From: Isoetes taiwanensis
Taxonomy: Eukaryota > Streptophyta > Lycopodiopsida > Isoetales > Isoetaceae
Reading direction: 5' to 3'
Assembly (NCBI GenBank): GCA_021234155.1
Contig: JAJEKV010000004.1
Location: 11,906,109-11,970,108, forward strand
DNA length: 64,000 nucleotides
Positions 1-64,000 of the stretch are shown piece after piece. The notes under the pieces were generated by a model that did not search any database, was not told the DNA's origin, and worked only from the letters and a program-made list of their open reading frames with translations. The first letter of the stretch is position 1; every line of letters starts with the position of its first letter. Both the position numbers and the translations under genes were made by a program.

Positions 1-1075
1 AGGGTTGCCTAGTTCTGCGTGACCAGTCCTCCTACGTGATGGAGTGGCATCCCAGACACCATTTTCCTATACATGACTCACGTATATAGAAGTGGTATAC
101 GCACCACTTCCATATTCATTAGCATTGGCAACACCACAATTCTTCGAAAAACTAAGAAAAAAGTCAATCATAAATTGTCAAAATTTTTAAGGATCCAACG
201 TGCATAGGGTAAATAGGTCTAAGACATTATTTGGACCCCCTCTTCAGGAGATGCTTGAGTCTTACTAGGTCCACTCTCTTACTAGGACTACCTAAGTAGA
301 GGGAAACGCTTTAACCTTACCAGGCCGAAGTAGAGGAGAAGCTTGAATCTTACTAGGTCCACTCCTTTACTAGGACTACTCTCACCTAAATAGGCTCATC
401 TAAATAAAGGGGAATGCTTTAACCTTACCAAGACCAGTCTCACCTAAGTAGAGGAGATGCTTGAGTCTATAGGTCCACTCTCACCTAAATACATTCTCAT
501 CTTAGTAGAGGAGATTTTTTACTCTATTGGGGGCTCTTACCTAAAGATCTTCAAGGCCTCTATCGTTATATATATTGTGCTTATAGAATTCTATACAGTA
601 ATCTATAAAGGAAATAGTGATTGTGTTCGACTTCTAGCCACTAAGGGCTAGGATAGTGTTACGTGGCACGATCTTTATCCTTGGTGCATTGGCCTACAGG
701 CCTACAATATTCTAGTACATTCTAGACTAGGAAATGTTTAGAGCGTCGACTAATACATCTTGATTGGTAGCCTACCATGAATAATCACCTCAAGGCCCAA
801 GTAGAAAGTTTACAAAAATTTGCTAGTTGTCCTAGAATGTTGTGTAAGTCCACTAATAGGTATTAACTCGTCAGCTACATGAAAGCATGTCAAAAGTTGC
901 TAGAAAATAGTATATTCTACTAGAATGTTCTAAAACATTTGACGTGTTGATGGGTCAACGCACATATATAAGCACCTCAAGTCCAAAATAAATGATTTGC
1001 ATAATTGTCATGGTCTAGAATGTTGTGAAGGTTCATTAATGTGCGTTGACTGATCGGTGAACATGAACAATAAAT
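1..1075. repeat. Dispersed repeat, copy A (partial at window edge)
   Basis: Aligns by eye with 7121-8495 in the same orientation, from about position 46 to the shared sequence CATGAACAATAAA near 1063-1075. It lacks about 360 bp present in the second copy near 7150-7520. It contains several TTCnnGAA-like motifs (for example around 921-940). There is no convincing ORF. The two copies flank 6 kb, so they could be LTRs of one element or two independent insertions; TG/CA ends and target duplications could not be fixed. The orientation of transcription is unknown. Confidence 0.7.
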
Positions 1076-1238
1076 TAAAGTCTAAATGCTCCTTGCTCGA
1101 ATTCGCGCCCATTCCATAGCACTCGATTACCGAAATCCAATTTGAAATCGAATTTGAAAATCAAGCTCCCGCTATGGGCTGCTATCAGAATAAAAGCCAA
1201 TTCCATCTTCCAAATTTCAAGCTTATCGATATCAGGTC

Positions 1239-3578
1239 TTGAGGAGGACGATAATAGACATGGTTTCCACAAGAGGTCGGAGAGGAGACGATGGTGAAGC
1301 AAGTAACAAAGTACCTACATCAAGGAAAAGAGTTACTGCTCCAAGGAGGAAGCGTCGGACACCACAGATCAGTGCTGCATCTCCCACAATGCCAAGGAGG
1401 CCAAGCAAGCGAGGGCAGTGGACTGAAGATCAAATGGCAGACATCTTGGATGAGGTAAGTGAGTATGGTATATCTGTTAGAGAGGCATCTAGAAGGTCTA
1501 AAATCCCAGAATCAACAATAAGGGACTGGCTGTATGGTCGTATAACTCACAAACAGACTGGTAATCCACAAATCCTGACGACTCTACAAGAGGAAGAGTT
1601 AGTCAATTGGGCACTCTCCAGGGCCGAGCAGGGAATGGGGGTCACACTCTCAGCTGTCAAGGAAAGGGCAGCACAGATGGCTATGGAGGGGGGCAACTCA
1701 GAATCTCCCCGAGTTTCCGGGAGTAAATGGTGGAAACTGTTCAAACAAAGGCATCCAGAGGTTACACTAAGAAGTGCAGAGACACTAGATGTTGCTCGGG
1801 CTCGTGCTATGACACAAGAGAATCTGGATAACTTTTATACTGGTCTGAGACAGATCTATGACGAGTTCAATTTCCCGGCATCTAGGATCTGGAATGCCGA
1901 TGAGACTGGCATCCAAGCTGGTAAGGTGAAGGGCATGAAGATTATAGGAAGGAAAGGGGAGCATAGGGTCAATGAGGTGGTCATGAACAATAGGGAGTGG
2001 GTGACCATTCTGGTATGTGTAAATGCTGAAGGGTTTAGGTTACCTAATTTGTATATATTCAAGGGTACACGGATGAGGCAAGATAACATTGCCAGATGTG
2101 AGGAAGGGGCAATTCAAGCTGTGCAGCCCTCGGCTTGGATGACTACAGAATTGTTCAAGTCTTGGTTGTCACATTTTGTTGCTAGGGTTCCTGGTGGAGT
2201 ATCTCCAACAAGGCCACATCTGATAATATTGGATGGCCATGGCAGCCATGTAGAGCTGGAAGTGATTTTGGCAGCTAAGGAAATGGGCATACATTTTGCC
2301 CTACTTCCAGCCCACACATCACATAGGTTACAACCTTTGGATGTTGCATGCTTTGCACCATTCAAGGCAGCTTTCAAGAGATTGAGATCTTCTTACATGG
2401 TTAGCAAAGGGAGGACTGAACCGAAGAGGGAGGACATTGCAGAGCTCATTTCACAGGCAGTTGAATCAGGGCTGACACCTAGCAACATCAAGGCAGGGTT
2501 TAGAGCTACTGGGATTTGGCCATTCAACTCGGACAAAGTTAAGCCAGGCCAGGAAAGTGGCAGGTTTGGAAGAGTGCCCATGGAGCAGATTGTCCAAAGT
2601 GTGGGCCAGGAAAATGTAGCCAATTTGGAGGAGGAGGAATTGGAGCAATTCAACATGGCTGACTTGCATGCGTTATGGGAGGCACCACGCCCTGCTGGTG
2701 AGCATGGTGGCCAAGAGCCTAATGGAGTGCATCAACATGTAGTTGACAATGTGGACATTGAAAGTCATGATGTGCATCCATCTCATCAAGAAGACGCACC
2801 ACATGGGGAACATCAGGACATTGAGCAGACCTTACAACCTTCACAGCAACATGTGGTTACACCTGCTGACATGGGAACAACACATGCATGTGTGCAGCTC
2901 CCTACAGAAGTGAGGACATCACAGGCCTGCATGCAACAATCTCAATCCTCGAGGGCAAGGAATCGAGGTGTAGTCCCAGACCTGAGTGGGAGGGTGCATA
3001 TCTCTAGTGATGGCTTCTGTGAAGCCTTGGCTGCTGAGAGGGCTAGGAGAGCTGAGGCAGCAAGACTAAAGAATGAGCAAGTTGCAGCCAGGAAACTCGA
3101 AACTGCTAGAAGGAAATTGGAAAGACAGGAGGCTGCCAGGAGAGCTCAACAGAATAGGGAAGAGAGGGAAAACAGGAAGAAAGCTGATGCAGAATTTGAA
3201 GCCTCTACTGCTAGACTTAGGGCACTAATGTACCCTAGGGGCATCTCAAGAGTTGCAGTAGTCTTCAGCTTTCAGAGACCAATGAGTGATGAGGTGAGGA
3301 GCAAAAGATTAGAGGTTAGAAACAGAATGAGGACAAGGCAAGGGTTGAGTCCAATGAGGGATCCAATATTGAGAACATCATTCACCATGGACCCTGGACT
3401 TCAGCAAGTTAGTGGATTGACCACACCAGTTACTAGTGATCATGCAGGTGACCATGATAGTGAAGATGAAGTGAATGTTATGTGCAGCCTGGAAGATACT
3501 CACCTGTGCTCGGGAGATGTTGGTGGTGTGCAGGATGTTAGCATAGCCCGGGGGGTTCGCCTAGATTATGGGGTATGA
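1239..3578 (+). CDS. pogo/CENP-B-like DDE transposase, intact
   Basis: 779 residues, uninterrupted. A basic N-terminus (RKRVTAPRRKRR, about 29-40) could be a nuclear localisation signal. A Pipsqueak-type helix-turn-helix lies at about 58-98 (GQWTEDQMADIL ... IPESTIRDWL). A CENP-B-type second DNA-binding region is likely at 110-180. The DDE_1 catalytic core has IWNADETG (D221), LDGHGSH (D332) and LQPLDV (D368), so all three acidic positions are present. The C-terminal third (about 560-640) is rich in R, E, A and K and looks like a coiled coil. Met at 1260 is an alternative start and may be the real one, since the protein then opens MVSTRGRRG. No introns are visible. By family this protein binds transposon ends and cuts and pastes DNA in the nucleus. 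Intact frame and motifs suggest a recent or domesticated copy. Terminal inverted repeats were not found. Confidence 0.92.
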   Translation: MRRTIIDMVSTRGRRGDDGEASNKVPTSRKRVTAPRRKRRTPQISAASPTMPRRPSKRGQWTEDQMADILDEVSEYGISVREASRRSKIPESTIRDWLYGRITHKQTGNPQILTTLQEEELVNWALSRAEQGMGVTLSAVKERAAQMAMEGGNSESPRVSGSKWWKLFKQRHPEVTLRSAETLDVARARAMTQENLDNFYTGLRQIYDEFNFPASRIWNADETGIQAGKVKGMKIIGRKGEHRVNEVVMNNREWVTILVCVNAEGFRLPNLYIFKGTRMRQDNIARCEEGAIQAVQPSAWMTTELFKSWLSHFVARVPGGVSPTRPHLIILDGHGSHVELEVILAAKEMGIHFALLPAHTSHRLQPLDVACFAPFKAAFKRLRSSYMVSKGRTEPKREDIAELISQAVESGLTPSNIKAGFRATGIWPFNSDKVKPGQESGRFGRVPMEQIVQSVGQENVANLEEEELEQFNMADLHALWEAPRPAGEHGGQEPNGVHQHVVDNVDIESHDVHPSHQEDAPHGEHQDIEQTLQPSQQHVVTPADMGTTHACVQLPTEVRTSQACMQQSQSSRARNRGVVPDLSGRVHISSDGFCEALAAERARRAEAARLKNEQVAARKLETARRKLERQEAARRAQQNREERENRKKADAEFEASTARLRALMYPRGISRVAVVFSFQRPMSDEVRSKRLEVRNRMRTRQGLSPMRDPILRTSFTMDPGLQQVSGLTTPVTSDHAGDHDSEDEVNVMCSLEDTHLCSGDVGGVQDVSIARGVRLDYGV

Positions 3579-3612
3579 AACATGTGAGTGCACCAAATGG
3601 GTTTTTTTATTG

Positions 3613-3686
3613 CCTCTCTGGTACCGTATACATAAGAAAAATATAAGGTTTTTATAGTTTGAATGTCGTATAGATACCAGAGGGAG
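3613..3686. repeat. Short imperfect inverted repeat after the transposase gene
   Basis: CCTCTCTGGTACCGTATAC near 3613-3631 is repeated in inverted form near 3668-3684 (GTATAGATACCAGAGG), separated by about 35 bp. It sits just after the transposase stop codon and could form a hairpin or be part of a 3' UTR or terminal structure. Its function is unknown. Confidence 0.45.
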
Positions 3687-4117
3687 TGTGGTGGCGCCAA
3701 TGTTCGATTCGTATTCATACTGTAAGGGTCCGTCATTTTTGGTGAGCTTCTACTGTTGGGGATTCCGTCATCGAGTCTATATCTATTCTATTCTTAGATC
3801 AAGATCTATATTGTATGAATGCCGAGGCTGTGTATTTTAAGTTTCCTTTCGTTAACTTATAAAATATCACTTATAAAATTACTTACGTATTAATACTTAC
3901 ATAATAAGTACTAATACTATGATAATATATAAAGTAATAGATAATATATAAAGTAATAGAGATGTCGCATATGTATGGAAAGGGTTGTCAAGTAAAAGTG
4001 TTTTGGGCAAGTAATTATATGATATGGGCTGCATTCTTTTACAAATAATGTAGTCGTATACAAAGGGTTTTTCATATGGAACTGTCGTATACAATGGGTT
4101 TTTTGACAACCTAAGGA

Positions 4118-4660
4118 ATGCACATGGCATATATACCTATAATAGAGGTGAATCCCCCGGGTAGCATAGAAGGATTCCTGCCTCTGGTCAGGCCTGTCCC
4201 AAACTCAATTAGTACAATCAGATCACCATTGAAGACCTGGGACTTGGTCAACAGGGAGGGAGAGTCCCAGCAAAACGCAGGTATTGGTCTTGGGAATTCC
4301 ATGAGGTTGGATACGGAAGGTTGGGTCAATTATGCAGCAGCACACTCTGGACCCCAGCATGACGAGGATAAGGCCATAGACAAAGCTAGGATCATTCGAG
4401 AAATGGTCGAAATAGGCGTGGAAAAGGACATCATCTCTCGGGCCAAAGGAATGGATGTGGAGTTTGCAAAGACCTGGAGGGCAAATATGTCTGAAGGGTT
4501 GGTACCAACACCAAGATTCGAAGAGGGCAACACTTTCACCAACCAGGTGTGTTAAGTCTAAAACAGGCGCATTTCTGATACAATACTAACATCTAACATT
4601 TGCACATGGCAGGAAGCTGAAGACAGTGACGAGACCATAGATGAGACCTTAGACAACTAA
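4118..4660 (+). CDS. Small two-exon protein of unknown function
   Basis: Exon 1 is 4118-4546 and exon 2 is 4613-4660. A GT donor at 4547 (CAG/gtgtgt) and an AG acceptor at 4611-4612 (catggcag/GAAGCT) join in frame, giving 158 residues with an acidic tail (EAEDSDETIDETLDN). Without splicing the frame stops after NQVC, so the intron call rests on the good splice sites and the coherent acidic end. A central charged, probably helical part (DKARIIREMVEIGVEKDII) is visible. I do not recognise a family. It follows the pogo-like transposase gene by 540 bp on the same strand and could be a second gene of that element or an unrelated remnant. An in-frame Met at 4124 is an alternative start. Confidence 0.4.
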
Positions 4661-7080
4661 GGTAGCAGCACTTGTAGCAGCAGCACAACATTAAATATGA
4701 AAGCAAATATTCTTTGCATTGTATATTCACGTTTGATAAATTGGTCTAACCTTAAGATCACTTCTCATGGCATATAATACAGCAAACATTGGTCTTCAAA
4801 TGAAGGGGATCTTCAGCCCAATTTGGAAAGTTCTGTTGCATTTGTAAATAAAAATCGTGTTAAAACAATAACTCAAGTACTGTGTTAAGACAATCACTCG
4901 TATTCTTTTCAAAAAGCCCGAGGGCTGATACAAAAGTTGGCCCTTAGGCACATCACAAAAATCCATGACCCGTAGGCCACATTGTACATCAAAACATAAC
5001 TAGCCAAAAAAGAGGAGGTGAAGGTGTTGAGGTCGTCCAGTGGAGCCATTGCAGACAAGGCTGGAAGCAATCAATGATCAATTGGGCTCTGAAATAGAAC
5101 ACAGTCATCCTCACTAACCACAATCTGGCAGTGAATGAGGTCAGTCTCATTGCGCGCCCTTTCGACATGTGTTGCTATCTCGGGAGATACCTCAACATGG
5201 AGGGTTGATGCTACAGCACGGGTAACCTTTGCTGGTGTGACGAGGCAGTTACGAAGTGTGAAGAAGATCGGAGTTGTTGAAGTCGTGGATGAACTGGGAC
5301 TGGGAACATTACTCTACGGTGGCCTCGGACATTTGCCAGGAGACGGTCCCCTCTCCTGCCGGATCTTGCAGTGTCCCAGGTCGGGCCGCATCCAGGAAAA
5401 CTTGTGCGACGTGCTTGATCCATGTTCTCCGCTGCCAATGGAAGAAAAACATGTTTAAATTAAACCAGAAACATCCAAATTATACTGAAGAGGTAGCAAC
5501 CTGTGCTGGTTCGATGGAGCTGATGAAGAATACCGAGAATGTCGTTGCGAGAAAACGAACTCAGAATTTAAAGAACGAATGGAATGATGGGTCTGGCGCG
5601 AACTGAGCAAGCCAGATATCCAAAAAGCTTCGCTTTAATGACCAATTCCTGCCACTGCAGCCGGAGCAGAGTCGGTCCGGGCAATTTAGAGGCGAATCAA
5701 TACGAGAATTAGGAAGGGTTTAAGGATTGAGGCTGGAAAATCGTCGAAGGTGGGCTAGTTTGGGGACGGAATCCGTTACCTTAGGGCACAATAGCTGGCA
5801 ACCGTGAGGGCGTAGGGGGCCTCGGGTATAGCGAAAAGGGGGTAATCGTAGGCCACTCATTGATGCACCGCCCCCCGTTCGCGGGAGACTGGCAGACGTA
5901 CGTAGTCTTAAGTGCCATGTCAGATGGCACACTCGGCGTCATAGCGGGTCCGTAGGGCTGGCGATGGCAGGCCTCGTTTATATGCGAATGAGGCCATCGA
6001 ATTAACGACGGGGGAGCCTAGACCCCCTACTCAAGATGCCATAACTTCTAAACCTTAGCGATTTTAGGAAAAATTTATTCTGCAAAGTTGTTGTCCAGGT
6101 TATTAGGTACCCAAAACACCCGGCGGCCGACAAAGCGCGCAATTGTATCTCGACCTACACTTGTTTGCCTCTTAAGTGCGCGAAACATGGCGACCATACC
6201 CTAAAGCATTTCCTTCAAGTTGTTGTTTTATTCTCTCTTGCAACGTTGGCCCTTAGATGGAGGAATATGTTGGGACAGCATACCAACCATAAAAAAAAAA
6301 CAAAAGAAAAGGCATTTGGGGAATTGAAACAAGAGGGAAAACTTTATGCAAACATATATATGATGTATAATAACACATAACATCATGCAAACTGCTCATT
6401 GAGCAGGCATAAAAAAAATATGGGGTTATTCTCCTAAATTTCCAGTCACAATTCTTATTCTCCGGTTCAAGTTTTTATTTGCGAGCAAAAAAATTGTGGG
6501 ATTCCCTTCAAAATCCAGCAGATAATCATTAGTTTATATTCAAAATCTAGTAGAGAATGACATTTAGCGGCAAACTATCGAGTTAGAGCTATTGGGGATT
6601 TCGAAGCCCGTCATTGAGGCAATTCCTTTAATAACGAGGTAATGTATATGTTAGGTCTCAAGTTCGAGTTGTGACTAGGGAGAGATACTTATTTCGTGCC
6701 TTGGTATCATTAACCTCGTGTTCTAGAAGGGACCATCATACGTTCCAAGGGATGCTGCCACAAAAATGCTTACATTGCCTTGCCTTACCTTACCTCTAAA
6801 GGATCTCTATACATCAAGTACAAGTTAACGTTTGTATGAAGTGAACCAAAGAAATAAACAATAAAGTGTCCACGAGTTGTGCCATAAAAGCAAATAAAGG
6901 ACGACACAAATCATTAGAATAGAATAGAATAGAATAAAGAAATTTCTCAATATGAGGGGGTTTTGTGGTTCAAAACCAATGAAATGCCAAATAACTCAAC
7001 ATACCACTCATATCAACACTAGACTGATGTTGCGGTGGCACAAAATAGAAACATGGCCGTGATTTTGCGCTAGCGTGCAT
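4661..7080. other. Non-coding stretch with no recognised gene
   Basis: Short ORFs here (for example 5135-5606) show no domain I recognise. The minus strand around 5440-5330 has a splice-like CAG followed by a short open stretch, too broken to call. A short (AGAAT)4 microsatellite lies at about 6918-6940. The stretch before 6170 is GC-richer than its surroundings, which may mark a different insertion. Confidence 0.5.
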
Positions 7081-8495
7081 TTTGATGCTGCCAAGTGGCA
7101 CCCTCTACAATACGGAATGGAAATAGGGTTGGCTGATTCCGCATGACCAGTCCTCCAGGTTATTTTTTAAGGTTTTGCTTAGATTGCAACTGCCGCAGAC
7201 GAGTTTAGCACAGGTAGAACACAGGTAGACAAGGCTCCAAACAGACTGCCACAGACGAGTTCGAAACAGGCAGAAAGATACAAATGAACTTAAAACACGT
7301 AGAAATCTCCAAAAATATAGCTCAAAATCTCTGAAACAACGTCGGATCTTCAAAAGCAGAGTTCACAAGTAATGTTCTTTGTCGTATCTGCTGTAAATGC
7401 ATCAGTTCTTTCCTGTTTTGCAAAAAAATCAAAACCACTCCCGTGTTTCTATTTGTAAGGGTATGGTGTCTGGTCCACCATTCTGCCACTCCGAGAGACC
7501 AATCCCAGCTGCTGCTGACCCCTCTCTATCCCAGACACCATTTTCCTATACATAATTCACATATATAGAAGTAGTGTAAGCACCATTTCCATATTCATTA
7601 GCATTGGCAACACTACAATTCTTCGAAAAACCAAGAAAAAAGTCAATCATAAATTGTCAAAAATTTTAAGGATCCAACGTGCATAGGGTAAATAGGTCTA
7701 AGACATTATTTGGACCCCCTCTTCAAGAGATGCTTGAGTCTTACTAGGTCCACACTCTCTTACTAGGACTACCTAAGTAGAGAGGAATGATTCAACCTTA
7801 CCAAGGCCACGTCGCCTAAGTAGAGGAGATGCTTGAATCTTACTAGGTCCACTCCCTTACTAGGACTACTCTCACCTAAATAAAGGGGAATGCTTCAATC
7901 TTACCAAGACCAGTCTCACCTAAGTAGAGGAGATGCTTGAGTCTGTAGGTCTACTCTCACCTAAATAGATTTCATCTTAGTAGAGGAGAGGCCTCTCGTA
8001 GAATTCTATACAATAATTTAAAAAGGAAATAGTGACTGTGTTTAACTTCCAGCCATCAAGGGCTAGGATAGTATTACGTGGCACGATCTTTATTCTTGGT
8101 GCATTGGCCTATAGGCCTCCAATATTCTAGTAAATTCTAGGGTAGAAAATGTTCAGAGCGTTGACTAATACATCTTGATTAGTAACCTAGCATGAATAAC
8201 CACCTCAAATCCCAAGTAGAAAGTTTATAGAAATTTGCTAGATGTCCTAGAATGTTGTGTAAGTTCACTAATAGGTATTGACTCGTCACCTACATGAATA
8301 AGCATGTCAAAAGTTGCTAAAAAATAGTATGTTTCTACAAGAATGTTCTAGAACATTTGGGGTGTTGATAGGTCAACGCACATATATAAGCACCTCAAGT
8401 CCAAAATAAATGATTTGCATAAATTATCATGGTCTAGAATGTTGTGAAAGTTCATTAATTGGCATTGTCTGATCGGCTAACATGAACAATAAAGT
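7081..8495. repeat. Dispersed repeat, copy B (longer copy)
   Basis: Second copy of the 1-1075 repeat. Its first part, about 7081-7530, is also matched in inverted orientation at about 57600-57200 (shared blocks include TTTCTATTT, GTGTCTG.TCCAC.ATT and CCAGCT in the same order). It carries GAATGTTCTAGAACATT at 8341-8357, an exact run of alternating GAA/TTC heat-shock-element units. No protein-coding potential is evident. Confidence 0.7.
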
Positions 8496-9123
8496 CAGTA
8501 GTTGCTAAAATACTATCTATCCCTAAATAGAAAGGTGCTAAAATAGTATATTTCGGCCAAAACGTACTAGGGAAACTTCAGGCCGAGGAAATTCCTCGAG
8601 GGAATTTCCCGAGGCGGCGCAACCAGACTCGGCAGCGCCCAGGGAATATTCCTGAGGGAATTTTGAGACCTGAACTTTCCCGGTCATAATGACCCAGAGG
8701 TTGAAATTTCCGCTTTCCTCTCTTCCAGAGGATCCTTTGCGTGAGCAGGTCCTCGGTGCCCAGATCAGGTCTTGATCAGGCTGCAGATCCCAAATTGAAT
8801 AGGAACTATGACCCTGGCAAAGCAGAGCACAATGCCACCGATTATACAAATGGAGGTTCCGGAGCCCACGTTTACAGAGTCCCAATCCAACATGGATTTA
8901 GTTGGAAATGCTACTTCTTGGACTCAATCGAGCTCGGATGTAGCTACAAATAGCTCTATACACACGGATCTATCCACATATAGCTACTTAAAAATCTTCG
9001 GAGTTGAATCTTTGTATGTCCCTAGATAATCACAGGAAGTTCTTTTATGTTCTAGAATATTTTCGAAGAGTTGATGAATGGTTGTTAGTTGGTCAAGACT
9101 CATGAATAAAACTTTCTATGGTC
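8496..9123. other. Non-coding stretch with clustered palindromes
   Basis: Around 8571-8665 lie several small palindromes (GGAAATTCC, GGGAATTTCCC, GGAATATTCC). The ORF that ends at 9029 is not recognisable. Another TTCTAGAA motif occurs near 9050-9057. Confidence 0.4.
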
Positions 9124-10924
9124 GATGACTTCTTCCATGAGGCACGAAGGGTTGCAGAGGATCAAAGTGTGCAAGTATGTGATCGGTTCCTTGACATGGC
9201 ATTACTAGATATTGAAGATCATATGAACTCTGCTGGATGATCTTTAAGGGAGTTTGACTTCATTCTTCCTGAGCGTGCAATAGATCCATATATGATATTT
9301 CGAGATGAGGTATTTCAGGAAGATATGGCAGAGGTGCAAGAAGATGTAGACCGCCTATATAATGACCAACATGTTATCTTTGATCGTGTGATCGATGAAA
9401 CGTGATGTTGGAAAAAGGACAGGTGTTTTTCGTTCATGGTGCAGGCGGCTCGGGAAAGAGTTTCCTTTTTAGCACCATGTTGTCCTATGTTCGTGCCAAA
9501 GGTATCATTGCACTTGCTGCTGCTTCTTCAAGAATTGCTTTCTTTATTGAATTGCATTCAAGATTTAACTTTATTGAAGGGATGAGACATCAACTTGCAA
9601 TATTGCACATTCAAATTTAAGATACCAATTAATGGGTAGATGAGACATAAACATGTTTTTGCAATATACATGGTTGCAAAGAAACAAAGCGATGCTTAAA
9701 CGCAACGCAAAATTGATCAAGAAACAAGTTTTTTTTTTCCAAAAAGTAGGTCTGCCATGCTTTTTGTCATGTAACCCCATTAAATATGGGATGAGGTCCC
9801 CAATGATGCATAAACATGTTTTAACAAATACTATATAGTATGTATGGTCTTGGATAGAATGCTACTATAGGCACTTAGTATTATAAGTGGATATACCATT
9901 TTGTCTTGATGTCATAAGCTAGTGACAAAATATTTGGGGACTCATTGTTGTTTTGGGAGGAGATTTTAGCAACACGCCGCGTGCAACCATGACTGGATAG
10001 AACGCTTGCGGACGATGTGTCGTGACAAAATATTTGGGGGACTCATTGTTGTTTTGGGAGGAGATTTTCGCCAAGTTACCTGTGGTTCCACGAGGAATTC
10101 GACCCCAAATTGTGCATGCTTCCTTAAAGTATTCTTACATATGGGATCATGTCGAGGAACATAAGCTCAACACAAATATGCGGGTAATGAATAATGTGGG
10201 AAGAGATGCGGAAGAGCAAAAAGCATTTGCTGACTATCTCCTACGAGTTGGAGATGGGCCTGAAACCACTTTTTCCAACATTGGATTGGATGTGATACGT
10301 CTTCCGGAAGAGATTTGTGTCAAGTCGCAGGACTTAAATGACTTGCTCGCCGTGTCATTCCCTAATATTTCAACAAATTATAGAAATGTGCCCTATTGGG
10401 TGCAAAGGACGATCCTTACGCCACTAAATGAGGATGTAGACGAAGTAAACAAGAGAATGACAGAGTGGTTGCCCGCTGCACCTATTGATTATTATAGTGC
10501 TGATCGAGCTGTTGATGAGAATGATGCAGGGGTGTATCCTACTGAATTTTTGAATGCACAAACTCGGAGTGGGATGCCTCCACATCAATCGACATTGAAG
10601 ATTGGCATGATTGTCATGTTATTGAGGTCTGTTTCTATACGCAAGGGACTTTATAATGGCACCCGCCTCATTATACATTCATTGGGAAGACGTGCTATAG
10701 ATGCCGAGATTGTCACTGGAAAGAATATTGGAAGCAGAGTATTTGTATTTCGAATTCCGTTGGTGCCTAATAATGCAGAACTCCCATTCCAGTTTGAACG
10801 CATGCAATTTCCGCTGCGTCCAGCTTTTGGTATGACGATCAACAAGTCCCAGGGCCAAACAATGAAAATGGTTGGTTTGTATTTGCTAAATCCAGTATTT
10901 GCTCAAGGAATCATAAAGGTATAA
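9124..10924 (+). pseudogene. Helitron RepHel protein, PIF1-like helicase part (broken)
   Basis: Pieces of one helicase read in order. At about 9124-9395 there is a pre-helicase segment with a stop (LLDIEDHMNSAG*). At 9402-9620 is Walker A, VHGAGGSGKS, followed by ALAAASSRIA and HSRF. At about 10024-10074, in another frame, is the Walker B region IVVLGGDFRQ. At 10075-10910 is LPVVPRG through NTNMRV to the motif V/VI region FGMTINKSQGQT. At least one frameshift (about 2 bp missing between GGDFRQ and LPVVPRG), an in-frame stop and a degraded gap at 9620-10020 inactivate it. The Rep nuclease part is absent. The C-terminus leaves the family sequence after NPVFAQG. Helitron helicases unwind DNA for rolling-circle transposition. 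No CTRR end with a hairpin was found downstream. Confidence 0.85.
9922..10069 (+). repeat. 48-bp direct duplication inside the Helitron helicase
   Basis: The block GTGACAAAATATTTGGGG ... GGAGGAGATTTT occurs at about 9922-9968 and again at 10021-10068, a period of about 98 bp. The second copy carries the reading frame for IVVLGGDFRQ. The duplication helps explain the broken frame. Confidence 0.8.
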
Positions 10925-12193
10925 AGGTACTCATTTTATCAAAGAGCTCAAGGCATAAAGGTACTCATTTTATCAAAGAATGGAGATGCTTCCTCAGACG
11001 TTGACAGATCAAGATATACAACAAATATTGTATACAAAGAACTCCTTTAAGTGTGAGTTTAATACTTAAGAATCTCTACTTCTAATCTCTCTTTGTTCTC
11101 ATTGATTTCTTCTACTTTTCTTACTTACTTATTTACTTCTTCATCCATGTAGATGGTGCGTATCTTGGTCCCGTGGTTTGGTGACCATGTCGTCAAATGC
11201 CTAATGAGAACCAGGACAAAATTTTGTGTTTTGCATTTTTGTACCTCTCTTTTGTTGATATACTTAACTATTTCTAAGGGTGACATTATGTTTTGGATGT
11301 GTCTTTCTAAAATTTGAGCATAACTTTTGTTTTGTATTTTGACCATTCTTTTCTCTACCCTGAACGCAAAGTTAATGCATTGATGATATTGTCATTAGAC
11401 ATTTCCAATAACAAAAATGATTACAAAAGCAAAATAATTTCCATTCTTGCCAGTATCACATGTGCTGTTGTCGAAAGTTGCACATATGAACGTTAAAGGT
11501 CGAATGAAAACACATGTGCTGTTGTCGAAAGTTGCACATATGAACGTTAAAGGTCGAATTAAAACATATATTGTATATATTTGTGATGGGGACTGGAAAA
11601 ATGCTTGGATAGGGATTCACAGTGGGCATGATCAACCAATCAAATCGATCCTGTGGGAGAGATTTTTAGCAGATTTTTCAACACCCTATCGCCGATGTGG
11701 ATTGAAATGGAGGTTGGATGACAGTTCTTGTTACAGAGCTTTTTCTTTGGGCACAGTACGATTTCATCTAGCAAATTCAGTCCATGGAAGCAAAATTGAA
11801 ACGAGCTTTTCATCATCACCTGACCATCTGGAGAGAGTGAAAATCTGGAGAAAAGAAATTTAATGAATTCTGCGGCAATTTTGTTAGCAAATACATCGGA
11901 TGAGGCTTTTGCATCAGATACAATCAGAAGCTATAGCCGATTTGTCCAGTTCGATGGCTGTAAACAGGATTCAAAGGGTTCAAATATTGACTAACGATTT
12001 CAAGAGTTCAAACCGGCATCGAACGTCCGAACTGAGGTACCTGGCTGATAACGGCCCGCGAAACATTTCAAGGTTTTGATATTGTCCAATATATGCACAA
12101 AGCTAGGATTCAAGGTTACCAGTAATGAACTAGCACGGATTCGCCTCAAAGGATTGCGGAGATGCTCGTACAAAAGATTCCTATTCAAAAAAT
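10925..12193. other. Non-coding stretch between Helitron and PPR gene
   Basis: It starts with a small duplication of AAGGTACTCATTTTATCAAA near 10918-10978. Two 54-bp tandem units start at 11457 and 11511 (each contains GTGCTGTTGTCGAAAGTTGC). ORFs through this stretch, including 11447-11863, have no recognisable domain. Confidence 0.5.
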
Positions 12194-14614
12194 TTGCATG
12201 GGCCTAAACCTAACCGAAAATTTGCTGAAACAGAGTTTGAAAATTTTCCTACCAAGTTCAAGCGTAATATTGTCCATGCTTTCACCTCCATTCCAGGTAG
12301 CATGGTTTTTGGTTCAAGCCTGTTGACAAAATGGTTTTCTCACGGATCAGGCAAAGCAGAGTGGCTTCAAACGGCAGTGGCATCAGCAGAGTATAGACTT
12401 CATCAAGGTATTTCTATATCCCAAGATCTTGCTTATCACCTGATACGCGAGTGCAATCAAAGGCGAGATCTAGACCTAGGTAGGCGCATCCAATCACTTC
12501 TAATTCAAAGCGAACTACACTCAGTTTCCTTTTTTGCTGACTATCTCATTCGTCTTTTTGCCTCATCTACAAGGATACATGAAGCAAACCAAGCATTTCT
12601 TAGGGTTCCAAATCCAACTAGGTATACATGGAATGCAATTATAGACACCCTTGTCAAGCTTGGGAATGATGTATTGGCTCTTCAAATGCATGACAGGATG
12701 CATCATGAGGCCACAAGCGCAGACATATTCACATTTCCAAGCATCTTGAAGGCATGTGGCAGTGTGGGCACCATAGAACAAGGCAGGCGTATTCATGGAC
12801 AGATAATTGGTATTGGAAACCAGTCTGACCTTGTTGTGGGAAGTGCCCTTGTTGATATGTATGCTAAATGTGGGAGCTTAGAGGAGGCATATGATATGTT
12901 TCACAAATTGCCTAGTAAAAATGAGGTGACATGGAGCGCAATGATTACAGGATATGCTCAGCATGAGGAAGGCATTCTGGCTCTGGGATGTTTTGAGAAC
13001 ATGAGGTCTGAAGGCATTAAGATAAACAAAGTTGCATTCTTGGGTGCCCTCAAGGCATGTTGTGGCATATGTGCAATAGAACAGGGCAGGTTCATTCATG
13101 AGCAAGTTTTGGCGAGTGACCTTCAATCTGATGTCGCTGTTGTTACTTCACTAATTGATATGTATCTTAAATGTGGTGGCTTAGAGGAGGCATGTGGAAC
13201 ATTTGATAATTTCCCAAATCGCAATGTGGTTACATGGAGTGTGATGATTGCAGGACATGCACAGCACAGTAAATTCTCCCTTGCTTTCAAATATTTTGAG
13301 AGGATGCAGCATGAGGGCATAAAACCCAACAATGTCATATTTTCAAATATCCTGAAAGCATGTAGTGGTACATGTGCTGTGGAGAAGGGAAGATGGATCC
13401 ATGAGCTATTACTTGTAAGTGGGTTGCAATTTGATACTGTCTTGGGAAATACGCTTGTAGATATGTATGCCAAGACTGGGGGACTGGAAGAAGCAGAAAG
13501 AGTTTTTTGCAACTTGCGAGAACGAGATGTGGTGTCATGGAGTTCAATGATTGCTGGATATGTCCAACATGGTGAAACCTCTCTTGCCTTTGGGTGCTTT
13601 AGAAATATGTGTTTTGAAGGCATAGAACCAGATCAAATGACATACGCAAGCCTTTTGAAAGCATGTGGCTGCATTTTAGCGATAGAACATGGGAGGGATT
13701 TTCATCAGCAGATCATTGAAGGTGAATTTCAATTTGACTGTGTTGTAGGAACCAACCTTATTGATATGTACGTGAAATGCCGAAGGTTAGAAGAGGCTCA
13801 AAATGTTTTTTACACCATGCCAAATGCAGATGTGGTAACATGGGCCACCATTGTTGCAGGTTATGTTCAGAACGATGAAGCCCTTCTTGCCATTGAATGC
13901 CTTAAAAGCATGCAACAAAATGCTGTAAAACCTAATAAGCTCATATTCTCAAGTATCTTAAAGGCATGTGGGAGCATAGGCGCCATGCTATCTGGCAGAC
14001 ACACTCATGTGCAACTAATTGATAGTGGTTTTTGTTCTGACACCGCTTTAGCAAATATGCTTGTGGACATGTATGCAAAATGTGGGAGCCTAGAGGAATC
14101 CTGCAAAACTTTTGCTAATTTGCATACTAAGGATGTGTCCTCATGGGGTGCAATGCTTAATGGTTATGCCCAGCTTGGCGACGCTGATATAACTATCCAG
14201 TGCTTCCAAGAGATGGAGCATAATGACATTGAACCAGATTACATGGCATTTAATGGCATTCTTACTGCACTTAGTCGAGTGGGTCTAGTAGAAGATGGCC
14301 TTTGGTATTTCAAGTTGATGGAGGAGTATTATGGCTTACAAGCTAATTCATTTCATATTACTTGTTTGATGGATCTTCTGGGTCGGGCCGCATGTTTTAA
14401 AGAGGCAGAGGATTTACTGAATGCAGCTATTCAACCAGACATTTGTGTTTGGAAGGCCCTGCTTAGTGCTTGCAAAATGCATTGCAATGTCGCATTAGGA
14501 AGCCAATGCTTTGATGGCATTATTCGCTCAGATTCCCATTGTGCTGCAGCGTACATCCTCATGGCAAATATTTATGCTAGTAATGCTCAGACAAGTTTAG
14601 GTTTGTTGTACTGA
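12194..14614 (+). CDS. Pentatricopeptide repeat (PPR) protein, PLS type, truncated E domain
   Basis: 806 residues, no intron. About a dozen and a half PPR-like repeats of 31-36 residues run from about residue 100 to 740. The 101-residue supra-repeat (VTWSAMITGYAQ ... SILKACG ... GRRIHGQI ... LVDMYAKCGSLEEA) is typical of the P-L1-S1 arrangement. Such proteins bind organelle RNA one base per repeat and act in C-to-U editing or processing in mitochondria or plastids. The end (VWKALLSACKMHCNVALG ... AAYILMANIYASN) is the start of an E motif, but the frame leaves the family consensus and stops after LGLLY. There is therefore no complete E2 and no DYW deaminase. Met at residue 37 is a possible internal start. 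The N-terminus is basic but not a classic presequence. It is either a truncated gene or one that relies on a DYW protein in trans. Confidence 0.93.
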   Translation: MHGPKPNRKFAETEFENFPTKFKRNIVHAFTSIPGSMVFGSSLLTKWFSHGSGKAEWLQTAVASAEYRLHQGISISQDLAYHLIRECNQRRDLDLGRRIQSLLIQSELHSVSFFADYLIRLFASSTRIHEANQAFLRVPNPTRYTWNAIIDTLVKLGNDVLALQMHDRMHHEATSADIFTFPSILKACGSVGTIEQGRRIHGQIIGIGNQSDLVVGSALVDMYAKCGSLEEAYDMFHKLPSKNEVTWSAMITGYAQHEEGILALGCFENMRSEGIKINKVAFLGALKACCGICAIEQGRFIHEQVLASDLQSDVAVVTSLIDMYLKCGGLEEACGTFDNFPNRNVVTWSVMIAGHAQHSKFSLAFKYFERMQHEGIKPNNVIFSNILKACSGTCAVEKGRWIHELLLVSGLQFDTVLGNTLVDMYAKTGGLEEAERVFCNLRERDVVSWSSMIAGYVQHGETSLAFGCFRNMCFEGIEPDQMTYASLLKACGCILAIEHGRDFHQQIIEGEFQFDCVVGTNLIDMYVKCRRLEEAQNVFYTMPNADVVTWATIVAGYVQNDEALLAIECLKSMQQNAVKPNKLIFSSILKACGSIGAMLSGRHTHVQLIDSGFCSDTALANMLVDMYAKCGSLEESCKTFANLHTKDVSSWGAMLNGYAQLGDADITIQCFQEMEHNDIEPDYMAFNGILTALSRVGLVEDGLWYFKLMEEYYGLQANSFHITCLMDLLGRAACFKEAEDLLNAAIQPDICVWKALLSACKMHCNVALGSQCFDGIIRSDSHCAAAYILMANIYASNAQTSLGLLY

Positions 14615-15047
14615 CTCAAAAGTGCACGTAGATGGCTAGGAGGACTGCATTTTAGGATAAGACAAAAGAACTGCAAGCCAGTTTTCCATACTCGCTTTCT
14701 TAATCATGCCTATGCTCGACCTGCATTAGTAGCGCCAAATTCCTCCTACCCTTAAGTCAATTAATAAGAAGTCATAACTAATTCGCATGAAGATTTTTGG
14801 GACTAGCAATACTCTGGAGTGAGCGCAACCTAGAAATTGTTGTGCAAGACTCACTCGACACTAACAATACTATATGTTAACAGATTTCGCAGGTGCAACC
14901 TAGAAATTGTTGTGCAAGACCCACTCAGACACTAACACTACTATATGTTTTGCAAAGCTGCCACATCATCCTTGTCCACCTCATTAATCCAGGCTTGCTT
15001 CAATTGGGGCATAGTGCTTTCTAAGAGACAAGCTCTTATGCCCATTC
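14615..15047. other. PPR 3' flank with a 70-bp tandem duplication
   Basis: Two units start at 14825 and 14895 (GCAACCTAGAAATTGTTGTG ... CACTAACA.TACTATATGTT). No remainder of a DYW or E2 region was found in any frame I read. Confidence 0.6.
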
Positions 15048-15059
15048 ATGCACCTTTTC

Positions 15060-15540
15060 ACCTGTTACATTAATTTGCTTATTTCCCATATTCACATAGT
15101 TCAATTCAAGCATTTGCACAAGCTACGGGAGAGCCTTGTGGAAAGTCAAAGCATGGCAGAATTCATCAATGAATTTAAGACACTTTTGGAGCAACTTGCA
15201 GCAGTTGGCTCTCCAGTTCAGGATTATGATGCAGTGATGACTCTTGTGTGAAGCTTGCATATATACAATCTATTGGCGCCCAAGCAATGGGAGCAGCCAG
15301 TTCAACCGCAGCTGTCTCTAATATTATGTCACTGCAAGCTACTATAACCATGCTTCCTCAAGAAGAAACTAGAAGAAAGTCATTGAATAAGCAGTTAAAG
15401 TATGGAGGCAAACCTATGTTTTGACCTGATTCAAGATCCAACTTGCCCTTCAATAATCAATCCTTCAACGAGGATGATGCAAACAAAAAGCTTCAACAAG
15501 AAGCCCATAAATCGCAAGCTAATCTAAACATATAGGGAAG
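15060..15540 (+). pseudogene. Ty1/copia gag remnant
   Basis: The open part (about 15090-15251) reads as the copia gag/UBN2 region: LRESLVESQSMAEFINEFK and AAVGSPVQDYDAVMTLV. A frame break follows. Later fragments ITMLPQEETRRKSLNKQLK and a Q/N/K-rich tail continue the gag pattern to about 15535. The matching integrase lies 5.3 kb away at 20836, so the element appears interrupted. It is not functional. Confidence 0.75.
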
Positions 15541-16426
15541 ATGCTTTCTCACCTAGGTAGTTTTTAGTATATTCCGTGTTTCGGAGGGGAAAAAATAGCA
15601 TGTTTTCGAAAAATGAATAAAAAAAGTGCTCCATAAGCAACATTCTCTAGTTGACACGTACAAGAAAAACTCGGATGGAGAGAAACGTGTCATCATCATC
15701 CATCGTTCGACATCATCATCGCCAGCACAAGCACAAGATTTCTGAAATTGGATCATCAAGCGATTCAGGGTGATTTTCCACTACCGAAGTGTCTCATTTT
15801 TCACCGAATAACTTTCCGCCACATCAGAAAAAAAATGAACTTGTTTTTCCACACAACGAAATGAGACATGTCCCATACTCATTCCGTACGAACTGGGAGT
15901 CCCATTTTCTTCCGGGGGAAATCCCCCGGAACATAATACGACTGCAACTATCCTCCAATCGGAAGGCTTCCTGGCCGTAAAATTTGGAAGGACGTGTTGC
16001 CAAAACAAGAGCATGCAGTTTCCCTCCATCGAAATTCCTGTTGTTTCCCTCCATCGGAATTCCTCCATCGAAATTCTCTGCTAGCGCCATTGCCTTTCTG
16101 TGAATTTTTTTGAAAGAGGTCAGTGTTCTTCAAATTCGTAGGGTTCTAAACAGGAGTTTTATTGTGTGTATTCCTCAGATTTGGCTCATTGTATTTTCCA
16201 AATATGCTTATGCTGATTGATTTTCTGTGTCATCATGCACTCATTGAATTAGGATGCACATGGTTTTCCTATTTGCTAATGCTGAAATTTTCCATGGCAT
16301 TTGACATTGTCCTTGATGTTCCATTCAACTGTTTATTGACGTTGCTGTGCATTTTCTAAAGTTTTCATTGTAGAATAGAGCAAGCCTAGTTTTTAATCTT
16401 CTTTTTGCTTTGCCTCTTTTTCAGAC
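15541..16426. other. Upstream part of the Harbinger-like unit; unassigned
   Basis: It contains two or three near-identical CCCTCCATCGAAATTCCT blocks at 16021-16078 and a palindromic GGGGGAAATCCCCC at about 15916-15929. A probable 5'UTR intron ends at CTTTTTCAG, just before the ATG at 16427. Terminal inverted repeats were not fixed. Confidence 0.4.
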
Positions 16427-17449
16427 ATGGCAGGATTTGAGCCTTACAGCCAAATGTCCCAAACAAGCTATTCCTCCTTCGTTCCTCTTTCTCAAGGCAT
16501 TGATGACAATTCCTCTCCAGACATGCCAAACATCCAACCAACACCTCCTGTTGTTCACTATCCCTACCATCCAGTTAGTCGTCCACATTATCCTTATGAT
16601 GTACGCTCAGCCTTTCCAGACATGCCTGAGATGTCTGCTCCTCCTCCTGCTAACATCTTCACTTGTCCACCTATGTTTCAAAATGACACGCCTGGCTCCC
16701 AAGGTGTTTCCAATGAACCATCTGAGAAAAAAAAGCGAGGTCGCAAACCCAAGATTGCTAAAACGCCCGCAGGAGATGTTGTGAAGGGCAGGGGCACTAA
16801 CTGGAAGGATCACTGGGTCGTTACGCTAATTCATCTTCGTGGACAGATGCACGAGGAATTTCTCACTAAAGCAGGCAGACAGGGTGTTGATATTTGGCAC
16901 AAACTTTACGTGCAATTGGTTGCAAAGTGTCCGGACTTGGACAAGGACAGCGAGGCTTGCAGGAAGAAGTGGCAAGCCGTGTATAAGGAGTACAAAGCCG
17001 ATAAAAATCAGAATAACGTGTCTGGTGCGGAAAGGAGTGAGACATGCAGGTGGTATGATCTTGTAGATCAATACATGAACCAACGAGCACATGTTGTGTG
17101 CTATGCTCATGAAAGTGCAAGTGATGCTAACACTCCGATGGCAGATGATCTAGATGAAGTTGAAGAGATTGATGTGCCTAGTGTGGAAAAAAGAAAGGCA
17201 CCAGAAGATACGCCAAAGGAATCTGAAGAGAAACCAACCTGCGTGGCCCAGAAACCCAAGAAGATTAAGAATGCTGCAGCAGAGGTTGCGAAGGCTGTTA
17301 GTGCTATGACGGAATTCAATAAGAAGGCTCATGAAGAGAGCTTAGAATTGGAGAAGAAGAAGTGCTCCTACGAGGAGGAGAAAATCACCATGCTGAAGGA
17401 ATTGTCACGCAGCTTAACTGGACTTTTTGAAAAGCTCTCGAAGGATTAG
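16427..17449 (+). CDS. Myb/SANT-like DNA-binding protein, PIF/Harbinger accessory type
   Basis: 340 residues, uninterrupted. A P/S/Y-rich N-terminal 90 residues is followed by an AT-hook-like basic motif EKKKRGRKPK (about 98-108). A trihelix/Myb-like domain lies at about 124-215 (NWKDHWVVTLIHLRGQ ... CRKKWQAVYKEYK ... CRWYDLVDQYM). A charged C-terminal coiled coil follows (about 275-335). An AG acceptor lies directly before the start codon, consistent with a 5'UTR intron. PIF/Harbinger elements encode such a Myb-like partner that brings the transposase to the element ends and into the nucleus. A broken Harbinger transposase lies 2.9 kb downstream on the same strand. It could instead be a host trihelix factor, but the setting favours a transposon gene. 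Confidence 0.78.
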   Translation: MAGFEPYSQMSQTSYSSFVPLSQGIDDNSSPDMPNIQPTPPVVHYPYHPVSRPHYPYDVRSAFPDMPEMSAPPPANIFTCPPMFQNDTPGSQGVSNEPSEKKKRGRKPKIAKTPAGDVVKGRGTNWKDHWVVTLIHLRGQMHEEFLTKAGRQGVDIWHKLYVQLVAKCPDLDKDSEACRKKWQAVYKEYKADKNQNNVSGAERSETCRWYDLVDQYMNQRAHVVCYAHESASDANTPMADDLDEVEEIDVPSVEKRKAPEDTPKESEEKPTCVAQKPKKIKNAAAEVAKAVSAMTEFNKKAHEESLELEKKKCSYEEEKITMLKELSRSLTGLFEKLSKD

Positions 17450-19584
17450 TACGTTTCCTTGTTAGTTTGATGAATTGTCCATTGATGTGGAATGACTCGT
17501 TCCATATTTGTTTGTTATTTTGAAGCATTAACGTCTATGTTGTAGTTCTTTCTATTTTGTATTTCAATACATTCCAATGTTGAGAAAGAAATCATTTAAT
17601 ATCAGCATTTCTTATTGCATATTTCAATTCTTCTCTTTTCTCTTTTACTGAAATTTTGCATTAAATTGAGACTTGTTGTTTTACATATTCAAGGTTTAGC
17701 CCTGGTCCGTGCACTTGCCCCAATTCAGGTCAGTAGCTAAGCTTCTTTTTCTTTTTTCTTATGATAAGATACATCTTTCCTTTAGAAAAGTTAAACGAGA
17801 TTCTGTATGTTTGCTTTGACCTATAGGCCTAGGCGATAAGTTTCCTTCTGATACTTCAGTATTTAAGGCTAGCGCTACAGATGCCATCTCTAAGTCCGAA
17901 GAAGAGGGCCTCACCATTGAAAGTAAGTGTTATTATGTTCTTAAAACTATTATGTTCTTATGTTCACATAACCTGCTATGACTTTATCAGACTTATAGAG
18001 CTGCATGTCCTTCCATTCTCTGCTGTCATTGTTTCTTGATCAAATATGGAAATATATCTTGGTTGTGCCCTGCTATAAATCTCTACTTTCCCTAGTTTAC
18101 CTGGTTAAAAACAAGTTCTGAAAATCACAAGTTTGCAGCATCAGAATTAGCGTTTAGAAAGGCATAAGAAGTAGCCATGCATTGTTCATTAACTAGCCAT
18201 AATGTAGTAATGCCATAATGGAGTTACAGTATGCCATAATGGAGTTACTGTATGCCATAATGTAGTAATGTTTGCAATCTAATGGTTGCCATTTGGTAGG
18301 AACCTGTAGGAAAATTATGGGCAAAACTGGCTCTAAAATTATGGGCAAAACTGGTGTGTCCATTGGCTCCTTCAACCATACGCTGAAGTTCAGCTCTGTC
18401 CACTGTGTTCAGATCTGCTTGTCCTTCCACTGTGCATAATATTCTCCAGAGGTCCTAAACCATTAGATGTGCTTCAACATGTCCTGCAGATATCAATAGA
18501 TTTCTTCCTCCTTCAACCATTACAATTAGTCCAAAGAAATTATTCCAAACTAAAAGTTGTTCTGGATTTAAGCAGCTCAAAGGGTTATAAAATAAGAAGT
18601 CGAATACAAGGACAAGGCTCCTGAGATAACAAATAGTCACACTGCAAAATGTGCCATCCTTAAATTTAAATTCATACTCGGATTTTAAAGGGTGTAGCTT
18701 AATGCCAGAGCAACGAGTTCCTCCACTTCTGCCCATTGTTGAAGATTACTGCATCTCACAAGTAGGAACTTGCAGAACCTTGCAGGATACTAGACCCTTT
18801 ATGTTTGATGAACTCAAACAGCTAGTCTCTTCCTTCCTTTTGCTCGCCTACATTTGATAAGTCTTCGTCCACCAACAGTCCTCATTCTGGAACAACAAAA
18901 TGCTCTTACGATGATCAACCTCTGGAGAATATTATGCACAGTGGAAGGACATGCAGCTCTGAACACAGTGTACAGTGGCCTGGCCAGCACAGTTCCCTGA
19001 ATTAACAGAGATGATTTAGCTTCGTGAATAATGTGCTAATCCCACTAATGAATCGTATTTATAATGTGAATATCGTTGTTTTGTGTGGCAGTTCAGCTAT
19101 CCCACTAATGAATCGTATTTATCCTTTGAAGGAAATTTCTCAGTATTCACATGTTAATTGGGGTAACGCAGGCTTTTAAATAATAACCAGCTAGATGGGC
19201 CCTGTGCATTCCTTTTGCTGATAATTTCGTTTCTCGCTTAATATTTCTGTAATGCATACCACGGTTGGTTTTCTTAGCCATAGGTCGGGATAGCATTTGC
19301 AACCGCAAGTGTGGCTGTCAAAAGGATGAGCTCTATGGTCAAAAAGTCTAGCTTATTGGAGTATTATAAGCTGTAAGAAACAAGTCCTATGTGCAGTTAC
19401 AAGTTAGTGCAAAACTTGGAGCAATTCCAGCAAAACTTGGAGCAATTCATGGAGCAATTCCAGCAAAACTGCCTTGGGGCATTATTACAATCTTAGTTAT
19501 TACAATTTAGAGCTTCGTTATTATTACCTTGGGGCATTTAACAATCTTAGTTCATGCACTGATTCTTTAGTATCATTGGGTGAA
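17450..19584. other. Interior of the Harbinger-like unit, non-coding
   Basis: Holds a 52-bp inverted repeat (18400-18452 against 18919-18970, two or three mismatches). A run of ATGCCATAATGGAGTTACWG-like blocks lies at 18197-18270. CCCACTAATGAATCGTATTTA is duplicated near 19039 and 19102. Two exon-like pieces lie at about 17697-17731 and 17827-17931 (see findings). No complete gene was recognised. Confidence 0.45.
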
Positions 19585-19845
19585 AGCATGTTAGGGCCTA
19601 CATAAAAAATTACCAAAAAGGTACTTTTCTGTGTACTTCTGTGCAAGTACATAATTGTATTTTAAAGTACCTAGACTACAAGATTGACTAAAAGAAATTG
19701 TGTTATGTTCAAGAGTAGTAGTACATACATGTTGTAAGGTACTTTGTGATGTCAAGAAGATGTTAAGAACTCAAATATATCATCATCTTTGACTACCCAG
19801 AGTATTTTCCAGGTAGTTTCCAAAACATGTAGGCCCTAACATGCT
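19585..19845. mobile_element. MITE with 19-bp perfect terminal inverted repeats
   Basis: AGCATGTTAGGGCCTACAT at 19585-19603 is exactly inverted at 19827-19845. Similarity continues outward with a few mismatches (GGGTGAA against GGGTAAG). The 261-bp body has no ORF and contains several GTAC-rich stretches. The target duplication is unclear, so the superfamily is not assigned. Confidence 0.75.
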
Positions 19846-20312
19846 CTTACCCCATTATTATGTTTTGTGCGCAGAAACAGATTAGTTTGAATTGGTAGAG
19901 ATGTGCCAACTAACTTGCTGTTAAATATGCAGACCTTTATGCCTTCAATATAGGGTGTTTCATGATATGGGCAACAATAACTGCTATCCGCTGTGTGGTG
20001 GACTACTTGAAGACACATGATGTTCAAAAACTGGTGAAGCGGATTCTAAAGTGGACAAGCATTATTGCCAAAAGCGTCGTCTTGCTTTCTCTTTGGGTAT
20101 GTATTGCATAAGATTGTCGTTTGGTGCAAGGTTTTGGGGAGGATAGTCTTCAAAGTATATCCTCTTTTGGAAATGCATTATATAGATTGCATGCACAAGG
20201 AAACAAATTGATAGACAAGCACTTGTCTTCTGTATCTCAATTCTTAGTTTTCTATACATTCAGAAATCTTGATGTTCTTCTAATAACAACCTTTGGACTG
20301 ATGTGAACAGGT

Positions 20313-20786
20313 TTGTTGTTGAAGACTTATTGTTTCCCAATGGATCCAAGTGCTCGACAAAGCCTTCTACAAATATGCCAAATGCTGCAGATGTTCATAG
20401 TGCTGGAAATGTTAAGGCCTAGCGAGGCAGCACCATCCAAGAGATACATGTATGCATGTGTGCAAGTACTTCAGTTGGTACAGAAAATGAGTTTCATGAC
20501 AAGGCAACAAAGGAGTTGTTGGGTGTACAAGCGCATAGAAGGATACTATGAAAATATCTTGTCACGTAGTCACACCGATAGAATGTTTCGTCAGAAGATG
20601 AGGGTGTCACGGGCAACTTTCGAATGGTTGTGCGGTGTATTACATCCAGTGCTAGTGAGAAGGGACACTCATCTGAGGTTGGCAAAGAAAGAACCTCTTC
20701 TTCCGCTACCCAATTGGCCAAAAGGATATATAAATTCCTTAAGCCAGATCTATGGCCTTAATTATTCGGACTTGAGAAAAGTTTGA
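20313..20786 (+). pseudogene. PIF/Harbinger transposase, N-terminal fragment
   Basis: Preceded by an AG acceptor (GTGAACAG) at about 20310. The likely protein start is MDPSARQS at 20340. The recognisable core (residues from there about 60-125) is RSCWVYKRIEGYYENIL, then MFRQKMRVSRATFEWLC and LHPVLVRRDTHLR, the segment that precedes the catalytic domain in plant PIF/Harbinger transposases. After AKKEP the sequence leaves the family and stops at RKV. The DDE catalytic residues are absent, so this copy is dead. It is paired with the Myb-like gene at 16427. Confidence 0.82.
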
Positions 20787-20835
20787 GCTTAGAAGCTTGA
20801 TTCAGTCCCAGATCTAAACACTCGTCGTGTATTTT

Positions 20836-21250
20836 TTTTTAAAGAATTTGCAGCATTAGACACTTTTAAAGAGAATAAAGCACTAGCTGAAAATCAACTT
20901 GGAAGGACCATCAGGTATCTCAGATCTAGTAATGGCGGCGAATATATTTCCAAAGTTTTTACGGGTTTCTATACACAACATGGTATTGACAAAAAATTAA
21001 CGACCCTATACTCTCCTCAATAGAACGGTGCAGCCGAGAGAAGAATCACACTCTTGCTGGTGCAAGTATGTTGTATTTGAGTCAACTTCCTCATTAGTTT
21101 TGGGTTGAAGCTCTAGATCAAACTCTTTATGAAGCTTGGATTAGTGAGCAAACAGTACTATCCCATCTAAAGTGTTTGGTTGTATTGGATATGTGCATGT
21201 GAAAAATGGATTATGGAGCAAGTCAATTAAGTTTCTCTTGGCTATGGTTT
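20836..21250 (+). pseudogene. Ty1/copia integrase core remnant
   Basis: Reads FKEFAALDTFKENKAL, then IRYLRSSNGGEYISKVF and QHGIDKKLTTLYSPQ*NGAAERR, then WVEALDQTLYEAW and VLSHLK. This matches the copia integrase order. The catalytic Asp of the usual RSDNGGE is replaced by Ser, a stop sits in PQ*NG, and later parts shift frame. It is probably the continuation of the gag remnant at 15060-15540. Confidence 0.82.
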
Positions 21251-22786
21251 ATGTTTTATGCTCTTGTATTGACTATATATGATCAGATTATGTTTGCGAT
21301 TTGATAAATATGCTTTATGTAGATGAAAGTCATATGATTTTGCTTTAGAATGGGAAAGCTTTTAGTCTATGCATTTCGGCCAGTGCAAAGGCTTAATAAT
21401 AACTTGTTGGAATATTTGATACATTCATATTGACTAGGAGAGCTAGATTCCTCCTACAATGTTATAGATCCACCTTATGTAGATAATAATTATATGTTTA
21501 TGCTTTGAGGACTTGTAATCTTACTTTTATAGCAGTGCAGATGCATAAGATTGTTGGCTACATTATTGAGGAATTGCATTTTTATTCAAGCTTTATCTAG
21601 AATTACAGGATATACAAGTTTCTTTACTTCAGAGAAAGCACATTAGCTATATACAAGGTCGGCATAGAGTATATAGATCGTTTGTAGAGCTTAAAACTTT
21701 TTCTATTTGTTGTGTTGTGCTGATCCAGAATTTGCTTGATTTGAGTTTTGCTCTTGAGGGTATTACTTGCATTGAATGGAACATTTAGCATGTAACTTAT
21801 TTGGTAGATAAAAAGATTTGGCTACATTGTAGGTTATATCTGAAATTTAACAAGTATTTTAAGCATACAAACTGATCAAGTAATACAGCAAAAGGTCTTG
21901 TTATGTATGCTATTTTCATTCTATATGTTGATATATTGATTACATTCTCTGAATTTGAGCATCCATTTGTTATTGCAGGGTGCTCGAAATACATTAGCCA
22001 CATTCGCAAGGTATTGGCTTAAACAATTGTTGTCGTTATATCTTCTTGCAATATTTATGTTTTCTATATGTTTGTCATTTGTCTATGCAATACGTTCATT
22101 CCCTTGCCTTCTATTGTGGTAATATTGTTGCTTGCTATTTCAGGCTAATTGTTTGTAGTAGAAGTTTGCAAATGACCCAAGATTACATCGTTGTTGTAGC
22201 ATCGCTATTTTTGACATGGCGCTCAAGTGTATCACAGATGCATTATGTTGGTCAGCTCTATTTCCCACTCCATATTTTATACATCTCAAAGACATAATTT
22301 ATATTTTTATAGATCTTGATAGTCTAACTCACGGTCTCTAAAAAATTTAATTCAGATTTGTACAGCTCCACTTTGTGCAACTACAACAGAAATATATACA
22401 TATGGAAATTGCGTAGAAACAAAGATTATTATTGATAGGTTTTTGCACACGTTTGGTGAGGTCTTCCCATTTGGGAATATGCAAAAGTTGTGGATACATG
22501 AAATTACAAATATATTATGCTGAAAATTCTTAGATTGAATATGAAAATGATGAAGGTACATATGTTTACACTTTAAAAAAAAGTACAAAAATGATTGTGC
22601 ACTTGGAAATGGAATACAATATGCGTACATTTTGAACTGTTATAATTATCCTTACATTTTGAATCGATATAATGGAAAATACCTTATAATGGAAGTTTAT
22701 ATTGCATAAGTTACTCTTTACGTTAATTCCAAAATTCAATTAATTAGGAGCGAGCACGTGGCCTCATTTGTTAACAGGATGGATAT

Positions 22787-23445
22787 TAAATGAGGTGGAC
22801 CCAGGACTACCACAACCATCGGATCCGTCAATCCTACAACCCTGTATGTTGGAGCGTTTTAAGCACCTCTCGTTTCGCTTATGGTCATTTATGATTGGAG
22901 GCGCCTATGATTTGAAATATGAAATACAAGTTCGCCTAAGGTTTCGATGGAATATCAAGCCTCTATACGGCTTTGCCAAAGGTCTTAGAATATGAAATAC
23001 GGGGACTCGAACCTCTACCAAAATAACTCAAGGTCCTAATAAGAGTACTTTGACCAATATAACATGTGAGCTAACATGATTATTTTTTATTTTAAATTTA
23101 TTTTCTCTATGTCAATCCATTCAATTATTTTAGGAATATGGTCTATGGTTTCAGAAATTGTCATTTTTACATCAATTTTACTCCCCCTGGAACCCCTGTT
23201 ACTGTGCTACATATAATTCTAAACGAGGTGCACCCAGGACTACCACAGTCATAACTTAATGACTTAATAAGACTACTTTGACCAAATATAACCAGTGAGC
23301 GAATGTAATCATTTTTCTTAAAGTTGTATTATTTTTTACCTCAACTCATTCAATTATTTTAGGAATATGGTCTATGGTTTCAGGAATCATCATTTTTACA
23401 TCACTTTCAAATCCTCCTGAAACCCCCTGTTATTGTGTTGCATAT
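22787..23445. repeat. Diverged direct duplication
   Basis: GAGGTGCACCCAGGACTACC-type sequence occurs at about 22792 and 23226. The linked block ATTCAATTATTTTAGGAATA ... GGTTTCAG occurs at about 23122 and 23350. The order is the same in both copies; the second copy lacks about 220 bp of the first. Confidence 0.7.
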
Positions 23446-24652
23446 TTGGGTAGCTATTTCTATCTTGAATTGTAATAGTGTAGGTTCTATACATCGTGAC
23501 AGCAAGCTCGCTTCCCTTGGAGGTAAATCCGGCAACCACAAAGTAAGATTTTTTTGCATTGTTTCTATTTATGGTTTCAAAGTAGAAGCCAAAAGCTTCA
23601 TGTTTGCTATGGTGATGGGGTAAAAAAATTCAGTTAGTTACATTGGAGGCTTGTTTTGGCTATGGCGAATCCGACTAGTTTGCTGCATGTCCCTAAATTT
23701 CCTCTGCAAGCAAAAGGATGCCAGTACTTTTATTCATATGTTCACCATATATCTGAATGCGAAGCTAGAATGTGGTTCCCTCAATTGCAATTTCGCATTT
23801 GAATCAGTTTAAGCCTATATTAGGCTCTTTATTCTACGCTGAATTAGGAAACATGGCATCTTCAAAAACAGGCTACCTTGACTTCTTTTTATATTAAGAG
23901 ATTTGTCTTCTTCTTATTTCTTCTGGGTTTCAATATTTCGAGGACTTCATCTCTTCAGAGTTTGTTTATATCTAGTTTGATAGTATCTTCGCTTCTTCTT
24001 ATAGTCCAGAATGGTTGATTTAAGAAGTTCGCCTTCTTATTATTCCTTTGTCAAACATCTGTTGCATTGCAGTGCTGATGCCTAGCCTGTAGGCAAGAAC
24101 TATGATTCTCAATTGCTAAATCGTATATGGTCAATGTGGTCGACTAAGCAGCTATGCAATTGCATTATTATGGTAAGAAAGTGAGATAGCATGTTCAAAA
24201 CTCTGGAGCATTTCCTTATCCATTTAAGGAGGTATCTCCTTTTTGTTATTAATTCCCTTTTCGAGTTTGTTCTAGAGGACAATGCTAGGAAGTGCATGGC
24301 TATTTGGCATGGCATGAATATGCCTGATGGCGTGAAGTCGTGGCATTTCAATGGAACAAGCTTTATATGGCTTGTGCTTGTGCTCTTATGCTACTCCTTG
24401 TGATCATTATGATTATTGAACATTGACTTTGTAGATATATGTTATTTGATTGTGAACAGACATATGTTATCATGCTTTCTAATTGCACGTTTATTTCAAC
24501 AAGCATGGATCTTAGGTATGTCATGCCTATCTGGAATCATCCAGGCTCAATTTCAGGAGGGCATTGCTGTTACAAGGATGTTTAGGTCAAGTTTCAAGAA
24601 CAAGTTCCATGGGTTATAATGTTTTTTATCCAAATGTGATTTATCTAAAGTG

Positions 24653-24800
24653 AACCATTGTGTATAATTCGCTTGTATTTGTGAACCACAAAGCATTTGT
24701 TTAACCATTATGTATAATTCACTTGGATTTGTGAAGTATCGAGCATTTGTTTAACTATTGTGTAGTTCTTGCAAATTCCTCTATATTTGCCAATAGCAAG
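24653..24800. repeat. 50-bp tandem repeat, three units
   Basis: Units start at 24653, 24703 and 24753 with AACCATTGTGTATAATTC, AACCATTATGTATAATTC and AACTATTGTGTAG. The third is partial. Confidence 0.75.
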
Positions 24801-25289
24801 GTACTTATTGTAAAAAAATACTCATTTGGGGCCTTATATTCTTATGTCTATGTATGCAAATTTGATTTGTATACAAATCTAAAGCCAACAATGGAGTATT
24901 TTCCATAGTAAAGTCTTATATTTTTAGACGGTTGGTATTTTTAGATTGCTTGATCCTCAGCATATGCCAAATTATTCCCCTGACCAATGGTTAGTTAGCG
25001 ATAAAGCAAGATGTGGCATTGCAGATCGAGTAATCGGTGTTGAATTGTTGCTACTGTCGCAGGTCTGGTTGGAGATGTCTCGATGCTCCCTTTTATACAT
25101 ATGTAGAAGGCCTTTTTTTAAAATAGAAAAGGCTTTTGGGGTTCACAAGGCCCTCTCTTAAGGTAACCTTTTCCTGTTAATAACTTAAAAGGCGCTTAGC
25201 TAATTTAAATCCACCTTTTCTCTAAGGTCCCTAAATTGATATAATCTGTAAGATACAATCTAATGGCTTAGAACTTACATGCAAGGTTT

Positions 25290-26240
25290 GGCTTCTACTC
25301 TTTTTTTTTTAACTTTCTTTCTCATTCTCTTGCTCACCATAGCCATTCCCCCGAGCGCCACTATATCAGTTGCCTCCGCAAAGATTAGCATATGGAGGAA
25401 CCGAATGCTTGCCCAGTTTTCTGTCACGGATGCTGAGTCATGGTTAGATGAGATCCATGAGTTTAGCACCTCGTATGGAATGACTGATAAAGACACTGGG
25501 AAAGTTGCTACCAATAACCTCACCAGTCCTGCATGTATTTGGTGGAAAGAGTATACAAAAGCCAATGGCTATTCAAGGAGTAAGTGCAAGTTCACGACAT
25601 TTGTTAAAGCTTTATGTTCCACGTACCTATACTTGTCAGCAAATCCAGACTTTCTATAGGTTGGCACAGAAGCATATAGTACAAGTTCACACTAATGAGT
25701 TAATGCGCCTCCGCTTGTATGTTCGAGCTATCATAGAGAGACGAGCTATGCAGAAGCATATTGAGGGAATTGTTTGGCAATCTTAAGCAAATGGTACATA
25801 CAATTGACCCCAAGTCGGTGGCTGAAGCTGCAATAAAGGCCCTCAGCCTCGACGAGAAAGCATCGAAGACATCATACAAGCGATCCGCTGACATTGATGG
25901 AGATAGGCCATACACACCTTGTAGGCCTTCATCATCTAGTCCAGAGCCCGATAAGCTGAATAACACTATGGGTGCCACACGACAGATTTTCTAATCTATT
26001 TCGAGAGAGGTAGAAAAACAGCTCAGGAAGGATAGGGCATACTTTAGACGCTTTCTCCAAGGACACCATATTCAGAACTGCCCTTTTGTTGACGTTGATA
26101 GCTCGGGCGGCAATAGCAGAAGTGACTTGTGAAAATCTGCCTCCTATAACTACTTGCCTACCGCAGGTGGTGACGCGCCGCGAGATTACATTGAAGGTGA
26201 TACCATAGGTTTCCAGCTATAGAAATGGGCAATGCAGATT
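25290..26240 (+). pseudogene. Ty3/gypsy gag remnant
   Basis: The open piece to 25659 contains the retrotransposon gag pattern DAESWLDEIHEF ... GMTDKDTGKVA and CIWWKEYTKANG. A frameshift continues the protein at about 25610-25780 (TFYRLAQKH, then LRLYVRAI), and again at 25761-25994 (VAEAAIKALSLDEKAS, then SSSSPEPDKL). Several stops follow. It belongs with the pol remnants after 29529, now separated by an inserted LTR element. Confidence 0.75.
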
Positions 26241-26412
26241 GTCAGACAACTATTATAGTCGCAAGTGGAAAGAGAGACTCTCATTTCTTTGTTCTTTCTA
26301 TGGATAGGGATAGTATCGATAATTTTGTATTTCTCTAGGATGACAGAGATCTTTCATATCGAACCCTTAAGATCTAAGCCACAACCAGTTCAGTTGGCAA
26401 GTAGAACTATTT

Positions 26413-26746
26413 TGTTAACCACCTAGTGGTTAACATTGTGCACATGTTAGGTGTCAGTGGTGGCAGACTGACACTTGGCATGCTTAGGTTAACTTAAGTG
26501 TATGGCTTAGATTTAGTTATGTACGGCTTAGATTTGCGGTCTACACTATATTAGACTGGAGCCTCTTCAGATGTACTCAGGTTTGATCTCATATTTGGAG
26601 AGCCTCATTTGGCCACGTTCCCTTCATTCTTTGTACATATTTGTTTGTCTTGTTCTTGTTTTGTGATCATGAGCATGGCAGCTTTGTAGCATCCGGCAGT
26701 CATAGACTGCTGCTGCAGGGTGCATGCCAAGAACTCAACACAAATA
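26413..26746 (+). repeat. 5' LTR of a nested non-coding LTR element
   Basis: 334 bp, starting TGTTAACCAC with a 9-bp-arm hairpin (GTTAACCAC/GTGGTTAAC). It matches 29189-29523 with about five substitutions and one indel. TATTT at 26408-26412 precedes it. The sequence right after it, TAGCGCCGTTATGCCAGG, resembles the primer-binding site common in plant gypsy elements (TGGCGCCGTTGCCGGGG-like). Confidence 0.93.
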
Positions 26747-29188
26747 CTAGCGCCGTTATGCCAGGTTCGCTCGTGATCACTTTCTTCAACCTTGTTGTTT
26801 TGCTGCTGCTCTTGCTGCTCTCATCATCATCAGTTCTTGAATACTTCTTGTATATTACTCTCAACCCTTTCAACTCCCTTATTTGGCCCAACCAGTTGTT
26901 GAAATGGTCCGGCTGGAGGCCCCTTTGTCAAATCCTTTCGTTTGCAATTAGTCGAGTTATGAAAGAGTTTTCAAAACTCTGTTTTTTATGGTGCAGCAAG
27001 CGCAGTATTACAGTCAAGGGTCTTTGGAGTGGTGACAGCACTCCTTTCTGCCAAAAATATCAGGAAAATCAAGTGTTTGTTTTTCTTATCTTCTATCTGC
27101 TGCAAACTATCAAAAAATGATCGCATCGATCCGAGCCCTCGGATCGCCATTATGGGGAGGGACGAGCCATTATATAAGGCTCCTCCCCCTTCGGGACCGG
27201 TTATCGGCCGGTTTTGTGTCTCTTGCGAGTCCCTTCCCAGAATTATCCTTCTTGTTCTTTTTCTGCTATCTCTGCTTATCTGCCAGTTCGTGCACTTTGC
27301 ACAACAAAAAAAAAAAAAACACAAAAAGATTCATTTTGTATCTCATCTCATGACGAGCATATCAGTCTAGAATCTGCCAATCTTGGGCTTTGCACGAAGC
27401 TTTCTTTTTTAAATTATTTGGTAGAGGGCCAGCACTTTGGCTAGCCCTCCCTTATGATTCACAATCCATCATCAGAACAGATTTCTCAAGGGGGAGTTAC
27501 TTGGTTCTTTGTGTAATTCATCTGCAAAAGACTCAAAGCAAGCATCAGAGATTTTTTCAAATCGTATGCTGCTATGTCTTCTCCAGCATCTATCAGTACC
27601 TGCATCAAACATTTCAGGGCTCACAGAAATAACTCCAGCATCTCAGGGATTCGTCTCTGGCATACCTTCAGTCTGCACATCAAGAGAGAAGCAAACGATG
27701 ATTTTTTCAATACAGCATCATCAGTCTTGGGAAGTTACCTCATTTCTACCTCTATACAGCCTACTGAATCAAACAGATACTCCATGTTCAAGCTCCATTA
27801 AGTTCTTCAGCACAGCTAAAGCGGATTTAACGGATTTAAGCACAGATATCATCTTTGCACTCTGTTTTTCAGCACCATATGTGAAGCGCAGGGATTTTCT
27901 TCCAACATTTCGGCCTCAACTTCGTCTGCCTTCTTCTTGAATTTTTTCACAAGGGCCAGCAGCACTATGGCTAGCCCCCATCCATCCGCTCCCGCTAAGC
28001 AGGCTCATCTTCAAGCAAGCACCAGGTCCGCTCTTTGGTCTGCATCATCTGTAAGCTTTACAAGCACAGTTCAAAGCATAGCAATCAGATTTGTGCCCTG
28101 AAGCCCAGATACGATCGCAATCTACAGGAACAACATCAAATCATCCTTCCATTGCCATCTCTTCCAAGCCGCATCTGCTTTCATATCCGATCGTCCATCC
28201 TGCAGAAACATGTAAAAATAGTAACTATTCTCTGCTATTCCAGTTCAACTCCCTTCCAGATTAAATTTCGGCACTATATCAGGGCTTATGTGGTATTTAG
28301 CAACTTCCTAAACTCAAGCCGCCGCACACAGATGCCTCTCTGAAACAGAGCAAACACATTTTAGGATTTTCTGGTTCTATCTTTAGCCTGCGAAATTAGA
28401 GGCAACTATTTCGCTCCATCTCGGCCTACCATTTGCTCATCTCGGTAGAACATCAGCAGAGCATGCAGAAATTGGAGGCAGCAGCAACACATCTCGGCAG
28501 AACTCCGAAACGGCCGATTAGGGTTTACCATAACTTTAGGGCTTGCCGCCTCTTTGGGTTGATAACGGGTCACGGTGGCCCCACGCTCACGTGTTGACCC
28601 ACGCTCAAACTTTATTGCTTGTACCCACGGCTTACGGGGTCACGCTCACGGGCCCACGCCCACGCTCCAGTTTTCTTCCACGGTCCACGGGCCACGCTAA
28701 TCCCTGAGCCAACCTCAAGCACGCCCACGCCACGTCCACGCTTCAGCCACGCCTTTATGCTCCTAGGCTCACACTTTGCTTATGGCCACGCTTCTTGCTC
28801 AACATCCACGCTCTGCACAAATATTGTCACGCATAGCCACGCTCCTCTATGGCTGATCACGGGGAAGCTTTCTTGGTGCTTACATTTTTTAAGACCTCTT
28901 AATTGTTTTTAAGTGCATTATTGGGCAATCTTTGTTAAAATGGACTTCCCCATAATATAAGGGGATGGTCTTCATGTTTTCTTTTTGGCCCAAAGTTTCT
29001 ATGATCCATGTTCTGCATCGACATTCCTTCGGATCCTGCCTTCATGAAGATCTTTCGGCGACAAAACCAACCATTACCATTACCATCATTTTTGCCCCTA
29101 AAATTTTTGGCACCATGTTGTAATTGTCAGACTTATCTTATAAAAGTCTGTACATATTTTTGTGCTAAAAACTTTTAGGGGGAGGCAG
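26747..29188 (+). mobile_element. Internal region of a LARD-like element (no gag/pol)
   Basis: 2.44 kb between the two LTRs. No gag, protease, RT or integrase motif was read in any frame. It contains a perfect hairpin (CGATCCGAG/CTCGGATCG) near 27127-27146 followed by TATATAAGG at 27171, and a C-rich part full of CCACGC words (28565-28850). Its end AGGGGGAGGCAG, just before the second LTR, is a polypurine tract. The element needs enzymes from another retrotransposon. Confidence 0.85.
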
Positions 29189-29523
29189 TGTTAACCACCT
29201 AGTGGTTAACATTGTGCACATGTTAGGTGTCAGTGGTGGCAGACTGACACTTGGCATGCTTAGGTTAACTTAAGTGTATGGCTTAGATTTAGTTAGTGTA
29301 CGGCTCAGTTTTGCGGTCTACACTATATTAGACCGGAGCCTCTTCAGATGTACTCAGGTTTGATCTCATATTTGGGGAGCCTCATTTGGCCACGTTCCCT
29401 TCATTCTTTGTACATATTTGTTTGTCTTGTTCTTGTTTTGTGATCATGAGCATGGCAGCTTTGTAGCATCCGGCAGTCATAGACTGCTGCTGCAGGGTGC
29501 ATGCCAAGAACTCAACACAAACA
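29189..29523 (+). repeat. 3' LTR of the nested non-coding LTR element
   Basis: Near-identical to 26413-26746. It is followed by TATTT at 29524-29528, the same five bases that precede the 5' LTR, so the target-site duplication is perfect. LTR divergence of about 1.5% by eye marks a younger insertion than the gypsy copy around it. Confidence 0.93.
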
Positions 29524-29528
29524 TATTT

Positions 29529-30590
29529 GAATTACCAAGAGCGCCGCCATAAAATGCCTATACGGTTGCCAAGAGCATCCATTGCTTTGGGACCCAAGAT
29601 CGGGACTACTATGGGATATGACCTCATTATTGGTATACAATTCTTGGCTGCTGCTAAGACCAATAGTGCTTGTGACCGACCGGAAGTGACATACACTGTA
29701 TCAAATGATATGCGCATCACCTTTCAGCGGAGTGGAGTGTGAGATAGCACTTGCGCCTGATATAAAGCCAAACAGTAAGGCTCTATATCGTAGGAGCACA
29801 CCTCAATTGACAGAACTTAAGAAACAGTTCCAAGACCTTCTTAGGTTGAGATTTATCTGGCCAAGTGTCTCATCTTTTGGGGCACCTATTTTTTTTGCCA
29901 AGACAAAAGAGGGTACTTCAAGAATGTGCACTGGCTACCGTCAATTGCACAAGCATACCATCAAGAATAGCTATGCTTTACCAAGGCCGGATGATTTAAT
30001 CAACTAGCTACAAAGAGCTAAGTACTTTTTCAAGATTGAACTCCAGCCATGTTATTACCAGATACGGATAAAAGAGGACAACGTCCATAAGTCAACCTTT
30101 AGACGAGATATGGTTATTATGAGTTTACTATTATGCCCTTTTGATTGGTCAATGCTCTCACTACATTCATGAGACTCATGAATGATGTCTTCCGTGAATT
30201 CCTTGATGAGTTTGTCATCACCTTCTTTGGTGACATACATAGTTACAGCAAGACATTGGAGGAGCGTGAATACCATCTTCGAATGGCTCTGCAAAAATTG
30301 CGACGCCATAAACTCTATTTGCCAAATGCAAATTTGCGACCACTGAGATGGAGTACTTGGGCCACATTGTTCCAACCGATAGCATATCCACATATCCAAC
30401 AAAAAATGAGGCAGTTCAAGAGTGGCTAGAATCTAGGAATGTTTCAGAAGTGAGAAGTTTCCTTGGCTTAGCCGGATATTACAAAGAATTTGTTAAGTAT
30501 TTTGCCAAGGTAACGGCACCCCTCACGGACCTCCTCACAAAGCATGAGAAGGTAAAAGATTGGGTCACACATTGGCAAGAAAAGGTCTAA
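29529..30590 (+). pseudogene. Ty3/gypsy reverse transcriptase remnant
   Basis: Frames 29705-30007, 30145-30429 and 30348-30590 together read as a gypsy [52 protein letters not shown], and then the connection region EVRSFLGLAGYYKEFVKYF. The first catalytic Asp is replaced (KIEL for KIDL) and the YxDD box reads FFGD. Several frameshifts and stops are present. This copy is dead. Confidence 0.88.
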
Positions 30591-32060
30591 TCATGCTTCC
30601 AGCAGCTTAAGAATGCCTTGAGGATTTGGCGGCATTACCTTGTTGGGAGACGGTTCTAGTTGGATGCCGATCACCAGAGCCTCCAATACATTTTTACGCA
30701 ACCACATCTTAACCTTCGACAAAGGATATGGATGGAATTTTTTGGAGGAGTTTAATTGAAGTCGTCTACAAACCGGGCAAGCATAATGTGTTTGCAAATG
30801 CCCTTTCTAGATATCCTTTCGTAACTCGAACTCATTGTAATGCCATCTTGACCTTCAGCAATGAGTTTGGTAAGACCATTGAGCAAACTTTTTCAGATGA
30901 TCTTGAATTCAAGGAGGTGTGGCAAAGCTTGTTCAAGGAGGCTAGAACAGATAAGGAACGTGATACCTTTCGCCATTACAAGAAGGACGGTACCCTTCTC
31001 TATTACAAGAATAAATTATGTGTGCCAGAGTCATCAGGGGTCAGAAAGCTTATTCTCCATGACACACATAGTAGTCCAATAGCTGAGCATGCGGGGTTTA
31101 TGAAGACCTATTTTAAGATAAAGTCCAGTTACTCTTGGCCTAGTATGAAAAAGCATATTGCAATGTATATTAAGTAGTGTCAGCTTTGCCAGCAAATGAA
31201 GGCAGAGCAGTTGCGGATTCCAGGAGAGTTAGGACCGTTGGAAGTCTCAATGCAAAATGGGATCATCACTATGGATTATATCGTGGGTCTCCCATAAACC
31301 GTGAGCAGATTTGATGCTTTGATGGTAGTGGTGGATAAGCTTTATAAAAATGGCACATTTCCTGCCATGTCGCACCACCGACACTGCGTTGGACACAGCA
31401 TACCTTTTCACGAAGGAGATCTTCCGCCTTCATGGTATGACATGGATGATTATCTCAGACTGGACGGATTTCTTTAGCACTATCCAGATCAAACTCTCCA
31501 TGAATATGGCCTATCACCCAAAGACAGATGGACAGATAGAACATACCAATCGAATCACTGAGGATATACTACGTAATTATATCTGGAATAAGCAATCCAA
31601 GTGGGCAGACTACATACATTTGGTGGAGTTTGGCTATAATAGTACCAAACAGGAGTCCTCGAAGATATCTTCCTTTAGGATAAACTATGACTACCAATGT
31701 TTAACTCCAGATACGTGGCATAACCCTATATCCAGGGTTGAAGTTTCTCAACAGTTGCTCACCGACATGTAAACCTCGTAGAGGAGGTGCATGAGTATTT
31801 GTTGGCCGCTAGAAGTGAGACAGAAGGGCATAGCAGATAAACATCGGACGCCCCGGGAATTTTAGATTGGGGATATCATATGGCTCAAGATCAAAGTTAA
31901 GCAAGCCAAGCTAAAGATTGGGAATTGCAAAAAGCTAGCACCTCAGTGGGCGGGACCTTTTGAGATTATACAGCGAATAGGACTACAAGCTTATAAGCTA
32001 AATCTTCTCGCAATGCCAAGGGTGCACCATCAACAATGCCATCACCTCCAACTCCAAAGG
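30591..32060 (+). pseudogene. Ty3/gypsy RNase H and integrase remnant
   Basis: RNase H remains are [21 protein letters not shown] and VYKPGKHNVFANALSR. Much of the N-terminal RNase H is deleted. The integrase zinc finger reads HDTHSSPIAEHAGF ... *CQLCQQ with a stop between its halves. The core has MDYIVGLP and VVVDKLYKNG, then frame breaks. The C-terminal part (about 31850-32020) reads GDIIWLKIKVKQAKL and LAPQWAGPFEIIQRIGLQAYKL. No chromodomain was seen. Confidence 0.85.
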
Positions 32061-32547
32061 TAAACGTCAGAGTGCTACATCCGGTAGGGATCATGCAGAC
32101 AGAGTTGGGAACAATTTTGTCTTAGGGAAGGGATAAGCATGTAGGCATGATAGGTTGTGTTTGTCTATGACCATAATGGGAATAATGCCATTCCTTACGC
32201 CGAGAGGAATAGCAACAAGCCCTAGGCATGTTACGAATCCCTTTTTCAAGTTTAGTTCATAGGAGGTGGTCCCTTCAACCACAACATTTTATGTATCCGT
32301 AGATACTAATGTTAGTGGTGTCACCCTGGAAGCCAGTAGCAGTGGGTATCATGCCTGCGGGTCTCACCCCGGTCCACTATGGATCTATGACTCTTGTTTT
32401 GTATATGTTCTAAGATTTGAGTGCCTTGTGTTCTCTGTATGACTATATCATATATGATCACTATATACTTTTGTTATCTACTTCAGTAATTCTTCTCAGT
32501 AATTCTTCTCTGTAATTCTTCTATTTTATAAAAGGCTACAATCACGC

Positions 32548-33005
32548 CATAGCATGTTTTAGCCTATCTGCAAAGTGTGCACATGAGGGGCGGATGGAGT
32601 GAACTACACTAGCCATGGTCCTATGCCAGCCACATGATTCCATCTGTTGTTCTCCAGAGACCCTAACCGTCAGTCGATCCCCCTTGAGTCAGAGCCTGTG
32701 GTAGAACCCTCAAGTATGATGTATTCTACATGTTATGTTGGTATTATATGATGCTATCTTGATGATGAATGGGACACCCTTCGAGGTGGCATATTATTTA
32801 TGTGTGTTGTTGCTAGTGCTAATATGTATGCGTGCTTCTGCCATATAGGATACCCCATAGAAGGCGTGGGACAAATGACACCTCCTTGCCCTTCACTCGG
32901 ACACTTGACCATCACATGTGGTCCCCCTTTCTGTGGTGATCAAGTTGCCATGGAAGAGGAATTTCTCATGTTTATACTCGTATAGGGAGCATCACAATGC
33001 CTTAG
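32548..33005 (+). repeat. Partial LTR-like repeat (same family as 46735-52043, opposite strand)
   Basis: Inverted match to about 47195-46735. Shared blocks include CATATTATTTATGTGTGTTG, TATAGGATACCCCATAGAAG and GAATTTCTC ... GGGAGCATC. It lies about 0.5 kb after the gypsy integrase on the same strand and may be the remains of that element's 3' LTR. The 5' half of the LTR is not recognisable here. Confidence 0.7.
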
Positions 33006-34492
33006 CAATCCGCTCCCTGTGATCAGCTTGAGTTGAACTTCCAACGCATGTTGGAGGTGCTTCTGAGCAATCTACACTGCCAACACCTGTGGAGTTTGCA
33101 ATCCTCGTCCCTTCATCAACTTGTGTTGAACTCCAATACATGTTGGAAGTTCTGCTGAGCAATCTGCACTGTCAAGACCTATGGAAGATTGCTTTAGACA
33201 ATGTCTTTTTCGTTGGGTGCATATACTGAGCGTCTTTATTTGCACCGCGAGTGAGCTCTCCTCTCCGTGCCTTTGTTTGATGATCGGAGAGACTTGAACT
33301 AGATGCATCAGATGTTGGCTGCATTGAAAGAGATGTTGTTGTGCTAGCAAAGGGGTTAACATGCACCACCAAAGGTTCTCCTTGTTGCAGTAAAGGAATT
33401 GAGCGAGCCATCACCTCTAGAGGGCCGAAGTGGTGCAGATCTACAACAACAATCATCCACCAATAACTCCCAACAATATACATGCCTTGGAAAGAGCACA
33501 GAGTAAGCTTTCCAATGCACCAAAGAACACTCCAAACTGAGTTTGGATTCTCCAGATATGAGCAAAAAGATTCGACAGGCGTGGGAGCGTCGAGAGGGCT
33601 GAAATTAATCAAATCCAAGAAGGGAAAGCATCCATTAAAGAACCCATGCAATCTGCACACGTTGAAAAAACACACCAAAAAACACTCCAATCTGAGTTCA
33701 GATGCTCCAGATATGAGCAAGAAGGTATTACTGGTGCATGAGCTTTTTCCTAAGCGTTAGAGAGAGAAAATCATAGGCGCTAGAGAGAGGTTTCTTTAAT
33801 AGCTTTTGAAGATCGAAAATGAGATGCGAGAAACTTAGGGGCATCTCTTCAATTTCAAATCATTGGGAAACATCATTGGGAAACAATGAACTTGTCTTTC
33901 TTTCTTTCTTTTTTTCTTCTTCTTTTTCCTGTTTTGGTTTGTTTTGAAGATAAGGTTGGTGGGACTTGCACCTGCCCATGTTTCCCACCCAATGGTCACC
34001 AGTGGGTTTTTGCATAGTAGTTTAGGTCTTGTTCCTTCGCATGATGTCAAATTGCATTAAGCTTATTGGCATAACAATTGAACCGTCATGTCCTTGAGAG
34101 GAAAAGACAACCCAAGTGGTAATGAAAGATGGAGCTTGGATTCTTTAGCTAATGAAGGACAACGAAAGAAAGCAAAGGGAAATGGTCGAAAAACTAGGAT
34201 TAGTAAGTTCTTAATTCATTCTTTAGTAATGGGAGGGGGTCTACAAATCCACGAACAGATTAAAAGACAAGAAAAAAACAAAGACGAAAAAAAAGCCCAA
34301 TAATGGGCACGAAATAAGGGGCCACTTAGAAGATGCCGTCTTTAATAAAAAGAGCTGCCGGAAATTCGAAGCAACACCCACCTCAAGGCATGTACGGTGC
34401 CAGACTGCACACGTCAGCTCTCAAGTTTTAAATTTTCCATAGCCCCACGCTCATGAGCTCAACTCCGGCACCCATAGCCGCTTAATAGGCAA
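33006..34492. other. Intergenic stretch upstream of the DUF1295 gene
   Basis: A minus-strand open frame (33172-33720) is not recognised. It contains a local duplication: CTCCAGATATGAGCAA occurs near 33550 and 33706, each after a CACTCCAA(A/T)CTGAGTT block. On the minus strand at about 34010-33955 a possible pol III promoter (TGGTGACCATTGG, then GGTGCAAGTCC) suggests an old SINE. A polypyrimidine tract lies at about 33895-33930. Confidence 0.4.
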
Positions 34493-36413
34493 ATGGCCCA
34501 TGTCCTCGACCCCAATTTTCTGGCCATCACTGCCATCATTACGGTATATATTAATCTTATCCTGACCTCGCCTTCCTATGGCATTTGAAATTTGGATTAT
34601 TTTTTTTCCTCATTTGGCTTGTGTTTTTAGGTAGTTTATCAGCTCTGTTTCTTCATTGTTGCTGCTACCTGCAAGTTTGATAAGGTCACTGATTTTGCAG
34701 GTGAGAAGTTTTGGGTTTATGTTTTTGTAGGCTGTTTATAAATTTCTAGTTGTTTGAGCTGTTTATGAATCGCCTGTTGATTGGGCTTTATGTAGGTGGA
34801 ACAAATTTTATCGTTTTGGCTGTGCTCACGGCACTTATCAAAGGAACCTGGAATTTTCGTCAGGTTTTGCTTCTTATCTATTCTAGCTAAGTTTGGTTTC
34901 GCTTTTAAAATCGTTGCTTGTAATGTTTAGAACCACTATTAGTCATTTGTAAAGGTAATCAGGGTCATGCCCTTCAAATTTTTAGCAAAACGTCCTGGTG
35001 TAAAGTTGCTACTACAAATAACACTCGTTAATCCGCACCATTTTCTAAAGCAACAAGTTGTTTGCAGGCAGTGGTAACGTTTTTAACTGTACTATGGGGA
35101 ATCCGCTTATCAGGTTTCCTTCTCTTCAGGTATATATTCCGTATCCCGTTTTTAAGTTTGCAATGAAATGAAGTTTTGGTGAAGAGTTATTTGATTTGCA
35201 TTTCTATAATTTCTTTGATTTATGAAATTTCAGGATTTTAAAATGGGGTGAAGATAAAAGATTTGATGACAAGCGGGAAAATCTCATCAGATTTGCTATT
35301 TTCTGGATTCTACAGGTCCTTTACTATTGCACTTCTCTATGAAACTCATGGGTAGTTCAAATAAGTTGATACACTATGGTCTGGATTGTAAAAGGTCTAT
35401 TCTGACAAACTTGGTGGTTGGATGTTACTAAAACTAGGCAGTGTGGGTATGGACCGTAAGCTTGCCTGTAACTGTCTTAAATGCCACCACCAGAAACCCA
35501 AACATCCAAGCACGGGACATTGTAGGATGGGTCTTCTGGGTCATTGGCATCACAATTGAAGCTGTGGCTGATGTAGAGAAGTTGCAGTTCAAGGATGACC
35601 CAAACAGCCGTGGTAAATGGTGTGACAAAGGTCTATGGAAATATTCCCGACATCCGAATTACTTGGGAGAGGTCAGTGACAATCATGCTTAAAAGTTGTG
35701 GCTTATTATAAAAAATGTTTCAAATTTCATGAATCATTTGGTTATAACAGATCCTATTGTGGTGGGGAATCTTTATTGCTGCCACGCCTGTTCTGAAAGG
35801 GGGACAATGGGCGGTTGTTCTTGGTCCAATATTTATTACATTCCTCCTCCTCTTTCTTAGTGGCATTCCTTTGCTTGAGGTAACATTTTGTCCCCCCGTG
35901 TTTATATAATCAGATGCTTTATATTCGTAAAATGTAATACTTTGCTATACAGGCTTCTGCAGATAAGAAATATGGCTCTAATCCCGAGTACAGAGCATAC
36001 AAGTCTAGAACAAGGTAGTTTATTCTGCTATTAAAAAGAACAGTGCAAGAAGGACGAATATTAATTGACATTGCAACCTATCATGTCATCTCCATATGCA
36101 TACTGATTGCCAAAAAACTATTACACATAGAATTGGAATGAAGTTTAGATAGCATAACAGAGTATGATGTTTCTTAAAGTAGTCATCAAGTACTAAAGTT
36201 ATAGTCATTTGTCCTCGTAAATTATCAGCAATATTATGATAAACACTTGCTGATCAATATATTTTTCTGCTTATGCTTTGCAGTCCTCTGTTTCTCGTTC
36301 CAAATGAACTTTATGCAAAGGTCCCCAGATGGTGCAAGATAGTTTTCTTTTTCGAGTTCCCTTTCTACAGTCGGAAGCTGGATGGTGAGGGACAGACGCC
36401 TTTACCAACATGA
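34493..36413 (+). CDS. DUF1295 / steroid 5-alpha-reductase-like membrane protein
   Basis: Nine exons: 34493-34543, 34631-34700, 34796-34863, 35068-35129, 35234-35315, 35438-35671, 35751-35879, 35953-36014 and 36284-36413. All introns are GT-AG and the sum, 888 bp, closes in frame to 295 residues, close to the length of land-plant orthologues as I recall them. It starts MAHVLDPNFLAITAIIT. Hydrophobic segments at about 10-30, 42-62, 68-85, 120-135 and 215-260 imply a multi-pass membrane protein. The C-terminal signature GKWCDKGLWKYSRHPNYLGE is the family's nucleotide-cofactor region, shared with steroid 5-alpha reductases and isoprenylcysteine methyltransferases. The family is presumed to act as a reductase on lipid substrates in ER or plastid membranes; the substrate is not known to me. 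Introns are short. It is convergent with the NDUFS8 gene. Confidence 0.95.
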
Positions 36414-40508
<4,095 letters not shown>

Positions 40509-40650
40509 AACCTACAGGAAACCAAACTCCAGATTTGATGTCAAACTGGCCATGTCACCATTTTTGGACACGTAAGTTTGTCCTAAATGATTAAACACCT
40601 AAATACCCTTATAGTTTAGTTCGGAAAATCACCTAAATACTTCCTATAGC
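40509..40650. other. Upstream flank of NDUFS8
   Basis: Holds the presumed promoter and 5' UTR of the minus-strand gene. No TATA box was evident. The SINE starts directly beyond. Confidence 0.35.
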
Positions 40651-40877
40651 TTGCGCCTTTTGGTCTAGTGGTAACACACTAGTTCCTTAGCAATGTGCTC
40701 TCGAGTTCGAGACCGTCCAGAATCGCACTCGGTACTGTTGGGGGTCAAATCCCAACAGACGCAATGTAAGCTGGTTGGGGGCAGGGCCCAACCAAGCAAT
40801 GTAGTGTGGTGTGTGGTCACATGTCCAGTTGGATGCTGCCTAGTGGCGTGACGTTAAAACTACTATCTATCTATCTT
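40651..40877 (+). mobile_element. tRNA-derived SINE
   Basis: An A box, TGGTCTAGTGG (40661-40671), and a B box, GTTCGAGAC (40705-40713), lie about 35 nt apart in a tRNA-like head. The body is about 130 bp and the end is GACGTTAAAACTACTATCTATCTATC, a (CTAT)n tail. The last part (GACGTTAAA before a microsatellite) matches the 3' ends of the retroposon copies at 52044, 46020 and 54110. Target-site duplications were not clear. Confidence 0.85.
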
Positions 40878-41738
40878 TTGTATTTTGATTATTTCCTCAT
40901 ATGCCCTGGTCAACAGAATACAATATGTATTATAGTTTATTTACTTATCAACACCCTTGCAAATTATGTTTATTTACATTTAGTATCCTCCCTCAATTCC
41001 AGTTTCTTGAGACATTGCAAATTTTCCTCCACAAAGGAAATTTTGCTATGTTAACCTATCGATGCACAAGTACCGCTACTAAGGGCAATCCACTGCTGAA
41101 ATCACTACACCTGCTGGAAATTTGATGTCAACCCCGCTTCCTGGATAAAAATGGAGAAGGAAAATCCGTCGGAAGGAAGAAATTGGGAACCACATAAGCA
41201 TCATGATGATTTGTGTGATGATTTGCTCCATTTACATCGCTAATAGAAAAAGTTTCAATGTCGATGGTGGAAAAGTATCCCGATTCAACGAGAGCTCCAT
41301 TTCCCACAGAAGTACATCCTAGCCTATAAGTCTCTTTAACAATTCCTCCGCTATGCCAAATCAGCAAAGAACCAAAAATTAGAGTTTGCTTGCTGGATTT
41401 GAATTATTGCTTGAATTTGCTTGAACAATCCCTAGAATGTTGCAGCAAAAATGCTCACGTGGCAAAGTGTTGGGCAGAGCTGATTTGGTAACAAAATTCG
41501 AGGTTTATGAATCCCTCAGTCAAGCTTCTAAAACAAACATTTTAGATGGCTGGTGGTGTGAATTCCTCCTTCTCACCACATTTGACCCCTAGATAAAGTT
41601 GTATCGAATGGGTCATTATCTGGGTGCTCTTTGACTGTCTGAGTGGCCCATATGGCCATTTGCCCAACCTAAAACCTATACATCTGATGCGTTATAAAGT
41701 TTTCCTTTCATTTTTCCATCCCCCCCCTCAACAAATCA
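40878..41738. other. Non-coding stretch between SINE and the TIR element
   Basis: The minus-strand open frame 41367-41128 is not recognised. Nothing else was identified. Confidence 0.45.
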
Positions 41739-41845
41739 TGAAAAGTCGTATTTAATTAAAGTGGGACAAATCTCGAATTTTGGGACTCAGACTGAAAATG
41801 GGACTCATAATGACAAATTTTTTTACATTGAATCGTTGTTAGATC

Positions 41846-42116
41846 AGGGGGAGGGGAAGGGGAAGGGGAGAAGTTGGGGAGAAGTTGGGGGAAGTAATGG
41901 AAGGGGATAAGTTAGAAGAAGGGGGGAGGGAGGAAGTTCGAAAAGGGGGTTGAGAAGAGGGGGCAAGGGGAGGTGAGAGGAGGGTGAGGGGAGGTGAGTT
42001 CGAAAAGGGGGGGAGAGAAGAGGGGGCAAAGGGAGGTGAGTTCGGAAAGAGGGGTGAGAAGAGGGGGCAAGTGGGAAGAGTTGGGGGAGGAGATGAAGGG
42101 AGAAGGGGAGAGGGAA
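41846..42116 (+). repeat. Purine-only G-rich minisatellite
   Basis: About 270 bp that is nearly all A/G on the plus strand, with many runs of 4-7 G. A sub-repeat GTTCGAAAAGGGGG ... GAAGAGGGGGCAA recurs at about 41936, 41998 and 42039. Such tracts can form triplex or G-quadruplex structures. Confidence 0.8.
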
Positions 42117-42244
42117 AAACCAAAATAACTAAAGGGGAATATATCCCCTTGAGATTAAAAATGATAATATTAAAATATAATTAATAATTAATTTAATTAA
42201 ATATAAATTAATTTAATTAATTTAATAAAAAAATATAAACCGTG

Positions 42245-42266
42245 TTCTCGACTAGTGAGTCGAGAA
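42245..42266. repeat. Single palindrome related to the 44.4 kb hairpin array
   Basis: TTCTCGACT (42245-42253), loop AGTG, then AGTCGAGAA (42258-42266). The arms are the same as in the six-unit array 2.1 kb downstream. Confidence 0.8.
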
Positions 42267-42839
42267 TTGAAGAGTCTTTCCTCTGCAAAGCAATTGGACC
42301 TAACTCCTTCTCCAAGCCAATATTCACATAGAAAAAAGCTGGACAGTTCTCAGACACACTGCCCATCTGAAGCACCTTTTTTCATGCTGACTCAAGCCGT
42401 TAAGGCATTTTTTATTTTATGCCATTCGAAAGCACAGCGTTAAGGAAAGACCTGTGCTACTTCGAAAAGGCGAGGCACAGATTTGAATCAAAGAAAGCAC
42501 AGATTGAGAAAGCACAGATTTGAATCAGAGATTTGAGAAGGCCTTGAGTTTGAGAAATCACAGATTTAAGAAGCATGTTTAAGGCATTGGCATGGATTCA
42601 AGAAGCCAGTTTAAGGCTTTGCAGAGCGGGATTGCAGAAGCCAGTTTCAGGTTTTGCAGGCTATGAATGTAATGGAGACATGGAGACGAAGCCGGAGATG
42701 GAGCATCATGCCGGATATCAGAGCACTTATCTCCAAAATCGCCGATATCAGAGCCGCTTGAAGCGCCGCCGCTTGAAGCGCCTCTTGCTGGTGTTGTTCT
42801 TCAAGAAACGGCTATGGCAGATCTGATAATTTCAGGGTC
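42267..42839. other. Element interior before the ENPP fragment
   Basis: Contains repeated GCACAGATTTGA-type blocks at 42474-42570. An unrecognised basic open frame ends TYLQNRRYQSRLKRRR ... at about 42826. TGTTGTTCTTCAAGAAACGG near 42793 recurs at about 43587. Confidence 0.4.
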
Positions 42840-43066
42840 GGAAATGTGGACCCAAAATGGTGGCTGGGGGAACCGATCTGACAGACTGCAGCTGGGCTTA
42901 TATCCGCCACAATATACTGGCCTGGATCTGAGGTTAAAAAAAAGGATGGACCTGCCCTGCTACTTACTGCCCCGAATATAACAAGTCCAAGCCATTCGAA
43001 GAACGGGTCGATTACGTTTTATCCCTCATCGATCTGCCAGTTTCTCAGCGCCCTGACCTGCAATAG
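42840..43066 (+). pseudogene. Captured ENPP (nucleotide pyrophosphatase/phosphodiesterase) fragment, part 1
   Basis: Reads GNVDPKWWLGEPI*QTAAG, then LISATIYWPGSEVKK, then after a frameshift in a run of eight A: GWTCPATYCPEYNKSKPFEE, RVDYVLSLIDLPVSQRPDL. This is the part of plant ENPP proteins just before the QGHxxGPDD motif. A TGA replaces the usual Trp after GEPI. It is exon-like sequence without introns and is not functional. Confidence 0.8.
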
Positions 43067-43367
43067 TTGGAAGGGGAAGTTGGATGTCTAGATCTCCGAT
43101 TATTCCAGAGTTTGAGACCAGATTGTAGGAAAAAGTATTGGGCAGGAGTACCGTGATTGAGAGACCCCGCTGAGCCAGCTGCTTGGCCATAGCCATCATC
43201 GGATGAAGATGGCCGATTCCGGCACCGCAGATGAGCAAAAGATGGGCCGACTTCCTCATCCTTTGAGGGCCGCCGATTGAGAAAAATGCCAATTTGAGAT
43301 GAAATAAGGAGCTTTTATTGCTTCATGTCGGTTTCCCTTTTATCTTCCCCTTCCAACTATTGCAGGT
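43051..43367. repeat. Inverted repeat around the UGT fragment
   Basis: TGACCTGCAATAGTTGGAAG plus six more bases (about 43054-43079) is exactly inverted at about 43342-43367. The pair brackets the UGT fragment and cuts the ENPP sequence in two. Confidence 0.8.
43076..43290 (-). pseudogene. Captured UDP-glycosyltransferase N-terminal fragment
   Basis: On the minus strand: MRKSAHLLLICGAGIGHLHP, then MMAMAKQLAQRGLSITVLLP, the start of the acceptor-binding half of plant family 1 UGTs (GHLxP with the following LAxxLxxRG). It ends near IQLPLPTIAG as the sequence runs into the inverted repeat and antisense ENPP. The C-terminal PSPG box is absent. Likely a captured first exon. Confidence 0.75.
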
Positions 43368-43381
43368 CAATCGGACCAACT

Positions 43382-43548
43382 ATTGCCAGTTTCTCGCAGG
43401 GCCACAAGGTCGGCCCTGATGATTTGAAGATTACAGAAGCTGTTGCGCATGTGGATCGGGTGATTGGGCGGCTGCTAGATGGGCTGGAAGCAAGGAAAAT
43501 GAATGCGAATGTGATTCTTGTGGGCGATCATAGTTCCGCAGGATAATT
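43382..43548 (+). pseudogene. Captured ENPP fragment, part 2
   Basis: Reads QGHKVGPDDLKITEAVAHVD, then RVIGRLLDGLEARKM and NANVILVGDH. This follows part 1 in ENPP proteins, including the QGHxxGPDD and GDH metal-ligand motifs of the alkaline-phosphatase fold. The last 37 bp are duplicated in tandem (about 43489 and 43551). Confidence 0.8.
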
Positions 43549-44034
43549 TTAGCAAGGAAAATGAATGCGAATGTGATTCTTGTGGGTGTTGTTCTTCAAG
43601 AAACGGATTCGTGGTTGCAGATCTGCCGGAAACCAGAGTGGTTTCTCCTTTCCAAGTGGTACAACGGGATCTGCGGCACAAAGGTGTGTACCAAATTTTA
43701 AAATTCAAATATTGGGGGGAAAAAAGGGCGGGGTATAAGAAACAATTAAATAAGTCTTGAAAATAAGTCACGTAGAGTGAGTTTTGAAGTTGTCATAATA
43801 TTTGTATAATAATATTTGTATAATGCATTATTATTAGTTGTAAGGGTAAGTAGAGAATTATTTTTCAGTTGTTATAATGTGCATTATAGGTGCATATGAT
43901 GTCCATTAGATAAATACATGGGGAAGGTCTATTTATCATAGAAAATACATAGGAAATTTATGGGGAGGGTAATTTTTCATAGAAAATACATAAAATATTG
44001 TGTTTATTAAAAAATACATAGTATAGTATAGTGT
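43549..44034. other. Element interior, AT-rich
   Basis: Starts with the second copy of the 37-bp ENPP end and a second copy of the CTTCAAGAAACGG ... GCAGATCTG block. It then becomes AT-rich with no gene recognised. Confidence 0.4.
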
Positions 44035-44280
44035 GTGCTAATACTAATGTGCGTTAGTATAAAATGCTAATGTGTGCTAATACTAATGTGTGCTAATACT
44101 AATGTGTACTAATGTATAAAAATGCTAATGTGTGCTAATACCAATTGTGGTAGTATAAAGTACTAATTGTGTGCTATTTGTGTGCTAATTGTGGTACTAA
44201 TGTGTCCTAATTAAGGTGTGCTAGTATAAAAGGCTAATGTGTGCTAATACTAATGTGTGCTAAATACTAATGTGTTGTGA
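44035..44280. repeat. Degenerate CTAATGTGTGCTAATA array
   Basis: More than ten irregular copies of CTAATGTGTGCTAATA and GTATAAAA(A/T)GCTAATG words in about 245 bp. Confidence 0.75.
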
Positions 44281-44409
44281 GAAAAACAATAAACTATGGT
44301 GTGATAGAATAATAAACTATGGTGGAAAATTAGATGGATAGATAGATGAAATGATGCTCCTCAAAAATAATCTTTGGCCCTTGAAATTGCCTTTTTTTAC
44401 TCTGAGCTG

Positions 44410-44785
44410 CCTTTCTCGACTCGCGAGTCGAGAAAGGCCTTCTGGCCCTTAAAACCTGCGTTTTTAAACGCTTTGGTACGCCTTTCTCGACCGCTGAAGT
44501 CGAGAATGGTATTCTCCGCCCTTAAAACTGCGTTTTTTGGCTTTGCCGCCTTTTCGACTCGCTTGAGTCGAGAAAGGCCTTCGACCCCTAAAACTGTGTT
44601 TTAAGCTTTGGACGCCTTTCTCGACTTCGCCAAGTCGAGAAAGGCCTTCCGACTCCCTAAAACTGCGTTTTTAAGCTTTGAGTTGCCTTTCGACTTCGCT
44701 GAGTCGAGAAAGGCCTTCGACCCTAAAACTGCGTTTTTTAAGCTTTGAGTTGCCTTTTCGACTCATGAGTCGAGAAAGGCTCAGT
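44410..44785. repeat. Tandem array of six hairpin units
   Basis: Units start at 44410, 44481, 44549, 44615, 44686 and 44753, spaced 66-71 bp. Each begins with a palindrome of arms CCTTTCTCGACT/AGTCGAGAAAGG; in unit 1 it is a perfect 28-bp palindrome at 44410-44437. The spacer is C(T/C)AAAACTGCGTTTTTT(A)AGC. Central loop bases vary while pairing is largely kept (for example GACTTCGCCAAGTC in unit 4). Confidence 0.92.
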
Positions 44786-44867
44786 TTGTATTTTCCAAGA
44801 ACTGTGTTTTATTTTACTTTTTTTTTCCTGTAGCATCACTTGACTAACTTGATTTTGTCTCTTGCAG

Positions 44868-45132
44868 TCCTTATCTTGACCAGATAGTACATGCTTGGGA
44901 GCAATGAAAAGACCAGTTCATTGAAGAAAGATGCCGAGAAGAGGGTGGTGACATCAGTTGGACATACAAGCACGTGGCCTATGAAGGAACTCCTCATCTG
45001 ATTTCTATCGCACGTAAGTTGCTCCGTGACTTGGACAGAGCTCCACGCGCCGTTTGCACTAGGTGGTTCATGTGTGAAGAGGGTGTAATCATTGTGATAA
45101 TACGACCATTATGGTCTCTTCACCCACTGTAA
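44868..45132 (+). pseudogene. Exon-like fragment of unknown gene
   Basis: Follows a good splice acceptor (TTTTGTCTCTTGCAG). One frame is open except for a single TGA: PYLDQIVHAWEQ*KDQFIEE, then DISWTYKHVAYEGTPHL and LLRDLDRAPRAVCTRWFM. I do not recognise the family. It may be another captured fragment or the last exon of a lost gene. Confidence 0.4.
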
Positions 45133-45515
45133 TATATATTGTAATGAGCCCATTTATAAATATAAGGTATCTCAAAACTAGTATTTTTTGGTGATTAAGT
45201 AAACAATTTGCTTAATTTTTGTTGGAATTTGTGATCTCTTGTCTACCCACCTAAGAAAATAGAGCCAAAATGTCTTGGTAAAGGAATTCACCCTCACGCG
45301 AAAAACTCTTATTTTGAATGACAAATAAGCCCCAAAAAAGGGACTCGACTCGCTATCAAAGAAAACTGGGAGAAAGCTTGGGTGCACAGTAACAGACAAA
45401 AATTCGAATTAAGGACAGTTTTCGGGTCGGGGTGCTCCTTTTTGTGTAAAATAACAGGGTTCCGAAAAAAAGTGGGAATGGAATGAGTCCCACTTTAATT
45501 AAATACGACTTTGAA

Positions 45516-46734
45516 CCTACAAATAAAAATACAAATACTCGAAAAGAATGAATAATCTATAAGTTATACATGAATATGTACAATGGCCATTAAATGGCGC
45601 AAGAGAACATGATGCTGGAACAGAGAAAGGCTCACAACTGACCTAGAATCAAAATGTTGAACCTCGTGCTGAAGGTCCTTTTATATAATAGCCAGGAAGT
45701 TGGTTTATAATGTTTTTGAAACTTTCTGGAACTATAGAGAATATTTTTTATGGTTCTGGAGGAATATTCTTGGATTGTTTTGAAAGGTTCTAGAAATATT
45801 TTTGTACGTATATGGATGACGACTGTATACCTATAATATCTGTGATTGTCAAACCATCCCACTCCTATGACGATCAACGAAGGAACTTAGAGTCTAAAAT
45901 CTCCCAAACCTCAAATTCTTTATGATCATCAATTTTAACTTTTGAATGTTTAACTTGACCATCAAGAAATAGAATAGAATAGAATAGAATAGAATAGAAT
46001 AGAATATGATTTTATCGTCCACGGAGACCAACTGGCCTATGGGAGAATAGAATAGAAATGCAAGTATGTACTTTTGCTTATCCATACTCTCATTTGTTTA
46101 ATTTAAAATATCCAACTTTATCTGAACACCATTACTTATCGTCTGATTTCCATCCAATCTGCAGTGGCATTAACAATTGCTGTCATATTTTCAATACACA
46201 TTGTACTGTGCTAACGCCATAAGTCTGGAGGCCTCATTCAATTGTATGGCAAACTTCAAATCATCGTTTTACAGGTCTTCTTCTTCGTTTGAGATAATTT
46301 GCTTCTTAAATTCAGCTCCAAGGGTTTTAACAATTTAATCCTATTGCTTAAAAGGCCTCCGATTCTAATTTTGTCTTCAAATAAATAACAAGAAAGAGGT
46401 GGTAGAAGTCCTTAAACTGCTGATGCCTAAAACGTCTCAAAGCCAACCGCAAGTTGCATATCCCTCCTAGCTCTAAAAAGCTAACAAAACCATTCCATGG
46501 TGGAAAAAATTCACCTTGCAATCTTCATTTTTCATCAGGTCCGTGGATATAGAGAAATAAATATGCTTATAATAAATGAAGACCCAGCAAAAAGTAGATA
46601 GCATCATTCGAAACTACAAAGCACATACAATGGCGGAAGAAGCAGCTAGATATAGGATGGGATTAATTGGAAAGAGCTTCAATAAAGAGATAGACAGTAA
46701 AAGAAATGGCAAGAGAATATGACGCTTCCCGAAC
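45516..46734. other. Non-coding stretch with HSE-like cluster and retroposon tail
   Basis: At about 45716-45812 several TTCnnGAA units occur (TTTCTGGAAC, GGAATATTC, GGTTCTAGAAATATT). At 45968-46055 there is an (AGAAT)n run, then TTTATCGTCCACGGAGACCA, the antisense 3' end of the retroposon family discussed below. No gene was recognised. Confidence 0.5.
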
Positions 46735-48158
46735 TTATACGATGCTCCCATCATATAAATACGAGAAATTCCCCTCCCATGGCAATTCAATTACCATGGA
46801 AATGCCCTCCATCTGACTCAGACCATCTGTGATGACCAAGCGTCTGAGTGAAGGGCACAGAGGTGTCATTTGTCCCACGGCTTCTATGGGATATCCTATA
46901 TGGCTAAAGCATGCATACATGTTAGCACTAGCAACAATACACATAAATAATATGCCACCACGAAGGGTGGCCCATCCATCATCCATACGAACAACAACAT
47001 AATACTAATGTAACATATAAAATGCATCATAAATGAGTGTTCTACCCTGGGCTCAGACTCAAGGGGGGCCGAGTGGCGGTCAGGGTCTCTGGATAACAAC
47101 AGGTGGAATCAGGACAATGGCGTTGGCTGATATAGGATAATGGCTAGGGTAGTCCACTCCATACCAATCCTGTGCACATTTTGCAGATATGATGAAACGT
47201 ACTATGGCATGATTGTAGCCTTCCAGAGACGTAATCTCATGGAGTCACTCTATGAGACTATGAATCCCTTTCAGGAGTGCAATGGTTCCATGGGTGCCCA
47301 GAGGATCGTGGCACCACTGGCGCCCACACATCCATACCTGACTTAACCTTCAAAATCCATAGGTCAGCTCACTGCACCTATCGAGCCCATGACGTCCCAT
47401 CGAATGGTGCCTATGTCCTAGGGGGTGTCAGACCCATATCCGGCCCACACGCGGTGACTGACTATAAGCCTAGCACACTATAAGACCCCAGTCACCACGC
47501 TCAGCAAGGTTCCACCTCCACTTCACCATTGTATTTGCTATATGGTCTTCTATCTTGGCATAGCATCCACAGCCAAGTGGGTTCTTGTGCGCAGGCTGCA
47601 TTTATTAGGATTTATGGGATTTTAGCTAGAAACATCTCTAATCCTACTAGCCTTTAGGTCTCTACCATCCCTTATCCCACAAGCACAAGAGGTGCAACAA
47701 AAGAACTGCCACAACTTATAAATCCATCCATAACTTCAAATAGAGCATCAATAAAAGATTAATCATCCATCTAAGTACACAATGGGTTAATCCTTAACTA
47801 GAATCTCAAGCTAACTAAGTCTACGAACCGGTATCTTGGCTAGATCCACTATCTCTCAAGTTCTCCATGCTCCTCTAGTTGAATAACCTGAATAAGCTCC
47901 TCCTCCTTCTCTAATTGCCTCCAAATCGATTTGTGGTAAATTGGGGATGAAGCCCCAATTTGATTATGTCGAGACTAGCAAGATCATGAGGGCCAATTGA
48001 CTTGGCCCAAGTGGCACTTGCTAATTGACCTAATTAATAATAAATTAGAATATTTTGATTATTAATTAACTAATCTTGCATAATTAGCTTATTTAATTAA
48101 TATCAATTTAGCATAGCTAACTTTAGCCCTTTTGGTTTATTTTATAAATAGTCAATGC
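46735..48158 (-). repeat. LTR-like repeat, copy X (5' end missing)
   Basis: Matches 48160-49483 and 51045-52043 in the same orientation and 32548-33005 in the opposite one. On the minus strand it would end GGGAGCATC near 46737. Its start is lost at the junction with copy Y near CCATGGTAAC. Confidence 0.8.
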
Positions 48159-49483
48159 ACCGTTACATCCCCATGGTAACGCCTTTGTCTGGCTCGGACC
48201 ATCTGTGATGGCCGAGTGTTCGGGTGAAGGGCACGGAGGTGTCATTTGTCCCAAGCCTTCTATGGAATATCCTATATGATGGAAATATACATACATGAGC
48301 ACTAGCAACAATACACATAAATAATTTGCCACCATGAAGGGTGGCCCGCCCATCCATCATCCATACAAACAACAATATAATACTAACAGAACATAATAGA
48401 ATGCATCATAAATTACCCTGGGCTCAGACTCAAGGGGGTCAACTGACGGTCAGGGTCTCCGGAGTCCGGATAACAACAAACGGAATCATGACAATGGCAT
48501 TGGCTGGCATAGAACAATGGCTAAGGTAGTCTCATGGAATTACCCTATGAGACTACTCCAGGTTGCATCTCCTTGGTCCGATGAGGCAGGAATGGGACAA
48601 GTCCCTTCGCCGACCTGGCTAGAGGATTGTGGCACCACTGCTGTCACGCATCCATACTCGACTTGACCCCCCAAAATGCATAGAACGAGCTCAACCATAC
48701 CTACCGAGCCCAGGACGTCCATCTGGATGGTGCCTGCGACCCAGGGGTTGTCAGACCTATACCCGGCCACCCGCGATGACTGACTATAAGCCTAGCATAC
48801 TAAGGTAACCTTACAATCAACAAGGTTCCACATCCATATCACCATGGTGTCCACTATCTGATGCTCAATCACATCATAACCTCCATAGCCAGGTGGGTTC
48901 TTGTGCACAAGCCACATTTATTGGGATTTATGGGATTCTAGCTAGCCTTTTGGTCTCTACCATCCCTTATTCCGCAAGCACAAGAGGTGCAGCAAGGAAC
49001 TACCATACATCATAAATCCGTTCATGACTTCGAATAGAGCATCAATAAGAGATTAATCATCCATCTAAACACGCAAAGGTTATTTGATAACTAGAATCTC
49101 AAGCTAACTATACTAACTGGTATCTTGGCTAGATCTACTATCTCTCGGGTTCTCCATGCTCCTTTGGTCGAGTAGGCTCCTTCTCCTTTCCAAATTGCCT
49201 CCAAATTGATTTTGGGCAATTGACGGTGAAGCCCCAATTTGATTAGGCCAAAACTAGCAAGTTCATGAAAGCCAATCGATTTGACCCAAGTGGCACTTGC
49301 TAATTAACCTAATTAATTAGCATAATTTAGTTATTGATTAACTAATCTTGCATAATTAGCTTATTTAATTAATGTCAATTTATCATGGCTAAATTTAGCC
49401 CTTTTGATTTATATTATAAATGGTCCCCATGGTGACATGTCATGTATTTGTACGTACAACATATAAGTATGTGGAACGTCACA
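48159..49483 (-). repeat. LTR-like repeat, copy Y
   Basis: On the minus strand it begins TGTGACGTTCCACATAC at 49483. It is preceded there by the polypurine tract GGTGGGGAGAA (49494-49484), as expected for a 3' LTR. Its 3' end is cut where copy X is joined head to tail. Confidence 0.82.
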
Positions 49484-51044
49484 TTCTCCCCACCTAGAAA
49501 ATAATGTTGTCATGAGTATCAAGACTATTTTTGCTCTTGGGTAACACATCACATTCTACAAGGTAAAGTCTCCCCTCCTTTAAGAGGTGTCGTGAGATTA
49601 AGAGTCGCACAAAAGTTGTCATTTTCAAAGTGATCAAATTTGAAATGACTTGTAATGTGCAATTCAGAATTCTGAGAGAATTGTTGAACGAGAACATGAA
49701 CTAAAGGAATGGTGGAATTATCTTGGGACCTTATTAAAATTTAGGCACACTATGCAATTCCAACCTAGAGTTGGACGCTATTATTTTGGCAAGCCAGTGG
49801 TTCAACCACATCATAATTGCACATAGGCAGTGTGTTACACTTTAATTAAATTAAAGCAAGACGTACCATATATACATACAATATACAATTTGGTGGAGTA
49901 ATCTATGGAGCAACACGGGGAGAAAAAGACAAGTGAAGTCCAGACTTACCATTGAAGGGTTTGGAGTATGTCTGGAATGTGCGGACAACATACAATCAGC
50001 TGAATACAGAGGTCGGATGTTGTAGTTGGCATTTAAAATAAATGGCAACAGATAACAAAATAAGGTTCAAAATGGTGGGGTTAAATGGTACTATAGTACA
50101 GTGCCTAGATGGGTGGCGAATAAGAGTTAGGTGCTAGATGCTCAAATGTGTCTTGCATAGACACCGAAGGGTAAACATCAAACATGGTCCTCGGTTCGGT
50201 CATATATAATTGAACAGAATGGATTACACGGAGTCGTAATCTAGAACACATAGGGCTAAAACATCAATATAAGTCATGGTATCTGGAAAAACAAAAAAAT
50301 TTGCCCAAATTATACCAAACATGGATATTTAGGAAGGATTACAAAACAAAGGTAGATGCTCAAATGTGTCTTGCATAGACATCGAAGGCTAAACATCAAG
50401 CATGGTCCTCGGTTGGGTCATATATAGTTGAACAGAATGGATTACACAGAGTCGTAATTTAGAACACATAGGGCTAGAATGTCAATATAAGTCGTGGTAT
50501 TTGGAAAAAAAATAATTGCCCAGATTATACCAAACGTGGATATTTAGGAAGGATTACAAAACAAAGGTAGATGTCCTAATGACTCTAGGTAACTTACAAG
50601 TCTCAAGAAGGCACTGTCTAAAATAGGACATGACTATGGCTTATATGAGTATGGCAAGTCATTTGTAATGCCACAACAATGCCATAACATCATTATGGAA
50701 CAACCTAATAACTAACAGTTCTAAGATCTATGATGATGTTAAATCATAAACCCCAATGAGATGCGGTGAAAAGACATAGGGGAATTTGAAAGCAACCTTG
50801 GAACATAGACTGTTATATCATAAGACAACAAGAGGGTTAAAGAATATTTGAAGGGTGAAATTGTATGATGTCCTACGGAATAAGAATTTGTATATGTTGT
50901 ATCAAGTGTGCAATTGTTGAGTAATGTTGGAATTAATAAGCAACACCATTCAAGGGTCAGGGTAAAGGGCATCGACCATAGGTGTAGAGAACATACTAAA
51001 GAAGAAGAAAAGAATGAAAGACCACTATTCATTATGTAAGGCAT
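49484..51044 (-). mobile_element. Internal remnant between LTR-like copies Y and W
   Basis: About 1.56 kb with no gag or pol motif. It ends (minus strand) in the polypurine tract before copy Y. It includes a 218-bp tandem duplication (units 50135-50352 and 50353-50570). Probably the 3' untranslated part of a retrotransposon left after deletion of the coding region. Confidence 0.6.
50135..50570. repeat. 218-bp tandem duplication
   Basis: Both units start TAGATGCTCAAATGTGTCTT and end AACAAAGG. They differ at roughly a dozen positions by eye. Confidence 0.88.
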
Positions 51045-52043
51045 AAACATGCTATGGCGTGATTGTAGCTTCCGGAGACGCAATCCTATGGAATCACTCT
51101 ATGAGGCTACTCCGGGTTACATCTTCCCGGTCCGATGAGGCCGGTCAGAGAGGCATCCCCTCCCCGAGCATGATGGATCCCTGGGTGTGCTAGAGAACAC
51201 GTGCCACATCAATGACCCCCGCATCCGTACCCGACTTACTCCCCTAAATCTAAAGGCCGGCTCACCTACCCATTCGAGTCCATGGCGTCCCTATGGGCAC
51301 GTTACCTGCAACCCAGGGAGTGTCAGACCTATACCCGACCCTCTCAATGACCGGCTATAAGTTTAGCATAATGTAGGAGTCCTGTAGCCGCGCTAGGCAA
51401 GACCCCACCCCCGATTCACCATCATACTCGTTATTTGGTATTGAATCATATCATAATATCCACAGCCAGGTGGGCTCTTGTGCACAGGCCGTAATTACTG
51501 GGATTTAAAGGGATCTAACTAGGTAGCTTTTAGGTCTCTACCCCCCCTTAATTCCATACAACACAGGAGGAACAGAAAGAGAGAGCAATCATCTTCAAAG
51601 CATCTATCATCCTTCTCAAATGAATTATAGAATAGATTCTATTCATTCATCTACTCATACAAGGGTTAGCAGAGCACAAATTAGGCTAAAACTAACTAGT
51701 ATCCGGGCTAGAGTCCGTATCGCGAAGAACATCCATAGAACAGGTCAGGTTTCAGGTTGCAGCGGCTCCTTCCTTCCTCAACTCTTCCCAAACTCGAATT
51801 TGGGCCAGAATTGGGCTGGGAGCTCAATTTGCCATCCAGAAATGGCAAGCTGCTTCTGGCCAATCGAATTAGGCCAAGTGACGCTCTCTAATTAGCCTAT
51901 TTTAGTAATTAGTACCATTACTTAGTATAATTGGGTTAGGTTAATTACAATAAACCTTTTTAGGTTAGTCCCCAATGGTCCCAATACCTTGGTGACGTGT
52001 CACGTAGTTATACGTATAACGTATAATTACACGAAACGTCACA
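51045..52043 (-). repeat. LTR-like repeat, copy W (3' part missing)
   Basis: On the minus strand it begins TGTGACGTTTCGTG at 52043 and matches copy Y in order to about 51050. The last 50 bp before 52043 form an imperfect inverted repeat (GGTGACGTGTCACG ... CACGAAACGTCACA). It is more diverged from X and Y than they are from each other. Confidence 0.75.
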
Positions 52044-52200
52044 GATAGATAGATGTTTAACGTCCACGAGAAGCTCAGAGGCTTATGGAGCAGAGTATAA
52101 TGCAAAGGGATGGAGCCCAAACTAAAGCTTAGGACAAAGCCCCATTATAGGAACAAGAAGAACTAGTTATAGTGCCCGGCGTTGCCGAGCTTTAGTAGTG
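52044..52200 (-). mobile_element. LINE/SINE 3' end with (ATCT)n tail
   Basis: On the minus strand it ends CTCGTGGACGTTAAACATCTATCTATC and directly abuts the LTR start at 52043. Upstream (about 52200-52085) is the probable 3' UTR. It shares GACGTTAAA plus a tetranucleotide tail with the SINE at 40651. Confidence 0.6.
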
Positions 52201-53234
52201 ATTTGGAGGGGGTAATAAATATGTGAAGCATCTTTCAGTATCTAGCTACGATGTATGATGTCAGGAATGGCGTGTAGTTACCAGTGGAAGTGTTCATTTG
52301 GTTGCTTTGTTGCTAGAGAGACATGACGATGAATGCAAGTATTATATGGAAGTGTCTATTTTATTGTGGTGTTGTTAGGGAGACATGACTATGTATCTGA
52401 AATATTGAGATATTGTGGAAGGACAAAATGTTATTGTTTTAACATTTAAAAAGTTAAAGTTGAATTGAACTTGTTGGGAGAGCGAGATGCATTTCAACTT
52501 TGAATCATTGCACATGTTTAACACGATCTTAATGGCATCTTGTTACAGAAGAAGTTTGTTTCGTTGCATTGTTGCTAGGGAGAGAGGACTATAAATCTAA
52601 ACTATTGTGGGAGAGATAAAGTGCTATGAATGTTTAAAGTCTTAAAATGTTAAATTGAATTGGACTTATGGGAGGGGGAGGATGCATTTCGACTTTGAAC
52701 CATTGCCAATATTTAATGTGGTGTATATGGATTCGTAGTTATTATTATACGACATGATAGAAAGTAGCTGAAGGAGACGTGCAGTTAACCTAGGCATAGG
52801 TCCAAAAGTTATTACATTGCATGTAATGTCGGTTGTATTGAGATGGCATTTTCATTTAGGAAATGCAAAACAACCATGTTCTATGTGTTGAGCCTAATCA
52901 TTGTGCATATATTGCTGCAAGTAAACTATGTTCCATTCTTTGTGTTCTATACACATAGGAACCAATGAATATATTCCATAAGCATCATCTGCTTAGAGTA
53001 TTCCAGACGTTTGCATAAATAAGGAATTGTGAAGTCCATTTACTTGTCTGTTTTGTCTCCTTTTAGCAGCAAATGGCATACATTTACGACTATAAGTTAG
53101 GATGAGCAGCTCAACATAGTTGGTCATTGCTAGCTAATACCAAATGGCATAAGCTCAAAGATAGCTAAATTCATATTGATGCCCAAGGTTGTCTAGACTA
53201 TTTAATGCTTGGGAGGATTGCTTTAAGTATATGC
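52201..53234. other. Non-coding stretch with a diverged duplication
   Basis: A block GTTGTTAGGGAGACATGACTA ... GATGCATTTCAACTTTGAA at about 52368-52508 recurs, diverged, at about 52571-52708. A shorter related piece lies near 52305. No gene was recognised. Confidence 0.5.
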
Positions 53235-53350
53235 AATATTATTATTATTATTACTACTACTATTACTATTACTATTACTATTACTATTACTATTACTATT
53301 ACTATTACTATTACTATTACTATTACTATTACTATTACTATTATTATTAT
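53235..53350. repeat. (TTACTA)n microsatellite
   Basis: About 115 bp of ATTACT hexamers with some ATT triplets. On the minus strand it follows the LINE end and is best read as its tail. Confidence 0.9.
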
Positions 53351-53401
53351 GTCTATTGCTCACTTGGGCCTCGAGAGGCCATGGAGCACATGAACAACTG
53401 T

Positions 53402-53713
53402 TTACAATTCTAGCATCAAGGCACGGTGTGCATCCACCGCCCTTATATAAGGACCTAATGCCATTGGTGGTAACAGTAACAAAGAATAAATGTCTACTGC
53501 CTGTATCCCAAAGTTTTGTCTAATATGTGCATATTCAGAGCATATTAAGAAAACATGGCGCTCATCTTCAACCTGTCGTGCTCTGCACAATTTACATGTA
53601 TGATCTTCCACTAGAATTTTTGCCCATCTGCCAATTTCAATTTCCAGCCTGTGTGACCCTGTCCTGTATCTGGCAATAAGTCTCCTTTGTATCTTAGATA
53701 TATTCGCCTTCAT
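53402..53713 (-). pseudogene. LINE ORF2 C-terminal fragment (zinc-knuckle region)
   Basis: The minus-strand frame reads IARYRTGSHRLEIEIGRWAK, then CKLCRARQVEDERHVFLICS and EYAHIR. This is the CxxC ... ExxHxxxxC region after the RT domain of plant LINEs. It stops at LMLEL, about 50 bp before the microsatellite tail. Upstream (53714-54000 on the minus strand) only broken frames continue. RT and endonuclease domains are absent, so this is a 5'-truncated insertion. Confidence 0.85.
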
Positions 53714-54020
53714 AACACATTATGGAACAATGTAAGTGTGCAATGACACGATGAGAAAATTCATTGTAGCTTGCTTGTATCGAGTCCTCCTACCCAAGAT
53801 ACAACTCCTACATAGTCTGAAGACATAGATTGTTAGAATACTTCTCTTTAATGGCAAGCACAACCAGCTCTTATGGAGTACCAAATGTGCTACGACCTAG
53901 AAAAGTCTCATAGAAAAGTTGTTCTAAACTCAAACTTCCATTTACTTATCATGTTGTAGAAATGTATGTCTTTTCATGTTATAAACTGCAATTACATCAT
54001 GTAACATGCATTTTATATAA

Positions 54021-54200
54021 AAGAATAGAATAGAATAGAATAGAATAGAATAGAATAGAATAGAATAGAATAGAATAGAATAGAATAGAATAGAATAGAA
54101 TAGAATAGTTTTTTTAATGTCCACGGAGACCAATAGGTCATGGGACCCAAACAATGGGCTAGTACAATCATTACTACTAGGATTAAAAAACCCCTGCCTC
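54021..54200 (-). mobile_element. Retroposon 3' end with (ATTCT)n tail
   Basis: About 17 AGAAT units (54023-54107). On the minus strand they follow GGGTCCCATGACCTATTGGT, then CTCCGTGGACATTAAAAAAA. The same 3' end occurs at 45968-46050. Confidence 0.75.
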
Positions 54201-54282
54201 GAAAGGTTTTCAAGGGAAAAACCTTTGCAGTAATGATGATACTATACAAGCTTAGATAATGACTACTGAGGGCAACATTCCA

Positions 54283-54418
54283 TGCCCATAATAGCGCCTG
54301 CAGAAAAGAAGGCTTTTAAGGACATAAAATTAGGAACAAAAACTCAAATGTTGCCCATAACAGTGCCTGCAGAAAAGAAGGCTTTTAAGGACATAAAATT
54401 AGGAACAAAAAACTCAAA
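54283..54418. repeat. 70-bp tandem duplication
   Basis: Units start at 54283 and 54353 with GCCCATAA(T/C)AG(C/T)GCCTGC and are otherwise almost identical. They lie in the presumed body of the retroposon whose tail is at 54021. Confidence 0.88.
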
Positions 54419-54419
54419 G

Positions 54420-57199
54420 GACTATTCAATGAAGAAAAGGTACAACAGATTAATGAAGAGATAGATAGATTAAAGACAACAATCATATAAAATGCATTTA
54501 ATACAAATGAGAAGGCTAGCATTCCATGCCAGCTTCCAAGTTTTTTTTTTTTTCCAAGTTTATTAACATAGTTGAATATGGAAGGATAAACTGGTGTAAT
54601 ATTGTGTAATTGCTCAAATGGAAGGCACAACAACAATCTGATCTTTGTCGTTGGGGCCATGCTATTGTAGCTCAGTTAGTGCATAGTATTAGAACAGACT
54701 GAAAATCCACAACTCTTTTTTGCATCACCATATTTACGCCCTTCTTATCATATGTACCAGTCCCAGCTCCTCTTTGCACCAGCATATTTAGGCCCTGCTT
54801 ATCATATGTAGCAGTGCCATTCTATAATCTAACTGAGGACATGAGACAAAGCTTCTAGACGTATTAGCTAGGTGGCTCAGCTGTATGAGGAAATAAAGTG
54901 CAAAAACATACTTCTGGAGTCGCTGTGCATATATGAACTATATTATTTTGGAAAATAAAGAGCTACAACATAAATTTAAGAACATGAAAGCCATCCATGT
55001 CGTCGGAGTTCGAATCTGTAGTGTAGAGCTTTGCATGAGGACCTAGGTCTTGAGGCAGGACATAATGCAACGGCCATGGCAGAACATACATCAGTGTGTA
55101 TTGTCGGAGTACTCTTGAAGCAAAGGATGAAAGATTGCCTCCTTGTCTTATGCATTTCATAGGATTATATTAATGTTGCCAAATTTAAATTATTTCATAA
55201 GTAAAATGGAATTAATAACTACCTAAGCGCCTAAGTCAAACGAAATCTGGGGACGAAGCCTCGTCATAGAACATGGCAGAAATTTAAAAAATAAAAACAA
55301 AACACAAAACCCCATGACGTGGGGAAGCAAGTAAAAGTATCCCAACCAGGGGTTTGAAGGCCACTGGTCAAGAATAAGTGCTGAGCCCCCCCTCCCCCCC
55401 GGATATACTGCATATTTTGTTTGGAGCCTCGCTTCTCGAATTTTGCATAACTCGTCACTCGCCGGGTTAACAAACTGGGGAGAGGTTCTCTTGCATTTGA
55501 GGTGGCTCCTATGCTTTAATATATGCAGCCTATCACGAGATGCTGAAAAATGCACCAAAATATGGCACGACCGATTGGATCGGTGAGCACCTATTGCTCA
55601 CGTGGTAATGGGCTTCAAATATGCATGATATCTGTAAAAAAATGTGCCGCTGCATCGGTATTTGAACCAAAAGCTGTTTGTTGGATCCCCATTAGACATA
55701 AATTCAAGTGGTGATCCTGCTTAGGTGGTCTAAACCTGGGCTCCATGTGCTATGAAGCTGTGTGCTATCTAAAGCTATTACTGTTGGCTCATGTGTATGC
55801 CCCCGCGCTACTTCATGCATTGGAACATCCAAATCCACATGTGGCTGTGTCTCAACTATTGCCTAATTTGTACCATGGCGGATAGATATTAAAAAGTTAA
55901 GCTTGAGTAGATAGAGTACGTATTGTCTAAATGGCTGATAATAGGTCATGTCCTGCTATATCAACACGATTAAATTTCAAAACATTTCGGATTTGTCAAA
56001 AAGGGCTGGATTTGCTCACAAGTATTCGACATCATCTTGGATGGCCGGATTTTTAGTTAAGAACCCTATTAAGCCAAAAGGGATGATAATTCGAAACCCA
56101 TAGAAGGATTATAGAAGATTTGCAGAGATATTTTCAGAAGTTCGGCCTTCGATAAAGGCCAATACATTATAAAAGATTATAAGACACTTGTAGAAAAGAT
56201 ATTAGGATTTACTTCATAGCCTAATCTGTAGTTGCAGATGGAGTACTCCTTTGCAAGCCTACATTAGATATCAGAATCCATATTACTATACAAATTATTC
56301 CTCTAAAAAACCTAGAGAAGATAGCCCAATTCTCAGAAGTGGATTGAACCAAAGAATGCCTAAACCTAGTTGGGTGGATTGTAGTGTTCGCAAGCCTAAA
56401 CCTAGTTGGGTGGATTGAATTTCTGCCATTCGAGCCAATTTACATGATATTATAATTGCGTCTTTATCTCATTGAATTCTTTGAGTTTGTAGAAAAAGGA
56501 AAAACTCATATCAGTTCACCGATTATTCCTCTTATGCATGCTAGAACATCTAATGGTAATGCTCAAACTTGACCATATGAGATATACATACCGCAGGTGG
56601 GCTTCACTTGAGAACCGAAATAGGTTCAAGGCCTATAGACTAGGAGCATACTACTCAAATGCATCTATTAATATCAGGCCAGGGATCCACTATAAGGGTA
56701 ACCTATGCATGCATGACGAATCAAGCATAATATATTGCATGCATTCAATAATAAGAGAGAAACACACTACATGCCTTAGACTCTTGAACAAATTCATCTG
56801 TATTTCAATTATTACACCTGTGGTTTAGCTGAATTAGTACGAAGAAATGTTATGAATGTATATATAGGGAATGGTGTCTTGGACACCATTTCAGATAAGA
56901 GAAAGCCCTCTAGGCTTGACTCTAAAAGGAAATCCTGTCGACCTGTGGAATGGGAAGGTGGGGTTAACCTTTAGGAATCAAGCCTAGAGGGGCTTTTACT
57001 CAACATAAAGGACGGCTGGGCCCATTCCAGCGCAACAGCCAACATTAAGAAAAGCGGATAAAAAGAATAGAACTGTGAGTAAGCAACATAGAACGTCGTC
57101 CAAAATTTAGTAAAAGTGTAGGAGACTTGGTATCTTGTTTTTCGGGTTTCAAACTGGTACACATGCCGCGATTTAATTGACGGGAAAGGCCCAACTATC
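54420..57199. other. Non-coding stretch
   Basis: No gene was recognised over 2.8 kb. GCCTAAACCTAGTTGGGTGG is repeated at 56358 and 56394. A 15-bp inverted motif GGTGTCTTGGACACC lies at about 56873-56887. Short ORFs have no domain. Confidence 0.5.
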
Positions 57200-57600
57200 C
57201 TTTACATCACATAGAGAGGGGCCCCGAGATCGACGGTAGCTGGGGGTGTTTTGGAATGGCAAAATAGTGGAGCAGACACTATTCTCCTACAAAATAGAAA
57301 TAGGGGAGCGGTTTTGGTTTTTCGTAGATTTCGAGCCGTATTTGCTCGAAGACTTGCACTTTGAAGAACTGTGAGATCTGCACTTCGTCGAATCTGCATT
57401 TGCTCCAACTAGCTTCTTGAATTTGCTCGGATCTGTGTTTGCTCGAACTGGCTTCGTGTCTTTGCTCAGATTTGCATTTGCCCGAAGAACTCCTCTACAG
57501 TGGTTTACCTTGAGAATCCTACAAAAAACTGGAGAATCGGTAGCGTAGAATGGGGGCACCGTATTCCATTTCGAGGGTCAAGGCTGCCATGTGGCACCAC
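57200..57600 (-). repeat. Inverted, diverged copy of 7081-7530
   Basis: Read on the minus strand, blocks ATGGCAGCC, GGAAT, TCTCCAG.TTTTTT, TTTCTATTTTGTA, GTGTCTGCTCCAC.ATT and CCAGCT follow the order in 7081-7530. The middle (57340-57490) contains degenerate TTTGCTCGAA(C/G) repeats of about 24 bp. Confidence 0.5.
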
Positions 57601-58519
57601 ATAAAAGCAACTTGATTTGCGTTCTGCCCCCTAATCCAGTAGCATTGCGCCACGTGGCACATTTCTTTCCCTGAAACCCTACCCTATTCAACAGCGAGGA
57701 ACTGCGGCGTTCCCTTTCTTCCAATTGCTACCCAATCAGCGATTGCTTGCATTTACTTTGCATTCGCAAGGATTTACCACTCATTCAGACAAATCTACCT
57801 CTCATTCTGAAGATTTTAACTGTCATTTTAAAAACTTTACCTCTCTCATTCTGGACCTCCAAGAAATTTTGACTGCTACAGAACGCAACCCAAGTTGCTT
57901 CCATGTAAAAGGAATGTCTCTCTGCTTCACATTCCCTATGTGTCAACAATGCCTGTCGGCGTCGGCATTGTTTCCACATAAACATTCTCTTATACGTAAA
58001 TGCACACCAGCCCAAAAACGCGACCCCCTATTTCTATCTTTGAAAAGTGTACACGAGGTATTCGAGTCCAAGAAAGGTTCATGAGCAAATAGAACATCAG
58101 TAAGGAAATTAATGCGGCCACTATATTTATCTGTTCATTTTAATGAACAAGCTAATTAACGAAAACTTGAAACGACAGCTCAGATCTAGAACGCATGCGA
58201 AGGATACGAGGAACGATCCGAGCCGTCGAATTGCAGCGATTGAAAAACAAAGGGCAGCCGCAAAGTTCCGTACACGGCATTTTTTCGAAAGAAAGAGTAC
58301 ATTGAATGAACTTGGTCCCTACGGCTATGGCGTCGCGGCTCTTGCCTCTTGCGACCCCTGCCCTTTTCAATTGCAGCACCGCGTTCCCTTTCCTTCCGTA
58401 GTCGCCGCCCTGCTCGCCATAACTCGTGCACCCGAATTTGACGCATCTCGTATTTTTTTTTCCCTTTCCTTCCTTCCGGAAACAGCCTTTCCGCCGGCCT
58501 TTTACCCTGCCTTTTCTCC
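57601..58519. other. Upstream region of the R3H gene
   Basis: Open frames here (57725-58084, 58143-58631) are not recognised and the second overlaps the presumed core promoter. Nothing else was identified. Confidence 0.4.
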
Positions 58520-58520
58520 C

Positions 58521-58633
58521 CATATATTTAAGCCCCTTCATTCTCAGCTCTCGTGTTCTTCTCGGATTTTATTCTCGTGGGTTTTCTTTGTAGAATCGGT
58601 TTGGAAGTTGAAGATTTTGTTTTGGGGGTGAGT
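58521..58633 (+). promoter_or_regulatory. TATA box and 5'UTR donor of the R3H gene
   Basis: CATATATTTAAG at 58521-58532 is a good TATA box and would place transcription start near 58555. GTGAGT at 58628-58633 is a likely donor of a 5'UTR intron whose acceptor would lie before 58800. Confidence 0.55.
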
Positions 58634-58816
58634 ATACATCCTAAATTCTTTGCTCTTCTGTCGTTTGAGCATTACCCATAAAGCTTTTGGTGTCCCATAC
58701 ATTATTTTTACTGATAGCAGAGGTTTTTCAGAGGGATTTCTTCCAGCTCCTTAGTTTCCGTATATCTACTGGGCATGGAGAAACTGGTTGTGGGTTCTTA
58801 AGTGGGTTCTTAAAAA

Positions 58817-60744
58817 ATGGAGGTCCCAGGCGTGGGAGGCGATGACGCCATCCCAGAATCCTGGGAGATGGCAGATTTAGAGTTGAGTATGAAGAAGCTT
58901 ATGCCTACGGGGTCACGTTGTGCAGAGAATGGGTCTCCATCTGAGGCAATGTTTAGATCGGATGAAGGGGGAAATAGTCTTAAATCTGGTGACCTCAATG
59001 CTGCTATTCTTCAAGTAGACGAGTTTTTGAGGGAAGCGCTTCAGAATCCTAGAGACCGCCTTAATAGTAAGTGCCTAATCTCTCGTGTTACGATGTTCGT
59101 GTATTTTTAAGTGTTAGTTGTCTAGGTTAAGTTTTGACTTGCTTTAACATATTCTATCAACAGTTTTAAGGTTGGAGAGAGAAGTTGAAAGGTTTCTTAG
59201 AAATCCAAAGCAGCAGCAACTTGAGTTTCAACCTATGCCTTCTTCATATCTGAGACTTGCTGCACACCGTGTTGCACAGCACTACTTTTTACAGTCCAGT
59301 GTAGTGGATTGCAATTCTGCTGAAACATGTAGGATTGTTGCTCGAAAAACTGGGGAGATGAAATATCCTGCTATACGTTTAGCTGACATTCCAGTCTCGT
59401 CACAAGAAAATGCAAGGTGTAGCTTTTCTATTAAGCAGAGGAATTCATATGGTTCTATGACACTTGAAGGCATTTCTTCAAAGCCTGGAAGCGCACATGC
59501 TAATCGGCCAAAAACTGTAGAGGAGAGAAATGAAGAGTACAATAAAGCTCGTGCGCGAATTTTTAGTAATGATCCAGGAAGCAAACAGCTTGAAGATTTT
59601 GTAGTTCTAGAAGATTTGGGGCAGAAGGATTTGTTTTTGTCAGAAGTCAATAAAGGTAGGTTAGAAGAGAATCGGAAGGACTTGAAGGATTACAAGCATA
59701 CCACAACGAGCACGGTGGCCTCTAAGAAGGATTCAGAAAATGTAATTGCAAAAAGGACAGAGTCTGTAAATAAATTGAAGCAAAACCAGAAAGTTGCCAT
59801 TATTCGAGATCGAGAGAAAGAGAAGCGTGATCCTGATTATGATCGAAATTATGACAGGTAAATAATTAGATTTTACTAGTCACAGTAATTGATATATAAG
59901 TCAGAAACTGTGAAACTGATGCTTGATTATGTAATTGCAGGTATTCTCAACGCTTTGATCCTGGCTTCGGTGTTGTCCAGGGGCCATTTGGTTTACAAGC
60001 TAGGTATGCCCCAGTAGTCAATTATAATACAGAGTTCCCTCAGCTTGGATGCCCTAGGGGACCATTGCCAGCACATCTTCCTATGCAGCAACAAATGCAT
60101 GCGTCTTGGGGTCACGGGGCATCAGCAAGTTTTCATGCACAAGATGCAATCATGGGTGCTTTTGGTGCTGGTCATGGCAATGGTGCATTTGGTGCTGGTC
60201 AGGGCAATCCACATCCTGCCATGACCATGTATATGCATGCTCCTCAATATCCATATCATGGGGCTCAAATTGCATATGCATATTCAACTGACCACCTGCA
60301 GCAATCTCAGGTAGATGCTCAGCTTATAGACTGACGATTGCTATGTGAAACTGGGTTTTTTGCAGAGCATTGAGTTGCTGATGAACTTTGTTATTATAAT
60401 TAGGTGTTAAAGGAATGAGCCAATCCTTAAATTGCTTTTCTGATCTTAGAACAGATGTCGGCCTTATTAAAAACAAAATAAGGGTTACGCTCGTTGTTGC
60501 TAACAGAAAAAAGTATTGAATTGTAGTAATATGTTTGTCGCCGTTTTTCAGAATCTTAAGCTATAATATAGCTTATGATGTGTTGTATGCCATATAATGT
60601 GATTTTGCAAACAAAACAGCATAAAGGAACCAATAACAACATAAAGTTGTCTGTATTCTGATGAGTATATTCTGAGTTGTGAGCAATTGCCAGCAGGTAT
60701 CGCAACAGTCTGAAGCCAGTTCTGCTCAGGCCCGGCACCAATAG
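58817..60744 (+). CDS. R3H-SUZ domain RNA-binding protein
   Basis: Exons 58817-59066, 59164-59857, 59941-60310 and 60697-60744 give 453 residues; all junctions are GT-AG and in frame. If the last intron is kept, translation ends at 60334 (445 residues, tail VDAQLID). The spliced end VSQQSEASSAQARHQ continues the Q/S-rich context and is preferred. The R3H domain (about 84-150) includes LEREVERFLRNPKQQQLEFQ and YLRLAAHRVAQHY, with the RxxxH core. The SUZ motif RPKTVEERNEEYNKARARIF (about 200-222) follows. The C-terminal part is rich in G, Q, H and Y (GAFGAGHGNGAFGAGQGN) and looks disordered. R3H and SUZ modules bind single-stranded nucleic acid; related plant proteins are thought to act on mRNA in the cytoplasm. 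The basic, charged linker at 255-310 may also bind RNA. Confidence 0.9.
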
Positions 60745-63700
60745 GTGCTTGGCGTGCCTGCACCTGTCAACATAAAATTTCATATTAAAACACCTGGCAG
60801 GATAAATGCAGGCACAGGATTTCACCTAAGTGATCTTAGGTGTTTTATGTCCAAACAAGGACTTGATGTATTATGCTTACTGAGAGAGCTCTTTGTACCT
60901 ACAAAATTGCCATGGAAATTGTGATGATGCATGATCAGGAGGATGCGAATATCTATAAACTGATCATCTTCTAGGTTTGGTAAGCTTTATGGAAGCTGGT
61001 TTGATTAGCTATATGGAACTGATTCTATATAGTCACTGCTGAAGTGCCTGAGCAAGTGTATTTTCTACAGGATCTCAAATGCATGCCTAAGTTGAGTGGC
61101 TTCTATAATGGGGGACTTGACAACCTCTTCTATACCAGGTGCTATTTGGAGTTCTCGTCCTTTTCTTTCCTGCATAACATGTTTTGTGGCGACATTTATG
61201 AGGATCTCTTTTGGACCAGGTCCTTATTGCACGTAATTTGTGCATGCTCGAAAGCAGTACCTTCAATATCTGCTCAAGTTAGTTTCAGAGCTTGCGTGGG
61301 CATGCCTTTTTTGAATTGCATGCTTGGGTATAGTGCATGATTCTGGCCATCTGTAATAACAGACATTTTAGTTGCAGGTCATGAGTTTTGTAGGCAATGT
61401 AGGTGTTCCCGCGATCTGGAAAAGTATTTTACTACCGCCTGATTCTGGCCATTGTACTGTAATAAAAGGTGATACATTTCTTTTCATGGAGTATTTTTTT
61501 TTATGCTTCTCTTGATAATGCGGTTTGGACTGTTTATGCTTCTCTTGATAATGCGGTTTGGACTGTTACCCTAGTATATTAAATCAAAATGTCTTTACTC
61601 AAATCATATCTTGAAAGAATTGGAAGCCTTTCAGGACAGATGGTTGAATATTTAATGTAGCCATCAGCATTGTTTGGTATCTTTTTTTATCAAAATCAAG
61701 ATTATCAAAATCACTCCTATGTAGAGAAACATTGGACTAGGGGGATTACGCTTGGTAAGGGTTTCATTCTGACCACGTCACGTCATGACATGTTAATGAA
61801 CACAACATGATCCTCTTACGAGTCCAAGCAGTACATGCTCAGTAACAGTCTATTATTATCGTTAGAGAATAAAGTTGGATTGGTTCAAAATGATGGTGCA
61901 AGGAAGAAGCGACATATTGCTACTTCATCGTATCCCAAACATACAAGAGTGTAATCAAACTAGTGTGGAGCAATTAATCAACACCTACTGGCTTGTCTCA
62001 CTTCTATTTATCAAAAATGACCCCCCCCAAAAAAAAAAAAAAACAAAAAACAAAAAGAGGAAACACCAACACCTTTTGAGTTTCGTACGCCCAAGTAAAG
62101 GTTTGTGGTGAAGAATTTTGGCATTAGCATAAGCAAAAGAGGTATGTTGATTATATACATTTGAATGGGGTTGATTAAAGAGGCCTAACGAGCAAATGTG
62201 GGGTTTAAATTTGAATAAGGCTATTTTGAAAAGGTTTTGTGTTGTAATGTGTCGAATGGTGACCTAGAGATTTGGGGGAGCACTTGCTAGGTGTGATCGG
62301 GAAATATTGGCTCCCGAAAGGGGGTCGGATTCCAAAAAGTGGCGAGACGAATACACCGTGCATAATAAGTATAGTTCATTATGATATGAGAATCAATTTT
62401 ATTACAATGCTGCGTGGCGCAGATGGTCAGTTTGTTCAGTTTTCAACTTCAACTCGCCTTTTAACATTTTTTTATTTTGGAGGGGTATTGACTCACACAA
62501 TATTGTGGTTGCTGGGGCTATAGGGATGGCTGATCCCATTTCATCTAACAACATCAAGAAAGGCTTACTAGATCCTGCATGTCTTTGAAGGCCACTTCAA
62601 GATGGAAAATGAATTTCCAAGAATGCATAACAGTTTCGTGACGTAAATTGTGTTGTTTACATTTGTTTTTTCTTTTTTTTTGGAAGGTTCATCATGCTCA
62701 TCTCTCATTGAAATAGGTTTAGTGTTGCAAATGTAGTTATTTACATTTTTCTCCTGAAGAAGAAGAGTATTTCTTCATCACTCATTCTAATACAATACAT
62801 GTATAAGAGGAAACCATCTATTGCATATAGTAGATCAAAGGTTGTTACTATAGAACTAACGTTGGCTAATTTCGAACTTGTGATCATATAACAATTTTTA
62901 CCATCTGACTTCATATTGGTTATAATCAAACCTGTGACCTTAGATGTGGCGAAGTCTTTGAAAAGACTAATGTGTTATATTAGATTTTTCTAGGGTCATG
63001 AAATTCAACTTCATTCACTCATCATGTCGCAAAAAGCAACACGTAGAAGATTGGAAAATACATCGGATAAATAAACAACAAAAGAAATGATCTATTGTTT
63101 AAATTTGGTTTTCCCAGCAAGTGAGAAACTTTTTGGATTTTTTTCCAGGCTAGTTGCCTAAGATTATAGGGAGGTTTGCAGTCGGAAAAATATTCTGATA
63201 ACCCAAAAATAAGGAAATCCCCTTCGTATGATTTGGGGATCAATTTGGATTATCATTCCTCTTTCGGCTCTTCTTATCGAGTTGCAGTTGTCAAGAAGAT
63301 GCATGCCACGATTCGTTTTGCATGCTAAAACCTGTCGCTTCAGACTTCCAGCTTGTAAACCTTTGGTTTAATGGGGTTTTTGAATTTCATCTCTTACTAT
63401 TGTCAACTTGAAAATCGCTACCAGGTTAATCTGAGGAGGCCGATTCTGTAGTTTATGGCTATTTGTCTACCTATGCAGGCGAGTTTTGAATGGGTTACTG
63501 CAATGCATCTCATTCTTTTTCTAGCTTTCAATTCCAAAATGGCGTGTTTAAGGTTTTAGTTTCCCTTTATCGGTTGATCATGTTGTATTATCTTTCACTG
63601 CATTGATTTGGGCCTGAGTAGCTAAGAGATCTTATTTGCTAATCTTCTACTACATGTGAATTGAATATTGGCATACTACTGATTTGGTTGGCAAAAACTG

Positions 63701-64000
63701 CTGCTGAGTTTTAGAAGGATGTGCAGGGCAACCAGTTTTTGAAAGAGAGCATTATACTATCTATGGGTATTCCATTACAAGTTCGAATTTATTGCTACAA
63801 CTAGCCGCGAACGACTGCATTAGGACTTTCTGTTTGTATTTTGAATACAATTTGGAAAGCCATGTTGTTCTTTTCAGACACTCAAGCTTCAACTAAAAGG
63901 TAAGGCTTATTAGTCATGTAGGTCCAAAATTAAGAGCCTTTTTAATGCTGGATGTGAAGTCATAGAAGGCTTCAGTGCTATTTTTTTTTTATCATCCACA
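60745..64000. other. Downstream non-coding stretch
   Basis: No gene was recognised. A 33-bp tandem duplication lies at 61502-61567 (TATGCTTCTCTTGATAATGC ...). The final 22 bases (poly-T, then ATCATCCACA) resemble the antisense retroposon end TTTATCGTCCACG, so another copy may start at the window edge. Confidence 0.5.

Follow-up and report, generated by a model that had tools for sequence, protein, structure and literature searches.

Pack-TYPE, or Pack-TIR, transposons (Pack-MULE, Pack-CACTA, Pack-hAT, Pack-PIF and Pack-Mariner) are short elements bounded by terminal inverted repeats (TIRs) that lack a transposase and carry fragments of host genes. A survey of such elements in plants names the MULE, CACTA, hAT, PIF and Mariner groups (PMC8903248). 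The window, that is, the whole stretch of 64,000 nt of Isoetes taiwanensis DNA analysed here, contains a TIR DNA transposon of 3,769 bp at positions 41743–45511 that is likewise short, TIR-bounded, without a transposase and loaded with host gene fragments, and several copies of its family have their own target duplications, as in the Pack-TYPE elements. It differs from them in its chassis, which combines a 4-bp duplication with relatives encoding a DUF7869 protein, and in having one capture nested in another with switch points that can be read. Features are listed in Table 1.

Table 1. Features of the element and its immediate flanks, in window positions.
Feature	Position	Strand	Remarks
TSD, left copy	41739–41742	.	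TGAA, 4 bp
Left TIR, 25 bp	41743–41767	+	AAGTCGTATTTAATTAAAGTGGGAC
Left-end family module	41743–42240	+	
Purine-rich tract	about 41846–42119	+	10–63-bp tandem units, within left module; boundaries by eye
Single perfect hairpin	42245–42266	.	TTCTCGACT-N4-AGTCGAGAA
ENPP (type I phosphodiesterase) piece 1, captured	42825–43056	+	91.6–92.9% to loci on C1089, C914, C907
26-bp inverted copy of UGT sequence 43344–43369	43054–43079	+	TGA overlap with ENPP piece 1; read as template-switch footprint
UGT piece, captured	43080–43375	-	N-terminal codons and upstream DNA; 97.3% to C949, C1037
Filler	43376–43395	+	11-bp UGT repeat (43376–43386) and 12-bp ENPP piece 1 repeat (43384–43395)
ENPP piece 2, captured	43394–43531	+	97.8% to C1089 locus
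Exact 36-bp duplicate of 43489–43524	43551–43586	+	
CTAATGTGTG-type short tandem repeat region	44028–44275	+	
Hairpin array	44405–44780	+	~67-bp units, most with TCGACT/AGTCGA hairpin
Right-end family module	44861–45511	+	84–99% in other short copies
Exon-like piece	44868–45013	+	AG before, GTAAG after; stop in every forward frame
Right TIR, 25 bp	45487–45511	-	complement of AAGTCGTATTTAATTAAAGTGGGAC, exact
TSD, right copy	45512–45515	.	TGAA, 4 bp

The perfect 25-bp inverted repeat with TGAA outside both ends, on which the preliminary description was founded, is found exactly as described. A repeat finder returns an inverted repeat of 26 bp, in which the extra pair is part of the TGAA outside the 25-bp TIR. 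With up to 2 mismatches allowed, the TIR has 3,370 matches (1,661 + 1,709) in the 1.66-Gb host genome versus 0 for the reversed TIR pattern in the same search, and therefore a chance origin of the TIR is ruled out. Of 30 copies for which both ends were available, 28 have an exact 4-bp target site duplication (TSD) directly outside the TIRs, and its sequence differs among those 28; the exceptions are L011, which has none, and one copy with 5 bp. This count leaves out L007, L024, L026, L047 and L048, each with one end missing, and 4 of the 26 facing TIR pairs seen in the genome search were not taken in. When ends are mismatched as a control, a 4-bp duplication appears in 3 of 870 pairings. A genome search for the same ends with 4-bp duplications had been set beforehand as the test to refute the transposon reading, which passed it: many loci carry the two ends together. 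Alternatively, the structure could be an immobile local rearrangement or a chance inverted repeat, and the host genome indeed yields no empty site, the joined-flank search returning the window's own two flanks and 34 weaker matches. All but one of the latter are to the right flank, and several begin a few bases from the insertion point; since none covers both flanks, they are not empty sites. The genome-wide TIR matches with their empty control and the differing duplications refute this alternative, whose probability is vanishingly small. An Rfam search of the window gave nothing at the gathering cut-off.

The TSD length also separates the family from most described superfamilies. Elements of the CACTA group have TIRs that start with CACTA. 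They leave a 5-nt duplication (PMC8903248) and do not fit a TIR whose first bases are AAGTCG and a duplication of 4 bp. Similarly, the 4-bp TSD in 28 of 30 copies does not agree with Mutator (MULE), with its TSD of 7–12 bp (PMC10741241), as well as hAT (8 nt), PIF/Harbinger (TTA/TAA) and Tc1/Mariner (TA) (PMC8903248). Sola elements come closer, being described as TIR elements of 2–9 kb, sometimes >15 kb, with a 4-bp TSD and a DDD transposase, and as present in the moss Physcomitrella (PMC10741241, PMC3627910). The family of the window element shares with them the TIRs, the 4-bp TSD (a criterion in PMC10741241) and the element sizes, a likeness drawn from published descriptions of Sola. The DUF7869 chassis may be Sola, although the NIF-phosphatase gene and the hairpin arrays of the present family go unmentioned in the accounts of Sola given in those two sources.

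Longer copies with the same ends measure 5.1 kb and 11.7–12.1 kb, and their products are a DUF7869 protein and a NIF-type phosphatase. DUF7869 is matched in L015–L022 and L046; it is found in all four examined copies of 11.7–12.1 kb and in the 5.1-kb copy, L046. Neither DUF7869 nor NIF is matched in the window copy or in 17 other short-class stretches, which bears out the earlier statement that the element holds no transposase. In the scanned pieces of the long relatives Pfam matches are to DUF7869 and NIF, and standard Pfam transposase families are absent; with the 4-bp duplication this makes an origin from a standard superfamily very improbable. The DUF7869 protein is the likely transposase. 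Residues D460, D594, D633 and D636 are invariant among four DUF7869 proteins drawn from three diverged families, and such aspartates would fit the DDD transposase of Sola. The DUF7869 profile finds no credible counterpart among solved structures (a single meaningless match, E 0.057), and no DUF7869 relatives were found in viral contigs. L047 has an unbroken DUF7869 frame of 830 aa, the end of which lies 0.7 kb from a TIR with 2 mismatches. The candidate transposase frame is broken up over several frames in every one of the four 12-kb copies, and the other end of L047 is outside the stretch, so that an autonomous copy both complete and intact was not observed.

The short and long copies are joined by more than the TIRs. 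The first ~65 bp of the left module and the last 115–170 bp of the right module are shared with the long DUF7869-encoding copies, and nearly the whole left module recurs at 85–94% in nine short-class stretches. The purine tract, the hairpin array and the exon-like piece announced in the preliminary description are present, but the satellites and the exon are not cargo of this element's own: the hairpin array and the exon-like piece are modules that recur across the family. The source search for the exon-like piece scored 150 matches out of 1,403 candidates. Counted by hand, 140 of these 150 have an in-frame TGA, 3 have TAA instead and 7 have no stop; the last share the 56-aa frame of most others and are therefore taken as family copies. 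In the window one reverse frame of the piece is open. The hairpin with 6-bp arms has 6 matches in the window, all within the element, and 0 in 100 shuffles. Changes in the hairpin arms are complementary in 16 of 19 cases, which is not taken as proof of structure since they are mostly C-to-T/G-to-A and deamination could give them. The subterminal hairpins probably serve as binding sites for protein and may also be sites of fork stalling.

The cargo proper consists, as had been proposed, of host gene pieces, and these match loci with long open frames in the same genome. The fragments of ENPP and UGT reported earlier are both there at 91.6–97.8% identity to host loci, yet they do not lie side by side; the antisense UGT fragment interrupts the ENPP fragment. 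Pfam Phosphodiest matches ENPP piece 2 at 8.1e-12 and piece 1 at 0.0072, the latter below the cut-off, while host ENPP loci show one long frame each, 436 aa and 437 aa in length, with Phosphodiest at 1.2e-95 and 5.4e-97. The UGT piece retains 97.3% identity over 296–297 bp to both of its host loci, with a Glyco_transf_28 match of 2.1e-4, below the cut-off. The frame at the C949 locus is open for 257 aa, as far as the sequence taken for analysis reaches, and matches plant UDP-glycosyltransferases of solved structure (best E 2e-10). Different gene pieces occur in further short copies: L011 has exostosin GT47 (1.2e-15, 1.1e-10) and L003 has an F-box (3.6e-8). Among ten interior segments picked by eye for Pfam, three, from these two elements, have a host-type domain above the cut-off.

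The joins form a patchwork of, in order, a 3-bp overlap, the 26-bp inverted UGT copy, an 11-bp UGT repeat and a 12-bp ENPP repeat, the last two overlapping each other by TGC. This compound interior is common to five places, the window and the siblings L023, L024, L025 and L026. The join of the inverted copy with UGT is exact in all four siblings. That of ENPP piece 1 with the inserted patchwork is exact in L023 and L025 and altered in L024 and L026; the UGT/filler/ENPP2 joins are exact in two of the three siblings reaching them (L023, L024), and both are altered in L025. Only L023 among the four keeps the whole patchwork exactly. L023 (GCAA) and L025 (TTGA) have both ends and a TSD of their own; in L024 the left TIR was not found within the stretch, and L026 is cut off by a contig end. 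Judging from these sequences the cargo has been mobilised, as the window copy, L023 and L025 stand at different sites with separate TSDs.

Such joins suggest that a gap was repaired with several template switches in series and that the product then transposed. An ancestor would first have acquired the ENPP fragment, as the junctions suggest. Later, a polymerase filling a break or gap within this fragment would have jumped from ENPP to the UGT sense strand for 26 bp through the 3-bp overlap, next to the UGT antisense strand for 296 bp, then back to UGT for 11 bp, and then to upstream ENPP for 12 bp through another 3-bp overlap. A last jump through a 2-bp overlap would have led back into ENPP, at the cost of 31 bp that the C1089 locus has. 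Transposition of the compound would have followed, giving its five present places. In this process the DUF7869 protein would bind the ends and excise the element, then reinsert it by cuts staggered by 4 bp, and would do so in trans for short copies like the window element. Animal Pack-TIRs attributed to gap filling and FoSTeST are described as having, in the same way, capture joins with microhomology and template switching, and multicopy products that then transposed (PMC8277862); as described there they are mostly hAT and Tc1/Mariner, whereas in the window element the second capture lies inside the first and is inverted.

Alternatively, the compound can be made by tandem insertion and re-mobilisation, in which neighbouring elements lose their facing ends and the intervening host DNA becomes cargo. 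This is a published model for Pack-CACTA and other plant Pack-TYPE elements (PMC8903248, PMC13317346), and it could still explain the first capture, that of ENPP. However, by itself it does not produce a UGT piece in opposite orientation inside ENPP, nor the 26-bp inverted copy and the repeats of 11 and 12 bp from both sources at the joins, and the matched ENPP and UGT loci are on different contigs; we hold it to be improbable as the origin of the compound. A non-autonomous, Pack-type cut-and-paste DNA transposon that captured its cargo by gap repair and then transposed is, taken as a whole, a highly probable reading. A wider proposal is doubtful, namely that DUF7869 is the hallmark of a plant DNA transposon superfamily so far described little or not at all (DDD-type, with a 4-bp duplication and a NIF-type phosphatase) and, in addition, that the subterminal palindrome arrays cause capture, replication stalling or breaking there and the polymerase switching into unlinked genes, layer on layer, before the element moves.

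How DNA transposons capture unlinked gene pieces is an unsettled question, and a 2026 review, in its treatment of unlinked fragments, leaves room for an undiscovered route (PMC13317346). Close source-gene matches, several siblings and junctions recording the successive jumps are all still in this genome, and the gap-repair account is therefore directly testable. With TIRs and a TSD, no transposase within, end-sharing relatives that encode a candidate one and source loci in the host, the element, judged by its sequence, works in the Pack-type manner, on a chassis with a 4-bp TSD and DUF7869. Pack-type capture would thereby be extended to a DUF7869 family with 4-bp duplications that has very many copies in a plant-like genome.

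The 25-bp inverted repeat with TGAA outside, reported in the preliminary description, is exact at both ends of the element (see table). At up to two mismatches, this terminal inverted repeat (TIR) gives 1,661 forward and 1,709 reverse matches in the 1.66-Gb genome; the pattern written backwards gives none. Searches with the 200-bp ends returned 1,469 (left) and 2,028 (right) rough first-look candidates, 40 of each being scored. Among 100 perfect TIRs listed, 26 facing pairs within 15 kb were found by eye. Since 12 pairs are spaced at 3.4–5.8 kb and 14 at 10.9–14.8 kb, the family appears to split into a short and a long size class. Thirty copies with both ends were compared for target site duplication (TSD), namely 22 of these pairs, 7 copies found by similarity, and the window element; five further stretches with one end missing are left out of the count. 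An exact 4-bp TSD, varied in sequence and AT-leaning, flanks 28 of the 30, the exceptions being 5 bp in L015/L016 and none in L011 (L-numbers denote stretches fetched from the same genome). When left flanks were set against the right flanks of other copies, only 3 of 870 matched. These counts settle the inverted repeat as the mark of a transposon, as had been proposed, with both ends recurring together. The genome search found no empty insertion site of the window element. Judging by the long PPR-protein frame in the window, the host is probably a land plant.

Features of the window and their coordinates
Feature	Position	Remarks
TIR-bounded element	41743–45511	3,769 bp; perfect 25-bp inverted ends, TGAA either side
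ENPP piece 1	42825–43056	92.9% identity to contig C907
ENPP piece 2	43394–43531	97.8% identity to contig C1089
Right flank	45512 onward	matches a diverged dispersed repeat, starting a few bases from the insertion point in several copies
Tc5/pogo-like transposase frame	1194–3575	uninterrupted, 794 aa; DDE_1 4.1e-25, HTH_Tnp_Tc5 4.6e-8
PIF1-like helicase frame	10001–10921	307 aa; perhaps a Helitron remnant
PPR-protein frame		long

The window element works like a Pack-type element, a short non-autonomous TIR transposon with host gene fragments, and shows each feature tested. Mutator, CACTA, hAT, PIF and Mariner are ruled out as the chassis by the target duplication of the family. Sola is the best candidate because a 4-bp duplication and a DDD enzyme are reported for it, a likeness drawn from published descriptions. 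In a weak literature search, none of the titles and abstract openings listed describes gene capture by Sola-type elements of plants.

Between the window element and the four long copies examined, similarity is limited to about 65 bp at the left end and 115–170 bp at the right. All four, and the 5.1-kb copy L046 (TSD TTCT), encode a DUF7869 protein and a NIF-type phosphatase (NIF in L046, E 1.2e-10; DUF7869 in L047, E 8.4e-44). The NIF-type (CTD-phosphatase-like) gene occurs along with DUF7869 in 5/5 two-ended long-type copies, e.g. at L046:1304–1972. Neither protein has a match at E 1e-3 in the 17 short-class stretches (L003–L014, L023–L026 and L049, some incomplete) or in the window element, in keeping with its first description as holding no transposase. 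The coding sequence of the putative transposase is spread across several reading frames in each of the four 12-kb copies, where introns are possible, and is uninterrupted over 830 aa in L047; no complete intact autonomous copy was found among the long copies examined. With a 108-aa DUF7869 query, the 150 matches scored out of 9,024 rough candidates have 89–99% identity, most being stop-free. The aspartates in DxMDQ, QLDN and GHTHDxID are conserved in diverged DUF7869 families of this genome (L043, L045). We infer that the DUF7869 protein is likely the DDD-type transposase for this family; the term DUF7869 was not found in the literature searched. The other DUF7869 families, L043, L044 and L045, have long open frames of 987, 857 and 600 aa, and L044 has a second, of 469 aa, on the opposite strand, without a match in a Pfam search.

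The satellite-like array and exon-like piece noted earlier are both present, yet neither is special to this copy. A 9-bp-arm hairpin, TTCTCGACT-N0-8-AGTCGAGAA, has 8,263 genome matches against 1 in a reversed control. Its 6-bp-arm form occurs 78 times across 20 collected elements, in all except L046. It is absent from the other 60 kb of the window and from L043–L045, the three stretches examined that hold other DUF7869 families, so that the hairpin looks like a feature of the window element's family; perhaps it is a binding site. Folded as single strands, the array is far more stable than shuffled versions (z −9.6), as expected of palindromes. Splice-site-like edges bound the exon-like piece, which shows 86–97% identity in 12 short copies, L023 matching in two parts and L013 over 30 bp only. 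Every forward frame contains a stop and one reverse frame is open; from 1,403 rough candidates, TGA is in frame in 140 of the 150 scored, by our own count. The piece is a right-end module of the family.

The ENPP and UGT fragments first described as contents are indeed there, but the UGT fragment lies antisense between two ENPP pieces. The ENPP loci on contigs C1089 and C914 each hold a single frame, 436 and 437 aa long respectively, that contains the full Phosphodiest domain. The UGT fragment is 97.3% identical over 296–297 bp to loci on contigs C949 and C1037. Alone, its Pfam match falls below the cut-off, and the name is given on account of the C949 frame, which resembles plant UDP-glycosyltransferases of solved structure (best E 2e-10; paralogous frame 2.1e-8). 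UGT matches are paired about 44 kb apart on both contigs (C949:878119 and 921642; C1037:1137191 and 1181237), which suggests that these regions are duplicated or uncollapsed. Elsewhere, ENPP pieces that lack the UGT insert are found at 77–92% identity, among them one in the TIR- and TSD-verified L010; some of the remaining ones may be mere relics of genes, not elements. The simplest order is ENPP first, UGT afterwards.

Capture is also indicated by sequence matches in other family copies. Ten segments of further short copies were picked by hand: exostosin GT47 is matched by two from L011 (1.2e-15 and 1.1e-10), F-box by one from L003 (3.6e-8); the remaining seven gave nothing above the cut-off. 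The exostosin-bearing element also holds a repeat of about 385 bp (L011:1314–1700), which looks young, its several copies being 98–100% identical.

The compound ENPP/UGT interior is common to five places, the window and the siblings L023, L024, L025 and L026, of which L026 is truncated where its contig stops. The final bases of ENPP piece 1 are CCCTGA, and their TGA is shared with a 26-bp inverted UGT copy, after which come 296 bp of antisense UGT. Next, an 11-bp UGT repeat shares TGC with a 12-bp repeat of ENPP piece 1, and this second repeat overlaps the resumed ENPP piece 2 by TC; 31 ENPP bases are absent relative to the C1089 locus. Such patchwork joins are not explained by tandem insertion alone, the model put forward for Pack-TYPE elements (PMC8903248, PMC13317346). 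Serial template switching in gap repair would leave them, and template switching during gap repair is described as a capture route for animal Pack-TIRs (PMC8277862). The join between inverted copy and UGT is exact in 4/4 siblings, that between ENPP piece 1 and filler in two of four (L023, L025; altered in L024, L026), and those of UGT, filler and ENPP piece 2 in two of the three reaching them (L023, L024; altered in L025). Since the joins are kept exact in all or part of the siblings, the event that formed them is most likely older than the spread of the compound, with drift afterwards.
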